Positions 1 to 64,000 of a stretch of 64,000 nucleotides of DNA are shown here, piece after piece. The stretch is from contig NZ_BANS01000007.1 in the NCBI RefSeq assembly GCF_000332995.1, positions 1 through 64,000 on the forward strand, read 5' to 3'. The notes beneath the pieces were generated by a model that saw only the letters and a program-made list of their open reading frames with translations, searched no databases and was not told the origin of the DNA. The stretch is from Gordonia amicalis NBRC 100051 = JCM 11271. GTDB lineage: Bacteria > Actinomycetota > Actinomycetes > Mycobacteriales > Mycobacteriaceae. How positions within the stretch are numbered: position 1 is the stretch's first letter; each line of letters starts with the position of its first letter. The position numbers were made by a program, and so were the translations under genes.

Positions 1-371
1 ACCGTGCCACCGCTCTCGGGCACGTTCTCCGTCGCAGCGGGTGCGGGTGCTGCCGCCGGGGCGGGCTGCCCGGGCGCGGCGGCCGGCTGCTGGGTGGCGG
101 CCGGACCCACCAGGCCCTGCTGCTGGGGTGCCTGTGCGGAACCCAGGTTCACGACGGTCGGCTGCGCCGCCGACGCCGTGTCGTTGCGTTCGCTGACCAC
201 GATGCCGACCACGCCGATGGTGACGACGATCGCCGAGATCACCGCCGCGACACCCGCCGATGCCAGCACCGTCGGAATGCTGACCCCGCCCGAGCGCTTC
301 TCCGAACCGGCTTCCGGCTCGTGGGTGTCACCCACGTATCCCGGGTCCTGGTAGCCGACGTCGTTCTGCAT
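1..371 (-). CDS. Single-pass membrane protein with Pro/Ala/Gln-rich tail, partial (runs off window)
   Basis: The gene reads leftward from ATG at 371 and is open to the window edge, so at least 123 codons are visible. The product has an acidic cytoplasmic N-terminus of about 28 residues, one hydrophobic segment at roughly residues 30-54, then an extracytoplasmic stretch dominated by Ala, Pro and Gln. No catalytic domain is visible in this part. An iron-box-like sequence lies 109 bp upstream (480-498), and the siderophore operon ends at 507, so iron regulation and an envelope role are plausible. I do not recognise the family. It could be the anchor of a larger periplasmic protein whose C-terminal domain lies outside the window. 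Confidence 0.7.
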   Translation of the reverse strand, partial: MQNDVGYQDPGYVGDTHEPEAGSEKRSGGVSIPTVLASAGVAAVISAIVVTIGVVGIVVSERNDTASAAQPTVVNLGSAQAPQQQGLVGPAATQQPAAAPGQPAPAAAPAPAATENVPESGGT

Positions 372-479
372 GGTGTTCTCCGTGTTTTCTTCGGTATGGC
401 GTGTTCACTCGTGTGGCGTGGCCGCGCGCTCGATCGGCGTCACCACGTACTGCATCGTTCCCGATTTCCACCGGGATTA

Positions 480-498
480 CTAGGCAAGCCTAAGCTAG
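480..498 (-). promoter_or_regulatory. Candidate IdeR/DmdR iron box
   Basis: The sequence CTAGGCAAGCCTAAGCTAG matches 14 of 19 positions of the DtxR/IdeR consensus TTAGGTTAGCCTAACCTAA, including the AGCCTAA core. It lies between the end of the WS/DGAT gene and the leftward start at 371, so it should control the partial membrane protein gene rather than the siderophore operon. The match was made by eye and binding is inferred. Confidence 0.55.
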
Positions 499-506
499 CT
501 TCAGTG

Positions 507-1811
507 TCACTCGGGCGTTAGGGCCTCGTTCAGCACCTTGTCGAATGTCGTGACGAACTTCTCCGCGTAGTCGGGCAGTGCCTCCGCATCGGTGACGATG
601 CCGAAACTCGTCGTGGTGCCGAGGATGAGGACCGTCACCGAGAAGGAGTAGCCGGCCAGCGGCGACAGCGGGGTGAGGCTCACGATCGACCTGCCCAGCA
701 CCGACCGCACCCTCGAGAAGCCGGGGTTGATGCCGATGTGGATGTCCGGGTGCATGTGCGCCATCGAGGCGTTCACGATGGCGCGCTGCAGGCCCCACAG
801 CGGCGCGCGCGGGAGGTCGTCCGCCGCTGCGAGATAGAGTTCGGGCCGCCGTTGCGCGATCGTGGCCAGCTCACCACGAGCCCGTTCGATCTGCTGCGAC
901 AGGTCGGTCTCGTTGCCGGGCAGGTTGAGCAGCGCCACGGACACCGCGTTGCCGGTGTGCCGGAACTCCTCGTCGAGGGTCACCGGAAGCGTCACGCGGA
1001 GGACCTCCGCCGGCGGCGACGCCGGCGGATCGAGGCTGAGGGCCCGGCCGATGGCCCCGAGGACGAACTCGTGCACGCTGGAACCGTTGGCCTTGGCCGC
1101 TTTACGAAGAGCGCGGGTCGACGTGCCGAACAGCGCATGTTCACGACGCCCCGACTTCGTCAGGCTCGGCCAGGCGCGCTTCTTGCCACCACCGGCGGCG
1201 TGCTGATCGTTGAACGCCGCCTTGGCCTCGCCCAGCTTCTCCGGGTCGATACCGCTGATGTGGAACCGGGGACTCGTGGCGAACCGCTCGAACTCGGCGA
1301 GGTCCTCGCGCTCACCGTCGGCGAGCAATGCCGCGAAGGCCGCACCGGCGATGCCGTCGGAGATGCTGTGATGCACGCGGAGCAACACCCACTGACCCAC
1401 GCCCTCGGCGCCCGCAGAGGGTGTGAACAGCGTGATGTCCCAGAACGGACGCGGACGCGGCAACGGCGTCTCCAGGAGCTTGGAGACACGACGCTGCAGG
1501 TGCTCGCGATCGGTGAAGCCGAGTTCCGAGACGTGTTCGCCCGCATCCCAGTTCTCGTCGGCGAGCACCACCTCGGGCTTGCGCCAGCGGCCGTTCTTGA
1601 CACCCAGCCTGAAGATCTCGAACAGCCGGCCCCGTTCACGCACCCGGGCACGGACCTCGTCGAGGCCGAGAAGCGTTCCACCCGTCTCGAGTTCGAGGAT
1701 CATCGACCAGTGCATGGGCCGGCTGTCGGTGTCCATGTGCAGGTAGGTGTGGTCCGGGGGTGCGAGCTCGGTGACGCGAGCGTCGGCCGGGGAAGTGACT
1801 GTGCTGTTCAT
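507..1811 (-). CDS. WS/DGAT-family acyltransferase in the siderophore operon
   Basis: The 434-residue product carries the condensation-type active-site motif HHxxxDG as HHSISDG at residues 147-153, the signature of wax ester synthase/diacylglycerol acyltransferases. It also has the C-terminal block around SVTVLILGTTTSFGIVTD typical of the family. It is the last gene of a leftward operon (25 bp behind the acyl-CoA dehydrogenase) with salicylate synthase and an ACP. In mycobacteria the GNAT enzyme MbtK puts the lipid tail on the siderophore. Here the acyltransferase next to the ACP and dehydrogenase is of WS/DGAT type, so it may transfer the acyl chain to a hydroxylysine or related group. That role is inferred; storage-lipid synthesis is the alternative. 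Confidence 0.8.
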   Translation of the reverse strand: MNSTVTSPADARVTELAPPDHTYLHMDTDSRPMHWSMILELETGGTLLGLDEVRARVRERGRLFEIFRLGVKNGRWRKPEVVLADENWDAGEHVSELGFTDREHLQRRVSKLLETPLPRPRPFWDITLFTPSAGAEGVGQWVLLRVHHSISDGIAGAAFAALLADGEREDLAEFERFATSPRFHISGIDPEKLGEAKAAFNDQHAAGGGKKRAWPSLTKSGRREHALFGTSTRALRKAAKANGSSVHEFVLGAIGRALSLDPPASPPAEVLRVTLPVTLDEEFRHTGNAVSVALLNLPGNETDLSQQIERARGELATIAQRRPELYLAAADDLPRAPLWGLQRAIVNASMAHMHPDIHIGINPGFSRVRSVLGRSIVSLTPLSPLAGYSFSVTVLILGTTTSFGIVTDAEALPDYAEKFVTTFDKVLNEALTPE

Positions 1812-1836
1812 CGATGACCGCCTGGATGAAGGACGC

Positions 1837-3003
1837 TCAGGGCGCCTGGGTGAGAGAACCGGAGAAGTGCTGCTGGTAACGCTCGGTGTCGGGTTTCATG
1901 GCCGCGGCGACCAGTTCCCACAGCACCTCGTCGGTACCGCCACCGACGCGCGCGAGTTTCATGTCGCGCCACCAGCGTCCGATCGGGGTCTCGGTCTCGA
2001 GGTAACCGATACCGCCGAAGATGTGCAGGCATTCCGAGGCGACCTCTTCGCCCAGGTTCGCCGCGGTCGCCTTGAGTGCCGCCGCGGTCCGGAGGTTGAT
2101 CCTGCCCCCGGCGGCGACGCCGTCGAGCGAGTAGCTCAGCACATCCACGCGGGCCTGCAGGTCCGCAAGACGCAGGCGGAGTGCCTGATGGTCGTAGAGC
2201 TTCTTGCCGAACTGGGTACGCTCCATCATGCGGGCGAGCGTCACGCCGAGCATCACCTCACAGGCGGCCGCGATCTGCGCGGCGACCGAATAGCGTTCGT
2301 GTGCAAGGCCCCAGCTGATGATCGCCAGACCCGTGCCCGGGCGGGCGATCAGCGCCTCCTCGGGGATCCACGTGTCGATGGCGACCGGGGCGGTGTCGAG
2401 CGGTCCGGCACCCAGCTTCTGATACGGCGCGCCGACGCGGACCTGGTCGACCGGCACCGCGGCGAGCGCGACGTTGCCTCCGGCGTCGGGGCCGTCCTCG
2501 ACGCCACGACACACGACGAACATGTAGTCGGCGATCGGCGACAGCGAGACGAACTTCTTGTTCCCCACGACGCGGTATCCGCCGTTCTCGCCGAAGATCC
2601 GCGTCTCCGAGTTCTGCAGGTCCGACCCGCCCTGCTCCTCCGAGGCGCCGATGCACAGGACGGCGTCGGTGGTCATCGCCCGGTACGCGAGATCTTTCAG
2701 GAAGTCGTTGCGGCCGAAGCGTCGGAGGATGGCGATCGCCGAATCGTGCAGGCTGACACCGACGCCGATCGCGGCCGAGCCCAGCGATCCGAGACGACGG
2801 CCCAAGGCGAAGTGGTCATGGAGGTCGGTGAGCTTGCGATCCTCCCACTTCCGGGTGAAAACCCCTGCCTCACCCAGATGTTCGAGGAGTGGACGCGGGA
2901 AGCGATGGTCCCTCTCGGCCTGCGCTGTCCACGCGGTGACCTTCTCGTCGAACGCCGCGTCGAGCAACTCCGTGTACGTATGCACTCCGGTGTCCACACT
3001 CAT
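1837..3003 (-). CDS. Acyl-CoA/acyl-ACP dehydrogenase, MbtN (FadE14)-like
   Basis: This 388-residue flavoprotein has the acyl-CoA dehydrogenase layout: an N-terminal helical domain, a beta-domain with the [14 protein letters not shown] FAD/substrate loop near residue 120, and a C-terminal helical domain with [12 protein letters not shown]. The sequence GGTDEVLWE occupies the C-terminal catalytic-loop position. In mycobactin synthesis MbtN introduces the double bond in the ACP-bound acyl chain. The ACP gene ends only 14 bp upstream, and salicylate synthase is in the same operon. The start at 3003 is an ATG. The assignment to siderophore tailoring rests on context; the family assignment is firm. 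Confidence 0.85.
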
Positions 3004-3017
3004 CCCCTCGCCCCCGG

Positions 3018-3266
3018 TCAGGCCGCGGTCCCGGCCTTCGAGCGGACCAGGTCTTCGAGATCACCGACCGTCTTGGACTCGAAGAGTTCGCGCTCGGTCA
3101 GCTTCACGCCCAGACGCTCCTCGATCGCCACGACACCGATGGCGAATGCCACCGAGTCGAGCCCCAGGTCGTCGATCAGTCTCGACTCGGGGGTGACGTC
3201 GCCGAGCGCGAGGTCGAGGTCCTCGGTGAGGATTCCTTGTAGCGCTTCGGTGATGTTGTCGGACAT
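3018..3266 (-). CDS. Acyl carrier protein, MbtL-like
   Basis: This is a complete 82-residue acidic carrier protein with the phosphopantetheine attachment motif DLGLDSVAF; Ser38 is the expected modified residue. The ATG at 3266 is preceded by a strong AGGAG ribosome site 9 bp upstream; the same frame stays open further upstream but this start gives the normal ACP length. It sits between salicylate synthase and the acyl dehydrogenase, which mirrors the mbtL-mbtN pairing of the mycobacterial mbt-2 locus. It presumably holds the fatty acyl chain that becomes the siderophore's lipid tail. Loading would need an acyl-ACP ligase (MbtM type), which is not in this window. Confidence 0.88.
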
Positions 3267-3315
3267 GTGATCACTCCTGAGGTGACGATGGTGGTGGGTC
3301 GGACGTAACGGGCGG

Positions 3316-4656
3316 TCAGCGTGGGATGACGTAGGGGGCGACGCTGCCCAATTTCTCACAGGTCTCCTCGAACTCGCGCTCGGGTGTCGACTGCGCGACG
3401 ATGCCGGCACCGGCGCGCAGCCACGCTTTGCCCCCGGTCGCGAAGACGGTACGCAGTGCGAGGGTCGCCTCGAGCTCCCCCGACGACGACGCGACGAGTA
3501 TCGCACCCGAATACGGGCCGCGACGCCGGGACTCGAGCCGGTCGATGGCCTCGACGGCCGGGGTCTTCGGAACCCCCGAAGCGGTGATCGACGGGAAGAC
3601 GACTTCGAGTGCGCGCCAGGGTGTTTCACCGTCGGCGAGAGTACCCTTCACGGTCGAGGCCAGGTGCTGGACGCTGCCACGCTCACGCACCTCCATGAAC
3701 TCGCTTACCGCAGTCGTGTTCGCGGCCGAGATCGACGCGATCTCGTCGAAGCAGGCACGAACCGACATCGCGTGCTCGGCGACCTCTTTGGCGTCACCGA
3801 GAAGCTCGGCGCGGGCGGCCGCATCACGCTCCGTCGAGATTCCGAAAGCCCTTGTACCCGCAAGCGGTTCGGTCACCACCGTCCGGTCGTCGTGCACCGC
3901 GACCACGAGCTCGGGGCTGAATCCGGCGGCCGCGAGATCACCGAGCGACAGCAGATACGAACGCGCCGGGGTGTTGTCCGCGCGACCCCGCGCGTAGGTG
4001 GCGGGGATGTCGACCGGGAACGGGATGTCGACGGCGCGGGAGAGGATGACCTTCTGATAGCGCCCGGCGGCGATCTCGGCGACGGCGGTGGCGACGCGAC
4101 TGCGATAGTCCTCCGAGTCGACTCGCACATCGACCGGGCGCGACTCGCCGGGAGCGCTTGCCGTGAGGGAGATCTCGAGGAGAAGACGTGCTCGTTCGGG
4201 ATCGGCGGTGCCGGTGTCCACGCCATCCGCGTCGACGAAGGCCTCGAACTCGGGGACGATCAGATGCGCGAGGACCGTGTCGTCGGGAACACGGTCGAGG
4301 ATGCCGTGGTACGGCGCGCAGAAGTCGAAACCGACCCAGCCGTAGAGACGCCAGTCGGCGATCGACAGGGATTCCGTCGCCGCGGCGAGGGCATCTGCCG
4401 GGTCGCCGTGCCAAGCAGTGGTCGTCCGGCGCCCCTGGTCGTCGACGATGACCTCGCTGCGCGTGACGACCACACGCGCACGGACGCCCGCGGCGAAGGT
4501 CCAGCGACCGTTGCGCTCGTAGACGACGTGGTCACCAAACTCGCCCGAACCCGCCCAGGCCGCCGAGATCTCGGCGGCGGCGGCGCTGACCGGGGTCGCC
4601 GGTCCGAGCCCCGCAGCGTCGAGCGTCGGGGTTCGCGAATCGGTCGTCAGCGACAT
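3316..4656 (-). CDS. mbtI: Salicylate synthase, MbtI/NbtS family
   Basis: The 446-residue protein matches the chorismate-utilising MST family throughout its C-terminal two-thirds. Visible blocks are YQKVILSR with Lys202 at the catalytic-base position, EPLAGTRAFG, the E-(I/V)-A-EHAMSVR metal-site region, RERGSVQHL, ITASGVPKTPAVEAI, GPYSGA and the terminal EREFEETCEKLGSVAPYV. These blocks correspond closely to M. tuberculosis MbtI (450 aa). It converts chorismate through isochorismate to salicylate for the aryl cap of mycobactin/nocobactin-type siderophores. A GGAGG site precedes the ATG at 4656. It is the first gene of the operon, and iron boxes lie 45-130 bp upstream. An isochorismate synthase is less likely given the MbtI-type blocks. 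Confidence 0.92.
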   Translation of the reverse strand: MSLTTDSRTPTLDAAGLGPATPVSAAAAEISAAWAGSGEFGDHVVYERNGRWTFAAGVRARVVVTRSEVIVDDQGRRTTTAWHGDPADALAAATESLSIADWRLYGWVGFDFCAPYHGILDRVPDDTVLAHLIVPEFEAFVDADGVDTGTADPERARLLLEISLTASAPGESRPVDVRVDSEDYRSRVATAVAEIAAGRYQKVILSRAVDIPFPVDIPATYARGRADNTPARSYLLSLGDLAAAGFSPELVVAVHDDRTVVTEPLAGTRAFGISTERDAAARAELLGDAKEVAEHAMSVRACFDEIASISAANTTAVSEFMEVRERGSVQHLASTVKGTLADGETPWRALEVVFPSITASGVPKTPAVEAIDRLESRRRGPYSGAILVASSSGELEATLALRTVFATGGKAWLRAGAGIVAQSTPEREFEETCEKLGSVAPYVIPR

Positions 4657-4700
4657 GTCCTTGTCCTCCGGTCGTGGGCGGCAGCGTGATCTTAGGAAGA

Positions 4701-4719
4701 TTAGGACAGCCTAAGCAAA
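4701..4719 (-). promoter_or_regulatory. IdeR/DmdR iron box, salicylate synthase side
   Basis: TTAGGACAGCCTAAGCAAA matches 15 of 19 positions of the DtxR-family iron-box consensus and contains the inverted pair TTAGG/CCTAA. It lies 45 bp upstream of the salicylate synthase start. This fits Fe-dependent repression of the leftward operon. The position is seen directly; the regulator is inferred. Confidence 0.75.
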
Positions 4720-4765
4720 CAGCCCCCGTTCGTCGATGGCGTGGCTCACACCGCCGACCGATCGG

Positions 4766-4784
4766 TAAGGTTACCCTATCCTGT
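4766..4784 (+). promoter_or_regulatory. IdeR/DmdR iron box overlapping the mbtA promoter
   Basis: TAAGGTTACCCTATCCTGT matches 14 of 19 iron-box positions, with an intact AGGTTAnCCTAnCCT core. It covers a plausible -10 hexamer (TATCCT, 4777-4782) for the rightward ligase gene, whose first ATG is at 4795. A repressor bound here would block polymerase directly. Confidence 0.7.
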
Positions 4785-4794
4785 CTGTGTTTGA

Positions 4795-6471
4795 ATGGGA
4801 CCCATGCAGACGCATCTGGACCGAGTGACCGACCTACTCGACGGTTTCACCCCGTACGCCGACGTCCAGGCCGAGCGCTACCGGGACGCCGGACTGTTCC
4901 GCGGCCTCCCCCTGTTCGCGAGCTTCGACGCCAGTGCCGATCGCACCCCCGACGCCCCGGCCGTCACCGATGCGTCGACCGACGGACCGCGGACGCTCAG
5001 CTACTCCGACCTGCGTGCCGCCTCGCTGCGTCGTGCGGCAGGTTTCGTCGGGGCCGGACTCCGGCCCGGACAACGCGTCGTCCTGCAGCAGAACAACTCC
5101 CTCGACTTCGTCGTGAACCTGTTCGGCCTGCTCCGCGCGGGCATCGCCCCGGTGATGACCCTGCCCGCCCACCGGATCACCGAGATCGCCCACCTCGCGG
5201 CCGGCGCCGGGGCCGTCGCCTACATCGGCGAGGACGGACGGCGCGGCTTCGACTTCCGGGATCTCGCCACCGAGCTGCAATCCCGCGTCCCCGACGTCGA
5301 GCACGTGTTCATCTCCGGCGATCCCGGTCCGTTCCGGGGGGCACCGGACACGGACTCCGCCACGGTCGACCTCCCTTCCCCGCCGGATGCCGGCCTCCCG
5401 GCGCTGTTCCTGGTCTCGGGCGGCACCACCGGTCTGCCCAAACTGATCGCGCGGACCCACGACGACTACGACCTCAATGCGCGACTGTCGAGCGACGTCG
5501 CGAACCTGACGGCCGACGACACGTACCTGGTCGCGCTGCCCGCGGCCCACAACTTCCCGCTGTGCTGCCCGGGCATCCTCGGCGTCCTCGGCGTCGGCGG
5601 CCACGTCGTCTTCACCGACAACCCGAGCCCCGACAACACCTTCGACCTCATCGAACGCCACCGCGTCACGGTGACCGCACTGGTGCCCGCCCTCGCGCAG
5701 CTGTGGTGCGCGGCGACCGAGTGGGAACCCGCGGACATCAGCTCCCTGCGACTCCTCCAGGTCGGCGGCGCCAAGCTGGCCCACCCCGACGCCGTCGCGC
5801 TCGACGAGGCCCTCGGCGACGTGGTCCAGCAGGTGTTCGGCATGGCCGAGGGGCTCATCTGCTACACCCGGCCGGACGAACCGCGCGATCTCGTCCACGA
5901 GGTGCAGGGTTCACCGATGTCCGAGTTCGACGAGGTGCGCGTCGTCGACGAGGAGGGCGCCGACGTTCCCGACGGCGAAGAGGGCGAACTGCTGGTGCGC
6001 GGCCCGTACACGATCCGCGGATACTACCGGGCCGACGCCCACAACGAGAAGTCCTTCACCCCCGACGGCTTCTACCGATCGGGGGACAAGGTGACCCGGC
6101 TGCCCTCCGGGCATCTGTCGGTGACCGGCCGCATCAAGGACACCATCGTCCGGGCCGGCGAGAACGTCGCTGCCGACGACGTCGAGGAGAACCTGCTCGC
6201 ACACCCGTCGGTGCGACAGGTCGCGGTGGTCGGACTGCCCGACGATGCGCTCGGTGAGAAGATCTGCGCCGCGGTCGTGCTCTCCCACGACCATCCGCCG
6301 GCCCGGCCGCTCGAACTGGCCACGCTCCGCACGTTCCTCGCCGACCGCGGCCTCGCATCGTTCAAGCTGCCCGACGTGGTCCGCATCGTGCGGACCCTGC
6401 CCGTCACCGCCGTCGGCAAGATCGACAAGAAGATCCTGCGGACGACGCTGCTGGACTCTCCCGCTGGTTGA
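4795..6471 (+). CDS. mbtA: Salicylate-AMP ligase, MbtA/EntE family
   Basis: The 558-residue adenylate-forming enzyme has the P-loop-like motif SGGTTGLPKL at about residues 208-217, the aryl-acid motif FGMAEGLICYTR, the hinge block YRSGDK...GRIKDTIVRAGENVAADDVEENL and the C-terminal catalytic lysine in GKIDKK. This is the layout of EntE/MbtA aryl-acid ligases. It activates salicylate and loads it on the aryl carrier domain of a siderophore NRPS, which lies outside the window. It is divergent from the salicylate synthase gene and sits directly behind an iron box. No Shine-Dalgarno is visible before ATG 4795 or 4804, which suggests a leaderless transcript. The stop codon lies inside a tandem repeat. 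Confidence 0.92.
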   Translation: MGPMQTHLDRVTDLLDGFTPYADVQAERYRDAGLFRGLPLFASFDASADRTPDAPAVTDASTDGPRTLSYSDLRAASLRRAAGFVGAGLRPGQRVVLQQNNSLDFVVNLFGLLRAGIAPVMTLPAHRITEIAHLAAGAGAVAYIGEDGRRGFDFRDLATELQSRVPDVEHVFISGDPGPFRGAPDTDSATVDLPSPPDAGLPALFLVSGGTTGLPKLIARTHDDYDLNARLSSDVANLTADDTYLVALPAAHNFPLCCPGILGVLGVGGHVVFTDNPSPDNTFDLIERHRVTVTALVPALAQLWCAATEWEPADISSLRLLQVGGAKLAHPDAVALDEALGDVVQQVFGMAEGLICYTRPDEPRDLVHEVQGSPMSEFDEVRVVDEEGADVPDGEEGELLVRGPYTIRGYYRADAHNEKSFTPDGFYRSGDKVTRLPSGHLSVTGRIKDTIVRAGENVAADDVEENLLAHPSVRQVAVVGLPDDALGEKICAAVVLSHDHPPARPLELATLRTFLADRGLASFKLPDVVRIVRTLPVTAVGKIDKKILRTTLLDSPAG

Positions 6472-6566
6472 GCCCCTTCCACCGCTGATTGAGCCCCTTC
6501 CACCGCTGATTGAGCCCCTTCCACCGCTGATTGAGCCCCTTCCACCGCTGATTGAGCTTGTCGAAA
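6462..6566. repeat. 21-bp tandem repeat, four full copies and a partial fifth
   Basis: A 21-bp unit beginning CGCTGATTGAGCCCC starts at 6462, 6483, 6504 and 6525. A fifth copy at 6546 keeps CGCTGATTGAGC and then changes to TTGTCGAAATC. The first copy has G instead of A at its sixth base and contains the TGA stop of the salicylate-AMP ligase. The array fills the gap to the convergent acetyltransferase gene. There are no spacers, so it is not a CRISPR. Confidence 0.9.
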
Positions 6567-6914
6567 TCACACCGGCGCGAGCTCCACGATTCCCGGGTGA
6601 TGGTCGAGGTAGTCCTTGGTGAACGAACACACCGGCCGGATCCGGGCGTTGTGTTCACGCGCGAAGTGGATGACCGTCCGGGTGAGACGCGTCGCGAGCC
6701 CGTGGCCGGTGTACTCGTCGTAGAGCACGGTGTGCAGAACGGTGATGGTCGTCTGGCCGTCGACGGTCTCCATCGAATAGCCGAGTACGCCGACGAGATC
6801 GCCCGCAACCCAGAGTTCGAACCGTTCGCGGTCGGGATTGTGCACCACCTGAGCGATCTGCTGCAGGATGGACCTCGCCGATTGCGGCGGTCGATGCCGG
6901 TTCTTGCGTAGCAC
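6567..6914 (-). CDS. GNAT-family N-acetyltransferase, small YjdJ-like type
   Basis: The 115-residue protein resembles the compact GCN5-like group (COG2388/PF14542 type). It has a short strand region (FELWVAGDLVGVLGY), a central strand with VLHTVLYDEYTGHGLATRLTR at the acetyl-CoA-binding G-x-G-x-(A/G) position, and the ARIRPVCSFTKDYLDHHP block near the C-terminus. The last block is the typical end of this group. The substrate is unknown. The gene converges on the salicylate-AMP ligase across the tandem repeat. The start at 6914 is an ATG. There is no sign that it belongs to the siderophore pathway. Confidence 0.85.
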   Translation of the reverse strand: MLRKNRHRPPQSARSILQQIAQVVHNPDRERFELWVAGDLVGVLGYSMETVDGQTTITVLHTVLYDEYTGHGLATRLTRTVIHFAREHNARIRPVCSFTKDYLDHHPGIVELAPV

Positions 6915-7099
6915 CTACACCTCCTCATGTCGTCACCGTCTGCGGGTCACCGGCATCACGCCACTTCTTGACGTTCGGTCCCCTGTGACTAGGGTCACAC
7001 CCTACCTTACGGATCCGTAACTGCTGAGAAAGGGTATCGATCTGCCAGGCATCGGGTGGCTCCTCCGCGGACGTTGTAAGGTGGCGAGCGCAACACAAC

Positions 7100-9772
<2,673 letters not shown>

Positions 9773-9808
9773 AGCGTCGGCCGCCACCGTCGAGGTTGAT
9801 GGGCGACC

Positions 9809-11461
9809 CTACTTCTCCCAGCCGATGTCCTCGATCGGACCGATGTAGAACTGTCCCGCACCGTAATTGGCGAGATCTTCCTTCACCGCGACCATCGCCG
9901 GACCGTTGAAGAGCGGGAGGTTCGAGTACTGGGCGAATGCCTCGCGCTCGACCTTGTTCCCGGCCGCGATCTGGGACATCGGGTCGCCGATCCGTGCCAT
10001 CGCCCTGATCTGTGCGTCGAGTTGGGGAGTGCCGGCCCCGGCGGGGTTGAACTGCGAGTCGCTGCACCACACCTGGCAGAAGTAGGCCATGCCGAACGGA
10101 TCGCTCGAGGAGAAGCCCATCATGAACAGGTCGAACTCCTTGTTCACCACGACGGCGGAGAAATCCGACGGGGGACGTTGTTGCACCACGAGATCGACGC
10201 CGACCTTGCCCAGGATCGCCTGGAGCGCCCGTGACAGGTTGGCGCCGGTTGCGTCGTCGCCGACGTTGGGCAACACCAGCGACAGCCGTTTGCCGTTCTT
10301 CTCGCGGATACCGTCCCCGCCCTCACGCCACCCGGCTTCCTCCAGCAGCGCCGCCGCCTTGCCCGGATCGTAGGACACCACCCCCGCGAGGTTGTCCTCA
10401 TACCCCGGCTGGAAGGGGTAGAGCGACAGCGAACCGGGGAGTTCCTCGGTGTAGTTCAAACCGGTGAACCGGATGCGCGCCAGGGTCTGCCGGTCGATCG
10501 CGGCGAACACCGCCTCTCGGACGACGCGGTCGGACAGTATCGGCGCATCGAGATTCAGTACGAGCAGCGCCTGCTGCGGCGACGCAGCGGTCCGGATGTC
10601 GATGCCGTTCATCGTGAGCACCCGCGCACGCGCGTCCTTGGCCGCCACCCCGGTCGCGTCGATCTCGCCGTTCTGGAAAGCATTGAGTGCCGCCTGCGAC
10701 TCCATCTGCCGGAAGATCCGGCGGTCGAGTTTGCCGGGCCTCCCCCACCACTTCGGATTGCGTTCGAAGACGACGGTCCCGTTGTCGGCGTCATACGAGG
10801 AGACCGTGTACGGTCCTGCACCCCACTCCGGATGCGGTTGCCGCACATAACCTTCGTTGTACACCTCGGGCGAGGTGGCCTTCGGATGGAGCACGACGTT
10901 GAACAAGCCGTCCGGCCAGGCGTAGACGCCGTCGAAGCGCACGATGACCTCGCGGTCGTCGACCCCGCGGGTGACCGAGGCGATCTGGCTGTACCCGTCG
11001 GTGGAACTGACGATGTAGCGGTCGTCGACACCCCGACTGGTGCGCCACGTCTCGACGAAGGCGCGGTAATCGATCGGCGTGCCGTCGTTGAAGAACGCCT
11101 TCGGGTTGACCGTGTAGGTCACCACCGTGTTCCGGCCGACCGTCTCGGTACGGACGCCGGTGAGGTAGTCGGGATTCGGGGAGTACACGCCGTCGGGCGA
11201 GAAGTAGGCGAGCACCGGGTTGTACCAGCGCCACAGGGCCAGCGTGTAGGCGCTGGCATCTGCGTGGAAGGTGTTCCACTGGGGCGACACCTCGGTGATG
11301 GCCGTCGTGAGGCTGCCGCCGTCCTCGAGCTTCTCCCGGGGTTGCGGATTGAGCGAGGCCCCCTCGGTCTTCACCGCACCGCTGTCGACCGCTGCGCCGC
11401 AACCGGTCACGCAGGCGATGGTCATGAGCACCGCGGTGATGAACCGCCACCAGCGCCTCAC
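9809..11461 (-). CDS. oppA: Oligopeptide ABC transporter substrate-binding lipoprotein (OppA/DppA family)
   Basis: A GTG at 11461 overlaps the stop of the upstream ATPase gene (GTGA) and has an AGGTGGAG site. It gives a 550-residue protein with a short signal peptide and lipobox V-T-G-C (Cys21). An ATG at 11485 would add eight residues inside the ATPase gene. The mature part is a family-5 extracellular solute-binding protein with blocks such as TYTVNPKAFFNDGTPIDYRAFVETW and YDPGKAAALLEEAGW. It captures peptides outside the membrane for the permease. The gene order B-C-D-A with one double ATPase matches the M. tuberculosis oppBCDA operon, and the symbol is given on that basis. Confidence 0.88.
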   Translation of the reverse strand: MRRWWRFITAVLMTIACVTGCGAAVDSGAVKTEGASLNPQPREKLEDGGSLTTAITEVSPQWNTFHADASAYTLALWRWYNPVLAYFSPDGVYSPNPDYLTGVRTETVGRNTVVTYTVNPKAFFNDGTPIDYRAFVETWRTSRGVDDRYIVSSTDGYSQIASVTRGVDDREVIVRFDGVYAWPDGLFNVVLHPKATSPEVYNEGYVRQPHPEWGAGPYTVSSYDADNGTVVFERNPKWWGRPGKLDRRIFRQMESQAALNAFQNGEIDATGVAAKDARARVLTMNGIDIRTAASPQQALLVLNLDAPILSDRVVREAVFAAIDRQTLARIRFTGLNYTEELPGSLSLYPFQPGYEDNLAGVVSYDPGKAAALLEEAGWREGGDGIREKNGKRLSLVLPNVGDDATGANLSRALQAILGKVGVDLVVQQRPPSDFSAVVVNKEFDLFMMGFSSSDPFGMAYFCQVWCSDSQFNPAGAGTPQLDAQIRAMARIGDPMSQIAAGNKVEREAFAQYSNLPLFNGPAMVAVKEDLANYGAGQFYIGPIEDIGWEK

Positions 11462-13533
11462 TGCTCCACCTCCAGGAAGTGGCATGCCGCTCGGTGGTCG
11501 CCGCGAACAACACCTTCACGGTTCGCCGGCCGTAGCCGGGGAACGACGGTGCGGCACCGCTCGCGACGTTCGTCGTCGAGCTGCGCGTGCAACGGACAAC
11601 GACTCGTGAAGCTGCACCCGACGATGTCGTCTGTCGCGCTGGGTTGTTCGCCGGTCAGGACGATCCGCCGCCGTTCGCGTTCGACGCGCGGGTCGGGAAT
11701 CGGCACCGCCGACAGCAGCGCTCGCGTGTAGGGATGCGCGGGTTCGGCGAAGACCGCCTCGGTGGGTCCGGCCTCCACGATCACCCCCAGGTACATCACC
11801 GCGGTGCGGTCGGCGAGATGTCGCACCACGGAGAGATCGTGTGCGACAACCAGATAGGCGACATCACCGTCGGACTGCAGTCGCCGGATCAGATTGACGA
11901 CGTCCGCCTGCACCGAGACGTCGAGTGCCGACAGCGGTTCGTCGAGGATGATCAGGTCGGGGTCGGTGGCCAGTGCCCGCGCGATGGCGAGCCGTTGTCT
12001 CTGACCACCGGAGAAGGCGGCGGGGAAACGGTCGGCGTGAACAGGGTCGAGCCCGACCCGCCGCATGAGGCCCGTCACCTTCTCCTCCGCCTCCGCCTTC
12101 GGGATCCCCAATGCCCGAAGCGGTTCGGCGATGAGGTCGAAGGCGGTGAACCTCGGGTCGAGCGCATCCGACGGATCCTGGAAGACGATCGACGCCCGCT
12201 GCCGCAGCGCGCGCGCCTCCCGCGCGCGGACCGCCGCCGGATCCACCCCGCCGATCCGGACGACGCCCTTCGGCTGTGCGAAGTCCATGATCTCCAGTAG
12301 GGTCGTCGACTTGCCACTGCCCGATTCCCCGACGAGTGCCATCGACTCGCCGCGTCGGATGTCGAAGCTGATGCCGTTGACCGCCCGCACCGATCCCACT
12401 CGCCGCTTGAGGAAACCACTGGTCAGCGGGAAGACCTTCGTCATGTCCACCACGTCGAGGACGGTCGGCCGCTCCACCCGCTCGATCGCGGCCACCGACG
12501 TCACCGGCACGTCGGGCAGCGGGAACACCGGCTCACCGTCGATCCGGCCGTCGGCATCGATCTCCCGGGCGCGGACGCAGGCCACCCCGTGGTCGCCGCT
12601 CAGCTCCGCCAGGGCCGGCTCGGCCCGACCGCAGTCGTCGATCGCGACCGGACACCGTGGCATGAACTGACATCGGTCCTGTACGTCGATGAGGACCGGT
12701 GGCGACCCCGGGATCGGGATCAACGCGTCGGTCCGCCGGTCCACGCGCGGCACGGCCCCCAGCAACCCGATGGTGTACGGCATGCGCGGCCCGCCGAAGA
12801 GCGTGTCGACGTCGGCGGTCTCCACCGACCGGCCGGCATACATGACCACGACGTCGTCGGCATGGCCCGCGACGACGCCGAGATCGTGCGTGATCAACAG
12901 CATCGCGGCACCGGTCTCCCGGCGCGCGGTGGCGAGCAGGTCGAGGATCTGGGCCTGGATGGTCACGTCCAGGGCGGTGGTCGGTTCGTCGGCGATGATC
13001 ACCGACGGGTCGTTGGCGATCGCCATCGCGATCATCACGCGCTGACGCATCCCGCCGGACAACTCGTGCGGAAAGGCCTTCGCGCGGCGTCCCGGATCGG
13101 CGATGCCGACCAGGTCGAGCAACTCGACCGACCGCGCCCAGGCCGCCTTGGCGGTGACCGACTGGTGGGCCCGCAGCGCCTCGGAGATCTGCGCACCCAC
13201 CGTGAACACCGGGGTCAGCGACGACAACGGGTCCTGGAAGACCATCGCGATCTCCGAACCCCGGACCGCCGACATCTGCTTGTCCGACAACCCGATCAGC
13301 TCCCGGTCCCGCAGGACGACCGATCCGCTGACGTGCGCGGAGTCCGGCAGCAGTCCCAGGACCGCCAGTGCCGACACCGATTTCCCCGATCCCGATTCGC
13401 CGACGATGGCCGTGGTCCGGCCGGGTCGCAGGTCGAAGTCGAGACCGCGGACGGCGTCGACGACCCCGGCCTCGCTGCCGAAATCCACTCTCAGGTCACG
13501 GACCATCAGCACCGCGTCGGACCGGCTCGTCAT
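11458..13533 (-). CDS. oppD: Oligopeptide ABC transporter double ATPase (OppD-OppF fusion type)
   Basis: This 691-residue protein contains two complete ABC ATPase domains. The first has Walker A GESGSGKS at residues 45-52 and signature LSGGMRQR near 157. The second has Walker A GESGSGKS near residue 400 and signature FSGGQRQR near 505. Each domain is followed by the oligopeptide-transporter C-terminal extension with conserved cysteines (C-x-F-M-P-R-C and C-x-F-T-S-R-C). It powers peptide uptake through OppB/OppC. The ATG at 13533 overlaps the oppC stop by 4 bp, so the operon is translationally coupled. Confidence 0.93.
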   Translation of the reverse strand: MTSRSDAVLMVRDLRVDFGSEAGVVDAVRGLDFDLRPGRTTAIVGESGSGKSVSALAVLGLLPDSAHVSGSVVLRDRELIGLSDKQMSAVRGSEIAMVFQDPLSSLTPVFTVGAQISEALRAHQSVTAKAAWARSVELLDLVGIADPGRRAKAFPHELSGGMRQRVMIAMAIANDPSVIIADEPTTALDVTIQAQILDLLATARRETGAAMLLITHDLGVVAGHADDVVVMYAGRSVETADVDTLFGGPRMPYTIGLLGAVPRVDRRTDALIPIPGSPPVLIDVQDRCQFMPRCPVAIDDCGRAEPALAELSGDHGVACVRAREIDADGRIDGEPVFPLPDVPVTSVAAIERVERPTVLDVVDMTKVFPLTSGFLKRRVGSVRAVNGISFDIRRGESMALVGESGSGKSTTLLEIMDFAQPKGVVRIGGVDPAAVRAREARALRQRASIVFQDPSDALDPRFTAFDLIAEPLRALGIPKAEAEEKVTGLMRRVGLDPVHADRFPAAFSGGQRQRLAIARALATDPDLIILDEPLSALDVSVQADVVNLIRRLQSDGDVAYLVVAHDLSVVRHLADRTAVMYLGVIVEAGPTEAVFAEPAHPYTRALLSAVPIPDPRVERERRRIVLTGEQPSATDDIVGCSFTSRCPLHAQLDDERRERCRTVVPRLRPANREGVVRGDHRAACHFLEVEQ

Positions 13534-14528
13534 CGGCGGGTACCTCCACTCGACGTCGGGTCGAAGGCGTCGCGCAGACCGTCGGCGATGAGCGCCATCG
13601 ACACCGTCAGGAGCGCAAGCACGGCGGCGGGGAACCAGAACAACCACGGTGACGCGGCGAGGGTCCCGGCACCCGCCTGCAGGAGCGAGCCCAGGGTGAC
13701 GTCGGGGATCTTCACCCCGAATCCGAGGAACGACAGCCCCGTCTCGGCGAGCACGGCCGCCACCACGCCGAGTGCGAAGTTGATCACCAGCAACGACGCG
13801 ATGTTGGGCAGGATGTGCCGCAGGATGATCGCCGGCGGGGACACCCCCAGATACTTTGCTGCGGTGACGTAGTCGCGCTCCCGGACGGTCACCGCCAGCG
13901 AGTGGATCACGCGCGCGAGCATCATCCACCCGAATGCGATGAGCACGACGATCAGCCACCGCCAGTCGCCACCGGTGCTGTTCGAGACCAGGGCGAGGAT
14001 GAGGAACGTGGGCACCACGAGCAGCAGGTAGACGACACCCAGGATGACGCGCTGTACCCAACCGCCGAAATAGGCCGCGATCCCGCCGAGGAACGCGGCG
14101 ATCGCGGTCGTCCCGATCGACACGGTCAGCGCGATCGTCAACGAGCGCTGGAGTCCGTGCACCACTTGCGCATACAGGTCGTTGCCGGCGTCGTTGGTGC
14201 CGAACCAGTGGGCGCCCTCTGCTCCTTGCGTCGACGGGGGGAAGCCGATGGCCAGGAAATCGGTGTCGGTGTAGGTGTAGGCGGTGAACAGCCCGCCGAA
14301 CACGGCGAAGAAGACGAGCAGGACGAACATGACCAGGCCCAGCATCGCGGAACGGTTGCGCGCGTATCGCTTGGCGAAGATCACGGCCCGGCCGGTACGA
14401 CGCCTCGCCAGCGGCGCCGACGCGGTGTCCGACTCGTCGAGGAGACCGCCGGTCTCGCCCATGATCGGGGCGGTGGCATCGAGGTGCCCGGACTGCGGTC
14501 CGCGCGGTTCGGGTGGCATCATCGCCAT
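13530..14528 (-). CDS. oppC: Oligopeptide ABC transporter permease OppC
   Basis: The 332-residue membrane protein has a cytoplasmic N-terminal extension of about 55 residues, a first membrane segment and a periplasmic loop ending in HWFGTNDAGNDLYAQV, the hallmark of DppC/OppC permeases. Membrane segments follow with the cytoplasmic EAA loop around REREYVTAAKYLGVSPPAIILRHILPN. It pairs with OppB to form the channel. The oppB stop lies one base before its start codon, and it overlaps the ATPase start. The start could be the ATG at 14528 or the one two codons later. Confidence 0.92.
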   Translation of the reverse strand: MAMMPPEPRGPQSGHLDATAPIMGETGGLLDESDTASAPLARRRTGRAVIFAKRYARNRSAMLGLVMFVLLVFFAVFGGLFTAYTYTDTDFLAIGFPPSTQGAEGAHWFGTNDAGNDLYAQVVHGLQRSLTIALTVSIGTTAIAAFLGGIAAYFGGWVQRVILGVVYLLLVVPTFLILALVSNSTGGDWRWLIVVLIAFGWMMLARVIHSLAVTVRERDYVTAAKYLGVSPPAIILRHILPNIASLLVINFALGVVAAVLAETGLSFLGFGVKIPDVTLGSLLQAGAGTLAASPWLFWFPAAVLALLTVSMALIADGLRDAFDPTSSGGTRR

Positions 14529-14529
14529 C

Positions 14530-15513
14530 TCAGCTCACCCGCACTCTCGGATCGAGATAGACGACCGCGAGGTCGGCGAGGATCGCACCGACCGCGGTCG
14601 CCAGCGCACCGAATGCGGCGACCGCGACGACACCGTGGATGTCGTTGGTGTTGATCGAGGTGACGAAGTACCGGCCCATCCCCTCCCAGCCGAAGATGGT
14701 CTCGGTGAGGACCGCGCCGGTGAACACCGCCGGGATCGCGAAGGCGATACCGACGGCCACCGGGATGATGGCCGTGCGCAACGCATGTCGTCGCACTGCC
14801 ACGCCGCGGGTGAGTCCCTTGGCACGTGCGGTTCGTACGTAGTCGGCGTTGATGGTGTCGAGCACCATCGACCGCTGCAGGAGATGCAGTCCCGCGTACT
14901 GGATCACGACCAGGGTGATGGTCGGCAGGATGAGGTGTTGAATGCGATCCAGCAGCACCGGGAAGAACCCCTCGACACCCACGCTGGACGCCCCGGAGAC
15001 GAACACGACGCTGTGGCCGAGGGATTGATTGAGTGAGATGGCGACCAGCACGATCCCCAGGCCGACAACGGGAACCGGCAGGTTGATCATCGCGATCGAG
15101 ATGAACTGCCAGGCGCGGTCGGCGAGCTTGTACTGCCGGAGGGCGGTGTAGACGCCCAGGGCTATGCCGAGAAGGGTGGAGATGATGGTGGCCGCGGCCA
15201 GGAGCTGCACCGAGGAGACCAGGCGGAAGCCGATCTCGGCGTTGACGCTCTCGCCCACGGGAGTCGACCCCCAATCCCAGTGCAACACCACGCCCGTCAG
15301 CCAGTTCCACCAACGTTCGACCAGCGGGGTCTTGTCGTTGAGGTTGTGGGAGGACAGCGTGGCGTCGACGACGCTCTCCGGCAACGGCGGTCGCCGGATC
15401 GCGTAGTTGGATCGCGGGTCGAGAAACCAAGTGGCCAGGAAGTAGGTCAGATTGGTCGCGATGAAGACGAGGACAGCCCAGGCCGCGATGCGTTTGCAGA
15501 GGTATCCGATCAC
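14530..15513 (-). CDS. oppB: Oligopeptide ABC transporter permease OppB
   Basis: The 327-residue protein has the OppB/DppB plan: an N-terminal membrane segment (YLCKRIAAWAVLVFIATNLTYFLATW), a long periplasmic loop and a block of membrane segments. The EAA loop is in DYVRTARAKGLTRGVAVRRHALRTAIIPV. It ends with a short tail typical of the family (YLDPRVRVS). It is the first gene of the four-gene operon. The gap to the SHOCT gene upstream is only 48 bp, so either a promoter lies there or read-through occurs. Confidence 0.92.
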   Translation of the reverse strand: MIGYLCKRIAAWAVLVFIATNLTYFLATWFLDPRSNYAIRRPPLPESVVDATLSSHNLNDKTPLVERWWNWLTGVVLHWDWGSTPVGESVNAEIGFRLVSSVQLLAAATIISTLLGIALGVYTALRQYKLADRAWQFISIAMINLPVPVVGLGIVLVAISLNQSLGHSVVFVSGASSVGVEGFFPVLLDRIQHLILPTITLVVIQYAGLHLLQRSMVLDTINADYVRTARAKGLTRGVAVRRHALRTAIIPVAVGIAFAIPAVFTGAVLTETIFGWEGMGRYFVTSINTNDIHGVVAVAAFGALATAVGAILADLAVVYLDPRVRVS

Positions 15514-15561
15514 CGCGGCTCCAGGTCGTCGTCAGGCCGGCTTCACCGACCGCATCGTGAC

Positions 15562-15951
15562 TCAGGCAGCTCCGCCGAGTGCCTTCGACTTGAGGTGTTC
15601 GAACTCCTGCGGGGTGATGGTACCGGAGTCCAGGAGAGCCTTCGCCTCCGTGATCTGCTGGGTCGGAGAGGTTCCCGCAACCGACTTGATGTACTCGTCG
15701 GAGGCCTGCTTGGCCTCCGTGTAGGCCTCGCGCTGACGCTCGGCCATGCCCTTGCCCTTCGCGAGCAGGTACACGATGGCCGTGATGTACGGGAAGATGA
15801 TCAGGAAGACCACCCAGGCGGCCTTCTGCCAGCCCGATGCCTTCTTGTCACGGAACAGGTCGGTGATGATGTGCCACAGGACGATCAGGTACGCGACGAA
15901 CGCGAAGATGACGACTGTGTACCAGATGAAATCCCAGAATGAGTCCCACAT
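15562..15951 (-). CDS. Two-TM membrane protein with PLDc_N-like and SHOCT domains
   Basis: The ATG at 15951 gives 129 residues. The first 65 contain two hydrophobic segments separated by a WHIITDLFRDKKASGWQK loop, as in phospholipase-D-nuclease N-terminal (PLDc_N) membrane proteins. A charged linker follows, and the last 35 residues form a SHOCT domain: ITEAKALLDSGTITPQEFEHLKSKAL. Such proteins are common in actinobacteria and have no firm function. SHOCT motifs are thought to mediate oligomerisation. A longer start at 16026 adds residues with no family match. The next gene downstream is oppB. Confidence 0.85.
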   Translation of the reverse strand: MWDSFWDFIWYTVVIFAFVAYLIVLWHIITDLFRDKKASGWQKAAWVVFLIIFPYITAIVYLLAKGKGMAERQREAYTEAKQASDEYIKSVAGTSPTQQITEAKALLDSGTITPQEFEHLKSKALGGAA

Positions 15952-16145
15952 TGAAGGTCTCCCGTTTCTAGAAGAAAAGGACCATGCCGAATGGTCCCCT
16001 GACGAATAGAAGCATGTCACAGCCATACCCTCGGCATCGCGCTGTCAGGCCAAAGTGGCCGTGAGAAGTAGTAGCACGTCCCCCAGGCATGCACCGTTTG
16101 CCGCTTATACGAAGTTGTGCCACGAACCGACAAAAGAGAGACGAG

Positions 16146-17201
16146 ATGGAATCGCAAACGGCCACGCATGAACTCGAGTTGGGCTTGGACACCTTCGGCG
16201 ACATCACCGCCGAGCCCGATGGCACTCCGCGATCGGACGCACAGACCCTGCGGGACGTACTCGAGCAGGCGATCCTGGCCGACGAGGTCGGCGTCGACTT
16301 CCTCGGTGTCGGTGAGCATCACCGCTCCGACTACTCCGTATCCGCACCCGAGGTCGTGCTCGGCGCCATCGCCGCCCGCACCAGCCGGATCCGCCTCGGC
16401 TCGGCCGTGACCGTGCTGAGCTCGGACGATCCCATCCGCGTGTTCGAGCGGTTCTCGACCGTCGACGCGCTGTCCTCGGGCCGTGCCGAGGTGATCCTCG
16501 GCCGCGGTTCGTTCACCGAGTCGTTCCCGCTCTTCGGTTACGACCTCTCCGACTACGAGGAACTGTTCACCGACAAGCTCGCGCTCTTCGCCGAACTGCG
16601 CACCGGCAAGCCGGTCACCTGGTCCGGCTCGACGCGGGGTCCCTTGCGTGCTCAGCCGGTGTACCCGCAGCTCGAGAGCCCGCCGCTACCCACCTGGATC
16701 GCAGTGGGCGGCAGCCCCGAATCCGTGGTACGCGCAGCGTCGTACGGGCTTCCGCTGATGCTCGCCATCATCGGCGGTGACCCGGTGCGCTTCCGCCCCT
16801 ACGTCGACCTCTACCACCGTGCGCTCGCCGAGATGGAGCAGGACGTACTTCCGGTCGGCGTGCACTGCCCGGGCCATGTCGCCGACACCGACGCACAGGC
16901 ACGCGACGAGTTGTGGCCGCACTACCGCGGGTACGTGGCGCGGATCGGACGCGAACGGGGGTGGCCGCCGCCCACCCGGATCGACTTCGAGCGGTCGACG
17001 GGCCCCGACGGTGCGCTGTTCGTCGGGTCGCCGGAAACCGTCGCACGCAAGATCGCCTCGACGTCGAAGGCTCTCGGGCTGAGTCGTTTCGACATGAAGT
17101 ACTCCCACGGAACCCTGGGCCATGCCGAGCAGATGCGCAGCATCGAACTCTATGGCACCCGAGTGATCCCACGGGTCCGCGAGCTGCTCGCCGAGGGGTG
17201 A
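16146..17201 (+). CDS. LLM-class (luciferase-like) flavin-dependent oxidoreductase
   Basis: The 351-residue TIM-barrel protein matches F420/FMN luciferase-like monooxygenases. Conserved blocks are DFLGVGEHHRSDYSVSAPEVVLGAIAARTSRIRLGSAVTVLSSDDPIRVFERFSTVD near residues 44-100, the RAEVILGRGSFTESFPLFG segment, and the C-terminal GSPETVARKI...SRFDMKYSHG block. The ATG at 16146 follows an AGAGAG site; the upstream in-frame extension looks non-coding. The substrate is unknown. It converges on egtD with a 3-bp gap. No cofactor choice can be made from sequence alone. Confidence 0.88.
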   Translation: MESQTATHELELGLDTFGDITAEPDGTPRSDAQTLRDVLEQAILADEVGVDFLGVGEHHRSDYSVSAPEVVLGAIAARTSRIRLGSAVTVLSSDDPIRVFERFSTVDALSSGRAEVILGRGSFTESFPLFGYDLSDYEELFTDKLALFAELRTGKPVTWSGSTRGPLRAQPVYPQLESPPLPTWIAVGGSPESVVRAASYGLPLMLAIIGGDPVRFRPYVDLYHRALAEMEQDVLPVGVHCPGHVADTDAQARDELWPHYRGYVARIGRERGWPPPTRIDFERSTGPDGALFVGSPETVARKIASTSKALGLSRFDMKYSHGTLGHAEQMRSIELYGTRVIPRVRELLAEG

Positions 17202-17204
17202 TCG

Positions 17205-18215
17205 TCAGCGTCGGCTCAGAGTGAGCGCGAAATCCCCGGCCGGGTCGGTCCACACGGTGACCACCTGCAGTCCGGCGGACTCGAGTTCGTCGCGGAGTGC
17301 ATCCGGCTCGAACTTCGTACTGATCTCGGTGTGGACCTCGGCGCCGGCAGGCAGCCGCCAGGCTCGGCCCAGGACCTCGAAGTACGCGTCGATGTCCCGC
17401 CGGGCACGCAGCCACATCTCGATGCGATGTTCGCCCGGGTTCCAGCGCGCGATGTGTTCGAAGTCGTCCGCATACAGTCCGCGGGCATCCAGTCCCGTCC
17501 GCAGGACCTCGATGAGGTTGCGGTTGAAATCGGCTGTGACGCCCGCCTTGTCGTCATAGGCGGCCACGAGTCGGCCGGTGTCCTTGACGAGGTCGGTACC
17601 GAGCAGGAAGAAGTCACCGGGCGAGAGCGCCTTCGCCAGACCCTGATAGAACTCGCGCCGCGCCTCGGGATTGAAGTTCCCGATGGTGCCACCGAGGAAC
17701 ACCGCGAGGCGGGCGCCGTCGGCGTCGGGGAGATGGAGGTCGGGTTCGGTGAAGTCCGCGCCCAATGGGACGATCTCGACGCCCGGATAGTCGGCGGACA
17801 GCACATCGGCTGTGGTCGTGAGCATCTCGGAGCTGACATCCACGGGAACGTAGGTGAACCGCCCGGAGTCGGGGGTGGCGGCACTGAACGCGTCGAGCAG
17901 CAACCTGGTCTTGGTGGAGGTGCCCGAACCCAACTCGACCATCACTTCGGCATGCGTGGCCGCCACGATGTCGGCCGAATGCTCACGCAGGATCGCGGTC
18001 TCGCGACGCGTCGGATAGTACTCGGGAAGCCGGGTGATCTCATCGAAGAGCCGGCTTCCGCGCTCATCGTAGAGCCACTTGGTCGGCAGCGTCGGCGGGT
18101 CCTGCCACAGACCCCAAAGCGCGTCCGCGGCAAGTCCTGTCGTCGCCTTCTCGACTTCGGTACGCGTGTCGTCGCGCTCGGATGTCCTGGGCTGCGCTTC
18201 GCGCTCGGGAGTCAT
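17205..18215 (-). CDS. egtD: L-histidine N(alpha)-methyltransferase EgtD
   Basis: The ATG at 18215 overlaps the egtB stop (ATGA) and gives 336 residues. EgtD-family blocks are present: LPEYYPTRRETAILREHSADIV, MVELGSGTSTKTRLLLDAF (SAM site), FLGGTIGNFNPEARREFY and LLLGTDLVKD. EgtD trimethylates histidine to hercynine, the first committed step of ergothioneine synthesis. The order egtB-egtD on one transcript fits the pathway. In mycobacteria egtC lies between egtB and egtD and is missing here. Confidence 0.95.
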   Translation of the reverse strand: MTPEREAQPRTSERDDTRTEVEKATTGLAADALWGLWQDPPTLPTKWLYDERGSRLFDEITRLPEYYPTRRETAILREHSADIVAATHAEVMVELGSGTSTKTRLLLDAFSAATPDSGRFTYVPVDVSSEMLTTTADVLSADYPGVEIVPLGADFTEPDLHLPDADGARLAVFLGGTIGNFNPEARREFYQGLAKALSPGDFFLLGTDLVKDTGRLVAAYDDKAGVTADFNRNLIEVLRTGLDARGLYADDFEHIARWNPGEHRIEMWLRARRDIDAYFEVLGRAWRLPAGAEVHTEISTKFEPDALRDELESAGLQVVTVWTDPAGDFALTLSRR

Positions 18216-19516
18216 CGAGCGAGCCGCAGTCCCGAGAACACCCACCGCGACGCAGCGGGAAAGAAATTGCGGTAGGTGATCCGCTCATGCCCCGGCGGCG
18301 TCACCGCGCTCGCGCCACGCAGGACGTGCTGGTCGGACATGAACTTTCCGTTGTACTCACCGACGGCCCCGTTCGCCGGGACGAATCCCGGATAGGGCAG
18401 ATGCGCGCTCGCCGTCCACTCCCACACGTCACCGACCATCGCGGTGCCGGCCCGGCCGGGGTGACATCGGCCGGGATCGAGAAGCCGGCCCCGCGCGTCG
18501 CCGAGTGTTCCGGCCGCGACCTCCCATTCGAATTCGGTGGGCAGTCGGGCGCCGGCCCAGCGGGCGTAGGCGTCGGCCTCGTAGAAGGACACGTGGGTCA
18601 CCGGCTCGTCGGGCACGACGGGCCGGCGTCCGGAGAGGGTGAAGGTGGTCCACCCACCGTCCTCTTCGCGCCAGTAACCCGGCGCATGCCAATCGGTTTC
18701 GTGGATCTTCGCCCACCCGTCGGAGAGCCAGAGCTCGTGGCGCCGATATCCGTCGTCGGCCATGAACTCCAGCCAGCCGGCGTTGGTCACCAGCCGATCG
18801 GACACCGCGAAGTCCTCGAGGTGGACCCGGTGGCGGGGGCCCTCGTTGTCGTAGGAGAATCCACTTCCGACAGCGCCGATCTCGTGCACCCCACCGGAGA
18901 ACTCCCGCCAGCCGAGCGGCGCGGACCGCCCGGGCACGTCGGGCTCCCGGTCGACGTAGACCGGCCCGAACGCATGCGTCGAGAACAGGTGCTTGATGTC
19001 CATCAGCAGCAACTCCTGGTGCTGCTGTTCGTGGTTGCAGCCGAGCTCGACCAATTCGAGCGCCGCGTCGTCGAATCGCCCGGCCTCGAGAGCCTCGACC
19101 ATCGCTGCGTCGACGTGCTCGCGATAGCGTGTCACGTCGCGTACGCCCGGTCGCGTGACGAGACCGCGATCGGGGCGCGGATGTCGTTCTCCCACCGTTT
19201 CGTAGTAGCTGTTGAACAGGTACCGGAAGGTCTCGTCGTACACGACATAGTCCGGGTTCTGACGGAGGATGAACTCCTCGAAAAACCAGGTGACATGCGC
19301 CCGATGCCATTTCGCGGGACTCGCCTCGGTCATCGACTGCGGCGTCTGGTCTTCAGGTGAGAGTCGTTCGGCGAGAGCATCGGTCAGCGACCGCACCTCG
19401 AGAAACCGTCGGACGGTGTCGGGACCGTCCGCCGTGGCGACACCCGGAGGCCGGGCAACCGGGGACTCGGGATCTGATCTCGGGTCCGGGCGGACGGTGG
19501 ATTCGGTGATGCTCAC
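18212..19516 (-). CDS. egtB: Hercynine oxygenase (sulfoxide synthase) EgtB
   Basis: A GTG at 19516 with a GGGAGG site gives 434 residues, the usual EgtB length. The N-terminal DinB-like domain carries the iron ligands: the His in AKWHRAHVTWFFEEFIL and the HxxxHxE motif in CNHEQQHQELLLMDIKH. The C-terminal formylglycine-generating-like domain has WEWTASAHLPYPGF and VLRGASAVTPPGHERITYRNFF. EgtB joins hercynine to gamma-glutamylcysteine or cysteine with O2. It is co-transcribed with egtD. Which thiol donor it uses cannot be read from the sequence by eye. Confidence 0.95.
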   Translation of the reverse strand: MSITESTVRPDPRSDPESPVARPPGVATADGPDTVRRFLEVRSLTDALAERLSPEDQTPQSMTEASPAKWHRAHVTWFFEEFILRQNPDYVVYDETFRYLFNSYYETVGERHPRPDRGLVTRPGVRDVTRYREHVDAAMVEALEAGRFDDAALELVELGCNHEQQHQELLLMDIKHLFSTHAFGPVYVDREPDVPGRSAPLGWREFSGGVHEIGAVGSGFSYDNEGPRHRVHLEDFAVSDRLVTNAGWLEFMADDGYRRHELWLSDGWAKIHETDWHAPGYWREEDGGWTTFTLSGRRPVVPDEPVTHVSFYEADAYARWAGARLPTEFEWEVAAGTLGDARGRLLDPGRCHPGRAGTAMVGDVWEWTASAHLPYPGFVPANGAVGEYNGKFMSDQHVLRGASAVTPPGHERITYRNFFPAASRWVFSGLRLAR

Positions 19517-19693
19517 TGGAAAACCTCCCGTGGCAAGGCGGTGGAGTGCGGCGGCGTCTTCGGCGGATCTCCGCATCCATCGTCACGACGGTTTGCATCC
19601 GTGTCAACGATGGCCGGCCTTGCCCCCGATTCGCTGAATGATCGATCGTCAACCGAGGGTTGACGAAGTTCGGCCGTCACCTACGGTTGGCGC

Positions 19694-20448
19694 ATGACGA
19701 AGAACGCCGTTCCCATTCGGCTGGACGACCTCATCGCAGCGATCCGCAAGGTGCACGACGACCCCTCGACCAGCTGTCCGACGCGGTATTGGCCGCGGCT
19801 CATCTCGACGAGGTCGCCGACAGTCTGATCGGCCATTTCGTCGACCAGGCGCGCCGCTCGGGCGCTTCGTGGACTGCGATCGGGGCCAGCATGGGCGTCA
19901 GCAAGCAGGCCGCCCAGAAGCGGTTCGTCGACCGGGTGTCGGCCGCCCGCGGCACCGACGGCGGCCTGGCCGGCGAGTCGCACCCGTTCTCGCGGTTCAC
20001 GCCCCGCGCGGCGAACGTCCTGATGGCGGCCAACGGTGCGGCGGCCGCCGATCGAGCCGAGTACGTGACCCCCGCCCACGTGGCGGCAGCCATGACCGCC
20101 GAGCCGCAGGCCCTCGTCTTCGTCGTGCTGCGGGAGTTCGGCGTCGACCCCGATGCGTTCTCCGATGCCGTGGCACAGCTCGTCCCGGCGCCGCGGGACG
20201 TCCCGGATGCCGAGGCATCGTCCGTCGTGCCCTACGACGCCGCCGCCAAGGCGGTCCTGGAGGCGACCGTCGGCATCGCCGTCGACCTCGGTCACAACTA
20301 CGTTGGCACCGAACACCTGTTGCTCGGGCTGTTCACCGACGATCCGGTGGCCGGTGCGCTGACCGGTCTCGGACTCGACGACAGCGCGATCCGCGACAAG
20401 ATCGTCGCCACACTCGCGCAGTTCGGGGAAGCTCCGCCGGCCGAGTAG
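19694..20448 (+). pseudogene. Clp N-terminal-domain protein, interrupted by a one-base frameshift
   Basis: The ATG at 19694 begins MTKNAVPIRLDDLIAAIRKVHDD, then the frame is lost. The rest of the protein (PLDQLSDAVLAAAHLDEVADSLIGHFVDQARRSG onward) continues in the +2 frame to a stop at 20448. Adding one C to the CCCC run at 19762-19765 restores a single open frame of about 251 residues. The downstream part has a helix-turn-helix-like segment (SWTAIGASMGVSKQAAQKRFV) and a ClpC N-domain-like repeat region with YVTPAHVAAAM and YVGTEHLLLGLF. Such stand-alone Clp-N proteins are common in actinobacteria. The shift may be a real mutation or a homopolymer sequencing error. Confidence 0.82.
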
Positions 20449-20453
20449 CCGAA

Positions 20454-20948
20454 CTACTCCTGCTCCGAGATGTAGTGCACCGCGGCCTCCTCGGCCGAGG
20501 CCGCGGCGCCGTCGATACCCGCATCCGCGGCCACTGCTTCGGCCTCCGTGTCGATCCCCGATCCCTCGTCCGGGGCGATCAGCCGGCCGGCACGCCGGTC
20601 ACCGACCTCGTCACCTTCGTCGAACTCGTCACTGCGATCGGAATCGTGCGCACGCCAATCGGTTCGGGCGTGCTCGTCGGCAGTGATCTCGTCGAGCGGA
20701 TCGACCGCACCGACGTCGGGCTCCTCCTCGGCCAGCCGCTCGTCGAGGGTCTCCCCCTCCGCCTGCTCGCGGACCGTGAGTCCGTGGATCGCAGCCTTGG
20801 GCGGGTAGTCGGGTGGCGAGTAGCCCTCGTCGAGGACGTCGTCGACGCCGCGGTCGACCAGGGTGTCCTCCGGCTGGAGCTGGTCGTCCTGGTCGAGGCT
20901 GAACTCGCCGTCGGAGCCTTCCGGGGTGCTGCCGATATCGTCCTTCAC
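20454..20948 (-). CDS. DUF5709-type acidic protein
   Basis: This acidic protein has the phrase DQLQPEDTLVDRGVDDVLDEGYSPPD, typical of DUF5709 proteins, followed by TVREQAEGETLDERLAEEEPDV and a C-terminal EEAAVHYISEQE. No catalytic motif or membrane segment is visible. Function is unknown; the composition suggests a soluble, partly disordered protein. The start is uncertain: GTG at 20948 gives 164 residues and GTG at 20957 adds three, with no clear ribosome site for either. It converges on the Clp-N gene with a 5-bp gap. Confidence 0.75.
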   Translation of the reverse strand: MKDDIGSTPEGSDGEFSLDQDDQLQPEDTLVDRGVDDVLDEGYSPPDYPPKAAIHGLTVREQAEGETLDERLAEEEPDVGAVDPLDEITADEHARTDWRAHDSDRSDEFDEGDEVGDRRAGRLIAPDEGSGIDTEAEAVAADAGIDGAAASAEEAAVHYISEQE

Positions 20949-21071
20949 CCTTGCCACGATGCCAGCCGAACGGGGCGTGTGCCAGAGTTCCGCAGACTTG
21001 TCTGGGACACGTGACCTCGGGTGGTCCCAGTTCGGGCAAAGCGCCGGTGACCGCCGGCGGAATCGGCGAGA

Positions 21072-21653
21072 ATGTCGAAGATGATCGAGGAATTGCAGGC
21101 CGAGGCCGAAGCCCTCCTCGCCGCGGGCGAATACGAGCACGCGCTGGCCGCGTTCTCCGTGCTCCGCGAGGTCAGAGCACGACGCGAAGGACCGTACTCG
21201 ACGAAGTACCTGTCCAATCTGCACGACTGCGTCCGATGCATGTCCCACCTGCAGTTGTGGATGGACGCCAACTACCTCTGCAGCGAGTTGCACGGCAAGT
21301 ACGTGCGGACCCACGGTCGCGGGGAGGCCGACACCGTCGACGTCGCCAAACACTGGGCCTGGGCACTCGTGAACCTCCACGACTATCCACCGGCCATCCG
21401 CCTCTACCTCATGACCGCCGATGCCCTCTGGGAGGTCGATCCCGGTCAGGCACAGCGCCTTCTCGGTGCCGCGGTGATCCACCGGCACGACACCGACCCC
21501 CTGGCGATCCTCACCCCCGGCGTCATCGACGGGGTGGGGCTCCACCACGCCGACGAGGAACGGACCGTGATCTCGCGTCTGGTGGCCGAACTGGCCGACA
21601 CGGACACGGCGTCGCGGAGCTCGGCCACCATCGACGGCTTCGCGATCGCCTGA
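21072..21653 (+). CDS. Conserved hypothetical protein, TPR-like helices
   Basis: The 193-residue protein is soluble and helical. The N-terminal half reads like a TPR pair (MIEELQAEAEALLAAGEYEHALAAFSVLREVRARREG), followed by a second helical repeat with LCSELHGKYVRTHG and WAWALVNLHDYPPAIRLYLMTAD. No enzymatic motif was found. It stands alone between DUF5709 (divergent) and the DoxX gene (convergent). A role as an interaction scaffold is only a guess. Confidence 0.65.
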   Translation: MSKMIEELQAEAEALLAAGEYEHALAAFSVLREVRARREGPYSTKYLSNLHDCVRCMSHLQLWMDANYLCSELHGKYVRTHGRGEADTVDVAKHWAWALVNLHDYPPAIRLYLMTADALWEVDPGQAQRLLGAAVIHRHDTDPLAILTPGVIDGVGLHHADEERTVISRLVAELADTDTASRSSATIDGFAIA

Positions 21654-21743
21654 CGCATCGCACGATCTCGCCACCCCCGCCCCGTCGCGCTGTTCGGGCT
21701 ACGCAGCTGCGCGGAAGTGGCGATCCTGTCTACCGTCGACGTC

Positions 21744-22175
21744 TCAGACCACCTCGGTCCGTCGGCGGCGGCGTCGCAGGAGGTAGTTGTCCGCGGCTAC
21801 GCGTCCGGCCGAGGTGAATCCCACCGCCAGCAGTCCGGCGATCAAGGCCAGCGGCCATTCGTAACCACTGTCGGTGTTCCAGAATCCCGCATCCCAATGA
21901 ACGAAGACGATCGCGCCGATCATGTCCGCGATCAGCAGCGTGGCGACGATGGGCAGCAGGAGGCCCAGGATCAACAGGATGCCGCCGACCAGTTCCACCC
22001 AGGTCGCGTAGTACGCGGCCAGATCCGGAAAGGGCACGTCCATGCCCGCCGGACCGAAGGCCACCTTGGTGGCGTCCATCCCCTGTGTCACCAGCTTCTG
22101 CCAGCCGTGGGCGATGAAGATGATGCCGAGTATCAGTCGCGCGAGAAACTGCGCGACACTGCCGAATCCGGTCAT
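21744..22175 (-). CDS. DoxX-family integral membrane protein
   Basis: From the ATG at 22175 the product is 143 residues with four hydrophobic segments and the DoxX opening FLARLILGIIFIAHGWQKL. The motif YATWVELVGGILLILGLLLP in the second segment is also typical. It ends in an Arg-rich cytoplasmic tail. In mycobacteria DoxX works with a thiol/redox membrane complex, but many paralogues have unknown roles. Neighbours give no further clue. An upstream in-frame start would add a poorly conserved extension. Confidence 0.85.
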   Translation of the reverse strand: MTGFGSVAQFLARLILGIIFIAHGWQKLVTQGMDATKVAFGPAGMDVPFPDLAAYYATWVELVGGILLILGLLLPIVATLLIADMIGAIVFVHWDAGFWNTDSGYEWPLALIAGLLAVGFTSAGRVAADNYLLRRRRRRTEVV

Positions 22176-22394
22176 AATGCTGCTCCTCGCATCGTCGGAC
22201 GGGCCTGGTTCCCCGCCGCCAGGTACTCTCACAGTGTCCGCGACGACGAGACCTCGTCGCGGGTGATACGCCAAAATCGAGTCATCAACCGCAACCGCAC
22301 CGTGACCACAGGCACCGCATCGCCGGCGTCCGATGACGCGGCCGGCAGCAGGCGGGCGAACGTGCCATACGGCAGAACGGAGTAGGAGTCGAGA

Positions 22395-23762
22395 GTGCCG
22401 GGAAAGTCTGGCCCTGGGTCACGGGGGCACGCCGGGGAGCCCTTCCTGGGTGCACCGTCCGACGTCCTCGATCCCTACCTGCCGGACAACGGAAATCTCG
22501 GCTTCCGGATCTCGCGCTACGACCTCGAACTCGAGTACAAGGTGTCGAGCAACCGCCTCGAGGGCACCGCGGTCCTGACCGCGACGTCGCATCGGGAACT
22601 CAGACGCTTCACACTCGATCTCGCGAGCTCGATGTCGGTACAGCGGGTCTCGGTGAACGACAAGCGTGCCCGGTACAGCCATCGACGCCACAAGCTGTCC
22701 ATCACTCCCGACACCCCGGTACCGCCCGGCGGGGCCATGACGATCACCGTCCGCTATCACGGCAACCCCCGGCCGATCCGTGGCCCCTGGGGCGAGGTCG
22801 GCTGGGAAGAACTGACGGACGGCTCACTCTGCGCCAACCAACCCAACGGCGCGGCGTCGTGGTTCCCGTGCGACGACCATCCGAGTGCCAAAGCGCCGTA
22901 CCGGATCTCGATCACCACCGACAGCCCGTACCACGCACTCGCCAACGGCGTACTGGAGTCCAAGCGGGTCCGCGCTGCGCAGACCACCTGGGTCTATCAG
23001 CAGGTGGAGCCGATGCCGACCTACCTCGCGTCCATCCAGATCGGTCAGTACAAGCAGATCTCGTTGGCCAGCAAGCCTTTTCCCGTGATCGGCCTCATCC
23101 CGTCCCGCCTCGAGGGGAACTTCGGGATCGATTTCGGCCCGCAGATGGAGATGATCTCGGTGTTCGTCGAGATGTTCGGACCGTACCCGTTCCCGCAGTA
23201 CACCGTCGTCGTCACCGACGACGAGCTCGAAATCCCCATCGAGGCACAGACTTTCTCGACGTTCGGCGCGAACCACTGCGACGGCAGCCGGGACGCCGAC
23301 CGTCTCATCGCCCACGAGCTCGCCCACCAGTGGTTCGGCAATTCGGTGACCGCGGCACGGTGGCGCGACATCTGGCTGCACGAGGGATTCGCCTGCTACG
23401 CCGAATGGCTGTGGAGCCAGCGGTCGGGCGGTCGCAGTGCCGACGAATGGGCACGCCACTACTACGAGAAGCTCGATGCGAACCCGGTGCGGGTGCCGCT
23501 GGCCGACCCGACCCCGCGCAAGATGTTCGACGACTGGGTCTACAAACGCGGTGCGCTCACCCTGCACGCCTTGCGGCTGAGAATCGGCGACGGCGACTTC
23601 TTCGCGCTTCTGCAGCGCTGGACCGAGAAGTACCGCTACGGGTCGGTGACGACCGAAGACTTCATGGCGCTCGCCGCCAACCACTCGTCGAAGCCGCTCA
23701 AGGACCTGTGGGACGCCTGGCTGTTCACCCCGGAACTGCCGCCGTTCCCCAGTCCGTCCTGA
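22395..23762 (+). CDS. M1-family metallopeptidase (aminopeptidase N-like, short form)
   Basis: The GTG at 22395 follows an AGGAG site and gives 455 residues. The zinc site is complete: HELAH at residues 307-311 and the distal Glu330 in WLHEGFACYAEW, with the standard 18-residue gap. Upstream, the exopeptidase region is present in modified form (IEAQTFSTFG instead of GAMEN). That change makes classical aminopeptidase activity less certain. The C-terminal ERAP-like domain is absent, which fits short actinobacterial M1 proteins. No signal peptide is visible, so it probably acts in the cytoplasm. The flippase-like gene starts 7 bp downstream, so they may be co-transcribed. Confidence 0.88.
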   Translation: MPGKSGPGSRGHAGEPFLGAPSDVLDPYLPDNGNLGFRISRYDLELEYKVSSNRLEGTAVLTATSHRELRRFTLDLASSMSVQRVSVNDKRARYSHRRHKLSITPDTPVPPGGAMTITVRYHGNPRPIRGPWGEVGWEELTDGSLCANQPNGAASWFPCDDHPSAKAPYRISITTDSPYHALANGVLESKRVRAAQTTWVYQQVEPMPTYLASIQIGQYKQISLASKPFPVIGLIPSRLEGNFGIDFGPQMEMISVFVEMFGPYPFPQYTVVVTDDELEIPIEAQTFSTFGANHCDGSRDADRLIAHELAHQWFGNSVTAARWRDIWLHEGFACYAEWLWSQRSGGRSADEWARHYYEKLDANPVRVPLADPTPRKMFDDWVYKRGALTLHALRLRIGDGDFFALLQRWTEKYRYGSVTTEDFMALAANHSSKPLKDLWDAWLFTPELPPFPSPS

Positions 23763-23769
23763 GGATCCG

Positions 23770-25074
23770 ATGACGGACGTGCCGGCACCGACGCCGGAGA
23801 CGCCTTCCGGCGCGGCCGGAGAAGTCGACACCGACGCGCGTTCGCTGGGACGCGTCACCGTCGCGACGCTCATCGCCGCCGCGTCGGGCTATCTGGTGCT
23901 GCTGCTGGCCGCACGTCACCTCGGTGCGATCGGGTACGGCGTCTTCGCGGTGTTCTGGGCTGCCTACGGTCTGGTCACCGGTGCACAGAACGGTCAGCTG
24001 CAGGAGACGACGCGCGCGGTGCGCGCGGCATCCGGTGGTGGGGCTCGGTCGCGGCCGCTGGTCGTGAACATCGGGATCGGCGCCGGTCTCGCCGTACTGG
24101 TGGCCGCGACGTCACCGCTGTGGAGCGGTGAGGTGTTCACCGATCGACGCTGGCTGTCGGTGGCATTGCTGGCGATCGGGGTGGCGAGCTTCGCGGTGTA
24201 CGCCCACCTGTGCGGTGCGTTGTCCGGGATGCTGAGTTGGTCGTCGTTCGCGGTGCTGCTGTCGGTCGACGCACTGATCCGCCTGGCCGGTGCCGTCGTC
24301 GCGGTGGCCGCCGGCTGGGGTACGACGGCCTTCCTGATCGTCACGGTCATCGGTTCGGTGTCGTGGTGCCTGCTGCTGGTCGGGTCCCCCGCGGCCCGAC
24401 GCGCGGTCGGGATCGGCGGAGACGTACCCCCGCGCCGACTCACGACCAACACCCTCACTGCGATGGCAGCCGCCGCCGCGAGTGCCGTTCTCGTCATGGG
24501 CTTCCCCGTGCTGATCAACCTGACCGCCAACCTGCGCGGCACCCCCGACGCCGGCGAGGCCCGGGTGATCGGCGCGCTGATCCTGGCGGTGACCCTCACG
24601 CGTGCACCGCTGCTGGTGCCGCTCAACAGCTTCCAGGGCGTGCTGATCTCGCGCTTCGTCGATCACCGTGACCGACGGCTCGCGGCGCTGGCCGCCCCGC
24701 TCGGCGTCGTCGGCGTCGTCGGCGGGGTCGGGATCCTGGCCGCGTGGCTGGTCGGGCCCTGGCTGCTCCGGTCCATCTTCGGCGCCGACTTCGACCTCGA
24801 CGGCATCGTCGTCGCATCGCTCACCGCCGGCGCCACCTGCCTCGCCCTGCTGACCGTCACCGGTGCGGCCGCGATCGCCGCAGGTGCCCACCGCTGGTAC
24901 GCCGCGGGCTGGTGGGTCGCCACCCTGGTCGCCGTCGGGTTGCTGCTGATCCCGGCCGACGTCGAGGTCAGAACGTGCGTCGCGCTCGTCGTCGGCCCGC
25001 TGGTGGGGCTCGTCGTGCACATGGTCGGGGTGTTGCGGCACCGAGCTAGGACCGACAATCTCTCGCCGACCTGA
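23770..25074 (+). CDS. Polysaccharide flippase-like multi-pass membrane protein
   Basis: The 434-residue protein has about 12 hydrophobic segments and the N-terminal pattern ATLIAAASGYLVLLLAARHLGAIGYGVFAVFWAAYG seen in Wzx/MATE-type polysaccharide exporters. Position and size resemble M. tuberculosis Rv3630, which also precedes a GT2/DUF2304 pair. It may move lipid-linked sugars across the membrane for cell-wall decoration. That role is inferred from class and context. It follows the M1 peptidase by 7 bp and ends at a large inverted repeat. Confidence 0.75.
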   Translation: MTDVPAPTPETPSGAAGEVDTDARSLGRVTVATLIAAASGYLVLLLAARHLGAIGYGVFAVFWAAYGLVTGAQNGQLQETTRAVRAASGGGARSRPLVVNIGIGAGLAVLVAATSPLWSGEVFTDRRWLSVALLAIGVASFAVYAHLCGALSGMLSWSSFAVLLSVDALIRLAGAVVAVAAGWGTTAFLIVTVIGSVSWCLLLVGSPAARRAVGIGGDVPPRRLTTNTLTAMAAAAASAVLVMGFPVLINLTANLRGTPDAGEARVIGALILAVTLTRAPLLVPLNSFQGVLISRFVDHRDRRLAALAAPLGVVGVVGGVGILAAWLVGPWLLRSIFGADFDLDGIVVASLTAGATCLALLTVTGAAAIAAGAHRWYAAGWWVATLVAVGLLLIPADVEVRTCVALVVGPLVGLVVHMVGVLRHRARTDNLSPT

Positions 25075-25092
25075 GGTTTCCACCTGCCGCCC

Positions 25093-25179
25093 GAGGTGCG
25101 AGGAGCGCAAGCGACGAGCCACGAAGGGCCTGGTGAGACGGCGTCGATAGCCCGTCGTGGCTCGCTCCGCTCGCACCTC
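25093..25179. repeat. Large inverted repeat between convergent genes (terminator-like)
   Basis: The left arm at 25093-25124 (GAGGTGCGAGGAGCG..CGAGCCACGA) is nearly complementary to the right arm at 25154-25179 (TCGTGGCTCG..CGCTCGCACCTC), with a loop of about 30 bp. It fills the gap between the flippase-like and GT2 genes, so it may terminate both. The flank CTCAGGGAGCGG recurs three times at 27200-27310 (with one change in the last copy), which suggests a dispersed intergenic element. Confidence 0.7.
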
Positions 25180-25200
25180 AGGGAGCGGAGGGGGCAGGCC

Positions 25201-26046
25201 CTACCCGCGGCTGAGCTTGCCTGCCACCGCACCCACGCGGGCCTGCAGGTGATTGAGCCTCGACGTCGCATGCAGCCGTGCCGCCCGGGCCGCCGTCGGC
25301 CAGCCCCGCGCCGCGCACCGTTCCGCCTCGGCGGCGAAGAAGCGGTTCTCCTCGTCGAAGCGGCGACCGTCGACGGCCTGCACCGAACTCACCGACGCGC
25401 GGTGGCGGCGGTAGGAGAACACGACCTCGGGGTCGTAGACGAGCGAGCCGTCCTGTGCGGCGAGGTCGACGAGAAGCGCGAGGTCGAGGACGATCTCCAG
25501 CCCGGGCCGGAACCCGACCTTCCGCACCGCGGCGGTCCGCCACAGCAACGACGGAAAGTAGGTCCAGTTGCCGTGGTAGAGGCTGGTGGCGAGGCGTTCA
25601 CCGGAGAGCACGGTCGCGCGAGAGGGAGCCAGCACGTTCTTGATGCGGTCCCCGAGCGGACGCACCGCCTGGCCGTTCTCGTCGATGACGTCGACGCCGG
25701 GCGCGATGACCGACGCTTCCGGGTGATGCCGGGTGAGGGTGCGGACGGTCGCGAGGTAGTCGGCGTGCATCACGTCGTCGCAGCCCATGACGACGAACCA
25801 GTCGGCGGTCACGAGGTCGACGCAGCGGCGGAAGTTCCCGTTGACGCCGAGGTTGGTGCCGTTGCGCAGGTAGCGGACACGCGCGTCGTTCAGCGAGGCG
25901 AGCCATTCGCGGGGCGTCGGGTCGGGATAGCAGTCGTCGACCACCACGAGCCGCAGATCCGGGTCGCTCTGATCGAGCACGCTGGTCACCGCCTCGCGGA
26001 ACTGCGCGACGTCGCCGTAGAAGGGCATCATCACGTCGATCGGCAC
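25201..26046 (-). CDS. GT2-family glycosyltransferase
   Basis: The 281-residue protein (GTG start at 26046) has a GT-A fold N-terminus: PIDVMMPFYGD, then LRLVVVDDCYPD and a DxD-like centre in VVMGCDDVMHADYLA. GNWTYFPSLLWR and DLALLVDLAAQDGS follow in the acceptor half. It has no membrane segments. It sits head-to-head with the next GT2 gene, with about 67 bp between starts, so they share a promoter region. The sugar and acceptor are unknown. Cell-wall polysaccharide synthesis is likely from context (rml and galE genes nearby). Confidence 0.85.
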   Translation of the reverse strand: MPIDVMMPFYGDVAQFREAVTSVLDQSDPDLRLVVVDDCYPDPTPREWLASLNDARVRYLRNGTNLGVNGNFRRCVDLVTADWFVVMGCDDVMHADYLATVRTLTRHHPEASVIAPGVDVIDENGQAVRPLGDRIKNVLAPSRATVLSGERLATSLYHGNWTYFPSLLWRTAAVRKVGFRPGLEIVLDLALLVDLAAQDGSLVYDPEVVFSYRRHRASVSSVQAVDGRRFDEENRFFAAEAERCAARGWPTAARAARLHATSRLNHLQARVGAVAGKLSRG

Positions 26047-26113
26047 CCGACCAGACTAGCCGGGCCGTGCCGGGCGATGAGTACCGCGACCGGCCGGGTT
26101 AGGGTTGTTCACC

Positions 26114-26815
26114 ATGGCCGACCCCATCACCAATGCCGACGTCTGGCTGGTGGTACCCGTCTTCAACGAAGGACAGGTGATCCGGGAGGTCGCGACCAAG
26201 GCTCGCGAGACCTTCCCCAACATCGTCTGCGTCGACGACGGCTCGTCGGACAACTCGGCCGAGGAGATCAAGACCGCCGGCGTCCACCTCGTGCGGCACC
26301 CGGTGAACCTCGGGCAGGGCGCCGCGATCCAGACCGGCGTCGAATACGCGCGCAAGCAGCCCGGGGCCCGCTTCTTCGTCACCTTCGACGCCGACGGGCA
26401 GCATCAGGTCGACGACGTGTCGGCGATGGTCGCCCGCCTGCGGACCGAACCGGTCGACATCATCGTCGGCACCCGGTTCGCCGAGGGACGCAGTGAGTCG
26501 GTCCCGCTGCTGCGGCGGATGGCGTTGCGCACCATCGTCTTCCTGAGCCCGCGAACGCGACGGCTCGGATTGTCCGATGCGCACAACGGACTTCGCGTCT
26601 TCAACAAGAAGGTCGCCGACGACCTCGACCTCCTCATGAGCGGCATGAGTCACGCATCGGAGTTCATCGCGCTCATCGACCACCACAAGTGGCGGGTCGC
26701 CGAGCAACCGGTCACGATCCTCTACACCGAATACTCACGCGCGAAGGGACAGTCGCTGATCAACGGGATCAACATCGTCGCCGACGGCCTGTTCCACACC
26801 CGGATGAGGAAGTGA
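26114..26815 (+). CDS. Polyprenyl-phosphate glycosyltransferase, PpgS (Rv3631)-like
   Basis: The 233-residue GT2 protein starts at ATG 26114. Motifs are WLVVPVFNEGQVIREV, IVCVDDGSSDNS, HPVNLGQGAAIQTG and VTFDADGQHQVDDV (DxD). The C-terminal half has the DUF2304-partner type block SDAHNGLRVFNKKVA. This is the dolichyl-phosphate-mannose-synthase-like family. In M. tuberculosis, Rv3631 and the small Rv3632 form a polyprenyl-phosphate N-acetylgalactosamine synthase that supplies galactosamine for arabinogalactan. Here the small partner follows at once. The substrate assignment is by analogy only. Confidence 0.82.
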   Translation: MADPITNADVWLVVPVFNEGQVIREVATKARETFPNIVCVDDGSSDNSAEEIKTAGVHLVRHPVNLGQGAAIQTGVEYARKQPGARFFVTFDADGQHQVDDVSAMVARLRTEPVDIIVGTRFAEGRSESVPLLRRMALRTIVFLSPRTRRLGLSDAHNGLRVFNKKVADDLDLLMSGMSHASEFIALIDHHKWRVAEQPVTILYTEYSRAKGQSLINGINIVADGLFHTRMRK

Positions 26816-26822
26816 GGACTCG

Positions 26823-27170
26823 ATGATCTGGTTCCAGATCCTCGCGATCATCGGCCTGCTCGCGCTCGTCGGATTCTTCGTCGTCAACCGCGGCACCGCC
26901 CGGTCGTCGGCCGGTGTGAAGATATTGTTCGTCGCGTTCGTGGGTTTCGGCCTCTACGCGATGCTGCGCCAGGACGACGTCACCTGGGTCGCCAACAAGA
27001 TCGGCATCCAGCGCGGCCTCGACCTCGTGCTGTTCCTGCTGGTCATCGCGTTCGCGTTCACCACCGTGTCCACATATCTGCGGTTCCGCGACCTCGAGGT
27101 GAAATACGCCCGACTCGCCCGCGCGATTGCCTTGCAGAACGCCGAAAAGCCCGAAGATCCCGCCGCCTGA
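26823..27170 (+). CDS. DUF2304 small membrane protein, partner of the upstream GT2
   Basis: The 115-residue protein has three hydrophobic segments (WFQILAIIGLLALVGFFVV, VKILFVAFVGFGLYAML, GLDLVLFLLVIAFAFTTV). A charged C-terminal helix follows with LRFRDLEVKYARLARAIALQNAE, the DUF2304 signature. It starts 7 bp after the GT2 stop, so the pair is co-translated. In mycobacteria the equivalent Rv3632 anchors or activates PpgS. The same role is expected here. Confidence 0.88.
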   Translation: MIWFQILAIIGLLALVGFFVVNRGTARSSAGVKILFVAFVGFGLYAMLRQDDVTWVANKIGIQRGLDLVLFLLVIAFAFTTVSTYLRFRDLEVKYARLARAIALQNAEKPEDPAA

Positions 27171-27180
27171 CCCTTCGATA

Positions 27181-27310
27181 CGCCCCTCCGCAAGCTCCGG
27201 GGCTACTCAGGGAGCGGAAGGAACACGCCCTCCGCAAGCTCCGGGGCTACTCAGGGAGCGGCAGGAACACGCCCTCCGCAAGCTCCGGGGGCTCCTCAGG
27301 GAGCGGGGCC
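27181..27310. repeat. 44-bp tandem repeat, three copies
   Basis: Three consecutive copies of a 44-45 bp unit (CGCCCTCCGCAAGCTCC...GGGAGCGG...GGAACA) begin at 27181, 27226 and 27270. The third differs slightly (GGGGGCTCC) and is cut short. The array lies between the DUF2304 stop and the convergent rmlC stop. It shares CTCAGGGAGCGG with the inverted repeat at 25093-25179. No open frame or spacer structure is present. Confidence 0.88.
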
Positions 27311-27424
27311 CCAAAGGTTCCGGGTGAGTACCGCACAGCGGTGCGAATATCGCGTCCATCTCAGGGCCTTCCAAGGGCGATATGCCCTCGGATGGTGCTC
27401 ACGGGGACGAGTTTTTCGGGCGGT

Positions 27425-30107
<2,683 letters not shown>

Positions 30108-30208
30108 CCTCGATACGGGCCTCGGGTAGCCCCTCGGCCCTACTCGGCCTGGCAGTGGTGGCGCCCGCCGTTTGGCGTTCTCCCAGCTCCGCCCCCTACG
30201 GTGTTCAC

Positions 30209-31228
<1,020 letters not shown>

Positions 31229-31232
31229 GCCG

Positions 31233-32069
31233 TCACCGAGCGGCGTACGGATCGTCGGGATCGACGGTCTCGTCGGTGGCCCACCCGATGTAGCGGCGGG
31301 CCGACGTCTCGACGACCTCGCGTGCGTTCTCGTCGACGACGACGCCGAACGCGTCGTACAGTCGATCGAAGGGTAGTGCCGTGACCCGGTCGGCGATCTG
31401 ACGAACGAGTCTGGGCGACAACGGGATCATGTTCGGGTAGCTGCGCATGAAGGTCACCATCCCCGGCTGCATGACGCCCTTGATCGTGTCGCCGGTCAGC
31501 AACGCTCCCCGACCGTCGGCGGCGTCCGGCAGGTGCAGGACGGCGCTACCCGGAAAATGCCCGCCGCACTGGATGATTCGCACCTCGTTGAGGATCTCGG
31601 CGTCGCCGGACCAGAACTCGACGACAGGATCCGGCCGGGTCAGCCATCGACGATCGAGATCGTTGTAGTAGACCGGCACCCCACCGAACCGGTGGCTGAG
31701 AGACACACTGGCGCCGTAGAGGTGCGGATGACTGGCCGTGATGGCTGCGACGCCGCCGCATTCCACCAGCCGGTCGACGAGAGAGGGACCGACGAAACCC
31801 GGTGGTTCCCAGAGGATGTTTCCCTGCGAAGTGGCCACCAGGAATCCCTGCTGGCCGATGCCGACCGACGGCCTCAGCGAAAGCCGGGTGAGGCCCGGCT
31901 CGACCACGGCGACGTCCAGCGCATTGTCGGCGTTCTCGTCGAGTCGAGTCCACTGTTGTCCGCTCGTCGGAATCCACTGCCGGTCGTCGTCGCAGATCGG
32001 ACAGACCTCGGGAAGGTCCGCGTCGGGCGCGAACTCGTTCGCGCAGAAGACACACATCCACGGCTGCAT
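31233..32069 (-). CDS. MBL-fold metallohydrolase with N-terminal zinc-ribbon
   Basis: The 278-residue protein begins with a rubredoxin-like or zinc-ribbon module (MCVFCANEF...CPICDD). A beta-lactamase-fold domain follows. The HxHxD-type metal motif is modified (ASHPHLYGASVSL), followed by GGHFPGSAVLHL and TGDTIK. The absence of a canonical HxHxDH leaves activity uncertain. Substrate is unknown. It converges on galE with a 4-bp gap and is divergent from the DUF222 gene. Confidence 0.78.
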   Translation of the reverse strand: MQPWMCVFCANEFAPDADLPEVCPICDDDRQWIPTSGQQWTRLDENADNALDVAVVEPGLTRLSLRPSVGIGQQGFLVATSQGNILWEPPGFVGPSLVDRLVECGGVAAITASHPHLYGASVSLSHRFGGVPVYYNDLDRRWLTRPDPVVEFWSGDAEILNEVRIIQCGGHFPGSAVLHLPDAADGRGALLTGDTIKGVMQPGMVTFMRSYPNMIPLSPRLVRQIADRVTALPFDRLYDAFGVVVDENAREVVETSARRYIGWATDETVDPDDPYAAR

Positions 32070-32228
32070 GACTCGACGCTAGCCCGGGTCCGGTTCCCAG
32101 GTCGACGATTAGGACAGACGGGGTTCGACGAACCGACGAGGCCCAAAAGGTACCAGACGCCACCGACAGAAACGTCGCTACCGGATTCTCTCGACATTCG
32201 TTGCAGCACTGAAGAATCGGGCGTACTA

Positions 32229-32244
32229 TCGAACACACGTTCGT
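32229..32244 (+). promoter_or_regulatory. SOS box (LexA operator)
   Basis: TCGAACACACGTTCGT matches 11 of the 12 fixed positions of the mycobacterial SOS consensus TCGAAC-N4-GTTCGA. It lies 33 bp before the DUF222 start. Several M. tuberculosis 13E12/DUF222 genes are established LexA targets, which supports the assignment. It might also serve the divergent MBL gene 160 bp away. Confidence 0.8.
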
Positions 32245-32276
32245 TCGCAGCATCGGTTTCGAAGGGGGTGCCCGTC

Positions 32277-33881
32277 ATGTCCGACATCTCGCATGGCGAT
32301 CCGGCCGTCCCGGAACCGTCCGACGCCGCCCCGCGTTCTGATGCCGCCGCACTCATCGATCAGCTCCACTCCCTCATCGACGAGCTGCAGACAGTCAATC
32401 TGACCTCGTGCACCGATTCCGAACTCGTGGAAGTCGCCGCGGAGACCGAACGTGCCATCGCGCGACTGAGTTTCGCCGGTGACCGTCAGGTCGTCGATGC
32501 CACCGAACGTGACCTACCCCGAAAGACCGGGCACCGCAGCGTCATCCAGTTCATGACCCACCGCCTGCGGATCGCCGAACCCATGCGACGCCGCGACCAG
32601 ATGTCTGCCACCGCAACCTTTCCCAGCCCCACCGGCGAACCACTCCCACCCCAGCACCCCACCCTGGCCGACGCCTTCGCCGACGGGCATGTCGGCCCCG
32701 CCCATGTGCGCGCGGTCATCGACGTCCTCGACCAGATCCCGCACGCCGTCGACCACGACGTCAAGGTCGCCGCCGAACGACAGATGACCGAGATCGCCGT
32801 CGACCACACCCCCGCCGACATCACCAACCTCGGTGCCCGACTGCTGGCCCACCTCGACCCCGACGGCACCCTCACCGACGACACCGACCGCAAACGACGC
32901 CGCCAACTGTGGGTCAACCGCCAACGCGCCGACGGCACCGCGAAGATGACCGCCACCCTCACCCCCGAACTGCTCGCCCGCATCACCATGCTCCTGGCCG
33001 TGTGGGCCAAACCCGGCATGAACAATCCGAACGATCCCGACTCCCCCCACGGGTCGATCGACGACGCCGACCCCGACGCGGTAGCTGCCGCCGCCGACCG
33101 CGACGACCGCACCCCGGCCCAGTTGAACCACGACGCCCTCAACGCCCTGCTCAAAGTGGTGTTCGAGGACGGACTCCTGGGTAAGAGCCACCGCGGACTC
33201 CCCGTGCAGATGATCTTCAAAGCCGACCTCAACGATTTGATCCGCGAAGCCGGGTTCGCCACCACCGCCACCGGCACCCTGATCCCGATCAAAGATCTCA
33301 TCACCCTCGCCGCCGACGCCCAACCCTGGCTGGCCGTGTTCAAAGACGCCACCGCGATACCGCTCTACTTCGGGCGCGGCAAACGCCTGGCCACCCGCGA
33401 ACAACGCCTCGTGTCCTTCGCCCGACCCGACGGCGAGGTCTGCTCCACCCCCGACTGCGACCTAGCGGCCACCCACGTGGAAATGCATCACGCCCAACTC
33501 GATTGGGGTCTGGGCGGGCTCACCGACATCACCGACCTGACCCCCGCGTGCTCGAAACACAATCGGATGGTCGGCGATCAACCCGGCCAATACACCACCC
33601 GCATGGTCCGCGAGGGACCCGACGAAGGGCGTTGCGCCTGGCGGCTCAATGCCGAACCCGGAGCGCCCCCGAATCCCGAACGCATCAACCGGCGACCCGA
33701 CATCCCCCGCCGATTCGCCGAACACCTCCAACACGTACGCACCGACATCCACGGACCCACCACGGCGTCCGGCGATCAACCACGCCTGCACCTGCGCCAA
33801 ATCATCGACCTACGCAACGCCTCCGACGCCGAAGCCACCCTCGCCTCGATAATGCTCGCCGCCGCATACCCGCGCGCCTGA
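32277..33881 (+). CDS. DUF222/13E12-repeat protein with C-terminal HNH nuclease domain
   Basis: The ATG at 32277 (GAAGGGGGTG ribosome site) gives 534 residues. The N-terminal half is DUF222: DSELVEVAAETERAIARLSFAGDRQVVDA, ADAFADGHVGPAHVRAVIDVLDQIP and RRRQLWVNRQRADGTAKMTATLTPELLARI. The C-terminal part has the HNH-type core CSTPDCDLAATHVEMHHAQLDWGLGGLTDITDLTPACSKHNRMV. Such proteins are multi-copy in mycolate actinobacteria and are suspected of mobility or DNA-damage roles. The SOS box upstream agrees with the latter. A perfect 20-bp-arm hairpin follows the stop. Confidence 0.9.
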   Translation: MSDISHGDPAVPEPSDAAPRSDAAALIDQLHSLIDELQTVNLTSCTDSELVEVAAETERAIARLSFAGDRQVVDATERDLPRKTGHRSVIQFMTHRLRIAEPMRRRDQMSATATFPSPTGEPLPPQHPTLADAFADGHVGPAHVRAVIDVLDQIPHAVDHDVKVAAERQMTEIAVDHTPADITNLGARLLAHLDPDGTLTDDTDRKRRRQLWVNRQRADGTAKMTATLTPELLARITMLLAVWAKPGMNNPNDPDSPHGSIDDADPDAVAAAADRDDRTPAQLNHDALNALLKVVFEDGLLGKSHRGLPVQMIFKADLNDLIREAGFATTATGTLIPIKDLITLAADAQPWLAVFKDATAIPLYFGRGKRLATREQRLVSFARPDGEVCSTPDCDLAATHVEMHHAQLDWGLGGLTDITDLTPACSKHNRMVGDQPGQYTTRMVREGPDEGRCAWRLNAEPGAPPNPERINRRPDIPRRFAEHLQHVRTDIHGPTTASGDQPRLHLRQIIDLRNASDAEATLASIMLAAAYPRA

Positions 33882-33890
33882 GATGGCATG

Positions 33891-33931
33891 GGTGTGACGT
33901 TGTGCCCGGAATCCGGGCACAACGTCACACC
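33891..33931. terminator. Perfect 41-bp inverted repeat between convergent genes
   Basis: Arms of 20 bp (33891-33910 and 33912-33931, starting GGTGTGACGTTGTGCCC) pair without mismatch around a single central A at 33911. It starts 10 bp after the DUF222 stop and lies about 100 bp from the convergent membrane-protein stop. No T-run follows on either side. It probably acts as a bidirectional terminator; such a long perfect palindrome could also be a protein site or a transposition target. Confidence 0.7.
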
Positions 33932-34030
33932 GATCGAAAGCAGGGAGCCCGATGCTCGCGGAGGGCGGCGCGACGAGCAGGCGTCGCACCCAAGCCGAGG
34001 ACGCCGGACAGCATGCGACCTCGTCCCGGG

Positions 34031-36148
34031 TCAGCCCGCGGGCGGCGCCTCGACAGGCGGGGCGCCCACAGCCGGCACACCCTCCACGGGCGCAGGCGGG
34101 TACACCAGGTCGTTGACGCGGTAGACGACGGCCTCGCCCTGCCGGAACACCTCGGTCAGGCCGGGAGCCCCGTTCTCGCGCAGTTCCAGGAACGGGTCGC
34201 CCTGGTGGCCGTTCTCGGGATCGGGCCGGCCGCGCTGGAACTCCCAGTAGCTCGTCGGGGAGTCGATCACGTAGTGCACGTTCATGTCCCGGACGATCTG
34301 GTCGATCGCGGGGTCGGCGCCGATCTTCGCGACACCCCAGAAGACGTCGCGCTGCCGATCGGAGAACTCGTTGGCGCGGTAGAACGGGAACATCGGGGTG
34401 ACGCCGGTGACCGGGTACATCCAACCGGTGCCCTGGTCGAGGTTGTTGAGGACGAGCACGTCCTGGGCGTCGGGTTGCGAGGCGAGCCATGCGTAGGCGG
34501 CGAGGTCGTCAGGGCCGATGTACTTGCCGCCCCGTTCCTTCGACGCGATCTGCGCGTTCGGCGAGTAGCGGACCACCGCGGCGCCGGCGATCAGGGCCAA
34601 CAACACCACGTACGTGGTCGTGACCAGCCAACCGGCGCGGTTCGTGCCCGTGGTGGAGGTCTCGTCGGACGGCCCGAACCGCCGCCCGACGACGCCGATG
34701 AGGGCGACCACGGCCACGCCGATCGCGACACCTGCGGCCGCCGCCGAGAAGATGGCGACCACGAAGGTGAGTCGGTGTGGCGAGTTGTAGAAGTAGCCCC
34801 CGATGGCGCCGAGCGGGTAGGACAGCGGGCCGAGTGACACCACCGAGTTCGTCGTCACGAGCGCGAAGACCAACCAAGCCGCGAGTCCGGCCCAGCACCG
34901 CAACCAGGCCAGGACCCCGAGGCCGAGGACGGTCACGATGATCAGCGGCCAGACCGGGAAGTGATCGAGATTCAGCGGGATCGTGCCGTTGAACGCACCC
35001 TGCGCCAGGCCGTCGAGTATTCCGATCCCTTCCTCACGGAAGTCGAAGAACGGGAGTTCGTTGGTGTCCGCGACGCGGATCGTGCCGAGGACCACCGGGA
35101 AGATCAGGATCAGCGTGAGGACGGCGGTGACCGCGAGGGTCGCGAGATCACCCACACGGCTCACCGCCGGTCGCCAGAGGCCCTCACACAGCCACCACAG
35201 TCCCACGATGACGCCGACGAGGATCAGACCGGAGGGATGCGTGGCCGTCACACCGGCCACCGCCAGAGCGGCCGGTAGCACACGAGACCGGTCGCGGACC
35301 ACGCTGAGAACCAGTACCGCCGCGACCGGAGCAAGACTCACGCCAACCGCATTCGGCACCGAGGTGAGCTGCACTTCGACGTACGGCAGTGACGGGAACA
35401 GCGCGGCGACGGCGGCAGCGGTACCCGCGATGAGAGCGGAGGTGTCGACGTCGTAGCGGTGTCGGGCGAACCAGTAGGCCAGCGACGCCACACCCAGCGG
35501 CACCGTGACCGCCAGTACCGCAGGCGAATACGTGTTGTACAACTCGACCGGATTCGCGCCGGTCAGCGGGAACAGCAAGGCGCCCAGGGCATGCCACGTG
35601 TTCGGGTAGTAGTTGAACCCGTGGGTGTCGTAGTTCATCAGCTCGCCCATGCGCAGGGCCGAACCGATCCCGGTCTCGTGGATCCACCGCAGAGAACTGG
35701 CGTGCCACAACGAGTCCCACACCTGCGAGATGTTGTCGAGTCCCGCGAATGCGGTCTTGGCCACCGGCCGAATGCAGGTGATCGCGATGATGAGCCCGCC
35801 GAGACCGAGACCGGGGACCACGCGCAGCATCGCGGTACGCCCGACTCCTGGTTCGCTCGTATCCGCAGGCACGGGCACAAACCGACGTCCGACGCCGGTG
35901 CGCAGCAGGCGGGAGTACGCCCACGCCCCCGCGAGAGCGAGAACCAGCCCCACGAGCGCCGAGATCGGGTTCCACACGAAGCCGACCGCGGAGTACAGCA
36001 CGGTGAGGATCGAGACCAGCGCGAACGTGATGGCCGGTCCCGCCGCGAACGCCACCGGCCACGGCAGGTTCATCCGGCGTCCTACGAATGCACCAGGCAG
36101 GATCAGCACCAGCGCGGACACGATCACGACCCACGCAGCCAGCACCAT
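34031..36148 (-). CDS. Large multi-pass membrane protein (DUF6541-like)
   Basis: From the ATG at 36148 the product is 705 residues; a GTG at 36166 would add six. It has about 12-14 hydrophobic segments in the first 560 residues. A conserved-looking extracytoplasmic region follows segment 5 (HASSLRWIHETGIGSALRMGELMNYDTHGFNYYPNTWHALGALL). A C-terminal extracytoplasmic domain of about 150 residues contains DVLVLNNLDQGTGWMYPVTGVTPMF and the FSDRQRDVFWG block. The plan resembles GT-C type glycosyltransferases of actinobacterial cell-wall assembly. A catalytic role is inferred only. It sits downstream of the MFS gene on the same strand. Confidence 0.7.
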   Translation of the reverse strand: MVLAAWVVIVSALVLILPGAFVGRRMNLPWPVAFAAGPAITFALVSILTVLYSAVGFVWNPISALVGLVLALAGAWAYSRLLRTGVGRRFVPVPADTSEPGVGRTAMLRVVPGLGLGGLIIAITCIRPVAKTAFAGLDNISQVWDSLWHASSLRWIHETGIGSALRMGELMNYDTHGFNYYPNTWHALGALLFPLTGANPVELYNTYSPAVLAVTVPLGVASLAYWFARHRYDVDTSALIAGTAAAVAALFPSLPYVEVQLTSVPNAVGVSLAPVAAVLVLSVVRDRSRVLPAALAVAGVTATHPSGLILVGVIVGLWWLCEGLWRPAVSRVGDLATLAVTAVLTLILIFPVVLGTIRVADTNELPFFDFREEGIGILDGLAQGAFNGTIPLNLDHFPVWPLIIVTVLGLGVLAWLRCWAGLAAWLVFALVTTNSVVSLGPLSYPLGAIGGYFYNSPHRLTFVVAIFSAAAAGVAIGVAVVALIGVVGRRFGPSDETSTTGTNRAGWLVTTTYVVLLALIAGAAVVRYSPNAQIASKERGGKYIGPDDLAAYAWLASQPDAQDVLVLNNLDQGTGWMYPVTGVTPMFPFYRANEFSDRQRDVFWGVAKIGADPAIDQIVRDMNVHYVIDSPTSYWEFQRGRPDPENGHQGDPFLELRENGAPGLTEVFRQGEAVVYRVNDLVYPPAPVEGVPAVGAPPVEAPPAG

Positions 36149-36248
36149 CACTCCGCGCCTTTCCACACTCGCCTGTCACCCGCGGTGGGACCCGTTTCCA
36201 CTCCCTGCCGGGCCCGACCAAACACTCAGCAGGGTACCCGGCGTCGTA

Positions 36249-37514
36249 TCAGTGCGACTGTCCGGTGACGACGCTCTCGTCGGGCATCGATTGCCCGTCG
36301 GACACCGGGAGGACCTCCGGGCGATGCTTCGAGTGCCCGGACGCCGCGACGGCGAGGCAGGCCAGGGCTGCGACCGCACCGAACACGAACATCTCCGTGT
36401 AGGTGATCGACGTCCAGGTCCCGGTGATCCAGGCCAGGACCGCGGGGACGGCGAAGCCGAGGTAGGTCACGCTGTAGAACACCGCGGTCAGACCGGCGAG
36501 GTCGTCCGGACCGGCGATGCGCTGCACCTCGAGCAGGCCGGCGATCAGTGCCATCCCGTAGCCGCAGCCGAGAAGGGTTGCGGCGACCAGTGACAGCCAC
36601 ACGGTCAGCACGTGTGCCGCCACGGCGGCGACGAACATGCCCGCGACGAGGGTCGTGAGCGCGACGACCACGCCGCGCGAACTGCCCGGCACATCGATGC
36701 GCCGACCCACCGACTGGATGCCGAACCCGGCGCCGAGTCCGAGGACACAGCACAGGGCGGCGAAGGCGATCGGCGCCCCGGAGGTCCGTGCCGACATGAG
36801 CGCCGGGATGATCGCGTACGCCGTCGCGGCGGCACCGAAGACCCACGGCGCGACCGGCAGGACCACGAACATGAAGCGTCGGTGACCGGCGGCGGGGATA
36901 CGCAGGTCGTCGCGCAGGCGGCCGGGCGACAGGCTGGGAAAACGCGTCTCGGGCACGACAGCCAGAAGAGCCCCCGCGCACACCGCGACGGCGATGTTCA
37001 CCAGGTACGGCAGCACATGCGGCCACGGACCCCACTGGGCGAGCACGCCGGCGACACCCGCGCCGATACCGAAGCCGGCGGTCAGGCTCATCGCCGCACG
37101 TCCGGCGCCACTCCCGGCTCGCGCACCGTCACGGTCGGACAGTTCCTTGATCCAGCTGCCGCCGACCGCCATCGACAGGCCAAGCGCGACGCCGCTGCAG
37201 ATGCGTCCCACGGTCAGCAACGCCACCGACTGCGACCCCGCGGCCAGCAACACCGAGCCCAGCGCCGCGAACACCGGCGCCGGCAGCATCAGGGGACGAC
37301 GGCCGAACCGATCCGACAGCGGTCCGCCGATCAGCAGTGCGGGGACGATGCCGAGGACATACGCGAACAGCAGGGCGTCGACGACGACCGGCGAAAGACC
37401 GCTGATCTGGCGGTACATGACGAGCAGCGGGGTGAACTCGTTACCGCCCCACGCGGTCGCGAAGACGGCCAGCGAGACCGCGGGCCATCCGAAGCGGTGA
37501 CGGTTGTCGGTCAT
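36249..37514 (-). CDS. MFS transporter
   Basis: The 421-residue protein has 12 hydrophobic segments and the MFS loop motif GGPLSDRFGRRPLM between segments 2 and 3. A second loop, GIQSVGRRIDVPGSSRG, follows segment 8. The start codon overlaps the stop of the GntR-family regulator (ATGA), so they form one translational unit. The substrate is unknown. Pairing with an FCD-type regulator and the divergent malic enzyme hints at an organic-acid substrate, but that is inference. Confidence 0.88.
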   Translation of the reverse strand: MTDNRHRFGWPAVSLAVFATAWGGNEFTPLLVMYRQISGLSPVVVDALLFAYVLGIVPALLIGGPLSDRFGRRPLMLPAPVFAALGSVLLAAGSQSVALLTVGRICSGVALGLSMAVGGSWIKELSDRDGARAGSGAGRAAMSLTAGFGIGAGVAGVLAQWGPWPHVLPYLVNIAVAVCAGALLAVVPETRFPSLSPGRLRDDLRIPAAGHRRFMFVVLPVAPWVFGAAATAYAIIPALMSARTSGAPIAFAALCCVLGLGAGFGIQSVGRRIDVPGSSRGVVVALTTLVAGMFVAAVAAHVLTVWLSLVAATLLGCGYGMALIAGLLEVQRIAGPDDLAGLTAVFYSVTYLGFAVPAVLAWITGTWTSITYTEMFVFGAVAALACLAVAASGHSKHRPEVLPVSDGQSMPDESVVTGQSH

Positions 37515-38161
37515 GCGGGTTCTCCCGGGAGGTCATGGACACCGGCGAGGTGCCCCGCCAAGAGGTGTTCGAAGCGGTCGGCGTCGGCGGACTCGATGGC
37601 GCCGAGGAGGTCGAGGTGGTCGGCGATGATGCGGGCGGCCACCCCGGCGTCGCGGTGCACCGAGGCGATCGTCATGCGGCGATGCCGCTCGCCCAGCGTC
37701 GTATAGAAATCGGCGAGGAGCGGGTTGTCGCCGGCCGCGGCGATCAGCTGGTGGAACTCGGCGTCGAGCCGCGAGAACTCGGCGACGTCGGTCGTGTCCG
37801 CTCGCCGGTGCGCCTCGAGGTTGGCTCGCAGTCGCGCGGCCAGCTCGGCCACGGCGGCGGGACGGGAGGTGACCGCCCGGACCGCGTGACCTTCGAGGAG
37901 ACGTCGGGCGTCGACGACGTCGCGCTTCTCGCGGTCTCCGATCGGTACCACGAGCGCCCCTCGCTTCGGGTAGAGCCGCATCCACCCCTCGGTCTCGAGC
38001 CGCAGGAATGCCTCACGCACGGGAGTGCGGCTCACCGAGCACCTCGAAGCGATCTCACCCTCGCTGATCAGCTCACCGCCGGCGATCTCATTTGTGAGAA
38101 TTTGCTCTTTGACCTCGGCATATACCCGCTCAGCAGCGGATTCAGCAGAGGTCTGCGACAT
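37511..38161 (-). CDS. GntR-family regulator, FadR/FCD subfamily
   Basis: From ATG 38161 the protein has 216 residues. The wHTH domain reads AAERVYAEVKEQILTNEIAGGELISEGEIASRCSVSRTPVREAFLRLETEGWMRLYPKRGALV, the GntR pattern. The FCD ligand domain follows with RRLLEGHAVRAV, FSRLDAEFHQLIAAAGDNPLL and the last metal-site His in IIADHLDLLGAIES. It likely controls the coupled MFS gene. It is divergent from the malic enzyme gene across a 242-bp gap; I could not define a convincing operator there. Confidence 0.9.
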   Translation of the reverse strand: MSQTSAESAAERVYAEVKEQILTNEIAGGELISEGEIASRCSVSRTPVREAFLRLETEGWMRLYPKRGALVVPIGDREKRDVVDARRLLEGHAVRAVTSRPAAVAELAARLRANLEAHRRADTTDVAEFSRLDAEFHQLIAAAGDNPLLADFYTTLGERHRRMTIASVHRDAGVAARIIADHLDLLGAIESADADRFEHLLAGHLAGVHDLPGEPA

Positions 38162-38403
38162 AGACACAAGTTGTACCTTACCAATGCCTGATGGCGCCGT
38201 CACCAGGGCAGACCCGACTTCCATGACGGTCCTCATCGGTGAGACACTTGATGCGGCCGTAACGAGCGTCACCCTCGCTCACGAGCCCTGATCGCGTCCG
38301 CTGAGCCACCCGCTCGCGTCGATGCGGATCTCGACAGCTCGCGGGCAACGTGGCCGGCGAGACGATGCAACCCGCGTTTCGCGGCATTCAGGAGGACCCG
38401 ACC

Positions 38404-39624
38404 GTGACGAGCACGGAGGACACACGTATGGGCGACACCCCGATCACCGAACCGACCATTGCCGATCTGCCGATCACCGATGACGAGATCTTCTTGGCGC
38501 ACGCCGGCGGCAAGCTGTCCGTCGAGTTGCGCTCGCCGATCGACACTCAGCGCGACCTGTCGATCGCCTACACCCCGGGCGTCGCCCAGGTGTCGCGCGC
38601 GATCGACACCGACGCCACCCTGGTGAACAAATACACCTGGACCGACCGTCTGGTGGCCGTGGTGAGCGACGGATCGGCTGTGCTCGGTCTCGGTGACATC
38701 GGCCCGCGTGCGTCGCTGCCGGTCATGGAGGGCAAGTCCGCACTGTTCCGTAGCTTCGCCGGGCTGAATTCGATCCCGATCGTCCTCGACACCAAGGATC
38801 CCGACGAGATCGTCGAGACCCTGATCCGTCTGCGTCCGAGCTTCGGCGCGGTCAACCTCGAGGACATCTCGGCGCCACGCTGCTTCGAGATCGAGCGGCG
38901 CGTGATCGAGGCCCTCGACTGCCCGGTCATGCACGACGACCAGCACGGCACCGCCATCGTCGTCCTCGCCGCCCTGAAGGGCGCGACGACGCACCTCGGC
39001 CGCGACATCACCGGCCTGCGCGTGGTGATCTCCGGCGCCGGCGCCGCGGGTGTCGCATGCGCCAACATCCTCCTGGCCGTGGGCGTCTCGGACGTCATCG
39101 TGCTCGACTCGAAGGGCATCGTCTCGGAGGGACGCGACGGCCTGAACGAGTCGAAGGCCGAGCTGGCGAGCCGCACCAACCCGCGTGGCCTGACCGGCGG
39201 CGCCGTGGAGGCCCTCGAGGGCGCGGACGTCTTCATCGGCGTCTCGGCCGGTCTCATCCCCGAGGAGATCATCGCGTCGATGAACGACGACGCGATCGTG
39301 TTCGCGCTGTCGAACCCCGATCCGGAGATCCACCCCGAGGCCGCCGCCAAGTACGCGGCCGTCGTCGCGACCGGACGCAGCGACTTCCCGAATCAGATCA
39401 ACAACGTCCTCGCCTTCCCGGGCGTCTTCAAGGGCGCACTCGACGCCGGCGCCCGCCGGATCAGCGAGGGCATGAAGATCGCTGCGGCAGAAGCGATCTT
39501 CTCGGTCGCCGCCGAAGACCTGCGCGCCGATCGCATCGTGCCCAGCCCGCTCGACGACCGGGTCGCACCGGCGGTCGCGGCCGCGGTCGCCAAGGCCGCG
39601 CAGGACGAGGGTCTCTGCTCCTGA
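38404..39624 (+). CDS. NAD(P)-dependent malic enzyme
   Basis: The GTG at 38404 behind an AGGAGG site gives 406 residues. Malic-enzyme blocks are clear: LSIAYTPGVAQVSRAI, RLVAVVSDGSAVLGLGDIGPRASLPVMEGKSALF, INLEDISAPRCFEIE (here VNLED) and MHDDQHGTAIVVLAALKGA. The Rossmann motif is GAGAAGVACANIL, and the C-terminal block is FALSNPDPEIHPE. It decarboxylates malate to pyruvate. The short prokaryotic form lacks the C-terminal phosphotransacetylase-like domain. A hairpin terminator follows. Confidence 0.94.
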   Translation: MTSTEDTRMGDTPITEPTIADLPITDDEIFLAHAGGKLSVELRSPIDTQRDLSIAYTPGVAQVSRAIDTDATLVNKYTWTDRLVAVVSDGSAVLGLGDIGPRASLPVMEGKSALFRSFAGLNSIPIVLDTKDPDEIVETLIRLRPSFGAVNLEDISAPRCFEIERRVIEALDCPVMHDDQHGTAIVVLAALKGATTHLGRDITGLRVVISGAGAAGVACANILLAVGVSDVIVLDSKGIVSEGRDGLNESKAELASRTNPRGLTGGAVEALEGADVFIGVSAGLIPEEIIASMNDDAIVFALSNPDPEIHPEAAAKYAAVVATGRSDFPNQINNVLAFPGVFKGALDAGARRISEGMKIAAAEAIFSVAAEDLRADRIVPSPLDDRVAPAVAAAVAKAAQDEGLCS

Positions 39625-39636
39625 TCGAAGGCTGCG

Positions 39637-39663
39637 CCTGGCGCCGCTCACCGCGGCGCCAGG
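39637..39663. terminator. Bidirectional hairpin terminator
   Basis: An 11-bp perfect stem CCTGGCGCCGC/GCGGCGCCAGG with a TCACC loop lies 12 bp after the malic enzyme stop and 3 bp from the convergent oxidoreductase stop. There is no U-tract, as is common in actinobacteria. Confidence 0.7.
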
Positions 39664-39666
39664 CCG

Positions 39667-40782
39667 CTACCAGCCCATCAGTCCCGCAGATTCTTCCGCG
39701 CTGGCGGGCCCCAACGTCATCCCCCGCCCGCCCGGTCCGGTGACGGCCCAGACTCCGTCGGCGATCGACTCCCGGCACACGATGCGATCAGGTTCGGTGC
39801 ACTGGCTGTAGACACCGGCCCAGCGTCGTTGAATCTGCGGTAGGGCCCTGCCCAGCAGGCCCTCCGTCACCGCCACCAGATGCGCGTAGGGGTCCTCGTC
39901 GACGTCGAACGCGAACGGCTCCTCGTACTCATGGGTGTCCCCGATGGTCAGCCCGCCGTCGAGCCGCTGAACACACAACAACTGCATGCCCTGCTCGGCT
40001 GCGATCGGTCGTTGCGGCTCGGTTCGCCGCAGTTCGTCCAGCGCCGGCCCGGCGAACCCCGGGTAGTAACGCAGGCTGTCGCCGTCGGCGATGGAGGTCG
40101 TCAGCCGCTGCCCGAGCGGGGCCGTCTGCATCATCTGCAGCCGCACCCGGCGGATCGGGAGCTCACCGAACACCTCGTGCAGGAGACCGCGGTGATTTGC
40201 CCCGGGGCACAACAGGACACAGTCACCGGCGTGGACCGTGCCGGCGTCGTCACGCACGGAGGTCCCGTAGATGTCGCGAGCCTCCACACCCGGCACGAAT
40301 GTATACCGCCCCGAACGCGCGAGATGCGCTCGGAGAGCCGGCATCGCCTGTCGCGACTCGACCGCGGCATCGCTCGTACAGTTCAGTCCGGCAAGATATT
40401 CGCCTTGAAGGGCCGGGTTGATCTCGGCGACCTGGGCTCTCGTGAGGAGGCGAAAGCCGCGGCGGTCGGCATCCTCACGGGCGACGACCTCCTCTGCGAC
40501 TGCCACTTCGGCAGCGTTGCGCAGCAATGTGATCGACCCATTGGCACGAAATCCGACAGCCGGGACCAGTGCCCCGATCTCCTCCCAGAGCACGCGCGAC
40601 CGCAGCGTGATCTCCAGTTCGGGCGCCGACCGGCCCGACACCCACACCAGACCGAAGTTGCGGACCGTCGCGCCCCGCGCCTCCAGCTCACGGTCGAGGT
40701 GAACGACGTCGTGACCTCGTTCGACGGCCATCCAGGCGTGCGCGGTTCCGGTGATTCCGGCTCCGACGATGATCACGCGCAT
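39667..40782 (-). CDS. FAD-dependent oxidoreductase, phosphonate-cluster type (TIGR03364-like)
   Basis: The 371-residue protein opens with the dinucleotide motif VIIVGAGITGTAHAWMAVERGHDVVHLDRE. It has the distinctive ATVRNFGLVWVSGR segment and the C-terminal GPGGRGMTLGPA. These fit the DAO-like family found in phosphonate-degradation clusters (TIGR03364, sometimes HpnW). Members are thought to oxidise amino-phosphonates such as 2-aminoethylphosphonate derivatives. The alcohol dehydrogenase lies 37 bp upstream and the hydrolase is first in the operon. It appears intact. Confidence 0.85.
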   Translation of the reverse strand: MRVIIVGAGITGTAHAWMAVERGHDVVHLDRELEARGATVRNFGLVWVSGRSAPELEITLRSRVLWEEIGALVPAVGFRANGSITLLRNAAEVAVAEEVVAREDADRRGFRLLTRAQVAEINPALQGEYLAGLNCTSDAAVESRQAMPALRAHLARSGRYTFVPGVEARDIYGTSVRDDAGTVHAGDCVLLCPGANHRGLLHEVFGELPIRRVRLQMMQTAPLGQRLTTSIADGDSLRYYPGFAGPALDELRRTEPQRPIAAEQGMQLLCVQRLDGGLTIGDTHEYEEPFAFDVDEDPYAHLVAVTEGLLGRALPQIQRRWAGVYSQCTEPDRIVCRESIADGVWAVTGPGGRGMTLGPASAEESAGLMGW

Positions 40783-40819
40783 CGATTCAGATCCTCTCGT
40801 TTCCCATCGGTTTCGGGGT

Positions 40820-41833
40820 CTACGGCGCGACGGCGACGCGTAGCTTGCGGCCGGGGGCCGACCGCACCGCGGTCTCGATCTGTTCGAGTGGTAGCGGATC
40901 GGTCACCAGTTCCGACCACGGATGACGATCCACCGTGCGGCCGAGAAAGGCGACGGCCTCCCGCAGATGGCGTGGCTCATAGTTGTGGATGCCGGTGATC
41001 GTCCACCAGCGTCGGACGATCTGCTCCGGATCGACTTCCAGCAACGGCCCCGGGGCGACGGACCCGGCGAGAACGAGTGCCCCGGAGATCGCAAGCCGCG
41101 GAAGGCTTTCCCGGATGAACGACGCGGCACCGGTGAAATCGAGTACTGCATCGACCATCTCGCCGTCGTCGAGCAGAGCTCCGAAGCTGACCGCTTGTCC
41201 GAGTCGGACCCGGTCGGGGTCGACGATCATCGCGTGGGCCCCGCGGTCGGTGCACACCGCCGCGGCGGTCGTACCAAGCATGCCGGCACCCCGGATCAAC
41301 ACCCTGCGGCCCGACATGTCGCCGGCGCGCTCGACCGCGGCCATGACCGTGGCCGTCGCGCAGGCGGCCGGAGCGGCCACCGCGTCGCCGAGATGCTCCG
41401 GAACCCTGACCACCGCAGTACCCGAAGGCAGCACGATGTGTGTGGCATAGCTTCCCGACAACGTCCAGTCACTGTCGAAGGACTCGTGGCCGACTTTCCG
41501 TACTCGCCGGCACTTGGCGGTGATCCCGCGCCCGCAGCGGTCGCATTCACCGCACGCGACCGTGACCGACCACACGACCCGGTCGCCCACCCGCGCGGGT
41601 GCGCCCGCGCCGACTGCGACGACCTCGCCGACCGCTTCGTGCCCGAGGACCGACGGGCACGGCGACTGTCTACGCCCACTGACGGTGTGCAGATCACTGC
41701 CGCAGACCGTCGCCAGTCGGATTCTGACGACGATCTCTCCTCGCCCCGGCGCGGGTAGCGGCATCTCGACGATGTCGATCCGATCGCCCCGCCACACGGC
41801 GGCGCGGGTCAGACCTGTTTCGAACGTATCCAT
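40820..41833 (-). CDS. Zinc-type alcohol dehydrogenase, phosphonate-cluster type (TIGR03366-like)
   Basis: This 337-residue medium-chain dehydrogenase has the catalytic zinc site VCGSDLHTVSG and GHEAVGEV. Its structural zinc-site cysteines are arranged as ACGECDRCGRGITAKC, and its cofactor loop is modified (IRGAGMLGTTAAAVC). The match to the ADH group linked to phosphonate catabolism (TIGR03366, proposed HpnZ) rests on the neighbours and the short form. The ATG at 41833 lies inside the permease remnant upstream. The substrate is probably a phosphonate alcohol or derived product. Confidence 0.82.
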   Translation of the reverse strand: MDTFETGLTRAAVWRGDRIDIVEMPLPAPGRGEIVVRIRLATVCGSDLHTVSGRRQSPCPSVLGHEAVGEVVAVGAGAPARVGDRVVWSVTVACGECDRCGRGITAKCRRVRKVGHESFDSDWTLSGSYATHIVLPSGTAVVRVPEHLGDAVAAPAACATATVMAAVERAGDMSGRRVLIRGAGMLGTTAAAVCTDRGAHAMIVDPDRVRLGQAVSFGALLDDGEMVDAVLDFTGAASFIRESLPRLAISGALVLAGSVAPGPLLEVDPEQIVRRWWTITGIHNYEPRHLREAVAFLGRTVDRHPWSELVTDPLPLEQIETAVRSAPGRKLRVAVAP

Positions 41834-41931
41834 GCCGACAACCTTTCGATGGCAAACACAATGACGAAGATGACGATCCCGAGGACCGTGGACGTGCGGA
41901 TGCCGACGTCGAGAAGCCTGCGAATCATCAT
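41809..41931 (-). pseudogene. Remnant of a phosphonate ABC permease (phnE-like), 40 codons
   Basis: A short frame from 41931 to 41809 encodes 40 residues: MMIRRLLDVGIRTSTVLGIV followed by IFVIVFAIERLSAWIRSKQV. The first part resembles the PhnE segment that precedes the EAA-loop end (D-V-x-I-R-x-x-T-V-L-G-I-V). The second resembles the PhnE C-terminal membrane helix and tail. The roughly 30-40 residues normally between them are missing, so the two parts look joined by an internal deletion. There is no ribosome site, and the hydrolase stop TGA lies in frame upstream. It overlaps the ADH start. The permease, ATPase and binding-protein genes normally expected here are absent. The homology is judged by eye. 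Confidence 0.65.
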
Positions 41932-41961
41932 GGGGTGACGCGATTCTGGGGAAGGGAGTGC

Positions 41962-42705
41962 TCAGGAGTCGGGGATCAGCGCGGGGAGGTCTGCGACCGA
42001 GGCGAGCACGGCGTCGGCACCGGCCGCACGGAGGGTGGCCTCGTCGTGTGCGCCCGTGAGGACTCCGACCGAAAGGCCGACGCGCGCACGACGGGCGGTC
42101 TCGATGTCACTGGAGGTGTCGCCGACGACGATCACGTCGGCCAGGTCGTCGACCTGTGCGGTCAGGGCCGCGGCGAGTACGAGATCGGGGTATGGCCGGC
42201 CGCGCAGGCCCGCGGTAGGTGCCAGGACGTGGTCCACGGCCTCGGTCCATCCCAGAGTTCTGAGGATTCGCTGTTGCGTCGCGGGACTGAACCCGGTGGT
42301 GAAGGCGGTCGCGATGCCCCGAGCGCGAAGACCGGCGAGCACTTCGGAAGCCCCCACCACGGGTTCGACTCCGCGGGTGATCAGTTCTCCGTAGGCGCGT
42401 TCGAACTCTTCGTTGGCGGTTTCGGCTGCACCCTCGGCGCCGAAGAGGGCACGAAAGACCGCGATCTTCGATTGCCCCATGGTGTCGAGCACGTACTTGC
42501 GGGCGCGTTCACGTGCCTCTCCCGCCTCGGGGACGCCGACCGCGGTGGCCGCTGCCTCGAAGGCCTGGGTGACGAGACCGTCGTCGACGACGGTGGTACC
42601 GGCCATGTCGAAGACGACCAGCTGAACGGGACCGGTGATGTACTGGGGGACAGTCGAGTCGGTGACCTCCGAGTTCGGTGTGCGGATGCTGCCTGAAGTC
42701 TGCAT
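41962..42705 (-). CDS. Phosphonatase-like HAD hydrolase (TIGR03351-like)
   Basis: The ATG at 42705 gives 247 residues. HAD motif I is QLVVFDMAGTTVVDDGLV (DxAGT form as in phosphonoacetaldehyde hydrolase). Motif II is AFTTGFSPATQQRIL, and motif III/IV is YPDLVLAAALTAQVDDLADVIVVGDTSSDIETARRARV. The PhnX catalytic cap lysine is not obvious, which fits the phosphonatase-like (HpnX) group rather than true PhnX. It is the first gene of the leftward operon, and two PhnF-like operators lie within 100 bp upstream. Confidence 0.85.
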   Translation of the reverse strand: MQTSGSIRTPNSEVTDSTVPQYITGPVQLVVFDMAGTTVVDDGLVTQAFEAAATAVGVPEAGEARERARKYVLDTMGQSKIAVFRALFGAEGAAETANEEFERAYGELITRGVEPVVGASEVLAGLRARGIATAFTTGFSPATQQRILRTLGWTEAVDHVLAPTAGLRGRPYPDLVLAAALTAQVDDLADVIVVGDTSSDIETARRARVGLSVGVLTGAHDEATLRAAGADAVLASVADLPALIPDS

Positions 42706-42722
42706 GCGCACAACTCTCACCT

Positions 42723-42736
42723 TTGGTATAGCCCAA
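42723..42736. promoter_or_regulatory. PhnF-like operator, imperfect
   Basis: TTGGTATAGCCCAA differs by one base from a perfect palindrome TTGGTATAGACCAA. It contains all but one base of the TGGTATAGACCA site known for PhnF of M. smegmatis (HutC/GntR family). It is 18 bp upstream of the hydrolase start. Confidence 0.7.
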
Positions 42737-42780
42737 CTCGGGTGGTTCCTCCGAACTCCAGATGAACACTCGGCTTCCAT

Positions 42781-42794
42781 TTGGTCTAGACCAA
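42781..42794. promoter_or_regulatory. PhnF/HutC-type operator, perfect palindrome
   Basis: TTGGTCTAGACCAA is a perfect 14-bp palindrome of the GTnTAGAC class bound by HutC-subfamily GntR repressors. It lies midway between the hydrolase operon and the broken regulator gene, so it probably served both promoters. Confidence 0.78.
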
Positions 42795-42820
42795 GTTTTG
42801 ATAGCTTCGGCATCATAGAT

Positions 42821-43254
42821 CTGTCCGAGCGGCCGCGGGTTCTGAAGCACCAGGTGGTTCGGTCACGGCTCGAAGAACTGCTGGAAGATCTCGTCGAGGT
42901 CGATCCGTTCCCTGCGGAATGTGAACTCGCCGAATCATTCTCGGTATCCCGCGAGACCATTCGTCAAGCACTCCGAGAACTCTTGCCTATCCCGATCTCG
43001 AGCCGCACTTCGAGGTGTCGTCGTCGCTGTACGCCGAATTCGCGAGGCGCGGAATCAATTTCGGCAGAACGGAGGACACGATCGAGACCACTCTTCCCGA
43101 CGCGCGCGAAGCATTGCTACACATCGACGCGCGTACGCCGATGTTCGTGCTCAAGCGCCAGTCGTACGACGACCAGGGCGTTCCCATCGATTTCCGCCGC
43201 TCACTCTATCGAGGCGATCGGATGGCGTTCACCCAGACGATGTACCCCGACTGA
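42821..43254 (+). pseudogene. Broken GntR/HutC-family regulator of the phosphonate cluster
   Basis: The first part (about 42827-42985) encodes the GntR helix-turn-helix: VLKHQVVRSRLEELLEDLVEVDPFPAECELAESFSVSRETIRQALREL. The frame then changes. From about 42986 the +1-shifted frame reads AYPDLEPHFEVSSSLYAEFARRGINFGRTEDTIETT... to a stop at 43254, the UTRA ligand domain. The linker and about half of the UTRA domain are missing, so an internal deletion with frameshift joins the parts. In addition, no ATG, GTG or TTG lies in frame between the operator and the HTH. The gene cannot make a normal repressor. Confidence 0.8.
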
Positions 43255-43257
43255 CCA

Positions 43258-43929
43258 TCAGTCGGTCCGTTCTTGCCAGGTACACAGGCAGATCTCGTTG
43301 CCTTCGGTGTCGGCGAGAACCCACCACGCGGGCGCGTACTCATCGGTCAGTAGCTGGCCACCCGCAGTGATCGCCGCCTGCAGGCGTTCGTGTACCTCGT
43401 CGTGGGGCACCCACAGATCGAAGTGCACCCGGTTGCGTTCCGGTCGTGGCGAATCCATCTGCTGGAACCAGACGGCAGGCAAACGTCCGGCAGGATCGAT
43501 CAGATCGACGGACTCGTCACCCACCGCGTCGGAGTAGCCGAGCACCGCCCTCCAGAACGGTCGAATGGCTTCGATGTCTTGTGCGTCGATCCCCACGTCG
43601 AACTGGCCGACGGGCTCGGGGAACGTCTCGAGGCCCATCTCAATCGCGATGCCCGCGATGCGGTTCGCCAGTGCGACGTCGGCCTCGGTCAGCTGGTGGG
43701 CACTGTGCGTTGTGAGAACGAGATGCACTGAGCCGTAGCGCAGATCGATGTCGGGGTGGTGGTTCGCCGCCTCGGCCGCGTCGACGATCTTGGTGATGAA
43801 CTCGAGACCCCGCACCATCGAACCGGTGCGATAGGCCGCCTGGAGCTTGTACCCGATCACACGCCAGGGATCGGGTACCGCTTCGGTTGCCTGGGCACGG
43901 GACAGCGGAGTGCGTGTTGAGCCGGTCAT
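43258..43929 (-). CDS. Fusion of pterin-4a-carbinolamine dehydratase-like and VOC domains
   Basis: The 223-residue protein has an N-terminal half like pterin-4a-carbinolamine dehydratase (KLQAAYRTGSMVRGLEFITKIVDAAEAANHHPDIDLRYGSVHLVLTTHSAHQLTEADVALANRIA), including the HHPD motif. The C-terminal half is a glyoxalase/VOC domain (FDVGIDAQDIEAIRPFWRAVLGY, RVHFDLWVPHDEV, WWVLADTEGNEICLC). Such fusions recur in actinobacteria; their substrate is not known. It converges on the broken regulator with 3 bp between stops. The start is ATG at 43929. Confidence 0.85.
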   Translation of the reverse strand: MTGSTRTPLSRAQATEAVPDPWRVIGYKLQAAYRTGSMVRGLEFITKIVDAAEAANHHPDIDLRYGSVHLVLTTHSAHQLTEADVALANRIAGIAIEMGLETFPEPVGQFDVGIDAQDIEAIRPFWRAVLGYSDAVGDESVDLIDPAGRLPAVWFQQMDSPRPERNRVHFDLWVPHDEVHERLQAAITAGGQLLTDEYAPAWWVLADTEGNEICLCTWQERTD

Positions 43930-43980
43930 ACTCCCCCATGCTGCCTGCTGGACCGGCGATGCGAAAGGGGCGCAGTTGCA

Positions 43981-44023
43981 GAGTGCGGGCTGAGTGCCGG
44001 TTTCCGGTACTCAGCCCGCACTC
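43981..44023. terminator. Hairpin terminator after the MinD-like gene
   Basis: Arms GAGTGCGGGCTGAGT and ACTCAGCCCGCACTC pair perfectly around a loop that itself contains CCGG/CCGG. The hairpin begins 12 bp after the leftward MinD-like stop at 44035. No U-tract is visible. Confidence 0.75.
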
Positions 44024-44034
44024 TGGAAATTCGG

Positions 44035-44742
44035 TCAGCGCTGGTTCGACGTCGCTGCGGCCAGTTTGGCGATCGCCTCGGCCGTCGCAGGTAGAAGCCC
44101 GCGTCGAGCGTCCTGGTCCAGCGCGGTCCCGGCACCGATGACCGGGTCGTAGTCGAGGCCGATAACCGTGCCGACCGCCCCGGACACGACCCCGACCAGC
44201 ATGTCCGCGAGGCCTTTCTGCTGTGGCACCGGCAGCTGGGACCCGATCACGACGACGGTGTGCTCGAGCACCCCCGCGCGGTCCCATTCGGTGAAGATGA
44301 TCCGTGCCCGGTTGAGCAGGTCGGGTCGCGGGCTGATCACGAGCACCGGCGTGAGGTTCGGGAGGTCGTCCTCGGCGAGTTCGGGCAGCAGCGTCAGCGG
44401 GTGCGCCCCGGCGTCGACGACCGGCACCGCGCCCTGCCGCCATACCTCCACCACAGCGTCGGTGACTGCTGCCTCCTCGGGAGACAGCCAGAGACCAGTG
44501 CCCGACGCGGTGCGCAGCAACTCTTCGTTGCCGGTTCCGCGGAGTCGGAGTTCGATGTCGCAGTCGTTGCCGGAGGCGTCGACCCACCACGAGAGCAGGC
44601 CGAGCGACGATGCGGCGCGATGTTCGGCGAGGAGGGCCGACACGACAGACGTGCCGACCCCACCGGCGGTGCCACAGACGACGACGGCCCGCTCATCCCA
44701 GGTCTGCGGGTCGCCGTCGCGAGGCTGTATCAGGCCAGTCAT
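44035..44742 (-). CDS. MinD/CpaE-like P-loop protein with degenerate Walker A
   Basis: The 235-residue protein has the fold signature of MinD/ParA-type ATPases: AVVVCGTAGGVGTSVVSALLAEHRA, LLSWWVDASGNDCDIELRLR, VPVVDAGAHPLTLL and TPVLVISPRPDLLNRARIIF. The Walker A motif lacks both lysines of KGGxGKT (it reads GTAGGVGTS), as in Ssd/CpaE-like members. Nucleotide hydrolysis is therefore doubtful. It lies at the downstream edge of the A-B secreted-protein array. A functional link to that array is not shown. Confidence 0.7.
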   Translation of the reverse strand: MTGLIQPRDGDPQTWDERAVVVCGTAGGVGTSVVSALLAEHRAASSLGLLSWWVDASGNDCDIELRLRGTGNEELLRTASGTGLWLSPEEAAVTDAVVEVWRQGAVPVVDAGAHPLTLLPELAEDDLPNLTPVLVISPRPDLLNRARIIFTEWDRAGVLEHTVVVIGSQLPVPQQKGLADMLVGVVSGAVGTVIGLDYDPVIGAGTALDQDARRGLLPATAEAIAKLAAATSNQR

Positions 44743-44825
44743 CGTCGATCAGGGTACGGAGTTCGCGGCCGGTTGCCGTGGTCAAGCGAGTTCATGCAGG
44801 CTCGTCATCTGACACACGAGTACTT

Positions 44826-45308
44826 CTACGGGACAAGCATGTGGAAACCCACGAGACCACCTGTGGGTGTCCTGACCGGATTGTTCACCGCGTACGTCGT
44901 GATACCAATGGTCGCCGGACCCGATCCGGTCGGGACATCCCATTCTGTCTTCTCACCGGGACCGGGACCGAATGTTGCTGGCACCCATTTGTGCAGTGCA
45001 TAGCCCCGAAGACTGGTGTAAGTCGTCTGGAACAGTACTCGGCACTTCGGATTTCGTTTCCAGCTGGCGCCGTCACCACCGAATCCGAGTGACCGTGCAG
45101 TCACACGAACCACGCCGCGCTTGTTCTGTGGAGTGTGAATCGCGAGGTTGACAGTGCCACGGCACAGAGAATGGTCTCCCATTGTCGCGAGATTGTGGCC
45201 GTAGAGCGCGATGTTCGGGATTGGCGCAGCGGCCGCACCACCCGCCCCTATGCCGGTGGACACGATCGCGCTGACTCCAGCAATCAATCCGATGAACAGT
45301 CTTCTCAT
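44826..45308 (-). CDS. Small secreted protein, family B copy 1
   Basis: The 160-residue product has a Sec signal peptide (MRRLFIGLIAGVSAIVSTG... with likely cleavage before APIPN). Its mature domain is the same as two other genes in this array. Shared features are GDHSLC (first Cys), NKRGVVRVT, SLGFGGDGASWKRNPKC (second Cys), FGPGPGEKTEWDV, TGSGPATIGITTY and a C-terminal LVP. The two cysteines probably form a disulfide. It is the most diverged copy. It follows the frameshifted A gene by 138 bp. I do not recognise a named family and assign no function. Confidence 0.8.
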   Translation of the reverse strand: MRRLFIGLIAGVSAIVSTGIGAGGAAAAPIPNIALYGHNLATMGDHSLCRGTVNLAIHTPQNKRGVVRVTARSLGFGGDGASWKRNPKCRVLFQTTYTSLRGYALHKWVPATFGPGPGEKTEWDVPTGSGPATIGITTYAVNNPVRTPTGGLVGFHMLVP

Positions 45309-45446
45309 CTCAATCCTCTTCTTGTCCGTCGCATGCTCTTCTCTCCGGCGCGACCCATCCGCGGGGTGAACTCGATCGTGTGCTGAACACTTGCATGTGT
45401 TCGACGGACTGGGTGTAGGGCTGTCACTCTAGCGCTCGTCATAGGA

Positions 45447-46635
45447 CTATTCATTCTCCGTCGGCCAGAGGACTTCACTGCCGGGGATGGCGTTCTTCAA
45501 GCCGTCCGATTGCGCCCTGGTCCAGTCCCGGACGGACTTCTCTGCGCCCTCGCCAAAGACCGAATAGGGCGACCTGGCCTGCGCAGCAGACCATTTCACC
45601 GTCGATGCCCCAACCTTGACGTCCACGTCGCCGCGATGATTGACCACATAATCAACCGCAGGCAGACCCGACCGGCGCGCTTGTTCGGGCGACAAAATGG
45701 AACTCGAACTGATTCACTCCATCAGGCCCAGGCGCCGCATGCCGCGGCCGGTTCTGGCGCCACGGCTCATCTGGGTTCGCACCCGGATCACCAGCACCGA
45801 GCGAGTACGCCAACAAACCGCCCGCGGTACCACCAATCGCCGCACCGAGCGCGGCACCCGCTGCCCCCACCCCGATACCACCAACGGCGGCTCCGATCCC
45901 GGCACCGGCGAGCGAATCGATCCCTGAGGTAGCGCAATATGTGAAGACGCAACCAACGACGGCGCCGGCGATCGCTCCGACCCCGGCCCCACCAACAGCA
46001 CCAACCACCGCCGACGGAATACCCAGCGCGACAGCACCAGCCGTACCGCCGGCCATCACACCGATGATCGTCGCAGCAGCCCGACGACTCGCCTCATCCT
46101 CCGGCACACCCACCGAGATCAGCCCCTGAGCGATCTTCGCCTCGCCATACGCCGACCACGCATTGATCGAGTTCACATCCTTGTCCGACAGACCCTCAGG
46201 AATATCGGTCACGAAGTTGCCCACACGAATCTTGTCCGGCGGCGGCGCAATCGGACGCACCGGCGGAGCAACCTGCGGCACAACAGGATTGTTGATCACC
46301 GGCGAATACGGCCGCTCATAACTCCACGAACTCGCATCGTCGTACGAACGATACGGAGCCTCCACCGGCGGACCCGGAACCGAACCCGGACCCGGCACCA
46401 CCACAGGCTGCACCACCGTGTCACCCGGAGCCGGAGCACCCGGCGCAACATCAGACGGACTCGTACCACCCTGACCCGGCGCCGAATCCGACGGATCAGT
46501 ACCACCCTGCTCCGGAACAGCGAACGCCGCACCCGCACCAGCCGTGATCGACACCGCCACAACAGCAGACGTCACCGACAGAACCGGACCACTCGGGGAC
46601 CGACGCCTACGATGCCGACCACGACTCTGAGACAT
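45447..46635 (-). pseudogene. Family A exported glycine-zipper protein, copy 1, frameshifted
   Basis: The frame opens at ATG 46635 with MSQSRGRHRRRR and a single hydrophobic anchor, then a Pro/Gly-rich linker. The conserved block FVTDIPEGLSDKDVNSINAWSAYGEAKIAQGLISVGVPEDEASRRAAATIIG and a glycine-zipper region follow. At the TTTT run on the coding strand (AAAA at 45694-45697) the frame shifts. Removing one base joins it to the second frame, which carries the C-terminal domain (PEQARRSGLPAVDYVV ... IPGSEVLWPTENE) to a stop at 45447. The intact paralogue at 48011-49201 shows the expected joined form. It may be a real mutation, a slippage site or a sequencing error. Confidence 0.82.
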
Positions 46636-46655
46636 CTCGGTACAACCTTTCTGCG
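45968..46655. repeat. 688-bp direct duplication, copy 1 (family A 5' end)
   Basis: This segment aligns without gaps to 48534-49221 at a constant offset of 2566 bp. By hand I count about 14 mismatches, with the stretch 46104-46410 identical. It covers the start codon, anchor, linker and first part of the glycine zipper of the A gene, including synonymous sites. Recent duplication or gene conversion is implied. Confidence 0.9.
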
Positions 46656-46778
46656 TGACTAGAGAGTGGCAATGCGCTCTACGTATGTCGCGCGAAGACG
46701 ACGCTATGCGTCCGCAACCCAGGACAGGTTCCTGGTCGAATCACTCGACCTGATTCAAGCGACATCCGCGCCCGGCCC

Positions 46779-47258
46779 CTACGGGACCAGGACATAAGCT
46801 CCTCCGTTGTATCCCTGGCGGGCACGTACCGGACTGTTCACCGAATAGGTCGTCAATCCGATCGACGCAGGACCCGATCCGGTGGTGACTTCCCAAGTCT
46901 TCTTCTCGCCTCTACGGGGTCCGAACGACGCGGTTACCCACTTTTCACGACCGAGCCCTTGGGTGCCGCTGTACAACGTATTGATGAGCATGCGGCACTT
47001 CGGGTTCCGCTTCCACGTGGGACCGTTACCGGCGAACCCGAGGGAAGTCACAGTGACCCGGACGACACCCCGCTTCTTTGCCGGGGCGTCGACATCGACC
47101 CTCAGAACGCCGTGACAGAACGAGTGGTCGCCGAACGTTCCGAAAGAGGTGGACGAAGGGAAGTGCGGGATCGGCGCGGCTGTCGCCTGACCTATGCCAC
47201 CCAGGCTTGCAGTCGCCAGTATTGCGGATGTCGCCGCAGTGACCGCTAGTTTCTTCAT
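46779..47258 (-). CDS. Small secreted protein, family B copy 2
   Basis: From ATG 47258 (GGAG site 13 bp upstream) the product has 159 residues. It has a signal peptide MKKLAVTAATSAILATASLG with cleavage before APIPH. The mature part carries GDHSFC, KKRGVVRVT, SLGFAGNGPTWKRNPKC, WVTASFGPRRGEKKTWEV, TGSGPASIGLTTY and a final LVP. It is clearly paralogous to the genes at 44826 and 47430. A 3' scar of an A gene lies 99 bp upstream, so it was once the B partner of a third A gene. No function is assigned. Confidence 0.82.
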   Translation of the reverse strand: MKKLAVTAATSAILATASLGGIGQATAAPIPHFPSSTSFGTFGDHSFCHGVLRVDVDAPAKKRGVVRVTVTSLGFAGNGPTWKRNPKCRMLINTLYSGTQGLGREKWVTASFGPRRGEKKTWEVTTGSGPASIGLTTYSVNSPVRARQGYNGGAYVLVP

Positions 47259-47357
47259 ATCGTTTTCTCCATCCGTCTCACCGTGCGAACAACGTGTCAC
47301 AGCAGGGTCGTCGATGCGGCTTCCAAAGGACCGGTCTGAGCCGACCCTTGACTGCAT

Positions 47358-47395
47358 CTACGCCGTACCCTCGGCCGGCCAAAGAACCTCGCTGC
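47358..47395 (-). pseudogene. 3'-end scar of a third family A gene
   Basis: Read leftward, 47395-47358 encodes SEVLWPAEGTA and then TAG, the same C-terminus as the intact A gene (SEVLWPAEGPA). The DNA CCCTCGGCCGGCCAAAGAAC is identical to the 3' end of that gene. Upstream of the scar the match is lost. The distance from the scar's stop to the next B start (99 bp) equals the A-to-B distance in the intact module (98 bp). It is best explained by deletion of a whole A gene except its last codons. Confidence 0.8.
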
Positions 47396-47429
47396 GGGTC
47401 GCCGTCGCGCGGTGTCGTAGAAGCAGTCA

Positions 47430-47912
47430 CTACGGGACGAGCAAGTAGATCCCTGTGCCGTAACCTTGCTGGAGACGTACCGGACTACTGGCCGAGTATG
47501 TCGCGACGCCGACCGAAGCCGGACCCGATCCTGTCCGAACTTCCCAAACCTTCTTATCGCCCCGCCGCGGGCCAAAGGAACCCGTCACCCACTTCTCCAT
47601 GTTCAGACCTCGAGAGCCGTTGTACAGAGTGCCGAAAAGCACGCGGCACTTCGGGTTCCGCTTCCACGTCGCACCATTCCCAGTGAACCCGGCCGATGTC
47701 GCAGTCACCCGAACAACTCCGCGCTTGTTCGGTGGCGCATCAGCCCTGATGTTCACAGTCCCGTTACAGAAGGAGTGATCGCCAAACGTTGCGAAGCTGC
47801 TCCCAGACCCGTAAACGTGTGGAATCGGAACGGCCGCAGCCTGACCTACGCCCACCAGACCTCCGGACGCAACAACGACAGATGCCGCGGCGATCACTGC
47901 CAGCTTCTTCAT
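47430..47912 (-). CDS. Small secreted protein, family B copy 3
   Basis: The 160-residue product starts at ATG 47912 with the signal peptide MKKLAVIAAASVVVASGGLVG and cleavage near AAA/VPIP. Cys49 (GDHSFC) and Cys89 (WKRNPKC) are conserved in all three copies. NKRGVVRVT, WVTGSFGPRRGDKKVWEV, TGSGPASVGVATY and the terminal LVP are also shared. It follows the intact A gene by 98 bp and is the best model of a complete A-B module. Function unknown; it resembles no enzyme family I recognise. Confidence 0.82.
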   Translation of the reverse strand: MKKLAVIAAASVVVASGGLVGVGQAAAVPIPHVYGSGSSFATFGDHSFCNGTVNIRADAPPNKRGVVRVTATSAGFTGNGATWKRNPKCRVLFGTLYNGSRGLNMEKWVTGSFGPRRGDKKVWEVRTGSGPASVGVATYSASSPVRLQQGYGTGIYLLVP

Positions 47913-48010
47913 CTTGTTCTACCAATCTCGAGCGATGAAAGGGGTTTCAGGTACGCGGCCCGCCGGGTCGGCATACCAGATGAGCGGAACCGAGACGCAC
48001 ACATCTCGTC

Positions 48011-49201
48011 CTATGCGGGGCCCTCGGCCGGCCAAAGAACCTCGCTGCCGGGAATTGTCTTCTTCAAGTTGTCCGACTGCGCCCGTGTCCAGTCTCGAGC
48101 AGACTCCTCCACGCGCGGACCGAAGACCGCATACGGCAGACGCGCTTGGGCACCAGACCATTTGTGGACCGATGAACCGACCTTGACGTTCACATCGCCA
48201 CGGTTGTTGACCACGTAGTCGACAGCAGGAAGGCCACTCCGACGCGCATCCTCCGCCGCAAGGTGGAACTCGAACTGGTTCGCCCCACCACCCTCGGGTG
48301 CCGTGTGTCGAGGACCGTTCTGCCGCCATGGCTCTTCCGGGGTGGCTCCCGGATCACCGGCACCGAGGGAATAGGCAAGGAGGCCGCCCGCCGTGCCGCC
48401 GAGCGCGAAACCAACGGCGGCCCCTGCCGCGGCACCGCCGACACCGCCGACTCCGGCTCCGATCAGGGCGCCTACACCAGCACCATATGGGGCGTTCGCA
48501 CCAGCAGTAGGAACACCGGTGATGATCGCTCCCGCGATCGCTCCGACCCCGGCCCCGCCAACAGCACCAACCACCGCCGACGGAATACCCAGCGCCACAG
48601 CACCTGCCGTACCACCAGCCATCACACCGATGATCGTCGCAGCAGCCCGACGACTGGCCTCGTCCTCCGGCACACCCACCGAGATCAGCCCCTGAGCGAT
48701 CTTCGCCTCGCCATACGCCGACCACGCATTGATCGAGTTCACATCCTTGTCCGACAGACCCTCAGGAATATCGGTCACGAAGTTGCCCACACGAATCTTG
48801 TCCGGCGGCGGCGCAATCGGACGCACCGGCGGAGCAACCTGCGGCACAACAGGATTGTTGATCACCGGCGAATACGGCCGCTCATAACTCCACGAACTCG
48901 CATCGTCGTACGAACGATACGGAGCCTCCACCGGCGGACCCGGAACCGAACCCGGACCCGGCACCACCACAGGCTGGACCACTGTGTCACCCGGAGCCGG
49001 AGCACCCGGCGCAACATCAGACGGACTCGTACCACCCTGACCCGGCGCCGAATCCGACGGATCAGTACCACCCTGCTCCGGAACAGCGAACGCCGCACCC
49101 GCACCAGCCGTGATCGACACCGCCACAACAGCAGACGTCACCGACAGAACCGGACCACTCGGCCTCCGACGCCTACGATGCCGACCACGACTCTGAGACA
49201 T
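48011..49201 (-). CDS. Family A exported glycine-zipper protein, intact copy
   Basis: From ATG 49201 the product has 396 residues. A basic N-terminus (MSQSRGRHRRRRRPSG) leads into one hydrophobic segment that may be an uncleaved anchor or signal. A Gly/Pro/Ser linker follows (residues about 40-125). A conserved block runs from FVTDIPEG to AAATIIGV. A long glycine-zipper stretch comes next (GAVALGIPSAVVGAVGGAGVGAIAGA... through FALGGTAGGLLAY), which could insert in a membrane. The C-terminal soluble domain of about 90 residues is NQFEFHLAAEDARRSGLPAVDYVV ... IPGSEVLWPAEGPA. I do not recognise the family. It heads the array, and its 5' 688 bp is duplicated in the other copy. Confidence 0.8.
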   Translation of the reverse strand: MSQSRGRHRRRRRPSGPVLSVTSAVVAVSITAGAGAAFAVPEQGGTDPSDSAPGQGGTSPSDVAPGAPAPGDTVVQPVVVPGPGSVPGPPVEAPYRSYDDASSWSYERPYSPVINNPVVPQVAPPVRPIAPPPDKIRVGNFVTDIPEGLSDKDVNSINAWSAYGEAKIAQGLISVGVPEDEASRRAAATIIGVMAGGTAGAVALGIPSAVVGAVGGAGVGAIAGAIITGVPTAGANAPYGAGVGALIGAGVGGVGGAAAGAAVGFALGGTAGGLLAYSLGAGDPGATPEEPWRQNGPRHTAPEGGGANQFEFHLAAEDARRSGLPAVDYVVNNRGDVNVKVGSSVHKWSGAQARLPYAVFGPRVEESARDWTRAQSDNLKKTIPGSEVLWPAEGPA

Positions 49202-49221
49202 CTCGACACAACCTTTCTGCG
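48534..49221. repeat. 688-bp direct duplication, copy 2
   Basis: Partner of the segment at 45968-46655. Identity ends just upstream of the start codon (49222) and within the glycine zipper (48534), where the two genes diverge sharply. The C-terminal domains are again similar, but at a lower level. Confidence 0.9.
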
Positions 49222-49248
49222 CCACTCCCAATGGCGCTGCGCGTGAAC

Positions 49249-50130
49249 TCATTCGACGGATCTGATGGACTGGATGAATGTCTTGCCGCCCGTCGTCGAC
49301 GTCCGGATGACCTGGCGGTAGGTGATCGGCGCCGCGTCGGGCTGCAGCTCGGTGAGCACGACGGAGTACTCACCGGGAGCCCGTTCGGTGATCTTCAGAC
49401 AATGCCGTGTGCCGATCGGGCGCTGATCGATGTACTGCTGCATGACGTACTCGGAGGCGACGGCACCCGGGGCGGCAACCGCGCGTGCGGCTTTCGCCGA
49501 GCGCAGTACGTAGTAGGCGTGGTTGAACGCGCGGATCGCGCCCGGACCGGACTCCTGGTCGCCCTTCTCGTCGTCGTTCGACACCGTCGTCCCCGACCCG
49601 ACGGGACGCTGCGCACACGCCGGGTTGCGGGCGACCGCTGACGTCGTCGGACTCTCGGTCGGCGAGGCGGATTCGGAGGTTTCCGCAGCCACAGCGGAGC
49701 GCCCGGAGTCGGCACCGGTCATCGAGATTGCGACAACACCTGTGGTCAGAATCACAAGAACTGCCGCTGCCGCACCCGCGATCCGCGGTCCCGAACCCAG
49801 CAATCGGCGCCACCCGGGAGCGAAGCCGGACACGGCCTTTCGCTTCGCGCGGACCGATCTCTCGGCCTCGGCGAGGAAGGCGTCGAGATCGGAAGAGGGC
49901 TTCTCGGGAACAGCGGCCACGGGGGTTTCACCCCTCGTCACCGATCGCCCGACAGGAGTGGCCGGAGCGCCGAGCACTGCCACGGCCGTGTCGCCGACAT
50001 CGCTCTGAACTGCGTCGACGGATCGGAATCGAGCCAGGTGAGCGGCCAGATCGACCGCCGGCGTGGCACCGGAGGGCGGCCAGGGGGCAACATCGGGGAA
50101 CCACAAGGCCTGCGGACGCTGCAGCACCAT
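49249..50130 (-). CDS. Membrane-anchored hypothetical protein with extracytoplasmic domain
   Basis: The ATG at 50130 behind a GGAGGGGG site gives 293 residues. About 130 cytoplasmic residues contain WFPDVAPWPPSGATPAVDLAAHLARFRS and a basic stretch. One membrane segment (IAGAAAAVLVILTTGVVAISM) follows, then a Ser/Thr-rich linker. The C-terminal domain of about 110 residues is NTF2-like in pattern (GAIRAFNHAYYVLRSAKAARAV ... EYSVVLTELQPD...RQVIRTSTTGGKTFIQSI). It ends 47 bp upstream of the A gene start on the same strand, so the array could be transcribed from its promoter. Function unknown. Confidence 0.75.
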   Translation of the reverse strand: MVLQRPQALWFPDVAPWPPSGATPAVDLAAHLARFRSVDAVQSDVGDTAVAVLGAPATPVGRSVTRGETPVAAVPEKPSSDLDAFLAEAERSVRAKRKAVSGFAPGWRRLLGSGPRIAGAAAAVLVILTTGVVAISMTGADSGRSAVAAETSESASPTESPTTSAVARNPACAQRPVGSGTTVSNDDEKGDQESGPGAIRAFNHAYYVLRSAKAARAVAAPGAVASEYVMQQYIDQRPIGTRHCLKITERAPGEYSVVLTELQPDAAPITYRQVIRTSTTGGKTFIQSIRSVE

Positions 50131-50345
50131 GAGACCCCCTCCCCCCGGCTGGTGATCGTCGTTGTCAGTTGTGCACGCGACGACACGACACCAAAGGAAG
50201 ATCCCCCGTGGCGCCGGCACTGCCGTCGCTGATCTCGGGTCACCCTACAACAGCTCTCAGCAACATCTCAGGCGTCATCCACAGGCACGACAGGCACTCA
50301 CCCGACTCTCTGCGCGACCCCAACGCGCTCGCTACGGTCGGAGAC

Positions 50346-50927
50346 GTGCTTCTCACAGCTGCAGTGGCGCGCGGGGTCGCCGACGGTTCCGTCGACCTCG
50401 CCTTCCGTCGCTGGGGGCATCCCCGCATCCGACCCGGATCGAGCTTCATCGCCCTGACACACGTCATCGAGGTGACGTCCCTCGAGCGAGTCGATCCCGC
50501 GCAGATCAGCACGGAGGACGCCCGCCGGGCAGGCTACGAGAACGCTGATGCGATACGGGCGACGCTGTGCGTCAACACCCATAATCCGACCTACCGGATC
50601 GGACTGCGGTGCATCGGGGAGGATCCCCGGATCGCACTGCGCGCCGACGACGATCTCTCCGACGACGCTGTCGCGGAGATCCGTTCGCGGCTCGATCGAA
50701 TGGACACTCGCTCCGAACACGGACCCTGGACACGGGACACCCTCGCGATCATCGACCGCCGGCCCGGCGTCGTGTCCACCGAACTCGCGGTCGAACTCGG
50801 CAGGGACCGAGCAGGTTTCAAGGCCGACGTCACCAAGCTGAAGAAGCTCGGGCTGACCGAGAGCCTCGAGGTGGGCTACGAACTGTCACCGCGCGGCGTC
50901 GAATTCCTCCGTCGCGATGCCACCTAG
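50346..50927 (+). CDS. ASCH/PUA-like protein with C-terminal winged-helix
   Basis: The GTG at 50346 follows GGAG and gives 193 residues. The N-terminal 90 residues (LLTAAVARGVADGSVDLAFRRWGHPRIRPGSSFIALTHVIEVTSLERVD) resemble the ASCH domain, a PUA-like RNA/nucleotide-binding fold. The last 60 residues form a probable winged helix: DTLAIIDRRPGVVSTELAVELGRDRAGFKADVTKLKKLGLTESLEVGYELSPRG. It may bind nucleic acid or a modified base. The assignment is by pattern only. It is divergent from the anchored hypothetical protein. Confidence 0.6.
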   Translation: MLLTAAVARGVADGSVDLAFRRWGHPRIRPGSSFIALTHVIEVTSLERVDPAQISTEDARRAGYENADAIRATLCVNTHNPTYRIGLRCIGEDPRIALRADDDLSDDAVAEIRSRLDRMDTRSEHGPWTRDTLAIIDRRPGVVSTELAVELGRDRAGFKADVTKLKKLGLTESLEVGYELSPRGVEFLRRDAT

Positions 50928-50978
50928 CCGACGGTCGAACAGGGCGCGGGGTCATCGCGGGATCGGCATAATCAATCC

Positions 50979-51473
50979 ATGTCCAGCGCACATCCGGCGC
51001 GCCACCTGCTGCGCGCCAAGGATCTCGCCGACGTCCGGTTTGCCGAGCCGCTGACCGTCGATGACATGGCCGCCGCGGCAAAGCTGTCCCGCGCACACTT
51101 CTCGCGCGCGTTCACCGCCACATTCGGCCAGTCCCCCCATTCCTACCTGCAGACCCGGCGACTCGAGCGGGCCGCAGCGATGTTGCGGTCGACGGATCGC
51201 ACGGTGGCCGACATCTGCATGTCGGTGGGACTGTCGAGCGTCGGATCGTTCACCACGAGCTTCACGCGCGCATTCGGCAAGACGCCGACCGCGTACCGTG
51301 ATTCGTTCCCACCCGCGGCCACCTATGCTCACGTACCCGCGTGCGTGTTGCGGGTCTACTCGCGGCCTGGACCGTCGAGTCGCGTCGAACGTCCGGAACC
51401 GTCCGCAGCGCCGGCCGAGCAGCTTCCGAAGACAGCACACGGGAAGAAGACCGCCACACCCGCGCGGCCGTAA
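50979..51473 (+). CDS. AraC-family regulator, HTH domain only
   Basis: The 164-residue protein carries the double AraC helix-turn-helix: LTVDDMAAAAKLSRAHFSRAFTATFGQSPHSYLQTRRLERAAAMLRSTDRTVADICMSVGLSSVGSFTTSFTRAFGKTPTAYR. A low-complexity tail follows. There is no sensor domain. It precedes a VOC-family gene by 60 bp on the same strand, a common actinobacterial pair. It likely controls that gene. Confidence 0.88.
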   Translation: MSSAHPARHLLRAKDLADVRFAEPLTVDDMAAAAKLSRAHFSRAFTATFGQSPHSYLQTRRLERAAAMLRSTDRTVADICMSVGLSSVGSFTTSFTRAFGKTPTAYRDSFPPAATYAHVPACVLRVYSRPGPSSRVERPEPSAAPAEQLPKTAHGKKTATPARP

Positions 51474-51533
51474 CTTTGGTTCCACCACCGGGAGAACACG
51501 CCCGAACACGAACCAATCCGAAAGGTGCACACC

Positions 51534-51959
51534 ATGATTCGTATCGCCAGCGCTCAGCTGTGGGTCCATGACCAGGACGAGGCCCTGGAATTCTGGACGA
51601 CGAAGGTCGGGATGGAGGTCCGCTCGGACGTCTCGCTCCCGGAAATGGGCGGGTTCCGCTGGCTCACCGTCGGCCCGCCCGGACAGGACGACGTCTCCAT
51701 CGTGCTGATGGACATCCCCGGTCCGCCCGCCTTCGAGGCCGAGATTTCCGGTGAGATCCACAGCCTGATGTCCAAGGGTTTCGCAGGGACCGTCTTCCTC
51801 ACCACCGACGACTGCCGGGCCGACTACGAGGCATTGTCCGCCCGCGGCGTCGAATTCACCGAGAAGCCCGAGGAGCGGCCATACGGGATCGACGCGGGCT
51901 TCCGGGACCCGTCGGGCAACAGCATCCGCCTGACGCAGATGGCCGAGATTCTCGCGTAG
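51534..51959 (+). CDS. VOC (glyoxalase/bleomycin-resistance fold) protein
   Basis: From the ATG at 51534 the protein has 141 residues with two beta-alpha-beta-beta-beta modules: AQLWVHDQDEALEFWTTKVGMEVRSDVSLPEMGGFRWLTV and FLTTDDCRADYEALSARGVEFTEKPEERPYGIDAGFRDPSGNSIRLTQ. It fits small VOC dioxygenase/glyoxalase-like proteins. No substrate can be named. It is paired with the AraC regulator upstream. Confidence 0.88.
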   Translation: MIRIASAQLWVHDQDEALEFWTTKVGMEVRSDVSLPEMGGFRWLTVGPPGQDDVSIVLMDIPGPPAFEAEISGEIHSLMSKGFAGTVFLTTDDCRADYEALSARGVEFTEKPEERPYGIDAGFRDPSGNSIRLTQMAEILA

Positions 51960-52006
51960 CTCCGAGAGTGCCTGTCGCGCCGACGGTCGTGGGCGACAAT
52001 GCTCCC

Positions 52007-52858
52007 ATGAGCCGTCTCCGATCAGGCCTCGCCGCCGCCGCGACCGCGCTTGCCGCGGCCTGCGTGCTGCTCGTCCCGGGCACCGCGCAGGCCGCGCCCT
52101 TCCCGGTCACCACGAATCCCGACGAGGCGATCGCCGCGCACTACCTGGGTCCGGCAACCGAGTCGCCGGCCGGCAGCAACCGGTTCGGCTGCCGGGATCG
52201 AGAAGGGCGCGACCCGATCGTCCTGCTGCATGCCACCGCGATGAACCAGAGCGCGAACTGGGCCTACCTCGCCCCGACCCTCGCCAACGCCGGGTACTGC
52301 GTCTTCAGCACGACCTACGGTCAGGCGTCGTGGAGTGGCACCACCGGCGGCCTCGGCAACAAGGAACGATCCGCGCGTCAGGTCGGGCCGTTCATCGACA
52401 ATGTCCTCGCCGCCACCGGCGCCACCAAGGTCGACCTCATCGGCCACAGCCAGGGCGGAGCGATCGCCCAGCTCGTGACCCAACTCCCCGGCCGCGCCGC
52501 GCAGGTGGACACCATCGTCGCGTTGTCGGCATCACACCAGGGGTTCTCCCGCGTCGGCTCGATCACCGACCGACTACCGGCGCGGGCGCCCGGCCAGAGC
52601 TACTGGGGCCCGCGGCACCCGTCGATCGACTACGTCAACTTCGCAACCAGGTACGACAAGATCTCGACGCCGTATCAGGTCACACTGATGACACCTGGTC
52701 CGAACGTCGTCAACACCTTGGTCCAGGACGTGTGCCCGGCGTCGAAGATCGGTCACGTCGGCATGGCCTACTCCCCGACCGTCGCCGCACTCGTCCGCAA
52801 TGCGCTCGACCCCGACCACAGTGTGCCGGTGGTGTGCGGCTCCGACTACCCGTTCTGA
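52007..52858 (+). CDS. Secreted alpha/beta-hydrolase (lipase/esterase)
   Basis: The 283-residue protein has a signal peptide with cleavage at AQAA around residue 30. The lipase core has the oxyanion loop VLLHATAMNQSANWAYLAP and the nucleophile elbow GHSQGG with Ser148. The likely catalytic His is in KIGHVGMAYS near the C-terminus. Three cysteines near residues 62, 98 and the C-terminus may form disulfides. The form resembles exported triacylglycerol lipases of actinobacteria. It stands alone upstream of the tRNA gene. Confidence 0.88.
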   Translation: MSRLRSGLAAAATALAAACVLLVPGTAQAAPFPVTTNPDEAIAAHYLGPATESPAGSNRFGCRDREGRDPIVLLHATAMNQSANWAYLAPTLANAGYCVFSTTYGQASWSGTTGGLGNKERSARQVGPFIDNVLAATGATKVDLIGHSQGGAIAQLVTQLPGRAAQVDTIVALSASHQGFSRVGSITDRLPARAPGQSYWGPRHPSIDYVNFATRYDKISTPYQVTLMTPGPNVVNTLVQDVCPASKIGHVGMAYSPTVAALVRNALDPDHSVPVVCGSDYPF

Positions 52859-53029
52859 GTCCCGAACCGCCACAGAATCTCCAGGTCAACGCCCGTTCGT
52901 CAGCTGTAACTGGCGCTTCTTCGCGCAGGTGCCGATTCTGCGCGGCGACGCGAGGGGCGGCACAGCTGGGCCGGTTTTTGTTGCGGACGATGGACTCGCT
53001 AGACTCGTCTCCGCTGCCTCGCGTAGCAC

Positions 53030-53105
53030 GCCGCCCTAGCTCAGTCGGTAGAGCAATTCACTCGTAATGAATAGGTCAGGGGTTCGATTCCCCTGGGCGG
53101 CTCCA
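53030..53105 (+). tRNA. tRNA-Thr(CGT)
   Basis: A complete cloverleaf is visible: acceptor GCCGCCC/GGGCGGC, D-arm GCTC..GAGC, anticodon arm ATTCA-CTCGTAA-TGAAT with anticodon CGT, and T-arm AGGGG-TTCGATT-CCCCT. The 3' CCA is encoded (53103-53105). No repeat of its 3' end was seen downstream, so there is no sign of an integrated element. Confidence 0.97.
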
Positions 53106-53340
53106 CCAGGATCGTACGATTCGACCCTCGTACGACGCTTCCTCGCATCGACGGATCCACTCCCTCACGCCACTACCGAAGGCACACCGAGGACCCTTCC
53201 GCCCTTCAAGAGAATCTTCAGCCCTCCAAACCCTTAGCGATGCAAAAATAATTCGGTGCCAGGTATGTCCCGTTAATCCGATCGGATGACAGACTCCGAG
53301 CCCTCTGCTCCTTACACTCCATGCGACTGTAGGAGGTCAA

Positions 53341-54852
53341 TTGGGGGCACGTCGCGGACGAAAGCACCGGTCTCAACCGGCGCGGACTGCCATAACACCT
53401 CGTAAACCGTCGCGAGCGACAGCCACCTCGCTGACGATCAGCGCATTGTCTCTCGCCACCATCGTGCCGATCGCCGTCGCCTCGACGAACGTCACCGCCG
53501 TGGTCGAATCCCTCATCGACCGCGGCGTCGTCCGCGAAGCCGCCCAACACGACAACACCAGCGACGTCTTCGCCGACCTGCCCGACGGCACCATCATGGT
53601 CGTCACGCCCGGGACCGACGACACCATGCTGATGCCGCGCAATCTCCCGTACGTCGGCAACCGCCAGGCCCTCATCGTCAACTACACCGAGTCCTTCGGA
53701 CCCGTCATCGCCGGCCGCTCGAACACCATCGCTCCGTTCTCGCCCGGCTACGACGAGTCCAAAGAGCATGCGATGAACCAGAACCTGGCCGTGATGGCCG
53801 CGTTCGCCGAGATGGGCGAGGACCGCCCGTTCGTCGTGTACACCGGCTATTCGCAGGGCGCCGACGCACACGGCGATGCCGCCGAGAATCCACGGGCCTA
53901 CGACGACGACTTCTTCGTCCCGGGCAAGGACATGGTCCTGGTCTCCGACCCGCGGAGCCCCTGGGGCATCAAGGCCTGGCTCGACACCATGCCGTGGCTC
54001 AAGCCGATCGTCGAGGCGGCCGGGATCGACGCGAACGGCGCACGCGACCCGGAGGCCACCGGCAAGGTCGAGGTCGCGTCGGTGATCATCGTCGGCGACC
54101 CGGTCAGCAACTTCCAGTGGGTGTCGTACCGGCCCGTCGCGTCGCTCATCGTCAACGCGGCCGGCTTCCTCACCATCCACTCGGGCACCGGACCGCACAC
54201 GTACGGCGACGTCGAGCGACTGGGTGACCCGAAGGAGTACAAGAGCGGCAACACGACATACCTGGTCTACGACGCCGCGCATCCCCTGGCGCTGTTGGTG
54301 GCTGCCGTCCACGACCAGCTCGGGATCACCTACGACAAAGACGACCTCGCTCGTTGGGACGAACTCGCCGAGGCCTACTACCCGACCCAGGCACCGAACC
54401 CCGACACCGCAGCGGTGCCGGTGACGGCAGTGGACTCGGTCAAGCAGGACCGACCGGGCGACGGCTACACCGTCACCGTTCCGTCCGAGGTGGCGACAGG
54501 CGCGGAGAAGCCGGGTGACCCGCCGAGATCCGGCGGGTTCGTGCCGGGAGGGATCGTTCCGCCGCCGGCCGAGGACGTCCCGACCGACGATCGGACGCCC
54601 GCAGATGACCGCGGCGAGGGCGAGCCCGGCAGCGGAAATGCCGACGACCGGCCCGGCGGCTCCGAAGCGCCGGACTCTGAGGGTTCGGGTTCGGGTTCGG
54701 AGAAACCGGACTCCGGAGACAGCGGAGCCGGGGACTCCGGTTCGCCGACCGGCGGTGACGACTCATCGAGCGCCGGGACGGACCGGGAGAAGTCGGACTC
54801 CGCCGAAACAAGCTCGGCCGGTGGGGATTCGACGGACCGCGAGGCCGCCTGA
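53341..54852 (+). CDS. PE-PPE-domain secreted esterase with acidic Ser/Gly-rich tail
   Basis: A TTG at 53341 with a GTAGGAGG site gives 503 residues. A basic N-terminus and hydrophobic segment at about residues 25-48 serve as signal or anchor. Residues 70-330 are a PE-PPE (PF08237) alpha/beta-hydrolase domain: the nucleophile elbow is VVYTGYSQGA, with IIVGDPVSNFQW later and HSGTGPHTYGDV. The last 130 residues are disordered, acidic and rich in Asp/Ser/Gly/Glu. Mycobacterial homologues act on lipids of the cell wall. The gene is not part of a PE/PPE pair here. Confidence 0.85.
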   Translation: MGARRGRKHRSQPARTAITPRKPSRATATSLTISALSLATIVPIAVASTNVTAVVESLIDRGVVREAAQHDNTSDVFADLPDGTIMVVTPGTDDTMLMPRNLPYVGNRQALIVNYTESFGPVIAGRSNTIAPFSPGYDESKEHAMNQNLAVMAAFAEMGEDRPFVVYTGYSQGADAHGDAAENPRAYDDDFFVPGKDMVLVSDPRSPWGIKAWLDTMPWLKPIVEAAGIDANGARDPEATGKVEVASVIIVGDPVSNFQWVSYRPVASLIVNAAGFLTIHSGTGPHTYGDVERLGDPKEYKSGNTTYLVYDAAHPLALLVAAVHDQLGITYDKDDLARWDELAEAYYPTQAPNPDTAAVPVTAVDSVKQDRPGDGYTVTVPSEVATGAEKPGDPPRSGGFVPGGIVPPPAEDVPTDDRTPADDRGEGEPGSGNADDRPGGSEAPDSEGSGSGSEKPDSGDSGAGDSGSPTGGDDSSSAGTDREKSDSAETSSAGGDSTDREAA

Positions 54853-54871
54853 TCCCCAACCGGCCAGGGGA

Positions 54872-55525
54872 TCAGCTCGACCCGAACAGATTTCCCAGGC
54901 TTCCGTTGCCCGAGTCGCCGCCACCGGTGTCACCACCACTGTCGCCGCCACCGGTGTCACCACCACCGCCGTCGCCGCCACCGGTATCGCCACCACCACT
55001 GTCGCCACCACCCGGGTTGTCGGGAGCCTTGCCGGTTCCGGTCACGGTGTAGACCTGCGCGAGGCCGTTGATGGTCAGACCGAGGACCGGGTCGGGGGTC
55101 GTGCATTCCTGGTAGATCGCATACGACGTGTCCGTCCGGTTGGAGACCCACGTTCCGGTCGACGAGGCGTCCTTGGCGATCGACACGCCACTCCATACGA
55201 CGCGGAGCGCACCCTCGGCCGCATCCGCACGAGCGCTGTCGAGCACCGCGGACTCGATACCCGAGGCGATGATCGCGTTGACGGCGGCCGCGCGCAGAGT
55301 GAGCTGGTTCTCCTTGCTCGCGTCATGGACGGACAGCCAACACGTCGCCGTCTTCGACGTCTCGTTGGTCACGTTCACGGTCACTGCACCATTGCTCAGC
55401 GACTGTGTGTGGGGGTACGACGACGGCAGAAGCAGCGCCGCCGAAGCCTCTCCGCTCCCGGTGAATGCCACCGCGGCTCCAGCCGCCACTCCGATTCCGG
55501 CCAGCGCCATCCGCGAAAACCGCAT
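54872..55525 (-). CDS. Secreted protein, paralogue 1, with Gly-Asp-rich tail
   Basis: The 217-residue product has a signal peptide (MRFSRMALAGIGVAAGAAVAF...ASA). The mature domain of about 140 residues contains SYPHTQSLSNGAVTVNVTNETSKTATCWLSVHDA, a central helical region and TSYAIYQECTTPDPVLGLTINGLAQVYTVTGTGKAP, with two cysteines. The last 45 residues repeat GGGDSGGGDTGGGD-like units. A close paralogue lies next upstream. I do not recognise the family. The opposite orientation to the PE-PPE gene (convergent, 19 bp apart) argues against co-transcription. Confidence 0.8.
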   Translation of the reverse strand: MRFSRMALAGIGVAAGAAVAFTGSGEASAALLLPSSYPHTQSLSNGAVTVNVTNETSKTATCWLSVHDASKENQLTLRAAAVNAIIASGIESAVLDSARADAAEGALRVVWSGVSIAKDASSTGTWVSNRTDTSYAIYQECTTPDPVLGLTINGLAQVYTVTGTGKAPDNPGGGDSGGGDTGGGDGGGGDTGGGDSGGDTGGGDSGNGSLGNLFGSS

Positions 55526-55721
55526 CTGTTCCCTTTCGTACACGTGATTCATTGCCCTACAACACGTGTCGTAGGCGCACCCCGACAAGATCGACAACCT
55601 CGGGGAATTGAGCGTTCTGATTTGGTGCGGGCACAGCGATGCACCCAGAGCAGCGATGTGACATTGACGCCGCCGGGGGGTCAAAGGATCTCGGCCCGCC
55701 GATCCCCCACCGTCCGAGGAA

Positions 55722-56288
55722 CTATCCGAGGAGTCCGCCGAACAGACCTGCGAGGCTGCCGTTGCCCGAATCGTCAGGCGAGTCAGGAGACTTGCCGGTT
55801 CCGGTCACGGTGTAGACCTGCGCGAGGCCGTTGATCGTCAAGCCGAGGATCGGATCGGGGGTCGTGCACTCCTGGTAGATCGCATACGACGTGTCGGTCC
55901 GGCCCGAGGCCCACCACCCGGTCGACGAGCCGTCCTTGGCGATGCTCTTGCCGTTCCACACGACCTTGAGCGCACCTTCGGCTGCATCCTCACGAGCGCT
56001 GTCGAGCACCCCCGACTCGATACCGGTGGCGATGATCGCGTTGACGGCCGTGGCGCGCATCTTGAGTTCGGTCTCGTCGCTCGCCTTGTGGACGGACAGC
56101 CAGCACGTCGCCGTCTTCGACGTCTTGTTGGTCACCTTCACGGCCACCGTGCCATTACTGAGGGATTGTGTGTGAGGGTACGACGACGACAGAAGCAGCG
56201 CTGCCGATGCCTCTCCCGATCCGGAGAACCCCATCGCAGCCGCAGCCGCCACCCCGATTCCTACTGCCGCCACCTTCGTGAATCGCAT
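55722..56288 (-). CDS. Secreted protein, paralogue 2, without Gly-rich tail
   Basis: From ATG 56288 (AAAGG site) the product has 188 residues; an ATG two codons upstream is too close to the ribosome site. The signal peptide and mature domain match paralogue 1 closely (SYPHTQSLSNGTVAVKVTNKTSKTATCWLSVHKA; TSYAIYQECTTPDPILGLTINGLAQVYTVTGTGKSP), including both cysteines. The tail is only GNGSLAGLFGGLLG. The pair arose by tandem duplication, followed by growth or loss of the Gly-rich tail. Confidence 0.8.
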   Translation of the reverse strand: MRFTKVAAVGIGVAAAAAMGFSGSGEASAALLLSSSYPHTQSLSNGTVAVKVTNKTSKTATCWLSVHKASDETELKMRATAVNAIIATGIESGVLDSAREDAAEGALKVVWNGKSIAKDGSSTGWWASGRTDTSYAIYQECTTPDPILGLTINGLAQVYTVTGTGKSPDSPDDSGNGSLAGLFGGLLG

Positions 56289-56531
56289 CCACATACCTTT
56301 CCCAGCCCCTGATCCGTTGCGCGTCAACAGGTGCCGTAGGCACTCTCCAACGGATTGATTACGCGGGAACATTAGCAGACCGAATTAGAGATTCGGCCGG
56401 ATACCGTTTCAACAATCGCCGATCATGGCCCCAATCCGTTCCGGATAGATCAATCGACCAGAATGCCTCAACAATTGGTTCAAATGACCCACTGATTGCT
56501 TGGCGGGCCATTCCTCCGAACAAGTGACAAT

Positions 56532-57104
56532 TTATTCGAGAGCCTGATCGATCAGGATCTCGGCGGCACTCCGCGCGTCGTCGGCAGCCTGTGCGGTGCC
56601 GGCGATCGCCGCGGTCGTCTGGGCCCCCTCCGCCAGGATCGACAGTTGCGCGGCAAGTCTCGGCGGCCCGCCGAGTTCGGCCACCAAACCTGCCACATAG
56701 TCCTGGAAGCCGTCCTTCTGCTTACGCACCGCCTCGGCGACCGACGGCAATTCTCCACCCAGTTCGCCGTAGGCGTTGATGAACGCGCATCCCCGGAACT
56801 CGTCGGTGCCAAACCATCCGAGCAGGAAGTCGAAGATCGCCAGCAGCTTCTCCCGCGGCGTCGACAGCCCTTCCGTGCAGTCGGCGATACCGGCGTTCCA
56901 CTGACCGCTCCGATCGTCGAGAACAGCGAGGATCAGCGCCTCCTTGGAAGGGAAGAGTGAGTAGATCTTCTTGAGCGACACACCCGCGGCGTCGCGCACC
57001 TTGTCCATCCCGACCGCGTGCACCCCATGCGCGTTGAACAGCTCGTCCGCGGCGCGGATCACCCGCTCACGAGGGTGGACCGCGGTGTTCTCGGAGGCCG
57101 CCAC
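56532..57104 (-). CDS. TetR-family regulator
   Basis: A GTG at 57104 gives 190 residues. The N-terminal HTH is HPRERVIRAADELFNAHGVHAVGMDKVRDAAGVSLKKIYSLFPSKEALILAVL, canonical TetR. The C-terminal ligand domain contains FLLGWFGTDEFRGCAFINAYGELGG, typical of the YxaF/LmrA-like group (TetR_C_33-like). It is divergent from the alpha/beta-hydrolase gene with two matching palindromes between, so it likely represses both. Confidence 0.9.
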   Translation of the reverse strand: MAASENTAVHPRERVIRAADELFNAHGVHAVGMDKVRDAAGVSLKKIYSLFPSKEALILAVLDDRSGQWNAGIADCTEGLSTPREKLLAIFDFLLGWFGTDEFRGCAFINAYGELGGELPSVAEAVRKQKDGFQDYVAGLVAELGGPPRLAAQLSILAEGAQTTAAIAGTAQAADDARSAAEILIDQALE

Positions 57105-57147
57105 GACGCACCGTCCCTTCCGGATTCCGAATTGCCCCTTGCGTGGG

Positions 57148-57159
57148 GAACGATCGTTC
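57148..57159. promoter_or_regulatory. TetR operator 1
   Basis: GAACGATCGTTC is a perfect palindrome of the form GAACGnnCGTTC, located 43 bp upstream of the TetR start. The same pattern recurs 35 bp away. Confidence 0.7.
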
Positions 57160-57169
57160 TCTAGTGTAG

Positions 57170-58099
<930 letters not shown>

Positions 58100-58118
58100 G
58101 CCCTCTGACGTAGGGCGC

Positions 58119-58160
58119 GCAACGGCCGCCGGGCGGGACATCCCACCCGGCGGCCGTTGC
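58119..58160 (+). terminator. Hairpin terminator after the alpha/beta-hydrolase gene
   Basis: The 15-bp arms GCAACGGCCGCCGGG and CCCGGCGGCCGTTGC pair perfectly across a 12-bp loop. It starts 19 bp after the stop and may also serve the convergent small gene at 58198. No U-run follows. Confidence 0.8.
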
Positions 58161-58197
58161 GTGGTGTCAGTTGCGTGGTGTCTTGGTTGCGTCGTGT

Positions 58198-58374
58198 CTA
58201 CTTGGTCGTCTCGCCCTCGGCCTCGTCGACTGCGGCCTGGTCCGGCGATTCGGTGTCCGTGTCATCCGCGAGCGGATCGTATCCGGGGACACCTTCGAGG
58301 ACGGTCAGCTCCTGGTCGATAGCGGCCGAGACGGCTTTGGCCTCTTCCTTGATCTTGCGGATGAAGTCCGACAT
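58198..58374 (-). CDS. 58-residue acidic small protein
   Basis: An ATG at 58374 with an AAGGGAG site opens a 58-codon frame to a TAG at 58198. The product begins MSDFIRKIKEEAKAVSAAIDQE and ends in an acidic stretch (ADDTDTESPDQAAVDEAEGETTK). It has one amphipathic helix and no cysteines or membrane segment. The good ribosome site and codon use support it as a real gene. Function unknown. The ABC transporter gene upstream is on the same strand, 60 bp away. Confidence 0.65.
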   Translation of the reverse strand: MSDFIRKIKEEAKAVSAAIDQELTVLEGVPGYDPLADDTDTESPDQAAVDEAEGETTK

Positions 58375-58434
58375 CGGCAGCTCCCTTGCTCATGGAATGC
58401 ACGGCCCGCGACCGTCCACCCATGATAGGGCGGC

Positions 58435-59496
58435 TCACTTCTTGAGATCGGGGTTCTCTTCGTAGACCTCCTTGATCAGCGACATGTCGAAGATCTGCTC
58501 GGGCTTGATGTCGTAGCCGGCCTTGCCCAGGGCATCGATGTTCTGTGCGATCAGTTCGTCGGTCATCGTGAGCAGGCCGTTGGCCTTGGTGTCCTCGGAG
58601 ACGACGAGGGTGTTCTGCGCGATGGCCTCCTTGGTCTGCTCCGCCTCGTCGAGGCCGAGGTCCTTGCCGTACTTCGTGACCGCGAGTTTCGCCGACCCGG
58701 CCGGGTCGGCCACCGCGTCGTACCAGCCCTTGATGTCGGCCTTGAGGAAGGCCTTCACCTTGTCCCGTTCGTTGTCGATGGTGTCCTGCCGGACGACGAG
58801 GGTCTCGGCGACGAGCGGCAGGTTGAAGTCGGCGAACAGGAAGTTGACATTCGGGAAGCCGCTTTCCTCGAGGGTGATCGGCTCGTTGGTCACATAGCTG
58901 ACCCAGCCGTCGACCTCGCCGTTCTTCAGCGGTGTCGGGTCGTACTGGACGGTGATCTTCTGGACGTCGGCCTCGGTCATGTTGTTGGCGGTGAGCAGCG
59001 CCTTGAAGACGTTCTCGTTGGAAGCCTGTACGCCGATCTTGCGGCCCTTCATCTCCTCGGGACCGAGGATCGGTTTCCCGGCCGACGAGACGATGCAGAA
59101 CGGGTTGCGCTGGAACGTCGCGGCCACCGTCATCAGCTTCGCTCCCTGCAGGATGACCGGCGCGGTCAGCTGCGGGGCGCTCATGCCGATCCAGACCTTG
59201 TTCGACGTCAGGCCGGTCTCGACTCCGGTGCCTGCACCGCCACCGGTGATCAGGTCGGGCGTACCGAGACCTTCGGCGTCGTAGTAACCGTTCTCGATGG
59301 CGAAGTATTCACCGGCGAACTCGATGTTCTTCTGCCAGGACAGCTGCACCTTCGGGTTGGTCGAGGTCGTGCCCCCGCTTGCGCTGCCACCGGAGCTGCA
59401 TGCCGACACGGCGCCGGTGAGGCCGAGAGCACCCGCTGCGCCGCCCGCCATCATCGAATAGCGCAGGAAAGACCGCCGGTCGAAGGAATTTGCCAT
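58435..59496 (-). CDS. ABC transporter substrate-binding lipoprotein, NMT1/THI5-like
   Basis: From ATG 59496 the product has 353 residues. The N-terminus combines a twin-arginine motif (DRRSFLR) with a lipobox VSAC. The NMT1/THI5 fold follows: VQLSWQKNIEFAGEYFAIENGYYDAEGL, GVETGLTSNKVWIGMSAPQLTAPVILQGA and GRKIGVQASNENVFKALL. Members bind pyrimidine precursors of thiamine, nitrate or sulfonates. Nothing fixes the substrate here, and no riboswitch precedes the operon. It is the last gene of a four-gene leftward operon. Confidence 0.85.
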   Translation of the reverse strand: MANSFDRRSFLRYSMMAGGAAGALGLTGAVSACSSGGSASGGTTSTNPKVQLSWQKNIEFAGEYFAIENGYYDAEGLGTPDLITGGGAGTGVETGLTSNKVWIGMSAPQLTAPVILQGAKLMTVAATFQRNPFCIVSSAGKPILGPEEMKGRKIGVQASNENVFKALLTANNMTEADVQKITVQYDPTPLKNGEVDGWVSYVTNEPITLEESGFPNVNFLFADFNLPLVAETLVVRQDTIDNERDKVKAFLKADIKGWYDAVADPAGSAKLAVTKYGKDLGLDEAEQTKEAIAQNTLVVSEDTKANGLLTMTDELIAQNIDALGKAGYDIKPEQIFDMSLIKEVYEENPDLKK

Positions 59497-59547
59497 GTGA
59501 GTTGCCTTTCGCCAGAAGCTGGTGGGGTCGCGCAAATGTGCCCGGCC

Positions 59548-60381
59548 CTAGGTTTGCTGCATTCCCATCTGCGACAAGACGACAGTCTCGATGACACCCA
59601 CCACGGCGTAGATGACGATCGAAGCGACGGTGATGACGAGGACCGAGGCCCACAGTTCGTCGTAGGCCGCCGCCGGAAGGGCTTGTTGCAACGTCGCACC
59701 GAGTCCTTTGTTGGTACCCAACCATTCGGCGACGGTCGCGCCGATGAGCGCGCCCGGCACCGACACCTTGGCCGCGCTGAACAGCGACGGCACCGCCGAC
59801 GGAATCGCGGAGCGCCGCAACGCCGTCCAGCGCCCGCCGCCGTACACACTGATCACGTCGGTGATCTGCCGCGGCGCGTTCGACAGCCCGGTCATGATCA
59901 TCACGAGCGCGGGGAAGAACACCACGATCCCGCCCATCACCGCGACCACCGCGACTCCCCGACCGACGATGACGGTGATCAGCGGCGTCATCGCGACCAG
60001 CGGCACCGACCGCAGGAGCATCGCGATCGGCATGAAGGTCTGTGCCGCCGACCGGGACACGACGAAGATCGCCGCCGTGGCGATCGCGGCGAGCATTCCG
60101 GCGATGAATCCGATTGCCGCGTCCTGCAACGTGATCCAGAGATTGTCGAGGATCTCGGCGCGGGCGGCCGGTGCGTCGGCGTCGACGAACAGGAAGTCGA
60201 ACACGTCGACGGGCGTGCGTCCGATGATCGGACCGATGTCGGGGAAGGCCAACAGGAACAGCCACCAGATCACCAGTATCAATGCGAAGGACAACAACAG
60301 GGAACCGAGGAACCGCCCGGCCGCCAACAGCCCACCGGTTCCGAGACCACCCGATCCGAGAGTCCTCACCTCAGTGCTCAT
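59548..60381 (-). CDS. ABC transporter permease 1 (SsuC/TauC type)
   Basis: The ATG at 60381 overlaps the stop of the second permease (ATGA) and gives 277 residues. It has about six membrane segments and the EAA loop in DVISVYGGGRWTALRRSAIPSAVPSLFSAAKVSVPGALIGATVAEWL, the BPD_transp_1 signature. The operon encodes two different permeases, so the channel is a heterodimer. It works with the ATPase and the NMT1-like lipoprotein. Confidence 0.88.
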   Translation of the reverse strand: MSTEVRTLGSGGLGTGGLLAAGRFLGSLLLSFALILVIWWLFLLAFPDIGPIIGRTPVDVFDFLFVDADAPAARAEILDNLWITLQDAAIGFIAGMLAAIATAAIFVVSRSAAQTFMPIAMLLRSVPLVAMTPLITVIVGRGVAVVAVMGGIVVFFPALVMIMTGLSNAPRQITDVISVYGGGRWTALRRSAIPSAVPSLFSAAKVSVPGALIGATVAEWLGTNKGLGATLQQALPAAAYDELWASVLVITVASIVIYAVVGVIETVVLSQMGMQQT

Positions 60382-61151
60382 CGTCGCGCCGCCGTTCCGC
60401 TCGACCAGGTCGTCGCATACTTGGCGATCACCGCGACCACGGCGTAACCGAGACCCGCGACCGCTCCGCTGATCAGGGCGATGGCCCACACCTGCGGGAT
60501 GTTGCCGCTCTGCTGGGCGATGATCATCGCCGGTCCGGCGCCGGTTTCGGGCATCGCGAGGAACTCACCCAGCACCGCCCCCAGCACCGCGGCCGGAGCG
60601 GCGATCTTGATGGCTGCCAGGGTGTTCGGCAGCGCAGCGACGGATCGGACCCGCCACAGCTGCGCGAACCGTCCGCCCCCGTAGACCTTGATGAGGTCGA
60701 GACTGCCGGCATGCGGCGACCGTAGACCCGACAGGGTCCCGATCATCGTCGTGAAGAACACCGAGATGGCGGCGAGGAAGACGATCATCGTCGTCACCTC
60801 GGCGAAGGCGACCTGGATGATCGGCGCGACCGCGATGATCGGAGTGCAGTACGACAGGATCGCCAGTTGGGTCGCCAGACCCTCGACCGGCGGGAACAGG
60901 ATCACGACGACAGCCAGCACGATCGCGAGGCCGTTACCCCAGAGGAATCCGCGGAGCGCGAGTTCGACTGTCAGCGAGAAGTTGTCGACGTAGTACGCCG
61001 CACCGGTCTCGCCGATCTCGGCGAGCACCGACCACGGCGTCGGGATCGTCCCGCCGAACAGTTCCAACGCGCCGGCGATCCACCACACCACGATGAGTCC
61101 GACGATCCCACCGAGACCGGCCAGCCATCGGACCGACCCGAATCTAGCCAC
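60378..61151 (-). CDS. ABC transporter permease 2 (SsuC/TauC type)
   Basis: The 257-residue protein has five or six hydrophobic segments. The EAA loop is [48 protein letters not shown]. It is related to permease 1 in the last half. The start at 61151 overlaps the ATPase stop by 8 bp. The heterodimeric arrangement is typical of the taurine/NMT1-like subfamily with two permeases. Confidence 0.88.
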
Positions 61152-61989
61152 TCACGCCCTCCGCAACAGGTTCCGGCGCAACGCCTTCGGCCGGTTTCGC
61201 GGTCGACTGTTTGCCGAACAGGAGACCGGAGAGATGGTCGTGGATCGCATGGAACTCCGGGGTGCGCATCATCTCCGGGACACGGGGTCGCGGCAGATCG
61301 ATGGGGACCACCTCGACCACCGTGCCCGGCCGTGGACTCATCACCGCAACCACGTCCGAGAGGAAGACCGCCTCGGCGATGCCGTGTGTGACCATCAGCG
61401 TGGTGGCCGGCTTCTCGGTCCAGATGCGCAGGAGTTCGACGTTGAGGCGTTGCCGGGTCATGTCGTCGAGCGCGCCGAACGGTTCGTCGAGCAGCAGCGC
61501 CGTCGGTTTCACGACCAGCGCACGGGCGATCGAAACACGTTGGCGCATACCACCGGAGAGCATCGCCGGCTTGGACTTCTCGAAACCCTTTAGGCCCACC
61601 AGTTCGATCAGGTCCGTGACGAGAGCGTCGTCGACCGGCATCCCCCCGACCTGCAGCGGCAGCTTGATGTTGGACTCCACCGAGCGCCACGGCAGCAGCG
61701 CCGAATCCTGGAAAGCGATGCCCAGCTCGTGGTTTCGCTGGAGATCCTGTGGCGACTGGCCGTTCATCAGCGCGGTCCCCGAGGTGGCGTCCTCGAGACC
61801 GGCGAGGATGCGCAGCACCGTCGACTTGCCGCAGCCCGACGGACCGAGCAACGACAGGAAGGAGCCCTCCGGCGTACTCAGCGAGACGTCGGACAACGCG
61901 GTCACCGTCGAACTCCCGCGCAGCGAGCGTGAGGTGAACGTCTTGGTCAGTCCAGAGATGTTGATCCCCGTACCCAGGGGGCGTGTCAT
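61144..61989 (-). CDS. ABC transporter ATPase (SsuB/TauB type)
   Basis: The 281-residue ATPase has Walker A GPSGCGKS near residue 49, Q-loop [16 protein letters not shown], signature [15 protein letters not shown] and Walker [14 protein letters not shown], with the H-loop in [13 protein letters not shown]. This is the nitrate/sulfonate/taurine subfamily. It is the first gene of the operon. No riboswitch or obvious operator is visible in the 87 bp before it. Confidence 0.92.
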
Positions 61990-62076
61990 GACCGGAGACG
62001 TTAAATAGGCCGTGTTGCTGGCGGATTACCGTCTCGTAAGAGTCCGGGCGAGCACCGCGTCGACGATGCCGCCGGG

Positions 62077-63363
62077 CTAGGCGTCGGCCTTGCGCTTGAG
62101 AGCCAACCCGATCCGGGCGACCATGTCGTCGACCGCGAACTTGGGTTTGACGTTCATGTCCAGCGCCTCCCGGCAGTCGAGAACGGCCTCGACGCACGAC
62201 AGCAACTGCTCTGGCCGGGCATAGCCGGCCAGGGGTATCGAGATGTCGTCGGACTTGTCGGGATGCATCGCGGTCACCTTTGCCCCGACCCCGACGACGA
62301 GCGCGTCCCGGAACAGCGCGGCGAGGTCGACGAGGGCACGGTCGAGGACATCGCGTCCGACGCGGGTGGCCCGCGACTTCTGACGCTTCTCCAGCTCCTT
62401 CAGCGCGCCGGCGCTGCCGCGGGGCATCCGGGCGGTTCCCTTGCCGGTTCCTCCGGCACCGAGCGCAGTCTTCATCTGCTCGGTCTCGGCCTCGTCGAGT
62501 TCGGCACTGATCGCCTTGGCAGCGGCCTCCGCCGACCGCACCAACTCCTCTGCCGCGGCGTAGGCGGTGGAATCCCGGGACGCCGCCCGTGCCAGCGCCA
62601 GCGCCTTCTCACGCTGGGAACGAGCGTCGGGATCGGTGGCGAGGCGGCGGGCGCGACCGATGTGACCGCCGCAGACCGACGCTGCCCAGTGGGCCTGCTC
62701 CGGGTCGAGTCCGTCGCGTTCGACGAGGACGCGTTCGATGTCGGCGGTCGTCGGCGTCACCAGGGCGACGTGCCGGCATCGCGACCGCAGGGTCACCGAG
62801 ATGTCCTCTGGGTCCACCGACGGCGCACACAACAGGAACACCGTGCGCGGTGGCGGCTCCTCGACGACCTTCAGGAGCGCATTCGCTGCCTGCTCGGTGA
62901 GACGGTCGGCGTCCTCGACGATGACGATCTGCCAGCGACCCGTTCCGGGGCGTCGTGCGGCGGCCTGCACGATGTCGCGCATCGCGCCGACCGCCAGACT
63001 CAGACCTTCGGGTACGACGTGCCGGACGTCGGCGTGGGTCTTGGCCATGACCGTGACGCAGGCACGGCACTCGCCGCAGCCGACGTTCGCGGAGTCGGGT
63101 GACTGGCACTGCAGTGCGGCCGCGAAACAGGTGGCGGCCACCGAACGGCCGCTTCCGGGTGGTCCGGTGAAGAGCCAGGAGTGCGTCATCGACGCGCGTG
63201 ACCACCCCGCGTCGACACCCGGGATCTCGTCGTCGGGCAGGAACAGACCCTCGGCGCTGCCCCCGTCGAGCCTCTGCGCGAGGACCCGCGCGGCACGCGC
63301 TGCGGCACGGAGATCGTCTGCGATCGCCTCTTGGCCGGTCAGCCGATCAAAGACATTGGTCAC
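62077..63363 (-). CDS. holB: DNA polymerase III subunit delta' (HolB)
   Basis: The 428-residue clamp-loader subunit starts at a GTG (63363). Blocks are SWLFTGPPGSGRSVAA (Walker A with Arg in place of the catalytic Lys), the zinc module VGCGECRACVTVMAKTHADV, QIVIVEDADRLTEQAANALLKVVEEPPPRTVFLLCA and SRCRHVAL. The extended C-terminal region is actinobacterial. The modified Walker A fits a delta'-type non-hydrolysing subunit. The divergent cyclase-type gene agrees with the Rv3644c/Rv3645 arrangement. Confidence 0.94.
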   Translation of the reverse strand: MTNVFDRLTGQEAIADDLRAAARAARVLAQRLDGGSAEGLFLPDDEIPGVDAGWSRASMTHSWLFTGPPGSGRSVAATCFAAALQCQSPDSANVGCGECRACVTVMAKTHADVRHVVPEGLSLAVGAMRDIVQAAARRPGTGRWQIVIVEDADRLTEQAANALLKVVEEPPPRTVFLLCAPSVDPEDISVTLRSRCRHVALVTPTTADIERVLVERDGLDPEQAHWAASVCGGHIGRARRLATDPDARSQREKALALARAASRDSTAYAAAEELVRSAEAAAKAISAELDEAETEQMKTALGAGGTGKGTARMPRGSAGALKELEKRQKSRATRVGRDVLDRALVDLAALFRDALVVGVGAKVTAMHPDKSDDISIPLAGYARPEQLLSCVEAVLDCREALDMNVKPKFAVDDMVARIGLALKRKADA

Positions 63364-63448
63364 AACGACACCCTAAACCGCAGTTCGGACACGCCCGCGG
63401 GGCGGAACCGTGTTTAACGATTGCAAGCAGCCAGCTACCGTAGTCTCC

Positions 63449-64000
63449 GTGGTGGAACAGCGGTCGCGGTGGTCCAAGGTGCTGCACCTTGGCCGGTGGC
63501 TGATTCATACGCCCTGGCCGATCCTCGCGCTCGACATGCTCCGCGCGAACCTCGTCGGCGCACTGTTCACCTTCGCCTTCCTCCGCTTCGGGATGCCGCT
63601 GCAGGACTCGATCAGCCTCGACGAGATCACCGCCCTGAATCAGGCGATCTTCGCGGGCTATCTGTTGATCGCGATGGTCATCGGCGGCTACGCCAGCATC
63701 CAGCTGTCGCTGCCCGTCCTCATGTGGCACCGCAGACGCACCCGGCTCGACAACGAGGCGGCCCGCCGCCGCGCCCTCGCCCTGCCCACCCTGCTGACCA
63801 TGGTCAACGCCGCGCTGTGGGTGGTGGGTGGCACGCTCTTCACTCTGGTCAACCTGACCGTTTCGTCGAAGAACGCCTTCATCGTCGCGATCGCGAGCGC
63901 CATCGGTGCGATGGTGACGTGCGCGCTCAGCTACATGCAGGCCGAGAAGGTCATGCGGCCGATCACCGTCGCCGCGATGGCCAACAACCCCGAGACCGCG
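63449..64000 (+). CDS. Membrane adenylate/guanylate cyclase-type protein, N-terminal part (runs off window)
   Basis: The frame from GTG 63449 (or GTG 63452) stays open to the window edge, 184 codons. It encodes four visible hydrophobic segments (AND beyond): LDMLRANLVGALFTFAFLRF, QAIFAGYLLIAMVIGGYASIQLSL, LLTMVNAALWVVGGTLFTLV and AFIVAIASAIGAMVTCALSYM. Near the edge, EKVMRPITVAAMANNP resembles the region just before a HAMP domain. Position next to holB matches M. tuberculosis Rv3645, a six-TM HAMP adenylate cyclase. The catalytic domain is outside the window, so the assignment rests on synteny and topology. Confidence 0.7.
   Translation, partial: MVEQRSRWSKVLHLGRWLIHTPWPILALDMLRANLVGALFTFAFLRFGMPLQDSISLDEITALNQAIFAGYLLIAMVIGGYASIQLSLPVLMWHRRRTRLDNEAARRRALALPTLLTMVNAALWVVGGTLFTLVNLTVSSKNAFIVAIASAIGAMVTCALSYMQAEKVMRPITVAAMANNPETA

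Follow-up and report, generated by a model that had tools for sequence, protein, structure and literature searches.

The flanking genes c3 and c2 are the key to the identity of protein A, which is encoded in an array of alternating A and B genes on the chromosome of Gordonia amicalis. Sequence comparison gives good support for a common descent of the chromosomal c3-A-c2 set and genes of plasmid conjugation (type IV secretion) operons. As to function, the explanation preferred here, tentatively and with less than even confidence, is that a conjugation-derived envelope protein A may be reused, together with the secreted protein B, for diversifying contact or self-recognition.

Organisation of the array

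The window, i.e., the whole analysed stretch of 64,000 nucleotides, contains a row of A1, B1, an A scar, B2, A2 and B3 on the minus strand, as found in the list of open reading frames; every element of the order A-B-(A scar)-B-A-B proposed in the initial annotation was located as claimed. A1 (48011..49201) is intact and encodes 396 aa from the ATG at 49201. It is followed by B1 (47430..47912), encoding a small secreted protein with a predicted beta-sandwich. The A scar (47358..47398) comprises 41 nt, 88% identical to positions 48011-48051 at the 3′ end of A1, and lies upstream of B2 (46779..47258), which encodes the second secreted B protein and has a reading frame open from 47357. A2 (45447..46635) had been counted as a full A copy, but a frame break separates its linker from its C-terminal domain, leaving two readable pieces (45652-46635 and 45447-45695). 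The third secreted B protein is encoded by B3 (44826..45308). The A-to-B spacing of about 98 bp claimed for two modules was measured as 98 bp (A1-B1) and 99 bp (scar-B2), and the A2-B3 gap is 138 bp.

B2 and B3 are 67% and 55% identical to B1, respectively. Chance is ruled out as the source of the array by the nucleotide identities of A1 and A2 (97% over 300 nt) and of the B copies (66-73% over 116-191 nt). No further match of A was found in the rest of the genome at E ≤ 0.1; B has one clear distant match, on contig C31 (34%, E 3.7e-15), and three additional weak matches (E 0.03-0.3).

Two flanking genes of the same strand were absent from the initial description of the array. The first gene of the cassette, c3 (49249..50220), lies directly upstream of the array and encodes a membrane protein; the last gene, c2 (44035..44742), lies directly downstream and encodes a P-loop-like protein. 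The full chromosomal row, c3-A1-B1-(A scar)-B2-A2-B3-c2, is all on the minus strand and is probably one operon. The c3 protein comprises an N part, one TM helix (by eye) and an exported C-terminal domain, and its cysteines C164 and C236 are invariant in an alignment of 23 c3 proteins. The c2 protein contains the motif GGVGTS, and we label it ParA/MinD-like on the basis of this motif and of a sub-threshold BcsQ match of its plasmid homolog.

In the genus, c3 is located no more than 600 bp upstream of 37 of 54 long A matches, on the same strand, and a long A is located upstream of c2, within 9 kb and on the same strand, for 27 of 31 c2 matches (counts based on the 54 A rows longer than 900 nt, 42 of the 45 c3 rows and all 31 c2 rows). 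A further flanking gene, c5, adjoins c2 in 11 of the 11 other genomes where c2 is at least 82% identical. The chromosomal locus is a fixed, conserved site, occupied in 12 genomes, including the window. In the phylogenetic tree, the 31 chromosomal A rows are explained by one change (17.7 on average after shuffling), with low branch support (36/26).

Protein A and its hypervariable hinge

A1 consists of a signal peptide, a Pro-rich stalk, a conserved helical part, two Gly-rich zipper segments and a C-terminal domain. The Pro-rich composition, the glycine zipper and the C-terminal domain noted initially were all confirmed; the proposed anchoring is uncertain, and the N-terminus, with its basic n-region, hydrophobic stretch and AFA-VP site, reads by eye as a cleavable signal peptide. 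The zipper segments (48341..48649, minus strand; residues 186-288) contain 14 GxxxG motifs versus a shuffle mean of 8.8 (p 0.014) and 12 (G/A/S)xxxGxxxG motifs versus 5.0 (p 0.002). By its sequence, A can be classed as a glycine-zipper protein, understood as one having a hydrophobic segment in which (G/A/S)xxxGxxxG recurs. The Pfam glycine-zipper models gave a best E of 0.0034, in 2 of 28 A relatives; at E ≤ 1, A1 matches no Pfam family, including the LXG domain of the T7SS toxins TspA and EsxX, and A2 matches Gly-zipper_Omp alone, weakly (E 0.72). In the window, both A and B stay under the curated cut-offs of Pfam and NCBIfam, in line with their initial description as unfamiliar families.

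The C-terminal domain (48017..48277, minus strand; residues 309-395) is the confident part of the AF2 model, its blocks having pLDDT 82-92 and the zipper part mostly below 50. It has no PDB match at E ≤ 0.001, and no function-telling match to the A and B profiles was found in the PDB. The A gene is interrupted at several loci (A2 of the window, G034, one G056 copy, G007:C1:4208058 and G041:C2), some of the interruptions perhaps being assembly errors; A is therefore hardly essential.

Recombination homogenises the front (N-terminal) half of A between copies: in 60-base blocks beginning at the start codon, A1 and A2 agree at 56-60 positions as far as about codon 218, and at about 53-80% beyond it. 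The zipper segments lie on both sides of a hypervariable hinge (48461..48529, minus strand; residues 225-247). Among 12 chromosomal A proteins, the mean pairwise amino acid identity is 0.32 in the hinge versus 0.71-0.92 elsewhere, and pN/pS is 0.67 versus 0.11-0.35 in the other regions; purifying selection acts on the zipper segment on either side.

The hinge distances of chromosomal and plasmid pairs were compared over core distances up to 0.40. They amount to 0.20 (2 pairs) for chromosomes versus 0.11 (17) for plasmids at core distance 0-0.05, 0.46 (9) versus 0.28 (8) at 0.05-0.10, 0.61 (44) versus 0.33 (2) at 0.10-0.15, 0.73 (43) versus 0.62 (1) at 0.15-0.20, 0.59 (16) versus 0.59 (15) at 0.20-0.25, 0.78 (63) versus 0.39 (35) at 0.25-0.30, and 0.78 (190) versus 0.75 (54) at 0.30-0.40. 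The supposition of a hinge kept constant on plasmids but variable on chromosomes was borne out only in part. In the nearest-neighbour test, the rate of the hinge relative to the protein core was not significantly higher on chromosomes than on plasmids (p 0.28).

Protein B

B1 comprises a signal peptide, recognised by eye, and a predicted beta-sandwich of about 133 aa with two invariant cysteines, in agreement with its initial characterisation as a small secreted protein with two conserved cysteines. The AF2 model has a mean pLDDT of 90.6. The Foldseek search placed the rim domain of the MspA porin (2v9u) at rank 2 with a probability of 0.91; the fold match (E 0.024, TM 0.34, rmsd 7.4) is too weak for kinship with MspA to be accepted, and MspA is absent from the Pfam matches of 36 B proteins at E ≤ 0.1. 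A search for PADLOC known and candidate defence proteins matched none of 7 proteins at E ≤ 0.1.

Linkage of A and B

The modularity of A and B in Gordonia is well supported. In 59 genomes of the soil bacterium Gordonia, 65 of the 71 retained B matches have an A no more than 5 kb away (71 of 77 B rows, at E ≤ 3.6e-9, and 66 of 81 A rows were kept), and all 26 B-bearing genomes fall within the 31 A-bearing ones (Fisher p 7e-12, kinship ignored). A B gene is found just downstream, within 1 kb and on the same strand, of 24 of 54 long A matches and is absent for the other 30. Other arrays in the genus read A-B-A-B-A-B-A-B and A-B-B-a-B-B-a-B, one A being able to precede 1-4 tandem divergent B genes. 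Four C-terminal A fragments, namely the scar of the window, two in G025 and the detached piece of a split copy in G056, each stand just before a B. There are also A-B loci with no c3 or c2 in the stretch, and G051 has a c3-c2 pair without A about 51 kb past its A-B array.

Outside Gordonia, the 11 A loci retrieved from other genera have c3 nearby in 10 cases and B in 2. Of 6 B loci from other genera, 2 contain an A within the 14-16 kb stretch, both chosen for a nearby A match; the 9 A loci apart from these have c3 in all cases and B in none. Among the matches listed, B outside Gordonia occurs mostly apart from A, and its original job therefore need not involve A. The initial view of the A-B pair as the duplicating unit thus stands inside Gordonia, where the two are linked and duplicate together in arrays, but does not extend as a general rule to other genera, where the separate occurrence that would speak against it largely prevails.

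Relation to plasmid conjugation operons

The conjugation operons of plasmids contain A in the company of cutinase, c3, c2, DUF6668, SCO6880 and VirB4-like genes. The order cutinase-c3-A-c2-DUF6668-...-SCO6880-VirB4-like was found on pGKT1, GlSt389 p2, pGOR1 and pCP113, where A, c2 and the VirB4-like gene of pCP113 match in pieces; pKB1 carries the same gene set with no c2 match, and locus L194, from another genus of the family, has a similar operon through SCO6880. The c2 of the window is 47% identical to the pGKT1 gene following A, and its c3 is 50% identical over 120 residues to the pGKT1 homolog directly preceding A; c2 and c3 were compared pairwise on pGKT1 and the other plasmids were searched by profile. 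One neighbour gene on pGKT1 matches the SCO6880 family above the cut-off (E 6e-148), and another matches a VirB4 model far below the cut-off of that model (E 5e-10). A cutinase has been reported to promote the conjugation of plasmid pFiD188 (PMC6794481).

The search with pGKT1 and p2 queries at E ≤ 1e-5 revealed no DUF6668, SCO6880, VirB4-like or coupling proteins in positions 30000-64000 of the window, and at the same threshold loci L072-L091 had no match to the VirB4-like, SCO6880 and coupling proteins of these plasmids. Given the homology of c3-A-c2 and the lack of motor genes nearby, the locus appears to be T4SS-derived and not a T4SS. The five T4SS plasmids resemble the window in the order and orientation of c3-A-c2 (c2 being unmatched on pKB1) and in the clear homology of the three proteins; a cutinase gene stands upstream on the plasmids. 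They have no B beside A, the B of pGOR1 being diverged in position by about 11 kb, whereas B genes and duplicated A copies are present in the window and motor genes were not found nearby. The FtsK-type plasmids pGo-1 and pSMJS1.2 and the G040 contig have c3-A-B on one strand, like the window, but differ in their single diverged B (31-33% identity on pGo-1 and pSMJS1.2), the absence of a c2 match and the plasmid location. The cell-surface or interbacterial role suggested initially is sharpened by these relatives of A, and nothing was found pointing to envelope stress.

No description of the array was found in the listed titles and abstract openings of open-licence PMC papers. Among such papers, a single one was found for SCO6880, DUF6668 or 'insoluble domain protein', and SCO6880 is the one of the three that it names.

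Comparison with known systems and alternative explanations

It is unlikely, in our estimation, that A is a surface-displayed membrane-depolarising toxin and B its secreted extracellular immunity protein, with B arrays comparable to T7SS immunity strings. Such a role would fit the glycine-zipper enrichment of A, the single A followed by tandem divergent B genes, and the C-terminal A fragments preceding B, which resemble orphan toxin/immunity modules. The literature offers precedents in EsxX with ExiCD/ExiAB and TspA/TsaI (PMC12744356) and in CdzC/CdzD (PMC5380434). TspA/TsaI and EsaD/EsaG of the T7SS likewise combine a polymorphic toxin with tandem divergent partner genes, with a glycine zipper in TspA, and recombination of partner copies is reported for esaG and tipC, with little evidence of it for tsaI (PMC9484751; PMC12744356). 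Here, in contrast, it is A and not the partner for which recombination is shown, and TsaI is membrane-bound whereas B is soluble and secreted, an unusual combination for an immunity protein. The contact-dependent bacteriocin CdzC/CdzD of Caulobacter likewise pairs glycine-zipper proteins associated with the cell surface and an immunity gene (PMC5380434), but it uses type I secretion, and no sequence link between it and A-B was seen here. In the polymorphic CDI and Rhs systems, a constant N-terminal part goes with an exchanged C-terminal part and its cognate gene, and orphan C-terminal modules occur. A boundary within A and C-terminal A fragments were seen in the present case, but the C-terminal domain is one family, without swaps for unrelated ones, and the A-B pairing is weak. 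The close tracking of hinge and B expected of a toxin and its immunity protein proved weak (partial Mantel r 0.19, p 0.015, n 21). At two pairs of loci, hinges just 32-35% identical go with B that is 87-95% identical. Plasmid conjugation operons have A without B: among 13 A loci whose stretch includes DUF6668 or SCO6880, several of them near-identical plasmids, none has B within 3 kb of A. G033 has long A genes with no B match, and G028 retains a B remnant alone.

Entry or surface exclusion, in which the chromosomal A, helped by c3, c2 and B, would recognise or block its counterpart in conjugation machines arriving from outside, would also agree with the conserved chromosomal site and with the direct homology that links c3-A-c2 to the conjugation operons of plasmids. 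This, too, seems improbable: plasmid-like and chromosomal-type A coexist in 9 of the 11 genomes whose plasmid-like A loci were retrieved (the exceptions being G011 and G036), and there is therefore no hint of exclusion, and the two sets appear unmatched, PGA/PGP occurring in 14 of 18 plasmid hinges versus 5 of 31 chromosomal ones. It is quite doubtful that A is a surface protein attacked by phages or predators and varied antigenically, with B as a cap or envelope component. The hypervariable hinge between zipper segments under purifying selection is what an exposed loop would display, but the A-B coupling and the growth of arrays are left unexplained, and a comparison of B with phage records gave no match at E ≤ 0.01. 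Least credible is the reading that an integrated conjugative element has been decaying here to a remnant without function; the broken frame of A2, the A scar and the motor genes not found nearby would suit it, whereas the purifying selection measured on A outside the hinge and the site common to 12 genomes speak against it.

Proposed role of the locus

The preferred explanation, reuse of A with secreted B for recognition, can be outlined as follows. In the plasmid machine, A would be the part crossing the mycolate envelope, its Pro-rich stalk leading to a glycine-zipper hairpin that sits in the outer mycomembrane and exposes the hinge. The chromosomal version, set up by c3 and c2, would be displayed on the outside of the cell. 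Its soluble partners or antidotes may be the secreted B proteins. Modules of hinge, C-terminal domain and B could be reshuffled against the constant N-terminal half, so that lineages would differ in their repertoires of surface variants. The outcome would be a contact-dependent self/non-self system, possibly acting by antagonism or blocked mating. Against this explanation stand the weak tracking of hinge and B, the nearest-neighbour result for the hinge, the absence of function-telling PDB matches, the mostly separate occurrence of B in other genera, the interrupted A genes and the genomes combining plasmid-like with chromosomal-type A. We think it rather unlikely that the captured conjugation part serves kin discrimination in a specific form, with the hairpin entering the mycomembrane of the neighbour, the hinge conferring specificity, B proteins acting as extracellular antidotes and the module repertoire being rebuilt by recombination at the fixed locus.

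To our knowledge, little is understood of how plasmid DNA gets through the mycolic-acid outer membrane in Mycobacteriales. The unannotated trio c3, A and c2 is kept with cutinase and ATPase genes on conjugative plasmids, and A is a candidate for the envelope-crossing part of the conjugation machine. The chromosomal arrays provide a natural experiment, in which the same part occurs without DNA transfer, with one loop diversified and secreted partners coupled to it. Should A and B prove to recognise one another, the genus would possess a contact-recognition system made from conjugation parts.

Organisation of the array

The array lies entirely on the minus strand of the window. The row opens with the membrane protein gene c3 (49249-50220), continues with A1 (48011-49201), B1 (47430-47912), a 41-nt A remnant (47358-47398), B2 (46779-47258), A2 (45447-46635) and B3 (44826-45308), and closes with c2 (44035-44742), encoding a P-loop-like protein. 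The distances from A, or its remnant, to the following B are 98, 99 and 138 bp. A2 comprises two pieces, the frame being broken between the linker and the C-terminal domain. In genome G056 (locus L073, 9688-11024), about 1.3 kb interrupts one A gene between the same two parts, near the position of the A2 break.

The Gordonia genome comprises 4.9 Mb in 94 contigs, the window being contig C88. A search of this genome at E<=0.1 found no further A match elsewhere in it, and B has one clear distant match on contig C31 and three weak ones.

Several neighbouring genes were also recorded. Directly after c2 lies a fusion of pterin-4a-carbinolamine dehydratase and Glyoxalase_6 domains (43258-43929, minus strand), present in genome G025 as two tandem copies. 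A GntR-like regulator, recognised by eye (42635-43254, plus strand), is seemingly frame-broken, with its N- and C-terminal parts in different frames; its relatives in loci L079 and L080 have a 238-aa ORF. Another small duplicated exported family lies about 4.7 kb from c3 (54872-56372, minus strand); it consists of two related secreted proteins in tandem, of 270 and 216 aa, the first having no Pfam match above the cut-off.

Linkage of A and B

Among 59 Gordonia genomes, A was matched in 34 and B in 28. With weak matches removed, all 26 B-bearing genomes fall within the 31 bearing A (Fisher p 7e-12, not corrected for relatedness), and 65 of 71 B matches have an A no more than 5 kb away, which shares the strand of B in 55 cases and lies opposite in 10. 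B follows a long A within 1 kb in 24 of 54 matches. Array composition varies by species: G056 carries A-B-A-B-A-B-A-B, with one A interrupted by about 1.3 kb, G025 carries A-B-B-a-B-B-a-B, where a is a C-terminal A fragment, and G014, G021 and G038 carry A-B-B-B. Six loci (L074, L075, L078, L084, L086 and L087) contain A-B without c3 or c2 within the fetched stretch. The linkage counts, the varied arrays and these loci therefore indicate that the A-B pair, proposed in the initial annotation as the duplicating unit, is real as such within Gordonia. In G051 (L074 and L107), one contig carries the A-B array and, some 51 kb away, a c3-c2 pair lacking A, and it looks as though A-B had left its cassette.

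As a general pair, the unit mostly dissolves outside the genus. Matches across 401 family genomes, Gordonia included, comprise B in 74 and A in at least 173; many A rows among the matches listed end ahead of the C-terminal domain. Six B loci from other genera were fetched; A is present within the stretch in two of them (L183 and L184), both chosen because of a nearby A match, and in L184 A and B lie on opposite strands without c3. Nine further A loci from other genera have c3 in every case, on one side of A or the other, and B in none; combined, c3 is near 10 of 11 A loci and B near two. L180 and L181, from another genus, hold B relatives without A in one common gene setting.

Relationship to conjugation operons

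Of 54 long A matches in Gordonia, 37 are preceded by c3 at a distance of no more than 600 bp, and 27 of 31 c2 matches are downstream of a long A. On plasmids, c3, A and c2 are located inside conjugation operons. The order in pGKT1 is cutinase, c3, A, c2, DUF6668, six unnamed genes, SCO6880, a VirB4-like gene (E 5e-10, below the model's cut-off), one gene and a transglycosylase. GlSt389 p2, pGOR1 and pCP113 show the same order, extending to the TraM-recognition (coupling) protein, several pCP113 genes matching in pieces. The pKB1 operon is similar, with no c2 match in a profile scan of the locus. In another genus, locus L194 runs cutinase-c3-A-c2-DUF6668 onward to SCO6880. Between the window and pGKT1, c2 shares 47% identity and c3 shares 50% over 120 residues of the exported domain. 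Conjugative transfer of pFiD188, a plasmid of R. fascians, is reportedly promoted by a secreted cutinase (PMC6794481). Because of the operon context, the homology and this cutinase precedent, the best reading of A, c3 and c2 is as components of plasmid conjugation machines; A itself would then be required for plasmid transfer.

In PLSDB, A matched 23 plasmids (E<=1e-5) and B five (E<=0.01), all from Gordonia. Thirteen A loci, several of them near-identical plasmids, include DUF6668 or SCO6880 within the stretch that was fetched, and none of these has a B within 3 kb of A; B is present in three of four FtsK-type plasmid loci scanned.

The run of unnamed genes between DUF6668 and SCO6880 (L108, 12625-16658, and equivalents) is found again in several plasmids of Gordonia and in a further genus, and may include additional machine parts. 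The window also encodes an exported serine-hydrolase-like protein with a GYSQGA motif (53341-54852, plus strand), with weak similarity (30% over 99 aa) to the plasmid cutinase. Relatives of this protein lie close to the island in four more of the fetched loci; it may be left over from the plasmid operon or have no connection with it.

Diversification of A

Compared as DNA in 60-base blocks, A1 and A2 share 56 to 60 positions throughout the first 218 or so codons, beyond which agreement falls to 32-48. Among three A copies of G056, pS is 0.00-0.04 through residue 193; from the hinge onward it is 0.60-0.84. Across 12 A proteins from chromosomes, mean identity is 0.32 and pN/pS 0.67 in the hinge (residues 225-247), against 0.71-0.92 and 0.11-0.35 in the other regions, these ratios being rough since synonymous sites are near saturation in the C-terminal half. 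Four A fragments are C-terminal ends, each followed by a B. Such a layout joins an unvarying front end to back-end modules that can be exchanged. The flanking gene c5 stands beside c2 in all 11 other genomes with c2 at least 82% identical; the position is therefore fixed, and what it carries turns over. In a tree built from 54 A proteins, the 31 chromosomal ones lie on one side of a branch of low support (36/26), with long outgroup branches.

B distance correlates with every part of A (r 0.33-0.72); controlling for the conserved half of A leaves a hinge-B correlation of r 0.19 (p 0.015, 21 pairs). The B proteins of L075 and L084 are 95% identical and their hinges 32%; in L081 and L082 the values are 87% and 35%. 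These results speak against a simple A-B pairing model. Plasmid hinges are more uniform than chromosomal ones in some but not all distance classes, the difference being non-significant in a nearest-neighbour test (p 0.28). A PGA/PGP motif occurs in 14 of 18 plasmid hinges and 5 of 31 chromosomal ones.

Proposed mechanism and comparison with known systems

The kinship of A, c3 and c2 with conjugation genes is shown by these loci, and export of A is a well-grounded prediction from its sequence. Most likely, the Pro-rich stalk would cross the cell wall, and the glycine-zipper hairpin would be placed in the mycomembrane, the cell's own or a neighbour's, with the hinge exposed. On plasmids A would serve the mating channel; c3 and c2 would still set it up in the chromosomal island, where secreted B would bind A or its target. 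Variation of A, made by recombination, would presumably act in cell-cell recognition, with killing, exclusion or adhesion as candidate outcomes.

On this mechanism the system would work somewhat like the T7SS immunity gene strings that accompany polymorphic toxins (PMC9484751) and like glycine-zipper toxins, examples being EsxX (PMC12744356) and CdzC/CdzD (PMC5380434). A has no match to the LXG family and thus stands outside it, and B is soluble and secreted, whereas TsaI of the T7SS is membrane-bound.

The array is real and its gene-duplication logic ordinary; it is derived from a T4SS but is not itself one. What is new is that an unannotated part of the conjugation operon of mycolate bacteria has turned into a chromosomal array that diversifies and has a secreted partner.
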